Positions 1 through 37,395 of a stretch of 37,395 nucleotides of DNA are shown in pieces. Source of the stretch: Betaproteobacteria bacterium (GTDB lineage Bacteria > Pseudomonadota > Gammaproteobacteria > Burkholderiales > Burkholderiaceae_C); contig JANYBQ010000256.1 of assembly GCA_025360705.1 (NCBI GenBank), positions 1-37,395 of the forward strand. Reading direction: 5' to 3'. The position numbers were made by a program, and so were the translations under genes. Under the pieces are notes generated by a model. That model was given only the letters and a program-made list of their open reading frames with translations. It searched no databases and was not told the DNA's origin. Within the stretch, counting starts at the first letter, position 1. Each line of letters opens with the position of its first letter.

Positions 1-855
1 CAGGTTGCCCAGCACCGGAATTTTTAGCTTGCCGCGGATCCAGTCCACCGCCGTCTGCAACTTGTAGCCCTTGTCGTTGGGCGCCAGTTTGTAGCGCGTA
101 AATTGAGCCAGCACGATCGCCTTTTGCCGCGCCAGTACGCCCGCGTACAACAACTGGCTCAACATGCGTTCGACCCGGTACGGGTGCTCCGCAATGTCCT
201 CCAGAAACAGAATGCCGCCTTTCACTTGCGGAAAATAGGGCGTGCCAAGCAAAGAGGTCAGCACCGCAAGATTGCCGCCCCACAAAACCGCGTTGGAAAA
301 CGTCTTGCCGGTGCCCGGCATGCCAGGAAATTCTGAAGTGGAAGTTGCCGAATCGCCGGCAGGTATACGCGGTTTGGGAAGCTTCCATCCGGCACCTTCG
401 GCCTGCCCCAGCAACAAATCGTCGAAGCAGGCCTCCATGATGTCGTCAGGCTGGTCGGCAACTCCAAAGTCTTCACCCACCGTGGGTCCGGCCCAGGTGA
501 CAGAGCCCGTCCTGGCCAGCACGGCGCATTGAAACGCCGTGAAGTCGCTGTAACCCAAAAAAAGCATGCCCTTGTCGATGGCCCTGCGCACCGCCCGGTA
601 GTCGATATCCGCCAAAAGACGATTCAGCCCATAACCACCGCGCGAGATCATTGCTACATCGGCGCCGCTTGCCGCGGCACGGTGAATGGCAGCCAGCCGG
701 GTCTCGTCATCGCCCGCAAAACGCATATGCGTGGCAAGTGCGTCCCGGTCGATTTCCACCTCATGGCCGAGAGCCCGGAGCCGTTTTATGCCGCGCCGAA
801 ACGACGCTTTATCGCGCTGCGCGCTGGAGGGAGAGTAGACATAAATATGGCTCAT
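1..855 (-). CDS. ldcA: Muramoyltetrapeptide carboxypeptidase (LD-carboxypeptidase), 3' end outside the window
   Basis: Partial gene; the 285 N-terminal codons are visible and the C-terminus lies beyond base 1. LD-carboxypeptidases (peptidase family S66) remove the terminal D-Ala from the murein tetrapeptide in the cytoplasm during cell-wall recycling. The family signature RGGYG (about residues 72-76) and the nucleophile motif GYSD (Ser103) are present, and LFLED carries the likely catalytic Glu219. The third triad member, a His near residue 285 or later, would lie off the edge. The start is the ATG at 855; no strong ribosome-binding site precedes it. It follows the tadA fusion gene by 77 bp on the same strand and may be transcribed with it. 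Confidence 0.88.
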   Translation of the reverse strand, partial: MSHIYVYSPSSAQRDKASFRRGIKRLRALGHEVEIDRDALATHMRFAGDDETRLAAIHRAAASGADVAMISRGGYGLNRLLADIDYRAVRRAIDKGMLFLGYSDFTAFQCAVLARTGSVTWAGPTVGEDFGVADQPDDIMEACFDDLLLGQAEGAGWKLPKPRIPAGDSATSTSEFPGMPGTGKTFSNAVLWGGNLAVLTSLLGTPYFPQVKGGILFLEDIAEHPYRVERMLSQLLYAGVLARQKAIVLAQFTRYKLAPNDKGYKLQTAVDWIRGKLKIPVLGNL

Positions 856-932
856 CGGTCAATGTTTTTGGCTGTGTTGAACAGCCGGCATTATCCGTTG
901 TGCCCCAAACTTTTTTAGCAGCGGTAGCCCCT

Positions 933-2318
933 TCAAAGCACGCCGTAACCAAAATGCCGCAGCGCGGCTTGCGCAACCGGCCCGCCGTGCTCCTGCACGA
1001 AGTGGCCGGCATGTTCAAGAACCATGGGCGGCGGGCAGGCACGGACTGTCTGTTGCAGCTGCTGCATCACTGGCAGGCCTAGTACCATGTCCTGCGCGCC
1101 GACCGCCATGAAGCTTTGGCCAGACCACTGCGTGCGCCAGAACTCACGCGCCCGACGCGAGACCTCGGCGCCATCGGAGTGTTCGAATTCCGGCACCATC
1201 GGAGCAAACGCGCGTAATGCGGCCCGATGTCCGCCATCCGGAAAAGGCGCCATGTAGGCAGCACATTCCGGTTCGCTCATGTGCGGGTTGCCGCGTGCAA
1301 ACAGCCGCGCAACATCGAACTCGGGATTCTTCGCGCACATCGCGCGCCAGGCCAAAAATCCAGCAGTCAAAGGCACATCTCCGGTTGCCAGCATCGTGTT
1401 CATGGCCAGCAGTCCGACATAACGTCGCGGCGCGGCCATCGGCAAGGTCAAGCCAAGCAGGCCGCCCCAATCCTGCACTACCAAAACGACCTGGTTCAAA
1501 TCCAGACGCTCAACGAACTCGATCAGCATCCGCCGATGCCACGTGAAGTCGTGGGCCGACTCTTTCTTCGGTTTGTCGCTTTTGCCAAAGCCGATCATGT
1601 CCGGCGCCACCACACGGTGTCCGGCTGCGAGGAATACCGGGATCATCTTGCGGTACAGATAGCTCCAGGCCGGGTTGCCGTGCAGGCATAACCAGGTCGC
1701 CGGCGCATCAAGCGGGCCCTCGTCCAGATAGTGCATGCGCAGACCGTTCAATGCAGGCAGATCGCTCACGTAATGCGGCTGCCACGGATAGCCCGGCAGG
1801 TTGGCAAACCGGTCGTCCGGCGTTCTAAGTGCATCGTCACGCACCGGGCTGCTGTTCATACGGGTCACCTCGCGTTTATGGGCAAAAAATTCCTGTAGCA
1901 CGGCTGAGCATTCAGAGGCCATCACACCGCCCTGGATGCGGGTTTGGTGGTTGAGTTGCGGGTGTGCGAAAAGGTTCAGGACGGAACCGGCGGCTCCGGT
2001 CTTGGGATCGCTGGCGCCAAATACCACACGCGCCAGCCGCGCATGCAACATGGCACCGGCACACATGGCGCAGGGTTCCAGCGTCACGAACAGTTCACAG
2101 CCATCGAGCCTGTAGTTGCCCAGCACGGCTGCCGCTGCGCGCAGCGCCACGATTTCGGCGTGTGCCGTTGGGTCATGGCCGGCAATCGGGTTGTTGTGGC
2201 CAGAAGCTATCACAACACCGTCTTTCACCACTACCGCACCGACTGGAATCTCGCCCGCGCTTGCGGCTAATCGCGCCTGCGCCAGCGCAAGTGCCATCCA
2301 GGATGGGTCGCCAGACAT
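933..2318 (-). CDS. tadA: Fusion: tRNA adenosine-34 deaminase TadA + DhlA-like haloalkane dehalogenase (HLD-I)
   Basis: 461 aa in two complete enzymes. Residues 1-152 are TadA, which converts A34 to inosine in tRNA-Arg(ACG): zinc ligands and catalytic Glu in HAE (His53, Glu55) and PCAMC (Cys83, Cys86). Residues 154-461 resemble DhlA-type haloalkane dehalogenases along their full length: HGNPAWSYLYRKM (oxyanion region), nucleophile Asp283 in VQDWG, halide-binding Trp284 and Trp324, acid Asp410 in GAQDMVLG and base His439 in AGHFVQE, the HLD-I order. No key residue is missing, so both halves should be active. The join has no linker: the dehalogenase half begins at Met154. It lies 6 bp after the PaiB-like gene. 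The dehalogenase substrate cannot be told from sequence; a related alpha/beta hydrolase activity such as epoxide hydrolysis is possible but less likely given the two Trp residues. Confidence 0.9.
   Translation of the reverse strand: MSGDPSWMALALAQARLAASAGEIPVGAVVVKDGVVIASGHNNPIAGHDPTAHAEIVALRAAAAVLGNYRLDGCELFVTLEPCAMCAGAMLHARLARVVFGASDPKTGAAGSVLNLFAHPQLNHQTRIQGGVMASECSAVLQEFFAHKREVTRMNSSPVRDDALRTPDDRFANLPGYPWQPHYVSDLPALNGLRMHYLDEGPLDAPATWLCLHGNPAWSYLYRKMIPVFLAAGHRVVAPDMIGFGKSDKPKKESAHDFTWHRRMLIEFVERLDLNQVVLVVQDWGGLLGLTLPMAAPRRYVGLLAMNTMLATGDVPLTAGFLAWRAMCAKNPEFDVARLFARGNPHMSEPECAAYMAPFPDGGHRAALRAFAPMVPEFEHSDGAEVSRRAREFWRTQWSGQSFMAVGAQDMVLGLPVMQQLQQTVRACPPPMVLEHAGHFVQEHGGPVAQAALRHFGYGVL
1857..1871 (-). 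promoter_or_regulatory. Internal Shine-Dalgarno and ATG at the TadA/dehalogenase border
   Basis: Inside the fusion gene, on the minus strand, GAGGTGA (1871-1865) stands 5 nt before an in-frame ATG (1859-1857, Met154). This ATG coincides with the expected N-terminus of a free-standing DhlA-type dehalogenase. It is a better start signal than that of the fusion itself at 2318. A separate dehalogenase of 308 aa may be made as well as the fusion. Confidence 0.55.
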
Positions 2319-2324
2319 CTGTGC

Positions 2325-2960
2325 TCAGGCTGGGTCAGGGCCGACCTGTCCAGCACCGAGCTTGTCCATCCATTCGCCCAGTGCACGTTCGTTTTCACCA
2401 GCGGCGGCGTATCCGGCGCGCATCTTCGCGTGGGCCTCGGGCCGGTGCTGGTTCAGCTTGAGTTTGCATTGCAACGCGGTCACCCGCAGTTCGAACCCGA
2501 CGATGCCGGCCAGCATCCGGTGCTGGTAGTCGGTGTCCAGCGCCAGCCACTGTTGCAGGTAGGCCGGGTCGTGGTCCGCTATCAGCTTCTTCAACAGACG
2601 ATCCTTGGCCAATGCGTCTTCGATCAATGTTGCCTGCACGGTGCAATGCACGGCCAAGTAGTTCCAGGTCGGAACCCGCATCAAGTCCGGATACACCCGC
2701 GGCGACAGGTAAGCATGCGGTCCCAGAAAGGTGACCACCGCCCGTGGACGCGCCTGCAGGTAACGCCAGTGCGGATTCGGCTTGGCGCAATGGCCGAGCA
2801 ATACCAGCTCTTCACCGCGCAGTTCCACGTGCAAGGGCAGATGCGACACAAACGGCAAGCCCTCATCGTCATTGCCGATCAGGCTGGCGAGCGGATGCGC
2901 GCGTATCAACTCAAGGGCCAGCGCGCGGTCTTTGGAATTGAATTGGGGCGGGAGGTACAT
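2325..2960 (-). CDS. PaiB-like FMN-binding protein (pyridoxamine 5'-phosphate oxidase-like fold)
   Basis: 211 aa, the usual length for the PaiB family. Members have a split beta-barrel that binds FMN; Bacillus subtilis PaiB was described as a negative regulator of sporulation and protease genes, but the biochemical role in proteobacteria is not settled. The family pattern is clear: MYLPPQF start, the H-P-L-A-S-L-I segment, SHLP, the KPNPHWRYL stretch, and VPTWNYLAVH. It is immediately upstream of the tadA fusion gene (6 bp gap), so the two are probably co-transcribed. It could equally be a flavin-dependent enzyme or a haem/flavin binder; I would not infer gene regulation from the family name. 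Confidence 0.85.
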   Translation of the reverse strand: MYLPPQFNSKDRALALELIRAHPLASLIGNDDEGLPFVSHLPLHVELRGEELVLLGHCAKPNPHWRYLQARPRAVVTFLGPHAYLSPRVYPDLMRVPTWNYLAVHCTVQATLIEDALAKDRLLKKLIADHDPAYLQQWLALDTDYQHRMLAGIVGFELRVTALQCKLKLNQHRPEAHAKMRAGYAAAGENERALGEWMDKLGAGQVGPDPA

Positions 2961-3020
2961 GAGAGAACTTTAGCGCAAGCCCCACGTCTCAACACCGTTG
3001 CGCCGAAACGGCGTTTCCGA

Positions 3021-3719
3021 TCAGATCATCGAGTGGCAATCGCCATACAACACACGCTGGTCCTCCACTCTGCGTACGCCCGGGATGTTCTCGGCGGCAA
3101 TACGTGCCGCCTCCTTGTCGGCTTCGCTTGCGAATACACCGACGTACCTCACAATGCCGTGGTAGACGAAGACTCTGGACCATTTTCCGTACCACCACGG
3201 ATGTTTCTCCAGCTCCCGGCGCAACTGGACCTGGATCTCCTCGTCAGGCTGTGTTGGTGGCGGGCCGATCATGTCCGTGTTGGCTGCCAGCGCCCGCACC
3301 AGATCGGCCCGCGTGACAAGGCCCACCAACTGGCCGCCGCGCAAAACCGGCACCCGCCGGACCCGGCGCGCTTCGAATATCGCCGCGATCTCGGCGACGG
3401 GCGCGTCCTCCTGCACCGACACCACCTCATGGTTCATCACATCCCGGGCGGAGCGACCGTGGGACTTGATGTACGCGTTCGGGGCCGGATCGGCCTGCGT
3501 CAGGCGCTGCCACCAGGTCCTGCTTGCCGGCCAACTGTCAGTACCGATCTCGTGGCGATGCAGCAGGTCGCCGTCTCCCACCACCCCCACCACCTTGCCT
3601 TGGTCGACAACCAGCACGCCGCTGATGCGGTGTTCCAGCAGCAATGCGACGATGCGCCGCAAGCTGGTCTCGGGCGTGACGGTGATGGCATGGGCCGTCA
3701 TGACGTTTTTGGCTTTCAT
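3021..3719 (-). CDS. CBS-pair and BON domain protein
   Basis: 232 aa, cytoplasmic, no signal peptide. Two CBS motifs (about residues 1-55 and 88-145) form a Bateman module, which normally binds adenosine nucleotides; the second carries VPVLRGGQLVGLVTRADLV. Residues 160-225 form a BON domain, a small fold linked with lipid or surface binding. CBS-BON proteins are common, poorly characterised, and often stress-related in beta- and deltaproteobacteria. The start ATG overlaps the stop of the DUF488 gene by 4 nt (ATGA), so the two are translationally coupled. Function beyond ligand-sensing is not inferable. Confidence 0.85.
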   Translation of the reverse strand: MKAKNVMTAHAITVTPETSLRRIVALLLEHRISGVLVVDQGKVVGVVGDGDLLHRHEIGTDSWPASRTWWQRLTQADPAPNAYIKSHGRSARDVMNHEVVSVQEDAPVAEIAAIFEARRVRRVPVLRGGQLVGLVTRADLVRALAANTDMIGPPPTQPDEEIQVQLRRELEKHPWWYGKWSRVFVYHGIVRYVGVFASEADKEAARIAAENIPGVRRVEDQRVLYGDCHSMI

Positions 3720-4198
3720 GGTCCGACTCCTTTCGGTTTAAGGCGCAGAAAGCGTCGCTCCATCAGGACCTGGCGCAAAACTGCCGCATTGTTGTGCAAG
3801 GGATCGTGCGCGTCGTAGAGCAGCGTCAACCGCCCCCGGTGGCGCAAATCATCCAGCAGCAACAGCAGGTCGTCACGTTGCGCGAGCTCCGTGCGATAAC
3901 GCTGCGTGAATGCCGTCCACCGGCTCGGTTCATGGCCGTACCAGCGGCGCAGCAGGCTGCTGGGCGCGACTTCCTTGAGCCAGAGATCGAGGGTCAGGTG
4001 CTCCTTCGCGATACCGCGTGGCCAGAGCCGGTCCACCAGGACACGCATGCCGTCATTGGCCGCTACAGTATCGCGGGCATGCTTGAGCACCACGGCGCGG
4101 CGTGTCCGGCCCGGGTGGGCGGAGCCAGCCGCGGCGACGGGGTTGTGGGAGCGGGCGGGGGTGACTAGGAGCATGGGGATTACGCTTTCCGTTCCCAT
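3716..4198 (-). CDS. DUF488 (YeaO-like) protein
   Basis: 160 aa. The DUF488/YeaO signature VLVDRLWPRG is followed by WLKEVAPS, LRRWYGHEP and RW..F..RY, all in the family order. The family has no established biochemical function. The frame stays open further upstream, but the ATG at 4198 is preferred because it follows AAAGGCGGA at suitable spacing. About 30 extra N-terminal residues precede the conserved domain and do not look conserved, so an internal start is possible. First gene of a two-gene unit with the CBS-BON gene (ATGA overlap), transcribed divergently from the LysR gene, with only 89 bp between the two starts. Confidence 0.8.
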   Translation of the reverse strand: MGTESVIPMLLVTPARSHNPVAAAGSAHPGRTRRAVVLKHARDTVAANDGMRVLVDRLWPRGIAKEHLTLDLWLKEVAPSSLLRRWYGHEPSRWTAFTQRYRTELAQRDDLLLLLDDLRHRGRLTLLYDAHDPLHNNAAVLRQVLMERRFLRLKPKGVGP

Positions 4199-4243
4199 CT
4201 TCCGCCTTTGATAAACACAAGTAAAGTGATATTTATTAGATAT

Positions 4244-4266
4244 TGAATGCAATAATTTTGCATTCA
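4244..4266. promoter_or_regulatory. Palindromic operator candidate between DUF488 and LysR genes
   Basis: A perfect inverted repeat with 9-bp arms (TGAATGCAA and TTGCATTCA) and a 5-bp spacer, in the AT-rich 89-bp divergent spacer. It ends 21 bp before the LysR start. LysR-type regulators typically bind such dyads in the promoter they share with a divergent target, so autoregulation and control of DUF488/CBS-BON is the simplest reading. The role is inferred; the repeat itself is seen. Confidence 0.6.
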
Positions 4267-4287
4267 TTCTTCGAAAATAGAACCTCC

Positions 4288-5145
4288 ATGGACGTCAACC
4301 TCGCCCGGACCTTTCTTGAAATCGTTGCAACGGGCAGTTTCATGCGCGCCGCCGAGCGCCTGCATGTGACACAAACCACCGTCAGCGCGCGCGTTCGAAC
4401 GCTCGAACAGCTGCTGGCCCGAACACTCTTTGTGCGTAACAAAGCCGGGGCATCCCTCAGCCCGGCGGGCGAGCTGTTCATGCCCCATGCATCGGCGCTG
4501 GTGCAGGTCTGGGAAAGGGCCCGGCAACAGGTGGCGGTACCGGCCGGGCATCGCGCGGTACTGGCGGTCGGATGCGAGATCAGCTTGTGGGAACCGCTGC
4601 TGCTGCACTGGCTTTTGTGGATGCGCTCCGCCGCGGCTCACCTGGCGCTTCGCACGGAAGTCGGTTTGTCGCAGGACTTGCTCGACAAGGTGGTTGCCGG
4701 CGCGCTCGACATGGCCATTGTTTACGCGCCGCAACAACGCCCCGGCCTGCGGATTGAACTGTTGATTGAAGAAAAGCTTGTCATGGTGACCACATCCAAA
4801 CGGCGCAAGCTTCCACGCCCGGCCGACTATGTGTATGTCGACTGGGGTCCTGAATTCGCGGCGCAGCACGCGCTGGCGTTTCCCGAACTCTCGAACGCAG
4901 CGGTGACGGCCGGATTGGGTCCGCTCGGGCGCGAGTACCTGCTGGCGACCGGCGGCGCTGGCTACTTCCGCCTGGATGTGGTCCAGCGCCACCTGGACAC
5001 CGGGCAGCTGTATCGCGTGCCGGAGGCGCCGGAGTTCCTTTACCCCGCATACGCGGTTTATGCAGTGGGCGCCGACCCCAAAATCGTGAATCCAGCCCTT
5101 GCGGGGCTCAGGCAAGTGGCGCATCCGCCCCACAAGATCGCATAA
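4288..5145 (+). CDS. LysR-type transcriptional regulator
   Basis: 285 aa from the ATG at 4288 (MDVNLARTFLEI). The N-terminal winged helix-turn-helix (about residues 5-62) has the classical pattern FLEIVATGSFMRAAERLHVTQ, TTVSARVRTLEQ and LF.R. The remaining 220 residues are a periplasmic-binding-like effector domain, ending without extra domains. The frame is open 15 codons further upstream, but that region holds the palindrome at 4244-4266, so the later start is preferred. It is divergent from the DUF488 and CBS-BON genes, which are its likeliest targets. The effector is unknown. The last bases of the gene overlap the NsrR-like palindrome of the next gene. Confidence 0.9.
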   Translation: MDVNLARTFLEIVATGSFMRAAERLHVTQTTVSARVRTLEQLLARTLFVRNKAGASLSPAGELFMPHASALVQVWERARQQVAVPAGHRAVLAVGCEISLWEPLLLHWLLWMRSAAAHLALRTEVGLSQDLLDKVVAGALDMAIVYAPQQRPGLRIELLIEEKLVMVTTSKRRKLPRPADYVYVDWGPEFAAQHALAFPELSNAAVTAGLGPLGREYLLATGGAGYFRLDVVQRHLDTGQLYRVPEAPEFLYPAYAVYAVGADPKIVNPALAGLRQVAHPPHKIA

Positions 5146-5168
5146 GATATAAAATATATAGATCTTAT
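5142..5168. promoter_or_regulatory. Candidate NsrR operator upstream of the truncated haemoglobin gene
   Basis: A 27-bp AT-rich imperfect palindrome centred on base 5155: outer arms ATAAGAT and ATCTTAT match perfectly, and 10 of 13 pairs match overall. NsrR sites in proteobacteria are 11-1-11 inverted repeats with AAGAT ends and an AT-rich centre, which this resembles. It lies about 60 bp before the haemoglobin start and the nsrR gene is next downstream, so NO-relieved repression of both genes is likely. The assignment is by pattern and context only. Confidence 0.55.
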
Positions 5169-5227
5169 ATGGCGCTTGACTTGGAACCTATCTTCGTTCC
5201 GATTACGCCTGCCTCCGGGAGAACAAC

Positions 5228-5632
5228 TTGGCCAACATGGACCTCTGCACCGACACTGAAGTCGCCGTTATGGTGCATTCCTTTTATGCGGATATCCGGC
5301 GCGACGAAATCCTGGGACCGATCTTCAACCGCCACGTGGATGACTGGGACCACCACCTTGCGAAGCTGGTGGATTTCTGGTCTTCCATCCTGCGCGGAAC
5401 CGGACGCTTCAGCGGCGCGCCGATGCCCAAACACGCTGCCCTGCCTGGTTTGAACGCGGAACTTTTCAAGCGCTGGCTCAGCTTGTTCGAGCAGACCACC
5501 TCGGCGCAGCCCAACCAGGCCATGGGAACCCGCGCCTATGCCATGGCGCAACGGATCGCCCAGAGTCTCTGGTACGGTTATCAAATCAACCACCAGCCCA
5601 GCGCGCTGCCCACGGAACTCACGCCTGGCTGA
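5228..5632 (+). CDS. Group III truncated haemoglobin
   Basis: 134 aa, typical group III length. These 2-over-2 globins bind haem and react with O2 and NO. The family marks are present: FY near residue 20 (Tyr B10), LGPIF, DWDHHLAKLVDFWSS, the TGRFSG segment, proximal His69 in PKHAAL, and Trp82 in KRWLSLF. The chosen start is TTG at 5228, because GGGAGA lies 5 nt before it; the ATG at 5237 would be 14 nt away. It is followed by nsrR after 83 bp in the same direction, and preceded by an NsrR-like palindrome, so a role in NO detoxification or NO-linked respiration is the best inference. Confidence 0.88.
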   Translation: MANMDLCTDTEVAVMVHSFYADIRRDEILGPIFNRHVDDWDHHLAKLVDFWSSILRGTGRFSGAPMPKHAALPGLNAELFKRWLSLFEQTTSAQPNQAMGTRAYAMAQRIAQSLWYGYQINHQPSALPTELTPG

Positions 5633-5715
5633 GATCCCTGCGTTCGCGCTTTAGCGGTGACGCTTCCTCCCGACAAGCCTCCGGCAGCGCCGGCCACACT
5701 GAACCCGGACCAGCC

Positions 5716-6171
5716 ATGCGCCTGACCACCATGACCGACTACGCATTGCGCCTGCTGATGTACGTGGCGCAACACCCGGACCGCCTGTGCACCATCGCCG
5801 AGATCACGCGGGCCTACGGCATTTCCGAAGCCCACCTGATGAAAATAACCCACCAGCTGGGCCTGCAGGGGTGGATCGAAACCGTGCGCGGCAAGGGCGG
5901 TGGCATGCGGCTGGCGCACGCTCCGCAAGACATCAACCTGGGTGCGGTAGTGCGCGGCATCGAACCGGATTTTCTTCTGGTCGAATGTTTTGCCACCGGC
6001 AACGCCTGCGTGCTCACGGGTAGTTGCCGCCTGACCGGCATTCTGGACGGCGCGTTACGAAATTTCCTGGCGCATCTGGATGGATTCGCCCTCTCCGACA
6101 TCCTGCCCGTTCTCAAGGTCGCGGCACGCAAACAACAACCCATCACCTTACATCGTCGGGTAGCGTCATGA
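5716..6171 (+). CDS. nsrR: Nitric oxide-sensing transcriptional repressor NsrR (Rrf2 family)
   Basis: 151 aa. NsrR holds a [Fe-S] cluster whose nitrosylation releases DNA and derepresses NO-detoxification genes. The winged helix starts MRLTTMTDYALRLL, the wing is RGKGGGMRLA, and three cluster Cys are in place (Cys91, Cys98, Cys104), spaced close to the E. coli pattern ECF-x5-6-C-x5-CRL. IscR, the nearest relative, has a different Cys spacing, so NsrR is the better call. It lies 83 bp after the haemoglobin gene. The last 6 bases overlap, tail to tail, the 3' end of the glycosylase gene on the other strand. Confidence 0.92.
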   Translation: MRLTTMTDYALRLLMYVAQHPDRLCTIAEITRAYGISEAHLMKITHQLGLQGWIETVRGKGGGMRLAHAPQDINLGAVVRGIEPDFLLVECFATGNACVLTGSCRLTGILDGALRNFLAHLDGFALSDILPVLKVAARKQQPITLHRRVAS

Positions 6172-6792
6172 GCCGGGCGCGGCAGGCGGCCAAAGCCGCG
6201 CGACACGTTCGCGCAGCATCGGCAGCACTTCAGCCTCGAACCACGGATTGCGGGCAAACCAGCCCCGGTTGCGCGGCGAAGGATGCGGCAAGGCCAGAGT
6301 GCCTGGCGACCGCCCTGCCCAAGCCTGCACGGTGTCGGTCAGATTGCCGCGCCACCCGTCGCGCAGGTAGTGGCTCTGTGCGTGTTGTCCCAGTAGCAGC
6401 GTGAGGGTCACGTTGGGCATCCGCGCCAGCAGCCGCTCATGCCAAAGGTCGACACATTCGGGCCGCGGCGGCAGATCGCCTCCCCCACCACGGCCCGGGT
6501 AACAAAAGCCCATCGGCATCAGCGCTACCTTGGCCGGATCATAAAACGTTTCGCTGTTCACTCCGAGCCACTGGCGCAGGCGGTCACCGCTGGCGTCGCA
6601 CCATGGAATGCCGCTCGCATGTACGCGTGTACCCGGCGCCTGCCCCACGATCAACAAACTCGCCCCGGCACCGATCTGCACGACCGGCCGCGGACCGAGC
6701 GGCAAATGCGCGGCGCAAACACGGCAGGCGCGCACCTGGCCCAGCAATCTGTCGAGCGCTTCAGGCTTGACTTTGCCCGTGTCGCGGCCCAT
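6166..6792 (-). CDS. Uracil-DNA glycosylase superfamily protein
   Basis: 208 aa from the ATG at 6792. The superfamily's substrate-pocket motif appears as GQAPGTRVH (about residues 50-58) and the second active-site motif as HPSPRN near residue 180. The intervening GDRLRQWLGV and MPMGFCYPG are typical of a proteobacterial subgroup usually annotated as uracil-DNA glycosylase family protein. A CxxC pair (CRVC, about residues 23-26) recalls the N-terminal Fe-S ligands of family 4 enzymes, but I could not assign the other two ligands. Activity on uracil is family-based. The frame continues to a TTG at 6873 that overlaps the hydrolase stop; if used, the protein gains 27 poorly conserved residues. 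Its 3' end overlaps nsrR by 6 bp, convergent. Confidence 0.82.
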   Translation of the reverse strand: MGRDTGKVKPEALDRLLGQVRACRVCAAHLPLGPRPVVQIGAGASLLIVGQAPGTRVHASGIPWCDASGDRLRQWLGVNSETFYDPAKVALMPMGFCYPGRGGGGDLPPRPECVDLWHERLLARMPNVTLTLLLGQHAQSHYLRDGWRGNLTDTVQAWAGRSPGTLALPHPSPRNRGWFARNPWFEAEVLPMLRERVARLWPPAAPGS

Positions 6793-6866
6793 CCCACGTG
6801 CCTGACAAGAACCGGCTACGGCCACGGGCGGAGCAGCGCCGTGGTTGGGTCTGCCGCGGGGCACGA

Positions 6867-7613
6867 TCAACAACGCGTCGGCCCCGCCAGCCAGTTGGCC
6901 AAGGCGCCGGTCACGACATCGGGCTGCTCCATGGTCGTCATGTGGCCGGATTCCTCTATCACCTGAAGCCGCGCCCCTGGAATCATGGTTGCCATCTGCT
7001 CATGGCGGGCGAGCGGGCTCCACTGGTCGTCGCGACCGCATAAAACCAGGGTAGGCACGGCAATACGTTCAAGCCCCTTTGTCGCGTCTGGCCGGCCCAG
7101 CAAGGCGCGAATCTGTGCTTCGAAAATAGCGGGTGTGCTGCGTTCGATCATGGCCAGGATGACGTCGAATACCGGTGTGGCCAGTTGCGTGGCGTGCACC
7201 ATGCCACGTGCCCATGCCGCGCCCATCGCACGCATGCCCGCGGTGCGCGACTGCTCCAGCAACACCAGGCGACCCGCCTTCTCCCGCTCGCCCGCCGCTC
7301 CGACTGGCAGCGGTTGGTACCCGGTGTCGAGCAAGGCAAGACGTTGCACCCGATGAGGCGCCAGCCGCACCATTTCCAGCGCCACCCGGCCGCCCATGGA
7401 ATGACCGGCCAGGGAAAAACATTCGGACGGCGCCGTAGCCAATGCGTGTTCCGCCATTGCCGTCAGGCTGTCCAGCGAACCGTAGTCGGGCACATGGCAG
7501 TCGGCCTGTGCAGTCAGCAAATGAATTTGGTCCTTCCAGACCGCGGCGTCGCATAGAAGGCCGGGCAACAGCAGCAACGATGGTTTGGACATTTTGTTTA
7601 CCAATGAAAGCAT
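6867..7613 (-). CDS. Alpha/beta hydrolase
   Basis: 248 aa. Alpha/beta-hydrolase fold with LLLLPGLLCD (oxyanion strand), nucleophile elbow GHSMGG (Ser72), acid Asp in CGRDDQWSP and base His in EESGHMTT, all in order. It belongs to the small esterase/lipase-like group; the substrate is unknown. The ATG at 7613 is chosen; a second ATG at 7592 (MSKPSLLLLPG) is equally possible. The first half of the gene is overlapped, in another frame of the same strand, by the run-on end of the 2H phosphoesterase ORF. The protein is well conserved in its own frame, so this is the real gene over that stretch. Confidence 0.87.
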   Translation of the reverse strand: MLSLVNKMSKPSLLLLPGLLCDAAVWKDQIHLLTAQADCHVPDYGSLDSLTAMAEHALATAPSECFSLAGHSMGGRVALEMVRLAPHRVQRLALLDTGYQPLPVGAAGEREKAGRLVLLEQSRTAGMRAMGAAWARGMVHATQLATPVFDVILAMIERSTPAIFEAQIRALLGRPDATKGLERIAVPTLVLCGRDDQWSPLARHEQMATMIPGARLQVIEESGHMTTMEQPDVVTGALANWLAGPTRC

Positions 7614-8262
7614 CAACCCCGCGCAACGGCCAGAGTGCCAGAGGCAGGTGCCGGGTTTGACCGATCAGGCTGTGTACCAACACAAACTCATGCACGGTCC
7701 AACGGATCGTTTCGACGGGGTGTTCGCCGACGACCTTGGTAGCGTCATACAGCAGCGTCACGTGCGGCGTAAAGCCCGATTTCACAGCTAAACCGGCACC
7801 TTGCATCGCCAAAACAAGTTTCTGCCGGAACTCAGTAAGTGCGATAAGGCCTTCGCCCCCAAATAAAACAAGCGGCTTCTCTTGATCACCCTTGAAGCTC
7901 ATAACGCGGTCAAACTTCACTTCGAAAGGCGGCATGACAATAGACGCCATTGCCAGTCTCACCGCATCCACGATGTCTTGCGGCAAGACGTCGAAGTTGC
8001 CGAATGGGTACAGCGTAATATGGAACCGGTCCTTCAGGAGAGGGCTCCCAGTCAATCCATGCAAGCTTTGCTCACGATGCGCGAGCCTCATGAGGCATTC
8101 GGCGGTTTCCGCGTGCGGGAAGGCTGCCAAAAACAACCCGTTCCGCCCATTCCGGATTGCCTTCGACCACCGTTTTGGCTCTGGTACAGGTTCAAAGCCC
8201 GGCAGCAACACCTGCTCCGGCAAGCAGTCCGCATCGCCGGTGCTGAAACGGCTGGTTGCCAT
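7069..8262 (-). CDS. 2H phosphoesterase (2'-5' RNA ligase/ThpR-like); ORF runs on out of frame past residue 215
   Basis: The ORF is 397 codons, but only about residues 1-215 (8262 down to 7618) are protein-like. Both catalytic HxTx motifs are there: HITL (His81) and HVTL (His167), with the final LALWPL at about 208-213 where such proteins normally end. This family hydrolyses or ligates 2'-5' or cyclic phosphodiester RNA ends. From residue 216 on, the frame is a shadow of the alpha/beta hydrolase gene and should not be read as a domain. One extra G in the G4 run at 7617-7620 would give a TGA stop overlapping the hydrolase ATG (TGATG), the usual operon arrangement. So a 1-nt deletion or a sequencing error is likely. 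Start at ATG 8262, preceded by GAGGT at good spacing; guaA ends 20 bp upstream. Confidence 0.72.
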   Translation of the reverse strand: MATSRFSTGDADCLPEQVLLPGFEPVPEPKRWSKAIRNGRNGLFLAAFPHAETAECLMRLAHREQSLHGLTGSPLLKDRFHITLYPFGNFDVLPQDIVDAVRLAMASIVMPPFEVKFDRVMSFKGDQEKPLVLFGGEGLIALTEFRQKLVLAMQGAGLAVKSGFTPHVTLLYDATKVVGEHPVETIRWTVHEFVLVHSLIGQTRHLPLALWPLRGVDAFIGKQNVQTIVAAVARPSMRRRGLEGPNSFADCTGRLPCARLRFAGQPDGNGGTRIGYGAVRMFFPGRSFHGRPGGAGNGAAGASSGATSCLARHRVPTAASRSGGRAGEGGSPGVAGAVAHRGHACDGRGMGTWHGARHATGHTGIRRHPGHDRTQHTRYFRSTDSRLAGPARRDKGA

Positions 8263-8282
8263 GGTTTACCTCAAGCCCTTTC

Positions 8283-9896
8283 CTACTCCCACTCGATCGT
8301 CGCCGGCGGTTTGCTGCTCACGTCGTAGGTCACCCGATTAATGCCGCGCACTTCATTGATGATGCGGCTTGACACTCGTCTGAGCAGCGCATAAGGCAGC
8401 TCGGCCCAATCGGCGGTCATGAAGTCGCTGGTTTGCACGGCGCGCAGCGCCACCACGTAATCGTAGGTGCGTCCGTCGCCCATCACGCCCACGCTCTTGA
8501 CCGGCAGGAAGACGGCGAACGCCTGGCTCGTCAGGTCGTACCAGTTCTTGCCGGTTTCGGCATCCACGAAGGTGCGCAATTCTTCGATAAAAATTGCATC
8601 CGCGTGCCGCAGCAGGTCGGCATATTCTTTTTTTACTTCGCCCAGTATGCGCACGCCCAGCCCAGGGCCGGGGAAAGGATGCCGGTACACCATGGCGCGC
8701 GGCAGTCCCAACGCCACGCCCAGTTCACGCACTTCGTCCTTGAACAATTCGCGCAGCGGCTCCAGCAATTTCAGACCCAGTTGCTCGGGCAGGCCGCCGA
8801 CATTGTGGTGGCTCTTGATGGTCACCGCTTTTTTCGTCCTGGCGCCGCCGGACTCGATCACATCGGGGTAAATCGTGCCCTGCGCCAGCCAGGCCACATG
8901 GCGCGACTGGTCGCCCTTTAGCTTGGCCGCCTCGGTCTTGAACACTTCCACGAATTCGCGCCCGATAATTTTGCGTTTAGCTTCTGGATCACTCACGCCC
9001 GATAGATGGCCGAGGAACTGGTCGGCCGCATCGATTCGCACCACCTTGGCGTGCAGCTTACCGACAAACATGTCCATCACCGCGTCGCCTTCATCGAGCC
9101 GCAAGAGACCGTGGTCCACGAACACACAGGTTAGCCGGTCGCCGATGGCGCGATGGATCAGGGCAGCGGCCACCGACGAATCTACGCCACCCGACAGACC
9201 CAGGATGACTTCTTCCTCGCCCACCTGGGCGCGGATTTTCTCAATCGCCTCGGTTATGTAATCGCCCATGATCCAGTCGGCACGGGTGCCGCAGATCTCC
9301 AGCACGAAACGCTCAAGAATCGCCGCGCCGCGTTTTGTGTGCGTCACCTCGGGGTGGAACTGCACGCCATAAAAGCGCCGCTCTTCGTCGGCCATCCCGG
9401 CTATCGGGCAACTGTCGGTACTGGCCATAAGTTTGAAGCCGCCTGGCATCTCGGTGACCTTGTCGCCGTGGCTCATCCACACCTGCAACATGCCGTGGCC
9501 CATGGGCGTGGCGTAATCCTGCAGGCCGTTCAACAACCGGGTGTGGGCGTGGGCACGAACGTCCGCATGGCCGAACTCGCGTTTGCTGCTGGGTGCGACA
9601 CGTCCGCCCAATTGCACGGCCATGGTGAACATCCCATAACAGATGCCAAGTACCGGAATTCCCAGTTCGTAGACCAACACAGGCGCTCGTAGATCGTGCT
9701 CTTCATAGGTACTGGCGTGGCTGCCCGACAAAATCACTCCCTTGAGCTGGCCGTCGCTGGCGTAAGAACGCAGCCATTCATTGCCGATGTCACAGGGCAC
9801 GACTTCGCAGAAAACATGGGCTTCGCGGATGCGCCGCGCAATCAGTTGCGTAACCTGCGATCCAAAGTCGAGAATAAGGATTTTCTGATGTTGCAT
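8283..9896 (-). CDS. guaA: GMP synthase (glutamine-hydrolysing)
   Basis: 537 aa from the ATG at 9896, the standard length. Converts XMP, glutamine and ATP to GMP in the cytoplasm. The N-terminal class I glutamine amidotransferase has nucleophile Cys86 in GICYGMF and the His/Glu pair in VQFHPE. The ATP pyrophosphatase domain has the loop LSGGVDSS. The C-terminal dimerisation domain ends in the standard PPATIEWE. The open frame extends 21 codons upstream without homology and without a convincing ribosome-binding site. It lies after guaB, with about 200 bp holding two tandem repeats between. Confidence 0.97.
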
Positions 9897-9935
9897 ATGG
9901 AGGAGAGTAGCTACCGTATACAAGGTTTCAAGCGG

Positions 9936-10016
9936 CAATTTTCCGACGGGCCGCCCCAAGGGAAATTAACCCCCTTTGGCGGGCAGCGTAGTCCACGCAG
10001 TGACAAGCGTGGGGGC
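9936..10016. repeat. Dispersed intergenic repeat, tandem copy 1
   Basis: 81-nt unit in the guaB-guaA spacer, directly abutting a second unit at 10017. Both contain GGGCCGCCCCAAGGGAAAT early, a C-run/G-run centre and the end CACGCAGTGACAAGCGTGG. The parts can fold into two small stems (GCCGCCCC with GGGGCAGC, and CACGC with GCGTG). The stretch carries no credible gene. Confidence 0.85.
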
Positions 10017-10096
10017 CAATTTCCCGCCGGGCCGCCCCAAGGGAAATTAACCCCCCCGGGGGGCAGCGCGGTACACGCAGTGACAAGCGTGGGGGC
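10017..10096. repeat. Dispersed intergenic repeat, tandem copy 2
   Basis: 80-nt unit, close to identical to copy 1 except in the central C/G run and the six bases before the CACGCAGTG core. It ends four bases before the guaB stop codon. A third, more diverged copy lies in reverse orientation at about 28648-28718 between yejE and yejF. Confidence 0.85.
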
Positions 10097-10100
10097 CACA

Positions 10101-11570
10101 TCAATCCGCGCGGTAGTTAGGCGCTTCTTTCGTGATCTGCACGTCATGCACATGACTTTCGCGAATGCCGGCAGCGGTGATTTCCACGAACTCGGCCCTC
10201 GCCTGCATGTCCCCGATGGTCGCGCAGCCGCAATACCCCATGCTTGCCCGCACGCCACCTGACATCTGGTAGACGATGGAGACCACGGACCCCTTGTACG
10301 GCACGCGTCCCTCTATTCCCTCGGGTACCAGTTTGTCGGCGTTCGGGTTGCCGGTGGTGGCCTCCTGGAAATAACGGTCCGCGCTGCCTTGTTGCATGGC
10401 GCCTATCGAGCCCATGCCGCGGTAACTTTTATAGCTGCGACCCTGGTACAGGATCACCTCCCCTGGCGCCTCTTCGGTGCCCGCGAACATGCCGCCCATC
10501 ATGACCGTGCTGGCGCCGGCGGCAATCGCCTTGGCGATATCTCCGCTGTAACGCACGCCGCCGTCGGCGATCAGCGGCACGCCGCTGCCGCATAGTGCGG
10601 TGGCCACGCTGTCGATCGCCATGATCTGCGGCACACCGACGCCGGCCACGATACGTGTAGTACAAATCGAGCCTGGACCAATGCCGACCTTGACCGCGTC
10701 CGCGCCCGCCTCCACCAGTGCCCGCGCGGCGGCACCGGTGGCGATATTGCCGCCGATCACGTCCACCTGTGGATAGTTGCGTTTGACCCAGCGCACGCGC
10801 TCTATCACGCCCTGGCTGTGGCCGTGCGCCGTATCCACCACAATGGCGTCGACGCCCGCGCGCACCAGCGCCTCAACGCGCTCTTCGGTGCCTTCGCCAA
10901 CACCCACGGCAGCACCTACCCGAAGCTTGCCCAGCGCGTCACGGGCGGCATTGGGAAAACTGGTTTGTTTGGTGATGTCCTTGACCGTGATCAAGCCCTT
11001 GAGCTCGAACGCGTCGTTGATCACCAGCAGGCGTTCGAGTTTGTATTTGTTCAGCAGCGCCTTGGCTTCGAGCAGGGTGGTCCCATCGCGCACCGTGACC
11101 AACTTGTCGCGCGGCGTCATGATGTGGCTTACTGGTATGTCGTAGCGGGTCTCGAAGCGCAAATCGCGGCCAGTGACAATGCCTACGACCTTGCCGCCTT
11201 CGCACACCGGGAAACCGGATACGCCAAGTTGCTCCGACAGGTCGATCACCTGGCGCACCGTATGCGTCGGCGTGATGACTACCGGGTCGCGTAATACGCC
11301 GGATTCGTAGCGTTTAACGCGTGCAACCTGCGCGGCCTGGTCCTTGGCGGAAAAATTCTTGTGCACGATACCGATACCGCCCTCCTGGGCCATGGCAATC
11401 GCCAACCGAGCTTCGGTAACCGTGTCCATGGCGGCCGATACCAGCGGCAGGTTAAGCGTGATGTTGCGGGAGAAACGGGTGGCAAGGGAGGTGTCCTTGG
11501 GCAGGACTTGGGAGAACGCAGGCACCAACAACACGTCGTCGAAGGTGAGCGCTTTGCCGAGCAGGCGCAT
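10101..11570 (-). CDS. guaB: Inosine-5'-monophosphate dehydrogenase
   Basis: 489 aa from the ATG at 11570. Oxidises IMP to XMP with NAD+, the committed step to guanine nucleotides; GuaA next downstream completes the route. The catalytic Cys303 is in GPGSICTTR. Two CBS motifs (about residues 90-205) interrupt the TIM barrel, as usual, and the flap region has SYRGMGS. The ATG at 11570 follows GGAG at 7 nt and matches the family start [15 protein letters not shown]; the open frame upstream is not conserved. It is divergent from the DUF4124 gene with 73 bp between starts. Confidence 0.97.
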
Positions 11571-11590
11571 GTCAAAGCTCCAAATGACGA

Positions 11591-11596
11591 ATTGTA
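11591..11596 (-). promoter_or_regulatory. Possible -10 element of guaB
   Basis: On the minus strand TACAAT lies 20 nt before the guaB ATG, in an otherwise GC-rich spacer. No convincing -35 hexamer stands 16-18 nt upstream, so the assignment is weak. Confidence 0.3.
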
Positions 11597-11643
11597 CCCG
11601 CGCACCCCTGCCGGGCACCCTCCGTCAGCGGTAAACTGCGCCC

Positions 11644-12177
11644 ATGAACAGGTTCCCAACACTACTCGTGGTCGCTGTTGCCTGGCTGGCCTGCAGCGCT
11701 GCCCAGGCACAGTGGCAATGGACGGACAAAGATGGCCGAAAGGTATTCAGCGACCGCGCGCCGCCGGCGGATGTACCGGCAAAGAACATCCTGAGGCAAC
11801 CCGGCATGACCACGCGCGCTAGCGAGGTACCGGCCAATGCAGCGCCGACCCGGGCGGCCTCGGCCACGGGGGAGCCGGCTGGTCAATCCGCATCGGATGT
11901 AGACACTCCAAAACTTAGCGGCGTTGACAAGGAATTGGCTGACAAGAAGAAGTTGGCCGAGGCCGCGATCGCGGCCAAAACCAAAGCCGAAGAGGAACGC
12001 GTGGCCAAGGCCAGGGTGGAAAACTGCGACCACGCAAAGAGTAACAGGGCCGTCATGGATTCGGGGGTGCGCGTGTCGCAGACCGATGCCAAAGGTGAAC
12101 GCATAGTGATGGACGACGCGGCCCGGACGGCTGAACTCAAGCGTATTCAGACAGCCGTGGCTACCAATTGCAGATGA
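11644..12177 (+). CDS. DUF4124 domain-containing exported protein
   Basis: 177 aa. Signal peptide at residues 1-22 (cleavage probably after AQA), so the protein is expected in the periplasm. Residues 22-45 hold the DUF4124 pattern WQWTDKDGRKVFSDRAPP. A low-complexity Ala/Pro/Thr linker follows, then a charged Ala/Lys/Glu segment (about 98-128) that may form a coiled coil, and a conserved C-terminal patch with two Cys (in VENC and TNCR) that could form a disulphide. Such proteins are common in betaproteobacteria, with no known function. Divergent from guaB. Confidence 0.85.
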   Translation: MNRFPTLLVVAVAWLACSAAQAQWQWTDKDGRKVFSDRAPPADVPAKNILRQPGMTTRASEVPANAAPTRAASATGEPAGQSASDVDTPKLSGVDKELADKKKLAEAAIAAKTKAEEERVAKARVENCDHAKSNRAVMDSGVRVSQTDAKGERIVMDDAARTAELKRIQTAVATNCR

Positions 12178-12194
12178 GTCGGGGCCAACTGTTA

Positions 12195-12530
12195 TCAGTA
12201 ACCGGCTTTGGCGCCAGGCCGCTTGCGCGCAAAGAGGCCGGCTGAGCGCGTTCCCTGTTGCTCAAAACGCGCGCGGCGGGCCTCCTTGGGGTCGACCTTG
12301 AGCGGCCGATAGATTTCAACCCGGTCCCGGTCTTGCAAAACCTGCTGCAGCGCGGCTTTTTTGCCCCACACGCCCAGCGCCAACTTGTCGGCGGTTAGGT
12401 CAGGAAATTCCGCCAACATGCCGCTGAATTGCAAAGCTTGCGCGACCGTGGCACCAGGCTCAAGTAACAACGCAACCTCGTTAACCTTGCGCGCAAACGG
12501 GGAAAACACCACAGTCACGCGAATTTCCAT
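12195..12530 (-). CDS. rnfH: RnfH/RatB family ubiquitin-like protein
   Basis: 111 aa. Matches the UPF0125/RnfH family: the beta-grasp core runs to about residue 80, including ATVAQAL, LGVWGK and DRVEIYRPLKVDPKEARR. The name comes from the Rnf complex, but the protein's biochemical role is unsettled; in E. coli it sits beside ratA. Here it lies 2 bp after ratA on the same strand and is surely co-transcribed. The basic C-terminal tail is typical. Confidence 0.92.
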   Translation of the reverse strand: MEIRVTVVFSPFARKVNEVALLLEPGATVAQALQFSGMLAEFPDLTADKLALGVWGKKAALQQVLQDRDRVEIYRPLKVDPKEARRARFEQQGTRSAGLFARKRPGAKAGY

Positions 12531-12532
12531 AG

Positions 12533-12976
12533 CTACTTTGCGTAGACCTGTTCGGCCCGTTTCACGAAGGCGTCCACCAAACTGCCCGCGATCCAGTCGA
12601 ACACCGGCCCCACCAAGGCTCCCAGCGCGGCATTGTCAAAGCCATAGTTCAGTACCAGTTCCACTCTGCAGGCGCGCTGTGCGCCATCGCCCAGGGGGAT
12701 AAACTTCCACTGACCGTCGAGTTGGGAAAACGGTCCGTCCACCAGTTTCATGCCCACGGCGCGACCAGGTGTGTGCAAGTTGCGCGTAGTAAAGCTTTGG
12801 TGTACGCCGCCAAATGCGATGCCCACCCTGGCTGTCATGCCTGTGTCGTCCACCGCCACCACTTCCGCGCGATCGCACCAGGGCAGAAATTTCGGGTATA
12901 CGGCAATGTCGGTCACCAGCGCATACATTTCCTCGGGCCGATACCAGATAAGGACGGACTTGTTGACGGTTTTCAT
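12533..12976 (-). CDS. ratA: RatA family protein (START/polyketide cyclase-like; COQ10-type)
   Basis: 147 aa from ATG 12976 (MKTVNKSVLIWY). The family folds as a START-like lipid-binding cup. E. coli RatA was reported to block 70S assembly, while homologues (Coq10) act with ubiquinone; either role is possible here. Conserved marks are YALVTDIAVYPKFLPWC near the start and GPVFDWIAGSLVDAFVKRA near the end. The frame is open 26 codons further up but this reaches into the spacer shared with smpB. smpB lies divergently 80 bp away, and rnfH follows: the usual smpB/ratA/rnfH neighbourhood. Confidence 0.92.
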   Translation of the reverse strand: MKTVNKSVLIWYRPEEMYALVTDIAVYPKFLPWCDRAEVVAVDDTGMTARVGIAFGGVHQSFTTRNLHTPGRAVGMKLVDGPFSQLDGQWKFIPLGDGAQRACRVELVLNYGFDNAALGALVGPVFDWIAGSLVDAFVKRAEQVYAK

Positions 12977-13056
12977 AGAATGCAGGGCTGCGCGGGATTG
13001 TAGATAAGGAAGCACCCGAGCCTTATTCGCACCACTTACAACCCCACTTCGCACCC

Positions 13057-13542
13057 ATGGCCAAGAAACCCGATACCGCTGCCCCGAAACAGACGCGCAT
13101 TGCCGACAACAAGAAGGCCGCGTACAACTATTTTTTCGAAGAACGATTCGAGGCCGGCATGGTGCTGGAGGGCTGGGAAGTCAAGTCACTGCGCGAAGGC
13201 AAGGTCCAGCTGACCGATGGCTACGTGGTGATCCGCAACGGTGAGCTGTTCGTGATCGGTTGCCAGATCAACCCGCTGGGGACTGCGTCCACCCACGTCA
13301 GTCCGGACAAGGTGCGCACCAAAAAACTGTTGATGCACAAGGAAGAGATCAAGCGGCTGATAGGAAAAGTGGAGCAAAAGGGCTACACGCTGGTGCCGCT
13401 CAACCTGCACTGGAAAGCGGGCCGGGTGAAGTGCGAAGTCGCGCTGGCCAAAGGCAAGGCCGAACACGACAAACGCGACACCATCAAGGACCGTGAAGGC
13501 AAACGCGAAGTCGAACGCGTGATGAAAACCCGCAACCGCTGA
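13057..13542 (+). CDS. smpB: SsrA-binding protein SmpB
   Basis: 161 aa, standard length. Binds the tRNA-like part of tmRNA and brings it to stalled ribosomes for trans-translation. Typical blocks: [12 protein letters not shown], the [10 protein letters not shown] segment, the C-terminal basic tail [16 protein letters not shown] ending in KTRNR. Divergent from ratA; convergent with livF, with only 22 bp between stops and no clear terminator. No tmRNA gene is in the window. Confidence 0.97.
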
Positions 13543-13564
13543 GCGGCTGCAACCGTTGCCTGTT

Positions 13565-14302
13565 CTACATGCCCAGGTAAGCCTTTGTTGCCTCCTGATT
13601 GGCGACGAACTCGTCCATCGTGGCGTTGTAACGAACCTCTCCCTTCTCAAGGACACAGACCCGGTCCGACACCAGGGCGGCGAAGAATATGTTCTGCTCC
13701 GACAGCAGGATGCCGACCCCATGCGATTTAAGCTCCAGGATCGCCTGTGCCATTTGTTCGACGATGATGGGAGCCACGCCCTCGGACGGTTCGTCCAGAA
13801 GCACCATGCAAGGATTGCCCATCAGAGTACGCGCCAGCGTGAGCATCTGCTGTTCCCCGCCACTCATGCGTGCGCCCAGGCGATCGCGCATGGCACCCAG
13901 ATTGGGAAACAATTCGAACAGCTTTTGCGGTGTCCACACCGGCAATGCGCCTGCGTCCGACGGCTGACGTGGGTTCTGGCGCCCCACCTCAAGGTTTTCG
14001 AGCACGGTCAGGTCGCTGAAGATGCGCCGGTCTTGCGGGACGTAACCCAAGCCCAGCCGCGCCACTTCGTGCGGCGCGCTGCGGGAGATATCACGGCCAA
14101 GAAAAGACACTGCCCCGCTGCGTTTGTCGATCAGCCCCATCAGCGCTTTCAAGGTCGTCGACTTGCCCGCGCCGTTGCGGCCCATCAAGGCAAGCACCTG
14201 GCCACGCCGCACCTGCAGGTCCACACCGTGGAGAATTTGCGCCGCGCCGTACCAGGCGCGCAGGCCACGAACGTCGAGCATTGCGTCGTCGTGCCGCTCC
14301 AT
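13565..14302 (-). CDS. livF: ABC transporter ATPase, LivF type
   Basis: 245 aa. ATP-binding subunit of a branched-chain amino-acid type (HAAT) importer. Walker A GRNGAGKS (about residues 41-48), signature MSGGEQQML and Walker B MVLLDEPSEG are intact, and the lack of a long C-terminal extension plus the sequence after Walker A fit LivF. Its ATG overlaps the livG stop by 1 nt (TGATG), so translation is coupled. An inner ATG at 14281 (MLDVRGL) is an alternative start. Last gene of the run that starts at livK, perhaps at rimP. Confidence 0.93.
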   Translation of the reverse strand: MERHDDAMLDVRGLRAWYGAAQILHGVDLQVRRGQVLALMGRNGAGKSTTLKALMGLIDKRSGAVSFLGRDISRSAPHEVARLGLGYVPQDRRIFSDLTVLENLEVGRQNPRQPSDAGALPVWTPQKLFELFPNLGAMRDRLGARMSGGEQQMLTLARTLMGNPCMVLLDEPSEGVAPIIVEQMAQAILELKSHGVGILLSEQNIFFAALVSDRVCVLEKGEVRYNATMDEFVANQEATKAYLGM

Positions 14303-15081
14303 CAGGCGGTGTCCCGTGAACGCAGGGTGTTGTCGAACGTCTTTCCGCTGCCGAAATACACCTCCTGCACCCTGGGGTTGTTCCGGATATCCGCCGGCTT
14401 TCCATCGGCAATGACCCGGCCACCCGCCAGCACGACGATGCGATCCGCAAAGGCGAACACCACGTCCATGCTGTGTTCGGTGAATAACACCGCCAGGCCG
14501 CGCCGCGTTACCCACTGCCTGGTCAACGCCATCAGTTCAATACGCTCTTGCGGCGCCATGCCCGCAGTGGGTTCATCCATCAGCAACAAGCGGGGGCTGT
14601 TGGCGACCGCAATCGCCAGTTCCACACGCTTTACGTCACCATAGGCCAGCACGCCGCAAGGCCGCTCCGCTTGCCCCGCCATACCGACCCGCAGCAGCAA
14701 TTCCATCGCCTCTTCCCGTTTGTGCCGGGCTGCACGATGCCAGATGGAAAACAGCTTGCGATCGGCGGACAGCAAGGCCAGCTGGACATTTTCCAGCACG
14801 GTCAGCGACCCAAATGTCTCGGCGATCTGAAAGGTGCGGCCGACCCCCATGCGCCAGATGTCGCGCGGCGCGCGCCCGAGCAATTCCTGGTCCCCCAACA
14901 GAATCGACCCCGCGTCGGCACCCAGCTGTCCATTGAGCATGTTGAAGACGGTGGACTTGCCGGCGCCATTGGGGCCAATCAGCGCCAGCAATTCGCCTGC
15001 CGCGACGCTGAAGCTCACACCATCGACCGCGCGGTTGCCGTCAAAAGCCTTCTCAAGATGGGAGACCGTCAGAAGACGCAC
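14302..15081 (-). CDS. livG: ABC transporter ATPase, LivG type
   Basis: 259 aa. Walker A GPNGAGKS (about residues 36-43), LivG-specific insert including IWRMGVGRTFQIAETF, Walker B LLLMDEPTAGMAP and the switch His in FTEHSMDVVF. The signature region is diverged to LAYGDVKRVELA, as often in LivG. The start is GTG at 15081, overlapping the TAG of the permease gene by 1 nt. It pairs with LivF as the ATPase dimer under the LivHM permease. Confidence 0.93.
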   Translation of the reverse strand: MRLLTVSHLEKAFDGNRAVDGVSFSVAAGELLALIGPNGAGKSTVFNMLNGQLGADAGSILLGDQELLGRAPRDIWRMGVGRTFQIAETFGSLTVLENVQLALLSADRKLFSIWHRAARHKREEAMELLLRVGMAGQAERPCGVLAYGDVKRVELAIAVANSPRLLLMDEPTAGMAPQERIELMALTRQWVTRRGLAVLFTEHSMDVVFAFADRIVVLAGGRVIADGKPADIRNNPRVQEVYFGSGKTFDNTLRSRDTA

Positions 15082-16973
15082 TATTTCCGCCCCCCGGTGC
15101 GCAAAGACTCCACCATCTGGTTCGCAAAGCCCGCGATCCCCTGTGGAAACGCCAGTACCAGCAGCAACACAATGGCACCCAGCAAGGCGCGCCAGTAGTC
15201 AGTGCCGCGGGCGACACTGTCCTGTAGCCAGGTGAATGTGACGGCACCCACGAGTGGACCCGCGAGAGTTTGAACACCGCCCAGCAACACCATCACCAAG
15301 CCGTCAATGGAGCGGCTTATGCCCAGGCTGTCGGGCGAAATACTTCCCTTGGAAAAAGCGAACAAGGCACCCGCCAACCCGGCAAACAGCGCCGCGACCA
15401 CGAAGGCCGCCCACTGCACGTGTTTGACGTTGATGCCAATCGCTTCGGCGCGCACCGCGGAATCGCGACCGGCGCGCAGGGCATAACCGAATGGAGAAAA
15501 CACCATGCGATGCAACACCAAAACCGCGCCGACAACCAGCACCAGCGTGAGGTAGTAATACGCCTGCTTGTCGGCCAGCCACGGCGCGGGCCATACACCG
15601 GTCAAGCCGTTGCTGCCACCCGTGAAATCGTCCCACTGGTAAACAACGGACCACACAATCTGCGCAAACGCCAGTGTCAGCATCGCAAAATAGACGCCGG
15701 ACAAACGTACACAGAACCAGCCAAAAAGCAGCGCCGCCAACGCGGCGGCGAGCGGCCCGCCCAGGATGGCGGCCTCCATGGGTGCATGGGCGGAGCGCAC
15801 CAGAATCGCCGCGCCATAGGCTCCAAGCCCAAAGTACGCCGCATGGCCAAACGAATGCATGCTCCCCGGACCCATGATGAAGTGCAGGCTGGCGGCAAAC
15901 AGGGCGGCAGTCAAAAGGTCGATTGCAAGTACGGTCAGGTAGGGCGATTGCCTCGTCAGCAGGGGCCATGCGAGCAATGCCAGCAGCAGAATCGCCGCGG
16001 CGGTGGCCTGCGGGCGGCCAGCCGCCCGCAGCGGCGCCTCCGGCGGGGCGGAGCTGCGGCTCTGGACTTGCGCGCGGCCCAGCAGGCCCCAGGGACGCAC
16101 GATCAAAACCAGCGCCATGACCAGAAACTCGACCACCAGCGTCAGGCTCGAAAACGAAAAATCGAGGCCAAGGAACTGAACCGTCCCCAGACCCACGCAC
16201 AGGGCCTTGATCTCCGCGATCAGCAGTGCCGCGAGGTAGGCTCCGGGAAGGGAGCCCATGCCACCGACCACCACCACTACGAAGGCCTCACCGATCGTCT
16301 GCAAATCCAGCCCCAGATTGGCGGGTTCGCGCGGAAGCTGCAATGCCCCACCCAGACCCGCCAGCATGGCGCCAAGCGCAAATACGCTGGTAAACAGCCA
16401 TGCCTGATTGACACCGAGGGCCGCCAGCATGTCACGGTCCTGTGTGGCGGCGCGCACCAGAATACCCCAGCGCGTGCGGTGCAACAGCAACCACACCAGG
16501 CCCAGCACCAGCGGCCCGATAACGATCAGCAGCAGGTCATAGGCCGGAAAGCGGTGCCCTGCGATGGTCACCGCCCCTTCCAGCCCCGGCGCGCGCGGCC
16601 CGAGCAGGTCTTCCGGCCCCCATAACCACAAGGTGGCATCCTTGAACACCAATACCAGCGCAAAAGTGGCCAGCAACTGAAACAACTCCGGCGCGCGATA
16701 GATGCGGCGCAGCACAGTGAATTCGACCACCGCCCCGAGCACGCCGACCAGCGCCGACGCCATCAGCAGCGCGGGCCAGAACCATGCGCCCGCGCCAAGC
16801 CTGTCCACCAGGGACCAGGCGATATAGATGCCCAGCATGTAGAACGAGCCATGCGCGAAGTTGACAATGCGCGTGACGCCAAAGATCAGCGACAAACCCG
16901 CGGCGACCAGGAACAGCGAAGACGCTCCAGCCAGGCCATTGAGCAGTTGCACGAAAAATGCCGACAGTCCCAT
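15081..16973 (-). CDS. Fused branched-chain amino-acid type permease (LivH-LivM)
   Basis: 630 aa. Residues 1 to about 300 are LivH-like (FGVTRIVNFAHGSFYMLG, the ALGVN segment and GGMGSLPGA). Residues from about 325 to 630 are LivM-like (GPGSMHSFGHAAYFGLGAYG, FSPFGYALRAGRDS, GISRSIDGLVMVLLGG and AFPQGI). The two normally separate inner-membrane subunits are joined in one chain by a Gly/Ala/Ser-rich linker at about 300-325. Many hydrophobic segments, consistent with a double set of about 8-10 helices each. It would form the whole channel with LivG and LivF. Single-chain LivHM exists in Burkholderiales, so I do not regard it as a sequence artefact. Confidence 0.92.
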   Translation of the reverse strand: MGLSAFFVQLLNGLAGASSLFLVAAGLSLIFGVTRIVNFAHGSFYMLGIYIAWSLVDRLGAGAWFWPALLMASALVGVLGAVVEFTVLRRIYRAPELFQLLATFALVLVFKDATLWLWGPEDLLGPRAPGLEGAVTIAGHRFPAYDLLLIVIGPLVLGLVWLLLHRTRWGILVRAATQDRDMLAALGVNQAWLFTSVFALGAMLAGLGGALQLPREPANLGLDLQTIGEAFVVVVVGGMGSLPGAYLAALLIAEIKALCVGLGTVQFLGLDFSFSSLTLVVEFLVMALVLIVRPWGLLGRAQVQSRSSAPPEAPLRAAGRPQATAAAILLLALLAWPLLTRQSPYLTVLAIDLLTAALFAASLHFIMGPGSMHSFGHAAYFGLGAYGAAILVRSAHAPMEAAILGGPLAAALAALLFGWFCVRLSGVYFAMLTLAFAQIVWSVVYQWDDFTGGSNGLTGVWPAPWLADKQAYYYLTLVLVVGAVLVLHRMVFSPFGYALRAGRDSAVRAEAIGINVKHVQWAAFVVAALFAGLAGALFAFSKGSISPDSLGISRSIDGLVMVLLGGVQTLAGPLVGAVTFTWLQDSVARGTDYWRALLGAIVLLLVLAFPQGIAGFANQMVESLRTGGRK

Positions 16974-17054
16974 GGCAAACGTTTGGGAAAAACTGGGTAG
17001 CGGTGACTGAAAGGATCAACGGCGGCGCGCAAGGCGTGGCGCCTTGCCCGACTC

Positions 17055-17106
17055 AGAGCGTGAGAGGCAGTCCAATGCACCCGCATTGGATTGCCTCTCA
17101 CGCTCT
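17055..17106 (-). terminator. Strong hairpin after the binding-protein gene (attenuator or mRNA 3' stabiliser)
   Basis: Inverted repeat with 24-bp arms (17055-17078 and 17083-17106), one G/T mismatch and a 4-nt loop. It begins at the last base of the binding-protein stop codon, in the 132-bp spacer before the permease gene. There is no T-tract, so it is more likely a partial attenuator or a block to 3'-5' exonucleases than a full terminator. It would let the binding protein be made in excess over the membrane part. Confidence 0.7.
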
Positions 17107-18308
17107 CAGTCCGCGGCGCGCAGCTTTTTGACTTCGCTGTCGGATGGCTGAAAGTTGGCGCCATCCAGGTAACGATAGTCCACCATCACGCCTTTGCCAC
17201 CCTCATTCCGGATCTTTCCGATGAATGCACCCATGGTGGATTGGTGGTCGAGGGCGCGGTAGCTTATCTTGCCAAACGGCGTCACAACCTGCAAGCCCGC
17301 AAAGGCGGCGACGAGCTTCTCGGTGTCTGCACTGCCCGCCTTCTTGATGCCTTCCGCAATCGACTTGATGGTGCTGTAGCCGACCACCGAACCCAGGCGC
17401 GGATAGTCCTTGTATTTGCCGTGGTAGGCCAGAAAAAACGCCTTGTGCTCGGGCGTCTGAATCCCGTACCAGGGGTAACCGGTGACCAGCCAGCCGTTGG
17501 GCGTTTCATCCTTCAGCGGGTCGAGGTATTCCGGCTCGCCGGTCAGCAAGCTGACCACCTCGCGCCCCTGAAACAGCCCGCGCGTATTGCCTTCGCGCAC
17601 GAACCTGGACAGGTCGGGGCCAAACAATACATTGAAGATGGCATCCGGTTTGGCGTCCGCCAGAGCCTGCGTGACGCTGCCCGCATCCACCCGCCCCAAC
17701 GGCGTGGCCTGCTCGACAACGAACTCCACGTCGGGCTGGGCGGCCTTCATCAATTGCTTGAATGTGGCGGCAGCGGACTGGCCGTATTCGTAGTTGGGAT
17801 ACACGATGGCCCAGCGTTTCTTCTTGAGCTTGGCCGCCTCCGGTACCAGCATGGAAACCTGCATAAAAGTCGAAGCCCGCAAACGGTAGGTGTACTTGTT
17901 GCCGTTCTGCCAGACGATCTTGTCCGTCAGAGGTTCGCTGGCCAGAAAGAAAATCTTCCTCTGTTTCGCAAAGTCGCCCAGGGCCAGACCGATATTGGAA
18001 AGAAACCCGCCGGCCAATACATCAACGCGTTCACGCGAGACCAGTTCTTCCGCGGCGCGTACGGCATCGCCCGGGGTGGCGTTGTCGTCACGTGTCACCA
18101 GTTGAAGCTTGCGGCCGTTCAAGCCGCCAGCCGAATTGATCTCCTCGATCGCCAGCTCCATGCCCTTTTTGTAGGGCTCCAGGAAAGCCGGCTGGGCCTT
18201 GTAGCTGTTGATCTCGCCGATCTTGATCACGTTCTGGGCACCGGCCTGCAGCCCGGCCAATCCCAGCAAAACGGCAAGTGCCATATGCAAGGCGTTTTGA
18301 ATCTTCAT
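17106..18308 (-). CDS. Periplasmic substrate-binding protein of the HAAT ABC transporter (LivK-like)
   Basis: 400 aa with a signal peptide (about residues 1-24, ending AGAQ). Type I periplasmic-binding fold of the Leu/Ile/Val-binding kind: KIGEINSY, the GMELAIEEINSAGGLNGRKL block and VVGYSTIKSIAEGI. The ligand is uncertain: amino acids, amides or small aromatic acids are all used by this family. Start ATG 18308, preceded by AAAGGA at 8 nt. It begins only 19 nt after the typA stop, so it may be read partly from the translation operon upstream. A strong hairpin follows at once. Confidence 0.9.
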   Translation of the reverse strand: MKIQNALHMALAVLLGLAGLQAGAQNVIKIGEINSYKAQPAFLEPYKKGMELAIEEINSAGGLNGRKLQLVTRDDNATPGDAVRAAEELVSRERVDVLAGGFLSNIGLALGDFAKQRKIFFLASEPLTDKIVWQNGNKYTYRLRASTFMQVSMLVPEAAKLKKKRWAIVYPNYEYGQSAAATFKQLMKAAQPDVEFVVEQATPLGRVDAGSVTQALADAKPDAIFNVLFGPDLSRFVREGNTRGLFQGREVVSLLTGEPEYLDPLKDETPNGWLVTGYPWYGIQTPEHKAFFLAYHGKYKDYPRLGSVVGYSTIKSIAEGIKKAGSADTEKLVAAFAGLQVVTPFGKISYRALDHQSTMGAFIGKIRNEGGKGVMVDYRYLDGANFQPSDSEVKKLRAAD

Positions 18309-18327
18309 GCTAATGTCCTTTGGTCAA

Positions 18328-20160
18328 CTACAAACTGTCGCGCCCGGCTTTCTTGCGTTCGTGTTCCTTTAGGTAACGCTTGCGTAGGCGGATGCTCTTG
18401 GGGGTGATTTCCACCAACTCATCGTCCTCGATAAACTCGACCGCGTATTCGAGCGTGAGCTGGATCGGCGGCGTGATCTTGATCGCGTCTTCCTTGCCGC
18501 TGACGCGGAAATTGGTTAGCTGTTTCATGCGTACCGCGTTCACCACCAGGTCGTTATCGCGGCTGTGGATGCCAACGATCATGCCTTCATACACCGGGTC
18601 GCCGGCCTTGACGAACATGCGGCCGCGGTCATCCAGTTTGCCCAGCGCGTAAGTCACGATTTCGCCGTCGTCCATGCTGATCAACACCCCGCTCTTGCGG
18701 CTTTCGATGTCCCCACGGTAGGCTTCATAACCATCGAATATGTTGCTGGCCAAACCAGTGCCGCGCGTCAGATTCAGGAATTCGTTCTGAAAACCGATCA
18801 GCCCACGCGCGGGAATGCGGTACTCCAGCCGGACCCGGCCCCGGCCATCCGGCTCCATGGTCATCAGGTCGCCCCTGCGCAGACCCAGCGCCTGCATCAC
18901 ACCGCCCTGATGGCCCTCTTCTATATCCACCGTCAGCATTTCGATGGGTTCGTGTTTCTCGCCATTGACCAATTTGAAGACCACCCGCGGTTTGGAAACC
19001 GCCAGCTCATACCCTTCGCGGCGCATGTTCTCCAGCAGAATCGTCAGGTGCAACTCGCCGCGTCCCGACACCTCGTAGATCCCCTCTTCGTCGGTGTCGA
19101 TGACGCGTAGCGCGACATTCGCCTGCAACTCGCGCGTGAGCCGGTCGCGCAACTGGCGGCTGGTCACGTACTTGCCTTCGCGCCCGGCCAGAGGCGAGGT
19201 ATTGACGCAAAAATTCATCGTCAGGGTCGGCTCATCGATCATGAGCATCGGCAACGGCGCGGGGTTCAGCGGGTCAGTCAGCGTGACGCCGATGCCCACC
19301 TGCTCTATACCACTAACAAGCACGATGTCGCCAGGCCCGGCTTCAGTCGCGGCGATTCGTTCCAGGCCTTCGAATTTCAGAATCTGCTGCACTTTTGCCT
19401 TGCTGGATTTTCCCTGGGCACCCTCCATCACGAGTACTTCCTGGTTGATCCGGATCGTGCCCTGGCTGATGCGGCCAACGCCGATCCGGCCAACGTAGGT
19501 GGAATAGTCGAGCGAGCTCACCTGCAGTTGCAGGGGGGCGGCAGGATCGCCCTTGTTGGCGGGTACGTGGGTCAACACGGTGTCGAACAAGGGCGCCAGA
19601 TCCGTGCCCCATTGCTCACCGGCCGCACCTTCTTTCATGGCGGCCCAGCCATTCAGACCGGATGCATACACCACGGGAAAGTCCAGCTGCTCTTCGGTCG
19701 CGCCCAACTTGTCGAACAAATCGAAAGCGGCATTGATGACGTAATCGGGACGCGCGCCCGGGCGGTCCACCTTGTTGACGACCACGATCGGTTTTAGGCC
19801 CAGCGCCAGCGCCTTCTTGGTCACGAAGCGGGTTTGCGGCATCGGCCCTTCCACCGCATCGATCAGCAGCATCACGCCGTCGACCATCGACAAGGCACGC
19901 TCCACCTCGCCGCCGAAGTCGGCGTGGCCCGGCGTGTCCACGATGTTGATGTGGGTGTCCTTCCAGTCCACTGCGCAGTTCTTGGCCAGAATCGTAATGC
20001 CGCGCTCCTTTTCCAGGTCATTGCTGTCCATCACGCGTTCGGCCACTTTTTCGTTAGCCCGGAAGGTGCCGCTCTGGCGCAGCAACATATCCACCAGCGT
20101 GGTCTTGCCGTGGTCCACGTGGGCGATGATGGCGATGTTGCGAATCTGTTTGTAGCTCAT
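18328..20160 (-). CDS. typA: Ribosome-associated GTPase TypA/BipA
   Basis: 610 aa, standard. Translational GTPase that acts in 50S assembly and stress adaptation. G1 motif AHVDHGKT (residues 13-20), G2 region ERGITI, DTPGH (G3) and NKVD (G4) present; then EF-Tu-like domain II, two EF-G-like domains and the BipA C-terminal domain ending in KKAGRDSL. Follows truB by 45 bp. The purine-rich stretch AAGAAAAGAGAA precedes the ATG. Confidence 0.97.
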
Positions 20161-20205
20161 GGTTCTCTTTTCTTTCTGAAATCTGTCTGATCCGTATTAG
20201 CCGAG

Positions 20206-21186
20206 TCAGGACGCCGCGAGGGATTGCCCGATCTCGATCGGACTTAGCAGGCGTCCCGGAATCAATTCGCCGCCGCGTATATGGGCGGTGCCCAGCAAAG
20301 CCCGCGGCTGCCCGCCGTACACGGCAATCCGCGCCGCGTCGGGCCAATTGCCGCGCCGGCGCAATCCGCTCAGGAAACGCCCCGCCTCGTCGGGCGCCAG
20401 CGTGACCGCGGTGTGTCCGTCCAACAAGCTGTCCACCGGCAGCAGACACGCCAAACGCCCGGGCTCGGTCATGGATTCAAGCTGCTCCAGCCGGACGCAT
20501 TGGGCCACATCGAAACCGCCCGTGGCGATACGTCGCAAATACGTCACATGCGCGCCGCAACCCAGAGCCTCGCCGATGTCCTGGGCCAGCGTGCGAATGT
20601 AAGTGCCTTTGCTGCAGGTTACCAATATCCTGATTGCCGGCTCGGCGTCATCCGCCTTGAGCGTCAGCGTCAGCGCGCGTATCGTGACCTCACGCTTCTG
20701 CCGCTCCACTTCAATACCGGCCCTTGCATATTCGTACAAAGGTTTACCGTCTTTCTTCAATGCGCTATACATCGGCGGCATTTGCAGTATCGGCCCCAGA
20801 AATCCGCCGCGCACCCGATCCACGTCTGCCTGCGTAACCCGGACCGGTCGCTGCTGCACCACCTCCCCTTCGGCGTCGCCAGTGTCGGTCGTTACACCCA
20901 ACACGGCTATCGCTTCATAGGTTTTGTCGGCATCGAGTTGCAGCTGGCTGAACTTGGTCGCGGCGCCGAAACACAAGGGCAACACTCCCGTAGCCAATGG
21001 GTCCAGCGTGCCAGTGTGGCCGGCTTTCTCGGCGCGTAACAGCCACTTGGCTTTCTGCAAGGCATCGTTACTGGACCATCCAAGCGGTTTGTCCAGCAGC
21101 AATATGCCGTGCACGGGCCGCCGTACGACCCGCGGTTTGGGGAGGCTGCCGGTTCTGCCGCGATCGATTTCCATATCTCGTTTCAT
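20206..21186 (-). CDS. truB: tRNA pseudouridine-55 synthase
   Basis: 326 aa from ATG 21186. Makes Psi55 in the T-loop of all elongator tRNAs. Family blocks: HGILLLDKPLGWSSN, catalytic Asp in GHTGTLDPLATG, and YEA, PPMYSALKK and CSKGTYIRTLAQD. A PUA-like C-terminal region follows. The start is uncertain: ATG at 21174 and a start at 21213 are both open, and the first about 30 residues are not conserved. It follows rbfA, the common order in the nusA-infB operon. Confidence 0.95.
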   Translation of the reverse strand: MKRDMEIDRGRTGSLPKPRVVRRPVHGILLLDKPLGWSSNDALQKAKWLLRAEKAGHTGTLDPLATGVLPLCFGAATKFSQLQLDADKTYEAIAVLGVTTDTGDAEGEVVQQRPVRVTQADVDRVRGGFLGPILQMPPMYSALKKDGKPLYEYARAGIEVERQKREVTIRALTLTLKADDAEPAIRILVTCSKGTYIRTLAQDIGEALGCGAHVTYLRRIATGGFDVAQCVRLEQLESMTEPGRLACLLPVDSLLDGHTAVTLAPDEAGRFLSGLRRRGNWPDAARIAVYGGQPRALLGTAHIRGGELIPGRLLSPIEIGQSLAAS

Positions 21187-21241
21187 GGGCTGGCTGTAGC
21201 GGCCAGCTACCAATCGAGAATTGGAGGCTGACCTCGGTTAT

Positions 21242-21616
21242 TCAGTCCTCGTTCTTGGAACGCGAGGCCACGGCCTGCGCAATCAGAGCGTTCATGTCCG
21301 CGGCGCGTTCGGTGGTCCGGTCGAACTGGAAGTGCAGTGTCGGAACCGTGTGGATATGCAGGCGCTTGAACAAGCCTGCACGCAGGAAACCCGCGGCCTG
21401 ATTCAAACCTACCTGTGTCTCTTCCGGATTGCCTTTGAGCAGACTGAAAAAAACCTTGGCGTGGGCATAGTCCGGCGTTACCTCCACCGCCTGGATCGTC
21501 ACCATGCCAACCCGCGGGTCCTTCAACTCGCGCGCGATCAGTTGCGTCAGATCGCGCTGGATCTGATCGGCCACCTTGAAGGCGCGGTTGGGTGTTGCAG
21601 ATTTTCGTGCTGGCAT
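21242..21616 (-). CDS. rbfA: Ribosome-binding factor A
   Basis: 124 aa, standard. KH-like protein that binds free 30S subunits and is needed for 16S rRNA 5'-end maturation and cold adaptation. Typical pattern: [14 protein letters not shown], the [11 protein letters not shown] block and [15 protein letters not shown]. Lies between infB and truB; the start at 21616 has no visible Shine-Dalgarno, and the 114-bp spacer upstream can fold into a long hairpin. Confidence 0.96.
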
Positions 21617-21642
21617 GAAAACAATGTTCGCCGCGTCACGAG

Positions 21643-21721
21643 ATCGGGATGCCGCCTAGGCGGATTGCCGCAGACAGTACCGGAGGTACGGCAAGGCAAT
21701 CCAACGACGGCGGGGCCCGAT
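21643..21721. repeat. Long imperfect inverted repeat in the infB-rbfA spacer
   Basis: Nested complementary segments: ATCGGG (21643-21648) with CCCGAT (21716-21721); CCGCC (21652-21656) with GGCGG (21709-21713); GGATTGCC (21662-21669) with GGCAATCC (21695-21702); and GTACC/GGTAC around 21683. Together they make one interrupted stem about 79 nt long. It lacks a T-tract and lies within an operon, so an RNA processing site, attenuator or REP-like element is likelier than a full terminator. Confidence 0.7.
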
Positions 21722-21730
21722 ATCGTGGCG

Positions 21731-24595
21731 CTACAAGGTTCTGGCTACCTCTTTGATTTCGAAGAACTCTAGTACGTCATTCTCCTGAATGTCGTTGTAG
21801 CTCTTGATATTCAGGCCGCACTCGAAACCTTCCTTGACCTCGCGCACATCATCCTTGAAACGTTTGAGCGATTCGAGTTCACCCGTGAAAACGACCACGT
21901 TGTCGCGCAACAGACGCAGGCGCGCGGTACGCCGGACCAGGCCTGTCGTGACCATACAGCCGGCGATCGAGCCGATCTTGCTGACCTTGAACACTTGGCG
22001 GATGTCGGCCGTGCCGATAATTTCTTCCCGCTTGTCAGGCGTCAACATGCCCGACATGGCGGCCTTGAGTTCATCCACCGCGTCGTAGATGATGTTGTAG
22101 TAACGGATGTCGACACCGTTGTTCTCGGCCAGCTTGCGCGCGCCGGAGTCGGCACGGGTATTGAAGCCGATGATGACCGCCTTGGCGGCAATCGCCAGGT
22201 TGACATCCGACTCGCTGATTCCGCCCACGGCGGCGTACACCAGCTGCACCTTGACCTCGTCGGTAGACAACTTGACAAGGCTTTGCGACAGTGCTTCCTG
22301 CGAACCCTGCACATCGGCCTTGACGATGATCGGAACCATCTTGAGTTCGCCGGCGGATATGTCGGTGAACATATTCTCCAGCTTGGCGGCTTGCTGCTTG
22401 GCCAGCTTGGTGTTGCGGAACTTGCCCGCACGGTAGGTCGCGATCTCACGTGCCCGACGCTCGTCCGGCAGCACCATGAATTCGTCACCGGCCTGCGGCA
22501 CCTCGGTCAAACCCTGGATCTCCACTGGAATCGACGGGCCGGCGGTCTTGATAGACTTGCCGTTTTCGTCCAGCATCGCACGCACGCGGCCGTAAGTGGA
22601 ACCCGCCAGAACGATGTCGCCGGTCTTCAGCGTCCCGGACTGAATCAGCACGGTGGCCACAGGACCGCGGCCCTTGTCCAATTGCGCTTCGATTACCAGC
22701 CCCTTGGCCATCGCATCGACCGGAGCCCTGAGTTCCAGCACCTCGGCCTGCAACAACACCTGCTCCAGCAGAGCGTCGACACCCTCGCCAGTCTTTGCAG
22801 ATACCGAAACAAACGGCGAACTGCCGCCGAACTCCTCTGGAATCACCTCTTCCACCACGAGTTCGTTCTTCACGCGCTCGGGGTTGGCGTCGGGTTTGTC
22901 GATCTTGTTGATTGCCACAACGATAGGAACACCGGCCGCCCTGGCGTGTTTGATCGCCTCGCGGGTTTGCGGCATTACGCCGTCGTCCGCGGCGACAACA
23001 AGAATCACGATGTCGGTCGCCTTGGCACCGCGCGCCCGCATGGCAGTGAACGCTTCGTGGCCTGGCGTGTCCAGGAACGACACCATGCCTCGTGGCGTCT
23101 CAACATGGTATGCACCTATGTGCTGCGTAATACCACCGGCTTCTCCGGCTGCCACCTTGGCGCGGCGGATGTAATCCAGCAATGACGTCTTGCCATGGTC
23201 CACGTGGCCCATGACGGTAACAACCGGTGCACGCGGCAGCGATTCGGACTCCTGCTGGGATGTTTCCTCATCGGTGAACGCTTCCGGATCGTCGAGCGCG
23301 GCCACAACCGCCTTATGTCCCATTTCCTCCACAAGAATCATCGCAGTGTCCTGGTCCAGCGGCTGGTTGATGGTGACCATCTGCCCCAGCTTCATGAGGT
23401 GTTTGATTACCTCGGACGCTTTGACCGCCATCTTGTGCGCCAGCTCGGCAACCGTGATGGTTTCCGGGACATGCACCTCGAATATCCGCGCCTCGACTGG
23501 AACCGCGGTCACATGTTCCTCATGGGTACGGTCGTTGCCACGCCGGCCACGCGGGCCACCGCGCCAATTGCCGCGGCCAGCTCCGGCGCCGGTGTCGCCA
23601 CGCGTGGGGATCGCCTTCTTCTTGGTTGGATCGCCGGCCCAACTGCTGGAAAGCTTGGCCGATTTGATTTCTTTGCCTGCTCCTGGACCACCCGCTCCGG
23701 CCGCGTTGCCCACGCCGGGTCTGGCAACAACACTGCCCGCAGCCGGCTTGTGCAGCGTGCCTTTGACGCCAGCTTTGGCATCGACCGCGCCAACCTTGGC
23801 CACGGGTTTGATTTCTTCCGGCCTTTTTGCCACCAACACCTTTTTGGGTGTCGCCATCATGGTGCGAATAGCGGCGGCCTCGGCCTCGGCCTTGCGGCGG
23901 CGATTGCCCAGGTCAGCCGCTCGCGCAACCTCTTCGTCGGCGCGGGCCTTGGATTCCGCTGCCACTTTCTGCTTGGCATCGGCATGGGTCTTGGCCACAG
24001 CAGCGGACGCGGCTTCATCCGCTGCGCGATCGTCGACCACGCTGTCGGCCACTTCGGCGAGAGCCTTGGTTTGCACGGCGGCGGCCGTCTCGGCCAAAGC
24101 GCGCGCACGCGCTTCCTGCTCCTGGCGCTGCGCGCGTTTCACCACCAACTCTTCTTCCTGGCGGCGAATCAGTTCCGCTTGGCGGCGCGCCTCTTCTTCA
24201 CGCCGCGTCAACTCGGCATGGTCGATGACTGAAGTTTCAACTACAGGCTGTTCTTCCTCGGACACCGGACTTTCCAGCGGGCTCTCAATACCCTCTTCCC
24301 GCCGCACGAAAGTACGCTGCTTGCGCTTCTCGACCACAATCGTTCGGACCTTGCCGGTGGAGTCTGCCTGCTTGATTTCGCTGGTCGACTTCTTGACCAA
24401 GGTGATCTTCTTGCGCTCCGAGGTGGCGGTGCCGTGACTGGCCTGCAAGTAGTCCCGCAAGCTACGTTTGTCGGCATCGGTCAGCGCATCCGAAGCAGCG
24501 GACTTAGCCACGCCAGCGGACGCAAGCTGCTCAAGCAGCGTGGCGGTTGATTTCTTGAGCTCGTTCGCGAACTCGGCGACTGTCGTACTGGACAT
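21731..24595 (-). CDS. infB: Translation initiation factor IF-2
   Basis: 954 aa from ATG 24595 ([15 protein letters not shown], the IF-2 N-terminal domain). A long charged Ala/Glu/Arg/Lys-rich linker, then a Gly/Arg-rich piece near residues 330-360, precede the second IF2_N-like domain. The GTPase domain has G1 GHVDHGKT from about residue 463, followed by DTPGHEAF and NKIDKP. Domains II-IV complete the protein, ending in the [10 protein letters not shown] tail. Delivers fMet-tRNA to the 30S subunit. The open frame extends 14 codons upstream without conservation. Order nusA-infB-rbfA is canonical. Confidence 0.97.
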
Positions 24596-24616
24596 TTGTT
24601 GGGCTACCTTTAGTTC

Positions 24617-24694
24617 GGCATAACAAGCCCTGGGCAATTGTTAGCCTTCACTGAAACATTCGTTTTAGCTACGACATAACTTGAGTACAAGTTA
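24617..24694. repeat. Two small palindromes in the nusA-infB spacer
   Basis: The 129-bp spacer between nusA and infB holds two dyads. One is 24617-24646: GGC/GCC, TAACAA/TTGTTA and GCCC/GGGC nested around base 24631. The other is 24677-24694: TAACTTG and CAAGTTA around a 4-nt loop. The region is more AT-rich than its surroundings. No T-tract follows either stem. They may be leader or attenuator structures for infB; the role is not known. Confidence 0.5.
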
Positions 24695-24724
24695 GTCTTC
24701 TCTGAGCTTTCACCTTCATGACCA

Positions 24725-26221
24725 TTACTCTTGAGAGGCGGCTTCATTGGCAAACCAATGCTCGCGCGCTTTCATGATCAGGGTCTTGGCCTCGTCCTCG
24801 GACTGGCCGGTGATTTCCGTGAGCTCGTCCACGGCCAGGTCTGCCAGGTCGTCGCGGGAATGAATTCCACTGTCCGCCAGCTTGCCGATCAATTCGGCAT
24901 CCAGGCCGTCGAGCGTGCGCAGGTCCTGCGACACTTCGCCGACATTTTCTTCGTGCGCGATTTCCATCGTCAGCAACGCGTCTTTGGCGCGCGTACGCAG
25001 TTCGTTGACGGTGTCTTCGTCGAAACTTTCGATCTCCAGCATTTCCTGCAGCGGCACGTAAGCCACTTCTTCCAGACTGGTGAAACCTTCGGCGATCAGA
25101 ATGTCGGCGATTTCCTCGTCAACATCGAGTTTTTCCATGAACAGCTTGCGACTTGAATCGGTTTCGGTCGCCTGTTTCTGGGCCGACTCAGCCGCGTCCA
25201 TGATGTTGATTTTCCAGCCAGTCAGGTCGGACGCGAGGCGTACATTCTGCCCACCGCGACCGATTGCGATGGCGAGGTTTTCCTCGTCCACCACGACATC
25301 CATCGCGTGGCGTTCTTCGTCCACCACGATCGACGACACGTTGGCTGGCGCCAGCGCGCCGATCACGAACTGCGCCGGATCTTCGCTCCACAACACAATA
25401 TCAACCCGCTCGCCGGCCAGTTCGTTGGTGACGCCATTGACACGTGTACCGCGCACCCCCACGCAGGTGCCAATAGGGTCCACCCGTTTGTCATGGGACA
25501 ACACAGCGATCTTGGCGCGTGAGCCCGGGTCGCGCGCACAGGACTTGATCTCCAGCAGGCCCTGCTCGATTTCGGGTACCTCGGTGCGGAACAACTCGAT
25601 CATGAACTCGGGCGCGGACCGCGACAGGATGATGGGCGCCCCACGCAGGGTGAGGTCCACTTCCATGATCATGGCGCGCACCCGGTCGCCGGAACGCAGG
25701 TTCTCTTTGGGGATCATCTCGCCGCGGCGCAAACGTCCTTCGACGCGGCCGCTTTCGACAATGATGTCGCCTTTGTCCATGCGCTTTACCGTGCCGACAA
25801 AAATTTTGTCGCCACGCGACATGAAGTCGTTGAGCAGCATTTCGCGCTCGGCATCGCGAATTCTTTGCAGGATGACCTGTTTGGCCGCCATCGCGCCGAT
25901 GCGGCCGATCGGGACCGAATCCACGGCCTCTTCGATGTACTCATCGACCTCGATGTCGGAGATTTGTTCCAGGGCTTCGAACAGCAGGATTTCCTGATCC
26001 GGCAACTGCAGCCCCGCCTCGTCAGGCACCACGTGCCAGCGCCGGAAGGTCTCGTAATTTCCACTGTCGCGATCTACCGCAACGCGGATGTCCACATCGC
26101 CCGGATACAGCTTTTTGGTGGCCTGCGCCAGCGCTGCTTCCACCGCCGCGAACACGACATCGCGCTCCACGCTTTTCTCGCGCGAGATGGCGTCCACCAG
26201 CATCAACATTTCGCGATTCAT
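24725..26221 (-). CDS. nusA: Transcription termination/antitermination factor NusA
   Basis: 498 aa, the length of proteobacterial NusA with two C-terminal acidic repeats. N-terminal RNA polymerase-binding domain (about 1-135), S1 domain, two KH domains ([18 protein letters not shown] and [13 protein letters not shown]), then the two AR repeats ([16 protein letters not shown] and [16 protein letters not shown]). Start ATG 26221 has AGGAGA 8 nt upstream, overlapping the rimP stop. Takes part in pausing, termination and rRNA antitermination. Confidence 0.97.
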
Positions 26222-26233
26222 TCCATTACTCTC

Positions 26234-26866
26234 CTAAACACTTGCATCCAGTTCAATTCCGTCGAGATCGTCGGAACCCTTCATGCCACGCCCCTTGAAA
26301 CTAACGATAGGCGCGAGACGCGCCTCGCGTACTTCATCGAGCGAGAATCCCAGCACTTGCAGCGGTGCCGGCAGTCGCTTCTTGCTGACCTTCTGCCCCG
26401 GCTTGACCTGCGGCGCATCGCTCCAGACGATCTGCCAGTGAAGCGCCGAGCCATCCACTGTGGGGGCCCGCTCGAGCACCCCACGGAACTTCCTGCGGTT
26501 GGCGTTTACCAGGCCCCGCGCTGCCGCACCAACCGGCGCTTTCAGCGTGACGTCCACCACGGCGCCCACAAAACGCTCAAAGTCCTTCTGGTCGCGCAAG
26601 GGGCGGTCGATACCGGGCGAGGAAACCTCCAGCCGCTGATATTCCACCGCATCCACTTCCAACGCAAACTGAAGCTGCCGCGTCACCTTTTCGCAATCCT
26701 CAACGGTTACAAACCGGTCTGCGATGACCGCTGCCGCCTCTGACAGCTCCAATTTCCAGGGCAAATCGATCGTGATGCGTAACAGTCCCCCGGCCGAGCG
26801 CTCGATTTCAACGAGGTCGTAACCCAGGCCAGTTACCGTCAGTTCAACAATCTGCTGCAATGCCAC
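26234..26866 (-). CDS. rimP: Ribosome maturation factor RimP
   Basis: 210 aa from a GTG at 26866 (reading VALQQIVELTVTGLGYDLVEIE). RimP is needed for 30S maturation. Conserved marks are LRITIDL, CEKVTRQL, VSSPGIDRPL and the RFVGAVVDVTLK segment of the C-terminal SH3-like domain. A TTG at 26890 with GGTGAT upstream would add 8 residues; the GTG is preferred because relatives begin close to it. First gene of the rimP-nusA-infB run, isolated from the yej genes by a terminator. Confidence 0.92.
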   Translation of the reverse strand: MALQQIVELTVTGLGYDLVEIERSAGGLLRITIDLPWKLELSEAAAVIADRFVTVEDCEKVTRQLQFALEVDAVEYQRLEVSSPGIDRPLRDQKDFERFVGAVVDVTLKAPVGAAARGLVNANRRKFRGVLERAPTVDGSALHWQIVWSDAPQVKPGQKVSKKRLPAPLQVLGFSLDEVREARLAPIVSFKGRGMKGSDDLDGIELDASV

Positions 26867-26885
26867 CCGACTCGAATCCCCAATA

Positions 26886-26914
26886 AACAATCACCAAAAG
26901 AACAATCACTAAAA
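26886..26914. repeat. Short direct repeat before rimP
   Basis: AACAATCACCAAAA (26886-26899) and AACAATCACTAAAA (26901-26914) repeat with a 15-nt period in the 144-bp spacer upstream of rimP. They lie where a promoter-proximal protein site would be expected. No clear -35/-10 pair could be assigned. Confidence 0.5.
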
Positions 26915-26931
26915 ACCAAATCCGTTCGCCC

Positions 26932-26963
26932 AAAAAAAACGGGCGGTAGAAACCCGCCCGTTT
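26932..26963 (-). terminator. Intrinsic terminator of the yejABEF operon
   Basis: Read on the minus strand: a 10-bp perfect stem (AAACGGGCGG with CCGCCCGTTT), a 7-nt loop, and eight T directly after. It stands 48-79 nt after the yejF stop and ahead of rimP, so it separates the two minus-strand operons. On the plus strand the stem is followed by only three T. Confidence 0.9.
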
Positions 26964-27010
26964 GGTCGTGAAGCCATATTCTAACGCAAAATCGTTACAA
27001 GTGGCTTGAT

Positions 27011-28642
27011 TTACATAGTCAGGTCCACCGGTGAGGCGCCTGCTGCGACCAGCTTGCGCGTATACGGGTGCGCGGGTAAATCCAGCACCTGTCCCACTCC
27101 ACCCGCCTCGACGATTTCGCCGTCTTTCATCACAACCACGTCGTGTGCCATGGCCCGTATAACGTCCACGTCGTGGGTTATCAGCAGATAGCTCAGTCCG
27201 CGTTCGCGTTGCAAGCGCTGCAACAATTCGAGCACCTGTTTCTGGATGGTGACATCGAGCGCGCTGGTTGGCTCGTCCAGAACCAGCAGTTGCGGCTGAA
27301 CGATGAGAGCGCGGGCTATCGCGATACGCTGGCGCTGCCCGCCCGAGAACTCATGCGGATAACGGCTTAGCAAGTGGGTGAACTGAGTATCGTCCAGTCC
27401 CACCTCCGCCAATGCCTGCAAAACTCGCTGCTGGCGCCCCGGCCCGTCCATAACGGTCTCATGCACGCGCAGGCCTTCGCCGACAATTTCCTCGACCGTC
27501 ATACGCGGTGAAAGTGACGAAAACGGATCTTGAAATACCACCTGTACGTTGCGTCGCAAGCCTTTGTCGGCGGCCGTGCCCTCATGCCAGTGTCGGCCCG
27601 ACACCCGCAAATCACCGCTAAACGCCTGCAGCCCCAGCACTGCCAGCGCCAATGTGGATTTGCCCGAGCCGGACTCGCCGATAACTCCGAGCGTATGTCC
27701 CGCCGCAATGGCAAATGACGCCTTGTGTACAGCGACAAAAGCGCCTTTGCTGAACCAGCCGCGGATGCCTGGTTTGGATACCGGATAAGTCACGCTCAAC
27801 GCGTTGGCTTGCATCGGAAGTGCCGCGCCTGTCGCGACCTCCGACTCGGGGCGCACTTCAATCACATTACGCACCGGCTTGCTGTCAATCAGCTTGCGCG
27901 TGTAAGCGTGTTGGGGCTTGGCAAACACCTCGATCACCGAGCCTTGTTCCACAATTCGTCCGCTTTCCATGACCGCGACACGATCCGCGAATTTGCGGAC
28001 CAGGTTCAAGTCGTGCGTGATCATCAAGACGGCCATTCCATACTCGCGCTGGAGCCCGGATAACAAATCGAGAATTTGCGCTCGCACCGTCACATCGAGT
28101 GCAGTTGTCGGTTCATCGGCCAGCAGCAGTTTGGGTTTACACGCAAGCGCCATTGCAATCATCGCGCGTTGGCGCTGTCCGCCCGACAACTGGTGTGGAA
28201 ACGAGCCCGCGCGCCGCTCGGGCTCGGCAATGCCGGTGCTGGCCAGCAATGCCGCCGCCGCGGGGCCGCACTGCGCCTTGCTGAGGCCTTGCTTGAGTTG
28301 CAATACTTCGGCGATTTGCTCACCCACGGTAAACAGCGGGTTCAGCGCCGTCATGGGTTCCTGGAAAATCATCGCGATTTCCTGCCCTCGAATCGCGCGC
28401 AGTCGCTGCTCGGGCATTGCCAACAGGTCCACCGTGCCGCCGGTCCGCGCAAACAGCGCCGTGCCGCTGCAGTGCGCATTGGTCGCCAGCCTCAGCAAGC
28501 TCAGGGCGGTAACCGTCTTGCCCGATCCGGACTCGCCCACCAGGGCCAGCTTCTCGCCCGCGGCAATTGAAAAGTCTACGCCCCTGACCACGTCCTTGCC
28601 GCTGAATGCAACCCGCAAGTCCTTGACGTCCAGCAGTGTCAT
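27011..28642 (-). CDS. yejF: Peptide/microcin C-type ABC transporter, double ATPase YejF
   Basis: 543 aa carrying two OppD/OppF-like ATPase domains in one chain. First Walker A GESGSGKT (about 36-43) with LSGGQRQRAMIAMAL, second GESGSGKS near residue 330 with FSGGQRQRIAIARAL; both Walker B motifs (LLADEPTTALD and LVLDEPTSALD) are intact. Each half has the oligopeptide C-terminal extension. The double ATPase plus neighbours YejA, B and E identify the YejABEF system, which in E. coli takes up microcin C and other peptides. ATG 28642; the G-run of a dispersed repeat sits where the ribosome-binding site would be. Confidence 0.94.
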   Translation of the reverse strand: MTLLDVKDLRVAFSGKDVVRGVDFSIAAGEKLALVGESGSGKTVTALSLLRLATNAHCSGTALFARTGGTVDLLAMPEQRLRAIRGQEIAMIFQEPMTALNPLFTVGEQIAEVLQLKQGLSKAQCGPAAAALLASTGIAEPERRAGSFPHQLSGGQRQRAMIAMALACKPKLLLADEPTTALDVTVRAQILDLLSGLQREYGMAVLMITHDLNLVRKFADRVAVMESGRIVEQGSVIEVFAKPQHAYTRKLIDSKPVRNVIEVRPESEVATGAALPMQANALSVTYPVSKPGIRGWFSKGAFVAVHKASFAIAAGHTLGVIGESGSGKSTLALAVLGLQAFSGDLRVSGRHWHEGTAADKGLRRNVQVVFQDPFSSLSPRMTVEEIVGEGLRVHETVMDGPGRQQRVLQALAEVGLDDTQFTHLLSRYPHEFSGGQRQRIAIARALIVQPQLLVLDEPTSALDVTIQKQVLELLQRLQRERGLSYLLITHDVDVIRAMAHDVVVMKDGEIVEAGGVGQVLDLPAHPYTRKLVAAGASPVDLTM

Positions 28643-28647
28643 GTTGT

Positions 28648-28718
28648 GCCCCCACGCTTGTCACTTCGTGTACTGCGCTGCTCCCAAAATGGGGCCTTCG
28701 CGCCTGTGGGCGGCCGGG
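28648..28718 (-). repeat. Dispersed intergenic repeat, third copy (reverse orientation)
   Basis: The 82-bp yejE-yejF spacer is filled by a diverged copy of the units at 9936-10096. Read on the minus strand it has CGGCCGCCCA, then GGGAGCAGCGCAGTACACG, and ends AAGTGACAAGCGTGGGGGC just 5 nt before the yejF ATG. The end core is almost identical to the tandem copies; the middle is diverged. Confidence 0.75.
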
Positions 28719-28724
28719 CGGTGC

Positions 28725-29789
28725 TCATGGCGCGGCCTTGGATGCCGGAACAGGGTCCAGATCCGCCTTGCGCGGATCCAGCGCGTCACGCAATGCGTCA
28801 CCCATAAAAGTGAGCAGCAAAAGGGTGATGACAAGCACCGCGAAAGTAGACAGGGATATCCACCACGCGTCGATATTGTTCTTGCCCTGCGACAGCAATT
28901 CGCCCAGCGACGGTGTACCGGGTGGAACACCCAGGCCCAGGAAGTCGAGAGAGGTCAGCGCCAGAATCGCGCCACTCATGCGAAATGGCAGAAAGGTGAC
29001 CACCGGGGTCAGGCTATTGGGCAACACGTGGCGCACGATGATCTGCCAGTTGCCGACGCCCAGCGCCCGGGCTGCACGTACATAGTCCATCTGGCGATTG
29101 CGCAGGAATTCCGCCCGCACATAGTCCGACAGTCCCATCCAGCCAAACAAGGTCAGCAAGACCAGCAATAACGAAATACTTGGCGCAAAAATCGCGCTGA
29201 AAATAATCAGCAAATAAAGCTCCGGCATCGAGCCCCATATCTCGATGAAACGTTGAAACGCAAGATCGGTCTTGCCCCCGAAAAAGCCTTGTAAAGCACC
29301 CGCTACAACACCCAGGAACACACCGGTCACGGTCAACGCCAGCGCGAACAACACGCTGACTCGAAAGCCGTAGATCAATTGGGCCAGCAAGTCGCGTCCG
29401 CGGTCGTCGGTACCCAGCAGGTTGGCGCGTGTGGGGCCGGACGGGTTGGGTGCGGCCGCAAAATAGTTCAGCGTCCTGGAGCCGTAGGGATTGGGCGCAA
29501 AAATCGCCCAGTTGCCGTCACCTGAAAGCCGCTCGCGAATGAACGGGTCGAGGTAGTCGGTGTTGGTGTCGAAGTCGCCGCCGAAGGTTTTTTCCGGATA
29601 GTCCTTGAATATCGGGAAGTAGGTTTGCCCCTCGTAACGAACCACCAGCGGGCGGTCGTTGGAAATAACTTCGGCGAACAGGCTGAGCATCACCAGCGCG
29701 CAAAACGCTAACAAGCTCCAGTACCCCAGGCGGTTACGCCTGAAGCGCATCCACGCTCTTCGTGTGGGGGACAAGCCCGCAATCGCCAT
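28725..29789 (-). CDS. yejE: ABC transporter permease YejE
   Basis: 354 aa from ATG 29789, which overlaps the yejB stop by 1 nt (TGATG). OppC-type permease: N-terminal RRAWMRFRRNRLGYWSLLAF, first membrane helix, a long periplasmic insert (about 50-140) typical of YejE, then the five-helix core. The ATPase-contact loop appears as RAARALGVGNWQIIVRHVLPN. The C-terminus ends in LRDALDPR plus a short tail. Works with YejB as the membrane channel. Confidence 0.94.
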   Translation of the reverse strand: MAIAGLSPTRRAWMRFRRNRLGYWSLLAFCALVMLSLFAEVISNDRPLVVRYEGQTYFPIFKDYPEKTFGGDFDTNTDYLDPFIRERLSGDGNWAIFAPNPYGSRTLNYFAAAPNPSGPTRANLLGTDDRGRDLLAQLIYGFRVSVLFALALTVTGVFLGVVAGALQGFFGGKTDLAFQRFIEIWGSMPELYLLIIFSAIFAPSISLLLVLLTLFGWMGLSDYVRAEFLRNRQMDYVRAARALGVGNWQIIVRHVLPNSLTPVVTFLPFRMSGAILALTSLDFLGLGVPPGTPSLGELLSQGKNNIDAWWISLSTFAVLVITLLLLTFMGDALRDALDPRKADLDPVPASKAAP

Positions 29790-30817
29790 CAGTCGAACTT
29801 GACCCGTGGGTCGACCCACACGTAGCACAAGTCGGAGATCAGTTTTGTGACCAAGCCGATCAGCGTAAACAGGTACAAGGTTCCCAGTACTACCGGATAG
29901 TCGCGACGGATCACGCTCTCATAACTCAGCAGCCCCAGCCCATCGAGCGAAAACAGCGTTTCGATCAACAGCGCGCCGGTAAAAAATGCGCCGATAAAAG
30001 CCGCCGGAAAACCCGTGATGATGGGGATCAGCGCATTGCGGAAAACGTGTTTCCACAACACCTGCCTCTCACCCAGTCCCTTGGCGCGCGCAGTCACCAC
30101 ATACTGCTTGCGAATTTCCTCCAGAAACGCGTTTTTGGTCAACATGGCGGTGACCGCGAAACTGCCCAGGACCATGGCCGTTATCGGCATCGCGATATGC
30201 CACAGGTAGTCCACTATTCGCGCGCCCCAGGTCATTTGCTCCCAGTTGCTCGACGTAAGGCCACGCAACGGAAACCATTGCAACTGGCCGCCAAATATCA
30301 CCAGCAATGCCACCCCCAGTACGAAACCTGGAACCGCGTAACCCAGCAGCACCAATAAAGTGGTCACAAAATCGAAACGCGAGCCGGCGCGTACCGCCTT
30401 GGCCACGCCAAGGGGCACCGCGATCAGGTAGCTGATAAAAAACGTCCAGAGCCCCAAGCTGATCGACACTGGCAGCTTTTCAAAGATCAGCTGTCCAACA
30501 TCCTTGTTCTGGAAAAAGCTGCGGCCCAGATCGAAGCGCGCGAACTGGCCAACCATCTTTGCAAAACGTTCCGGAGCGGGTTTGTCGAACCCGTACAGCG
30601 CCTTGATCTCCGCTATGCGTTTCGGGTCCACGCCCTGGGAGCCGCGATAACTCATCCCCCCGCCCTCGGTACCCTGCCCGGCGCCGGCACGGGCTTCGGC
30701 CAAGTACTGCTCCACCGGACCGCCCGGCACGAATTGGATGATGGCAAAGGTGATCAGCAGCACTCCCAACAATGTGGGCGCCATCAATAACAAGCGCTTG
30801 AGGACATATGACAACAT
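29789..30817 (-). CDS. yejB: ABC transporter permease YejB
   Basis: 342 aa. OppB-type permease: starts MLSYVLKRLLLMAPTLLGV, with IIQFVPGGPVEQ and, as usual in YejB, a Gly-rich periplasmic insert at about 45-60. The ATPase-contact loop is VTARAKGLGERQVLWKHVFRN and the C-terminus YVWVDPRVKFD is typical. Starts 3 nt after the yejA stop and is coupled to yejE. Confidence 0.94.
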   Translation of the reverse strand: MLSYVLKRLLLMAPTLLGVLLITFAIIQFVPGGPVEQYLAEARAGAGQGTEGGGMSYRGSQGVDPKRIAEIKALYGFDKPAPERFAKMVGQFARFDLGRSFFQNKDVGQLIFEKLPVSISLGLWTFFISYLIAVPLGVAKAVRAGSRFDFVTTLLVLLGYAVPGFVLGVALLVIFGGQLQWFPLRGLTSSNWEQMTWGARIVDYLWHIAMPITAMVLGSFAVTAMLTKNAFLEEIRKQYVVTARAKGLGERQVLWKHVFRNALIPIITGFPAAFIGAFFTGALLIETLFSLDGLGLLSYESVIRRDYPVVLGTLYLFTLIGLVTKLISDLCYVWVDPRVKFD

Positions 30818-30820
30818 GGC

Positions 30821-32614
30821 TTATTTCACCCACCAGGTAGCGATGGCCCAGGTTTCGGCCTGCGCATAGAAGGGCATCGCCGCCGGTTTGCCCAGGCGCG
30901 CCGTGTAGGCCATGCGGTAGGTGGCGTTGGTCCACTGCGGAATCAGGTAGTGGCTGTGCGCGATCACGCGCTCCAGCGCATGGCAGGCAGGCAGCAGTTC
31001 TGCCTTGGTCTTTGCGGCAGTCATCTTTGCGATCAACGCATCCACCGCCGGGCTACGAACTCCGGCCAGGTTGCTCGAACTTTCGATGCCGGCGGCCTTG
31101 CTGCCAAACAGGTCGGCGTATTCCTGGCCTGGGTTATTGGTGCCCGGAAAGTTGATCGAGACGATCTCGAATTCAAATTTATCCAGGCGCTGCTGGTACA
31201 AGGCGAAATCCACCGAGCGAAAATCCAGCTTGATGCCAAGTTTTTCAAGCGCGCGTATCCAGGGGGCCACGGTCCGTTCTCCTCCCTCGCGGCTATCGAG
31301 GTATTCCAGCACCATAGGTTCGCCGGTGGCGTTACGCAAAACACCGCCCCGCACCTCCCAGCCGGCGTCTTTTAGCAGCACCAGCGCGCGGCGCAAGTTG
31401 GCGCGCAACGAGGAGTCGCCATCGGTGCGTGGCGGGGTCGTCATCGGTCCAAACGCAGCGGCGGGAAGGTCCTTTCGCCAGGGCTCCATCAGGGCCAGTT
31501 CCTCCGGGCTTGGCACGCCATGGGTTTCGCAATCGGTGTTGCCAAAGAGCCCGTTAACGCGCTGGTACGAGTTGTAGAACAACTGCCGGTTCATCCATTC
31601 GTAATCCATCGCCAGACCAAGCGCTTCGCGTACCCGCGCGTCCTTGAGCTTTTCATTGCGCGTGTTGAGCACATAACTCTGAAAACCCGAAGGCATATGG
31701 TGCTTGAACGAACCCTTGATCAACTCACCGGACTCGAACCGTTTGCCGTTAACCCGGCGCGCCCAGTCTCCGGCGGAATACACCTGCATAAGGTCGTACT
31801 CGCCGGCTTTGAAAGCTTCCAGCCGCGCAGTGCCATCTTTGTAGATCTTGACCGTGATGCGTTCAAAGTTATCGGTGCCGCGTTTAACGTTCAGGTCCCT
31901 GGCCCAATAGCCAGGATCGCGCACGAAGGTGATGTCCTTGCCAAAAACGACCGGACCTATTTTGTAGCGCCCGCTGGCAATCGGTATATCCGTCACCACC
32001 TGATCGAACGGTTTGGCTTTTCCGTTCACCATGCCCCATGCGCGGCTGAAGATCGGCAGCCCCCCCACGGTTAGGGGAAGTTCACGATTGGGCTTCTTGA
32101 AGCGGTAGCGGACTGTACGTTCGTCGAGTATGTCGATGCCGGCCACGTCTTCCAGCTGTGTCTTGTAGCCCGGCGATGTGTAGGGGCCCATCAAAGTGTC
32201 ATAACTGTATTTGACGTCGGCCGCCAGCACCGGGTCGCCGTTGTGAAACCGCGCCTGTGGACGCAGGCGAAATATTGCCGACAGGCCATCGGCGGCGACC
32301 TCCACGTCGCTGGCCAGCAAGCCGTAGCCGGATGCGGTCTCGTCCAGCGAGCCCACCAGCAAGGTATCGAACATCAGGTTGGAAAGATAGGCCGGCGCGC
32401 TGCCCTTGATCGTGAACGGGTTGTACTTGTCGAAGGTCGACACACGCTGATTGCTGACCAGCTGCAACTCGCCGCCTTGTGGCGCGGCCACATTTACGTA
32501 ATCGAAGTGGTCGAAGTTGGCCGGATATTTAAGCTCGCCCCATAAAGCGTAACCGTGCGCAGCCCAGGCCGGCAACGCAATGGCGAACAACAGCGAGAGC
32601 ATCAAACCGCGCAT
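30821..32614 (-). CDS. yejA: Extracellular solute-binding protein YejA (peptide/microcin C type, SBP family 5)
   Basis: 597 aa from ATG 32614 with a signal peptide (about 1-19, MRGLMLSLLFAIALPAWA). SBP family 5 binding protein for the YejBEF importer. Typical pieces: the GELKYPANFDHFDYVN segment, FHNGDPVLAADVKYSYDTL, VRYRFKKPNRELPL and the IPQWTN segment near the C-terminus. The frame is open 38 codons upstream, through the spacer and into fabI, but that part is not signal-peptide-like. Divergent from fabI, with only 37 bp between the starts. YejA gives specificity; the physiological peptide is not known. Confidence 0.93.
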   Translation of the reverse strand: MRGLMLSLLFAIALPAWAAHGYALWGELKYPANFDHFDYVNVAAPQGGELQLVSNQRVSTFDKYNPFTIKGSAPAYLSNLMFDTLLVGSLDETASGYGLLASDVEVAADGLSAIFRLRPQARFHNGDPVLAADVKYSYDTLMGPYTSPGYKTQLEDVAGIDILDERTVRYRFKKPNRELPLTVGGLPIFSRAWGMVNGKAKPFDQVVTDIPIASGRYKIGPVVFGKDITFVRDPGYWARDLNVKRGTDNFERITVKIYKDGTARLEAFKAGEYDLMQVYSAGDWARRVNGKRFESGELIKGSFKHHMPSGFQSYVLNTRNEKLKDARVREALGLAMDYEWMNRQLFYNSYQRVNGLFGNTDCETHGVPSPEELALMEPWRKDLPAAAFGPMTTPPRTDGDSSLRANLRRALVLLKDAGWEVRGGVLRNATGEPMVLEYLDSREGGERTVAPWIRALEKLGIKLDFRSVDFALYQQRLDKFEFEIVSINFPGTNNPGQEYADLFGSKAAGIESSSNLAGVRSPAVDALIAKMTAAKTKAELLPACHALERVIAHSHYLIPQWTNATYRMAYTARLGKPAAMPFYAQAETWAIATWWVK

Positions 32615-32651
32615 GCGACAATTCTGCCGGATTCTTATCGGAGACGAATAA

Positions 32652-33446
32652 ATGGGTTTTCTTGCTGGCAAAAAGTTGTTGATCACCGGTGTATTGAGCA
32701 ATCGTTCCATCGCATATGGCATCGCCAAAGCCTGCCATGCGCAGGGTGCGGAACTGGCTTTCAGTTATGTCGGCGAACGCTTCAAGGACCGCATCACCGA
32801 ATTTGCCGCCGGGTTTGGCTCCACGCTGATTTTCGATTGCGACGTTGGTGACGACGCACAGATCGCCAAGCTGTTTTCCGACCTGTCGCAAACCTGGCCG
32901 ATCCTGGACGGCTTTGTGCATGCCATCGGCTTTGCGCCCCGCGAGGCAATTGCCGGCAATTTTCTGGACGGGCTGACGCGCGAGAACTATCGCATCGCGC
33001 ATGAAATCAGCGCCTACAGTTTTCCGGCCATGGCCAAGGCCGCCCTGCCCTACCTGAGCGCGAAATCCGCATTGCTGACTCTGACCTATGTCGGCTCAGA
33101 ACGTATCGTCCCGAACTACAACACCATGGGCCTGGCCAAGGCGTCGCTCGAAGCGTCGGTGCGGTATCTGGCCGAGGCCGTGGGTGCGCGCGGTATCCGC
33201 GTCAACGGCATTAGCGCCGGGCCGATCAAGACGCTGGCCGCAAGCGGCATCAAGGACTTCGGCAAACTTCTGGCCGTGGTGGCCGCAGCGGCGCCGATAC
33301 GGCGCAATGTGACACTGGAAGACGTCGGCAACGTCGCCGCATTCCTGCTCAGCGACCTGGCTGGCGGCGTTACGGCCGAGATTACCTATGTGGACGGGGG
33401 GTTCAGCAAGGTGGCCATCGCCGGCATGGCGTCATCGGGCGGCTGA
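32652..33446 (+). CDS. fabI: Enoyl-[acyl-carrier-protein] reductase (NADH), FabI
   Basis: 264 aa. Last reductive step of each fatty-acid elongation round. The atypical short-chain reductase marks are in place: [15 protein letters not shown] cofactor loop, Tyr146 and Tyr156 with Lys163 (Y-x6-K), plus Gly93, Met159 and neighbouring residues that form the triclosan pocket in E. coli, at the same numbering. GGAG stands 9-10 nt before the ATG. Its 5' end faces yejA with 37 bp between the starts, so one gene's promoter must lie partly inside the other gene or its leader. Confidence 0.96.
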
Positions 33447-33551
33447 ATCCCGGCGTTCGCCTCGCCCACTACGGGCGCGCATCTCCCGTGATCAGGGCCG
33501 GGAGTCCCTGTTTGGCGAAATCTTCCTGTTGTTCAAAAATCGCAAGTGCGC

Positions 33552-35909
33552 TCAAACGGTGCGGCCGAAAGGCCCTTCGTTGCCTACCTGAACCAGCTTG
33601 CCCGACGCCACTTTTGTCTTGGGCTTACCCGGTCCGCTGGCCACGCAATCGGCGTAGTACCGCACCTTGCCATCTTCGCCCTCGATCTCCACCAGGCCGT
33701 GGATGTCCGTCTCGAAGCCGGGGCACTGCGCGTTGAACTCGCGCGAAAACTTCAGGTAATCGACGATCTTCTTGTTGAACACCTCGCCGGGGATCAGCAG
33801 CGGGATGCCGGGCGGGTACGGCGTGACCAGCGATGTGGTGATCCGTCCCTCCAGATGGTCGATCTCGACCCGTTCGGTCTTGCGGTGCGCGATGTAGGCG
33901 AAGGCGTCGCTGGGCTTCATTGCCGGCGTCAGGTCCGACAAATACATCTCGGTGGTGAGGCGAGCGATATCGTAGCGCGCATACAGCTCGTGCACGTAGT
34001 GGCACAGATCGGCCAGGCCCATGCGCTCGTAACGCGGGAACTGCTGGCAAAACTCCGGCAGGATGCGCCACATCGGCTGATTCTTGGCATAGTCGTCCTT
34101 GAACTGCTGCAACGCGGTCAACAAGCTGTTCCAGCGGCCCTTGGTGATGCCGATGGTGAACATGATGAAGAAGCTGTACAGGCCGGTCTTCTCGACCACC
34201 ACGCCGTGTTCGGCCAGGAACTTGGTCACGATGCTGGCCGGTATGCCGGTCTTGGCGAACTTGCCGTTCAGGTCCATGCCCGGCGTGACGATGGTGGACT
34301 TGATTGGATCCAGCATGTTGAAGCCGGTTGCCATCTTGCCAAAGCCGTGCCAGTTGACGCCAGCCTTGGCTTTGCGTGATTCTCCCTTGATGATCCAGTC
34401 ATCGGCGCGACCAATGCCCTCGTCCACCAGCTTGTCCGGCCCCCACACCTTGAACCACCAGTCGTCGCCGTATTCGGCGTCGATCTTGCGCATGGCGCGA
34501 CGAAAGTCCAGCGCCTCGGCAATGCTCTCCTCCACCAGCGCCGTACCGCCCGGTGGCTCCATCATGGCGGCCGCGACATCGCAGCTCGCAATGATGCTGT
34601 ACTGGGGGCTGGTGCTGGTGTGCATCAGGTACGCTTCGTTGAACAGGTGCCGGTCCAGCTTGGTCTGCTGGGCGTCCTGCACCAGCACATGGCTGGCCTG
34701 ACTGATGCCGGCCAGCAGTTTGTGGATCGACTGCGTTGCATAGACCACCGCCTCTTTCGGCCGCGCGCGCTTCTTGCCCATCGCATGGTAGGTGCCGTAG
34801 AAGGGATGAAACGCTGCATGCGGCAGCCAGGCCTCGTCGAAATGCAGGTTCTCCACGTAGCCGTCGAGCATGCCCTTGATGGTTTCGGTGTTGTACAACA
34901 CCCCGTCGTAGGTGGACTGCGTGATCGTCAGCACCCGCGGCTTGACGGCTTTTGCGTCCACGCCTTTGAGCAGCGGGTTGGCCCGGATCTTGGCCTGGAT
35001 CGCGGCCGGTTCAAACTCCTCCTTGGGGATCGGACCGATGATGCCGAAATGGTTGCGCGTGGGCTTGAGGAACACGGGTATGGCGCCCGTCATGACAATG
35101 GCGTGCAGGATGGATTTGTGGCAGTTGCGGTCCACCACCACCACGTCACCCGGGGCCACGCAGTGGTGCCAGACGATCTTGTTCGACGTGCTGGTGCCAT
35201 TGGTCACGAAGAAACAATGGTCGGCATTGAAAATACGCGCGGCGTTGCGCTCGGATGCGGCAATCGGGCCGGTATGGTCGAGTAGTTGCCCGAGTTCTTC
35301 CACTGCATTGCAGACGTCGGCGCGCAGCATGTTCTCGCCGAAGAACTGGTGAAACATCTGTCCCACCGGACTCTTGAGAAACGCCACCCCGCCGGAATGC
35401 CCGGGGCAGTGCCAGGAGTAGGAGCCGTCCTCCGCGTAGTCCAGCAGCGCCTTGAAAAATGGCGGCTGCAAGCCTTCCAGATAACTCTTGGCCTCGCGGA
35501 TGATATGGCGCGCCACAAATTCCGGCGTGTCTTCGAACATATGGATGAAACCGTGCAGCTCGCGCAGGATGTCGTTCGGAATATGCCGCGAGGTCTTGGT
35601 TTCGCCGTAGACGTATATCGGAACCTCCAGGTTCTTGCGCCGCACCTCCTCGATGAACTGGCGCAGGTTAAGCACGGCGGGGTCGAGGTCCGGGCCGGGC
35701 GTGAACTCCTCGTCGTCGATGGACAATATGAAGGCACTCGCGCGGGACTGCTGTTGCGCGAATTGCGACAGGTCGCCGTAACTGGTCACGCCCAGCACCT
35801 CGAATCCTTCGCCTTCTATCGCCTGCGCCAGCGCGCGGATGCCCAGTCCGGACGTGTTCTCGGAGCGGAAATCTTCGTCGATGATGACAATGGGAAAGCG
35901 GAATTTCAT
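33552..35909 (-). CDS. PLP-dependent Lys/Orn/Arg decarboxylase (fold type I, large form)
   Basis: 785 aa. N-terminal response-regulator-like wing domain (about 1-130), PLP domain with the Schiff-base lysine at about Lys397 in ATQSIHKLLAG and the ring-binding Asp in HFDEAW (about 358), then the C-terminal domain. Length and motifs fit the AdiA/LdcC family of acid-resistance or polyamine-producing decarboxylases; overall I favour an arginine or lysine decarboxylase but cannot decide the substrate. No amino-acid/amine antiporter (AdiC or CadB type) is next to it, which would suit a biosynthetic role. GGAG precedes the ATG by 6 nt. Convergent with fabI. Confidence 0.9.
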   Translation of the reverse strand: MKFRFPIVIIDEDFRSENTSGLGIRALAQAIEGEGFEVLGVTSYGDLSQFAQQQSRASAFILSIDDEEFTPGPDLDPAVLNLRQFIEEVRRKNLEVPIYVYGETKTSRHIPNDILRELHGFIHMFEDTPEFVARHIIREAKSYLEGLQPPFFKALLDYAEDGSYSWHCPGHSGGVAFLKSPVGQMFHQFFGENMLRADVCNAVEELGQLLDHTGPIAASERNAARIFNADHCFFVTNGTSTSNKIVWHHCVAPGDVVVVDRNCHKSILHAIVMTGAIPVFLKPTRNHFGIIGPIPKEEFEPAAIQAKIRANPLLKGVDAKAVKPRVLTITQSTYDGVLYNTETIKGMLDGYVENLHFDEAWLPHAAFHPFYGTYHAMGKKRARPKEAVVYATQSIHKLLAGISQASHVLVQDAQQTKLDRHLFNEAYLMHTSTSPQYSIIASCDVAAAMMEPPGGTALVEESIAEALDFRRAMRKIDAEYGDDWWFKVWGPDKLVDEGIGRADDWIIKGESRKAKAGVNWHGFGKMATGFNMLDPIKSTIVTPGMDLNGKFAKTGIPASIVTKFLAEHGVVVEKTGLYSFFIMFTIGITKGRWNSLLTALQQFKDDYAKNQPMWRILPEFCQQFPRYERMGLADLCHYVHELYARYDIARLTTEMYLSDLTPAMKPSDAFAYIAHRKTERVEIDHLEGRITTSLVTPYPPGIPLLIPGEVFNKKIVDYLKFSREFNAQCPGFETDIHGLVEIEGEDGKVRYYADCVASGPGKPKTKVASGKLVQVGNEGPFGRTV

Positions 35910-36080
35910 GGCGGCTCCGGCAGCAGAAAATAGGTATCAGGCGCGCAGTGTAAGGAATTAAGGCGCAGGCTATGCCGTGGTGATTCACATTTGCCCCAGA
36001 ATGTGGTGCAACCAAGACAATACGAAGTATCGGAGGGGACTGACTTGTACCCAGGTTATGGCGTAACTAAAGGAATATTT

Positions 36081-36506
36081 ATGGCTGAATCCACCATCTG
36101 GTGGTTATGCGCGGGAGCGGCCGTAGCGGTGGAGTTACTGACCGGCACGTTCTACCTGCTGATGCTCGCGGTAGGTCTTGCCGCAGCGGCAGTGGCAGCG
36201 CAGCTGGGCGCCGGTACGGTGCCCCAGTTGCTCGTCGCCGCTGCGGTTGGTGGTGGCTCTGTCGGCGGCTGGCACATGCGGCAGCTCAGGCGGCCAGCGG
36301 CTCCACCCGCAAGCGCCAATCGGGACGTCAATCTGGACATCGGCGAAACCATACATGTGGACGCGTGGAACGCCGATGGCACCGCCACGGTGAAATACCG
36401 CGGTGCCAATTGGACCGTTATACATAGAAGCGGCAACACGCCTTCGACCGGCGCGCATCGTGTGGCAGAAGTCATCGGCAGCCGCCTGTTGGTCGAAAAA
36501 ATCTAG
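36081..36506 (+). CDS. NfeD family membrane protein
   Basis: 141 aa from ATG 36081 (AAAGGA 7 nt upstream). Two hydrophobic helices (about residues 6-28 and 32-62) and a C-terminal OB-fold-like domain, with GETIHVDAWNADGTATVKYRGANWTV, the NfeD pattern. NfeD proteins partner SPFH/stomatin proteins in membrane microdomains, and such a gene follows 53 bp downstream. An in-frame TTG at 36045 preceded by GGAGGGG would add 12 residues. The 171-bp spacer upstream has no other gene that I can support. Confidence 0.88.
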   Translation: MAESTIWWLCAGAAVAVELLTGTFYLLMLAVGLAAAAVAAQLGAGTVPQLLVAAAVGGGSVGGWHMRQLRRPAAPPASANRDVNLDIGETIHVDAWNADGTATVKYRGANWTVIHRSGNTPSTGAHRVAEVIGSRLLVEKI

Positions 36507-36559
36507 ACTCCTCAGAACTTGTCTTAGCTCTTGTCAACATCAACACCCCGGGAAACCTC

Positions 36560-37395
36560 ATGGAAATCGCCGTCATTATTTTTGTCATAGCCGTTATCTT
36601 CATCTCGCGCTCAATCAAGGTCGTGCCGCAACAACACGCCTGGGTGATCGAACGGCTCGGGAAGTACCACGGAACCCTATCCCCCGGCTTGAACTTCCTG
36701 GTCCCGTTCATCGACAGAGTGGCATACAAACACGTGCTCAAGGAGATTCCGCTTGATATCCCGAGCCAGGTCTGCATCACACGCGACAACACGCAGTTGC
36801 AAGTCGATGGCATCCTGTATTTCCAGGTGACCGACGCCATGCGTGCCAGCTATGGTTCGTCCAACTACATCATGGCGATTTCGCAATTGGCCCAGACCTC
36901 CCTGCGCTCGGTAATCGGCAAGCTCGAACTGGACAAGACATTCGAAGAACGCGCCATCATCAATTCGCAGGTTGTCGCGGCCATCGACGAAGCCGCGCTC
37001 AACTGGGGCGTCAAGGTGCTGCGTTATGAAATCAAGGACCTCACGCCGCCCAAGGAAATCCTGCTTGCGATGCAGTCGCAGATCACGGCCGAGCGCGAGA
37101 AGCGCGCCCTGATCGCGGCGTCGGAAGGACGTCGCCAGGAGCAGATCAATATCGCCACCGGGGAGCGCGAAGCTTTCATCGCACGATCCGAAGGCGAAAA
37201 ACAAGCTGTGATCAACAAGGCCCAAGGAGACGCGCAGTCTATCCTCGCTGTCGCCGAGGCCACCGGCCAAGCCATCGAACGAATCGCGGCTGCTATTCGC
37301 CAGCCCGGCGGCGAGCAAGCGGTGCAGCTCAAGGTCGCCGAGAAGGCCGTCGAGGCCTACGCCCAGCTCGCGCAGAAGAACAACACGATGATCGT
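36560..37395 (+). CDS. SPFH/Band 7 (stomatin-like, QmcA/paraslipin type) protein, 3' end outside the window
   Basis: 278 codons visible. N-terminal membrane anchor (about 1-18), then the SPFH domain (about 20-180): VVPQQHAWVIERLGKYHGTL, PGLNFLVPFID and the VDGILYFQVTDA segment. A long Ala/Glu/Gln coiled-coil (about 185-270) begins at the end of the domain, consistent with oligomer rings. Proteins of this type scaffold membrane microdomains and modulate proteases such as FtsH. The pairing with NfeD directly upstream supports the call. Confidence 0.92.
   Translation, partial: MEIAVIIFVIAVIFISRSIKVVPQQHAWVIERLGKYHGTLSPGLNFLVPFIDRVAYKHVLKEIPLDIPSQVCITRDNTQLQVDGILYFQVTDAMRASYGSSNYIMAISQLAQTSLRSVIGKLELDKTFEERAIINSQVVAAIDEAALNWGVKVLRYEIKDLTPPKEILLAMQSQITAEREKRALIAASEGRRQEQINIATGEREAFIARSEGEKQAVINKAQGDAQSILAVAEATGQAIERIAAAIRQPGGEQAVQLKVAEKAVEAYAQLAQKNNTMI

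Follow-up and report, generated by a model that had tools for sequence, protein, structure and literature searches.

For the first half of the protein analysed here the best solved relative is E. coli TadA, and for its second half the best match in the PDB is DppA (E 4e-109), with DpaA and DhlA as further matches among the haloalkane dehalogenases of subfamily I (HLD-I). According to part of the account given in PMC8216470, the alphaC helix of TadA is required for binding of the anticodon stem-loop, and the eukaryotic ADAT3 extends a deaminase of this kind by an N-terminal domain that binds tRNA. We found no paper in the open literature that describes a fusion of TadA to a dehalogenase, which does not in itself establish that such a fusion is absent from print; a report on a dehalogenase-mining tool (PMC13355053) names no deaminase in the part of it available to us.

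Results

One reading frame for a tRNA deaminase and a haloalkane dehalogenase

The window, by which we mean the whole 37,395-nucleotide stretch of DNA that was analysed, carries at 933-2318 a single open reading frame of 461 codons plus stop, with its ATG at 2318, its stop codon at 933-935 and zero internal stops. It lies on the minus strand, as do all features given below, a point on which the preliminary description was silent. Its product consists of a complete TadA (residues 1-152; 1863..2318), a linker (residues 153-161; 1836..1862) that runs into the motif DALRTP, and a complete haloalkane dehalogenase of the DhlA type (HLD-I; residues 162-461; 936..1835). Profile scores and residue alignment thus confirm the one-frame layout originally proposed: the deaminase half scores 201.7 bits against NCBIfam NF008113 (cut-off 150, residues 4-153) and the dehalogenase half 309.3 bits against NF002043 (cut-off 265, residues 162-452).

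Both active sites have their catalytic residues in place. In the deaminase half the zinc ligands H53, C83 and C86 and the proton-shuttle E55 are all present, and they are conserved in 233 of 233 fused TadA rows. The five HLD-I residues named beforehand are likewise borne out by alignment to DhlA, whose residues D124, W125, W175, D260 and H289 we take to be its catalytic and halide-binding positions; these residues were verified in the DhlA gene that plasmid pDCA carries (L335). They correspond to the nucleophile D283 with the adjoining halide-binding W284 (1467..1472), the halide-binding W324 (1347..1349), the catalytic acid D410 (1089..1091) and the catalytic base H439 (1002..1004). Both halves of the window protein are therefore probably active enzymes, as judged from these residues, and since they share one frame the dehalogenase would be expected wherever TadA is made, in keeping with the constant output first suggested. 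An AF2 model of the protein (mean pLDDT 91.7; pTM 0.71, a value that leaves the arrangement of the domains unfixed) predicts a TadA C-terminal helix at residues 134-155, followed by a short linker of lower confidence.

The assembly from which the window comes (94% complete) contains one strong match to the deaminase model and two weak others of about 33 bits, and when the TadA half was used to search 160 genomes of the family, 155 had a match at E<=1e-25, exactly one in each. The same genome has a gene for tRNA-Arg(ACG) (L369, ARAGORN) in addition to those for tRNA-Arg(CCG) and tRNA-Arg(TCT), as recovered with a single search pattern that covers part of the tRNA set. The fused product is the sole TadA of the cell and would form inosine 34 in tRNA-Arg(ACG).

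Two neighbours on the same strand may be mentioned. A PaiB-like FMN_bind_2 gene (2325-2960) ends 6 bases ahead of the start of the tadA fusion, and the two probably form one transcript; further upstream, 3716-4267 encodes a DUF488 protein whose top Pfam match is the model named for the inactive DUF488-N3 subclade.

Spread of the fusion and its origin

A search of 399 genomes of the family found a match at E<=1e-20 in 383. We examined the tadA loci of 244 of these 399, a non-random choice made up of best matches, partial ones and others across genera, and found 49 fusions with the pentad intact and 125 in which it was altered or missing; the remaining loci comprised 68 without an extension, one with a frameshift and one ended by a contig edge. 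In the named collection, the best 80 of at least 584 relatives included 44 intact and 32 dead fusions, one whose hydrolase half was cut, one (L070) with an intact pentad and a TadA too short to class, and two without a TadA part in the contig. Sorted by record title, these best 80 of at least 584 divide as follows: fusions were intact in Polaromonas (9/9), Hydrogenophaga (2/2) and Ottowia (4/4, three of the loci being one species), mixed in Rhodoferax (5 intact, 2 dead) and Ramlibacter (3 intact and 1 dead, plus L070), and dead in Variovorax (18/18) and Alicycliphilus (1/1). Altogether we distinguish 82 intact fusions with the full DWWDH set, one of which (L078) belongs to family f3, and 151 dead ones, where "dead" denotes a fused extension lacking the full set (2 of the 151 retain four of the pentad residues and 11 retain three).

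The idea that the two began as neighbouring genes found no support: a separate, adjacent pair of tadA and dehalogenase genes did not occur among the family loci examined, the nearest thing being one dehalogenase piece in a second frame in the frameshifted L126. Two fused loci have broken frames, an in-frame TAG in G207:C62:35906-37303 and the frameshift in L126, which reflect either sequencing error or recent decay. We also considered a plasmid-borne copy and rejected it, as none of 279 matching plasmid records covers 80% of the fused query.

A FastTree phylogeny of TadA cores with 304 rows is split by a branch of support 87: the 235 rows that are fused, cut or frameshifted, the f3 member L078 included, all fall to one side of it along with 6 of the 69 rows classed as unfused, and the other 63 fall to the opposite side. 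This topology suggests that the fusion, which a large clade shares, arose once within the family. Among the six, L173 proves to be a fusion that runs into a contig end. Another, L160, is unfused in a genus that has full-length fusions (G031, G239, G307) and seems to be the clearest secondary loss of the whole extension, which would mean that TadA is able to work without it. Each of the remaining four may have lost the extension or may be misplaced on the tree. When fused-specific TadA columns were sought, just residues 88, 90 and 91 differed between fused and unfused rows by the cut-offs chosen, and residue 88 in the five complete unfused rows on the fused side is M, G, M, M and A, so that some of these five are possibly misplaced or transferred and not true losses.

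Decay of the enzyme and conservation of its shell

The nucleophile column of the dead rows holds P in 41, G in 39, A in 20 and D in 18, besides others, and the 18 rows that retain the aspartate have lost other pentad residues; 109 of 151 are shorter than 260 residues and lack the cap as well as a large part of the C-terminal half. One of the shortened ones, L095, scores 116.3 bits on NF002043, under the cut-off of 265. When the two nucleophile columns are left out of the tree, at least 5 changes between intact and dead are required; if the tree is rooted at its midpoint and regain is disallowed, the dead rows form 15 separate clades, although these rows evolve fast and their placement is unsure.

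The domain itself has nevertheless been kept. The frame is open in all 151 distinct dead extensions, and the length of the extension after TadA is two-peaked (at most 65 or at least 182 residues), with the frameshifted L126 (114) as the sole intermediate. By simple Nei-Gojobori counting over 99 of 102 computed pairs, which are non-independent, the median dN/dS of intact fusions is 0.146 for the hydrolase half and 0.145 for its TadA (12 pairs), and that of dead fusions is 0.29 (maximum 0.66) against 0.135 (87 pairs). By this measure the dead extensions are under purifying selection, weaker than that on TadA.

What is retained is most evident in three motifs: the PLRxDALRTP linker, PDLxGxGxSDKPKK around D240-K251, and PFPDxGH. 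In the window protein the latter two read PDMIGFGKSDKPK (residues 239-251; 1566..1604) and APFPDGGH (residues 357-364; 1227..1250), and both are common to intact and dead fusions. Across the alignment of the 151 dead rows D240, G243, G245, S247 and D248 are at 100% (rounded) and K251 at 97%. K251 is specific to this fusion: a pattern search finds it in 80 of the 81 intact fusions and in 141 of the 151 dead ones (5 more dead rows having R), and in 0 of 27 standalone dehalogenases and 0 of 4 f3 proteins. For G363 the pattern search gives 72 of the 81 intact fusions and 89 of the 151 dead ones; it missed 30 dead rows, and by alignment the residue is present in 98% of the dead.

An AF2 model of L095 (pLDDT 86.6; pTM 0.56, again leaving the domain arrangement unfixed) matches DppA and DhlA in Foldseek at E ~4e-13 over ~220-245 columns, the fit being loose (rmsd 4.5-9.6, TM to target ~0.48); a further comparison with VIA-align returned a list filled by deaminase chains, with nothing on the hydrolase part. 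Mean net charge is about +0.4 for dead extensions, -2.2 for intact ones and -3.5 for standalone enzymes; near-neutral, non-basic dead extensions do not favour RNA binding.

Two extreme cases deserve a separate word. The 429-residue extension of L252 (G079) has zero dehalogenase score by phmmer; three shell motifs can still be read in it (LREDALR, PDLLGHGLSDKPRR and APYPDAGH). In genome G041, the source of both L251 and L198, the fused extension is very degenerate (16.6 bits) and a full-length standalone dehalogenase (446 bits) is encoded elsewhere, as though it made up for the activity lost from the fusion.

These data bear on the simplest alternative, namely that a single stop codon was lost, that both enzymes went on with their own jobs, and that the second half decays where it is unneeded. 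Such a neutral fusion would account for the disappearance of catalysis in several lineages, for selection on the dead half that is weaker than on TadA (0.29 vs 0.135) and for the probable clean loss of the extension in at least one case, L160. It does not sit well with 151 distinct dead frames that all remain open, with the lack of stubs of 65-182 residues other than L126, or with the persistence of the same motifs across dead lineages, even in L252, and we consider it rather unlikely. The preliminary description had offered a choice between such a neutral fusion and a tie between detoxification and decoding. The choice itself is not supported, because neither idea predicts a dead site in a conserved domain, and the commonest state among the fused loci examined is exactly that, a lost site with the domain kept under purifying selection.

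A putative internal start in the linker

The question whether one or two products are made, raised at the outset, was apt, since the linker contains a ribosome-binding site and a start codon: a Shine-Dalgarno-like GAGGTGA (1865..1871) lies within the frame five bases ahead of an in-frame ATG (residue 154; 1857..1859), the putative start of a free dehalogenase. An ATG at residues 149-164 occurs in 33 of the 81 intact fusions of the family, and in 22 of these a Shine-Dalgarno (SD) sequence accompanies it. Control windows of matching size from other parts of the intact genes have both in 11 of 1977 cases (odds ratio 67 against 22/81); for the intact linker read in its two other frames the figure is 2 of 162. 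The 151 dead fusions have a linker ATG in 2 and the combined site in none; control windows in the dead genes give 12 of 3042, so that less than one site is expected by chance and 0/151 is no depletion in its own right. The associated probabilities (8e-25 for linker against control windows, 1e-11 for intact against dead) treat the rows as independent, which they are not. On the tree the site changes 15 times, and a comparison of the intact state with the internal start yields between 4 independent pairs (on starred branches) and 7, numbers much too small to reach significance; of the 4 starred-branch pairs, on average about one goes in the expected direction and none in the opposite one, which is non-significant.

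We infer that the window gene probably also gives a free dehalogenase from this start. The site resembles a remnant of the start that the dehalogenase gene once had for itself, and it would have been kept while a free enzyme was useful.

One could go further and regard the locus as mainly a compact two-gene unit, in which the internal start yields free dehalogenase and the fused protein arises incidentally from the loss of the tadA stop. The enrichment of the site in the linkers of intact genes, relative to their control windows, fits this proposal, as does its presence in the window and, by eye, in 4 of 4 fused f3 genomes. It is at odds with the 59 of 81 intact fusions that keep the pentad without the site, from which it follows that, by the rule chosen, a second product is not general, and with the dead fusions, which retain the domain with 0/151 sites. 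We hold it to be distinctly improbable as the whole explanation.

A second family with the same fusion

Of 300 genomes covered by an order-wide search at E<=1e-60, 27 had a match, and 4 of the 27 belong to family f1. The other 23 loci comprise 4 TadA fusions, all in family f3, where 4 of 5 genomes are fused and, as judged by eye, the linkers of 4/4 fused genes carry the SD and ATG, and 19 standalone dehalogenases, none of which (0/19) has a TadA within ~1.5 kb of flank. The f3 dehalogenase halves nest among the standalone enzymes on the tree, and the log-likelihood falls by 65 units when they are forced together with 20 intact f1 fusions (AU p 0.002), the grouping so tested having been chosen after sight of the first tree. 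For the TadA half a single fused clade of f3 and f1 is not rejected (AU p 0.80 and 0.56). As the dehalogenase half rejects one clade and the TadA half allows it, there were either two fusions, or one in which the dehalogenase half was later replaced. On these trees f3 is a small second family with the same fusion and a different dehalogenase lineage.

That the same two families were perhaps joined twice (f3 halves among the standalone dehalogenases, AU p 0.002) could be taken to indicate a metabolic link, in which the decoding of tRNA is protected or regulated through the dehalogenation of some halogenated or alkylated compound. The TadA half, however, allows one fused clade (AU p 0.56), so that replacement of the dehalogenase is also possible; moreover, dead fusions outnumber intact ones among the fused loci examined (125 vs 49), which means that the chemistry is dispensable. 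We deem such a link very improbable. Finally, although the window comes from a 701-contig assembly, an artefact of assembly or annotation has next to no probability and is ruled out by the recurrence of the same in-frame join, with no stop between the halves, in relatives represented by many independent assemblies, single-contig genomes such as G003, G015, G262, G294 and G299 among them. The two outcomes that the preliminary description had named as refuting it, a stop and start between the halves or absence of the join from all close relatives, are thus not what the relatives show.

Discussion

The surprise of this locus lies in its relatives, which suggest that the dehalogenase is dead as an enzyme in several lineages and has yet been kept on TadA. 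The explanation that we favour, by a small measure over its negation, is that of a tadA-dehalogenase gene fused once, with active enzymes and an internal start in the window and with a second, non-catalytic role of the hydrolase domain. In this scenario the tadA of an ancestor within the Comamonadaceae-like section of the GTDB family would have lost its stop codon and been joined to a DhlA-type dehalogenase gene, leaving an alpha/beta-hydrolase domain to hang from the end of the TadA C-terminal helix, which binds the anticodon arm. There the domain would have taken on a second role that is independent of dehalogenation. Given such a role, the catalytic site would be free to be lost, and several lineages would then have dropped it, many of them together with the cap, and the shell with its conserved motifs would have stayed.

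Open frames, a length of at least 182 residues, purifying selection and the kept motifs together argue that the hydrolase domain probably does have a role on TadA without need for dehalogenation. What this role might be can be approached by analogy: with a helix that binds the stem-loop, a hydrolase hung on that helix and the precedent of ADAT3, a shell that holds or orients the tRNA or stabilizes the TadA dimer would be the most natural candidate, and tRNA handling is our best guess. The fuller version of this proposal, that a dehalogenase was turned into a tRNA-handling or dimer-stabilizing domain of TadA, that its activity then died in several lineages and that the two families were joined again in f3, we put forward tentatively, as a possibility that falls somewhat short of even.

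Whatever the role, the fusions provide a natural series that leads from an active enzyme to a dead shell, all on one essential tRNA-modifying enzyme, and standalone dehalogenase relatives persist in the same order; with both at hand, the step from catalytic to accessory domain is directly testable. In practical terms, proteins filed here as only a TadA or only a haloalkane dehalogenase may be both, or may be a TadA with a dead hydrolase, a mixed identity that matters for dehalogenase mining as well as for TadA-based tools.

Set against the known systems, the deaminase half has the normal zinc ligands and catalytic glutamate of TadA (E. coli 1z3a, S. aureus 2b3j), and the difference lies in what follows, as the TadA chains matched in the PDB have a length of ~144-183 residues and the window protein adds an alpha/beta hydrolase of ~300. 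This second half resembles the HLD-I enzymes (DhlA 1ede, DppA 2xt0, DpaA 7avr) in being of full length with the full catalytic pentad; it differs from them in being joined to TadA and in having K251, which none of the 27 standalone members has, and many of its fused relatives carry a dead site, 109 of the 151 dead ones being shortened to less than 260 residues. With ADAT2/ADAT3, as far as the part of PMC8216470 drawn on here describes them, the fusion shares the principle of a wobble deaminase with an added domain, which offers a possible model for how the shell might act; the domain there is unrelated, sits at the opposite end of the protein and works in a heterodimer, and we therefore use the comparison as an analogy only.
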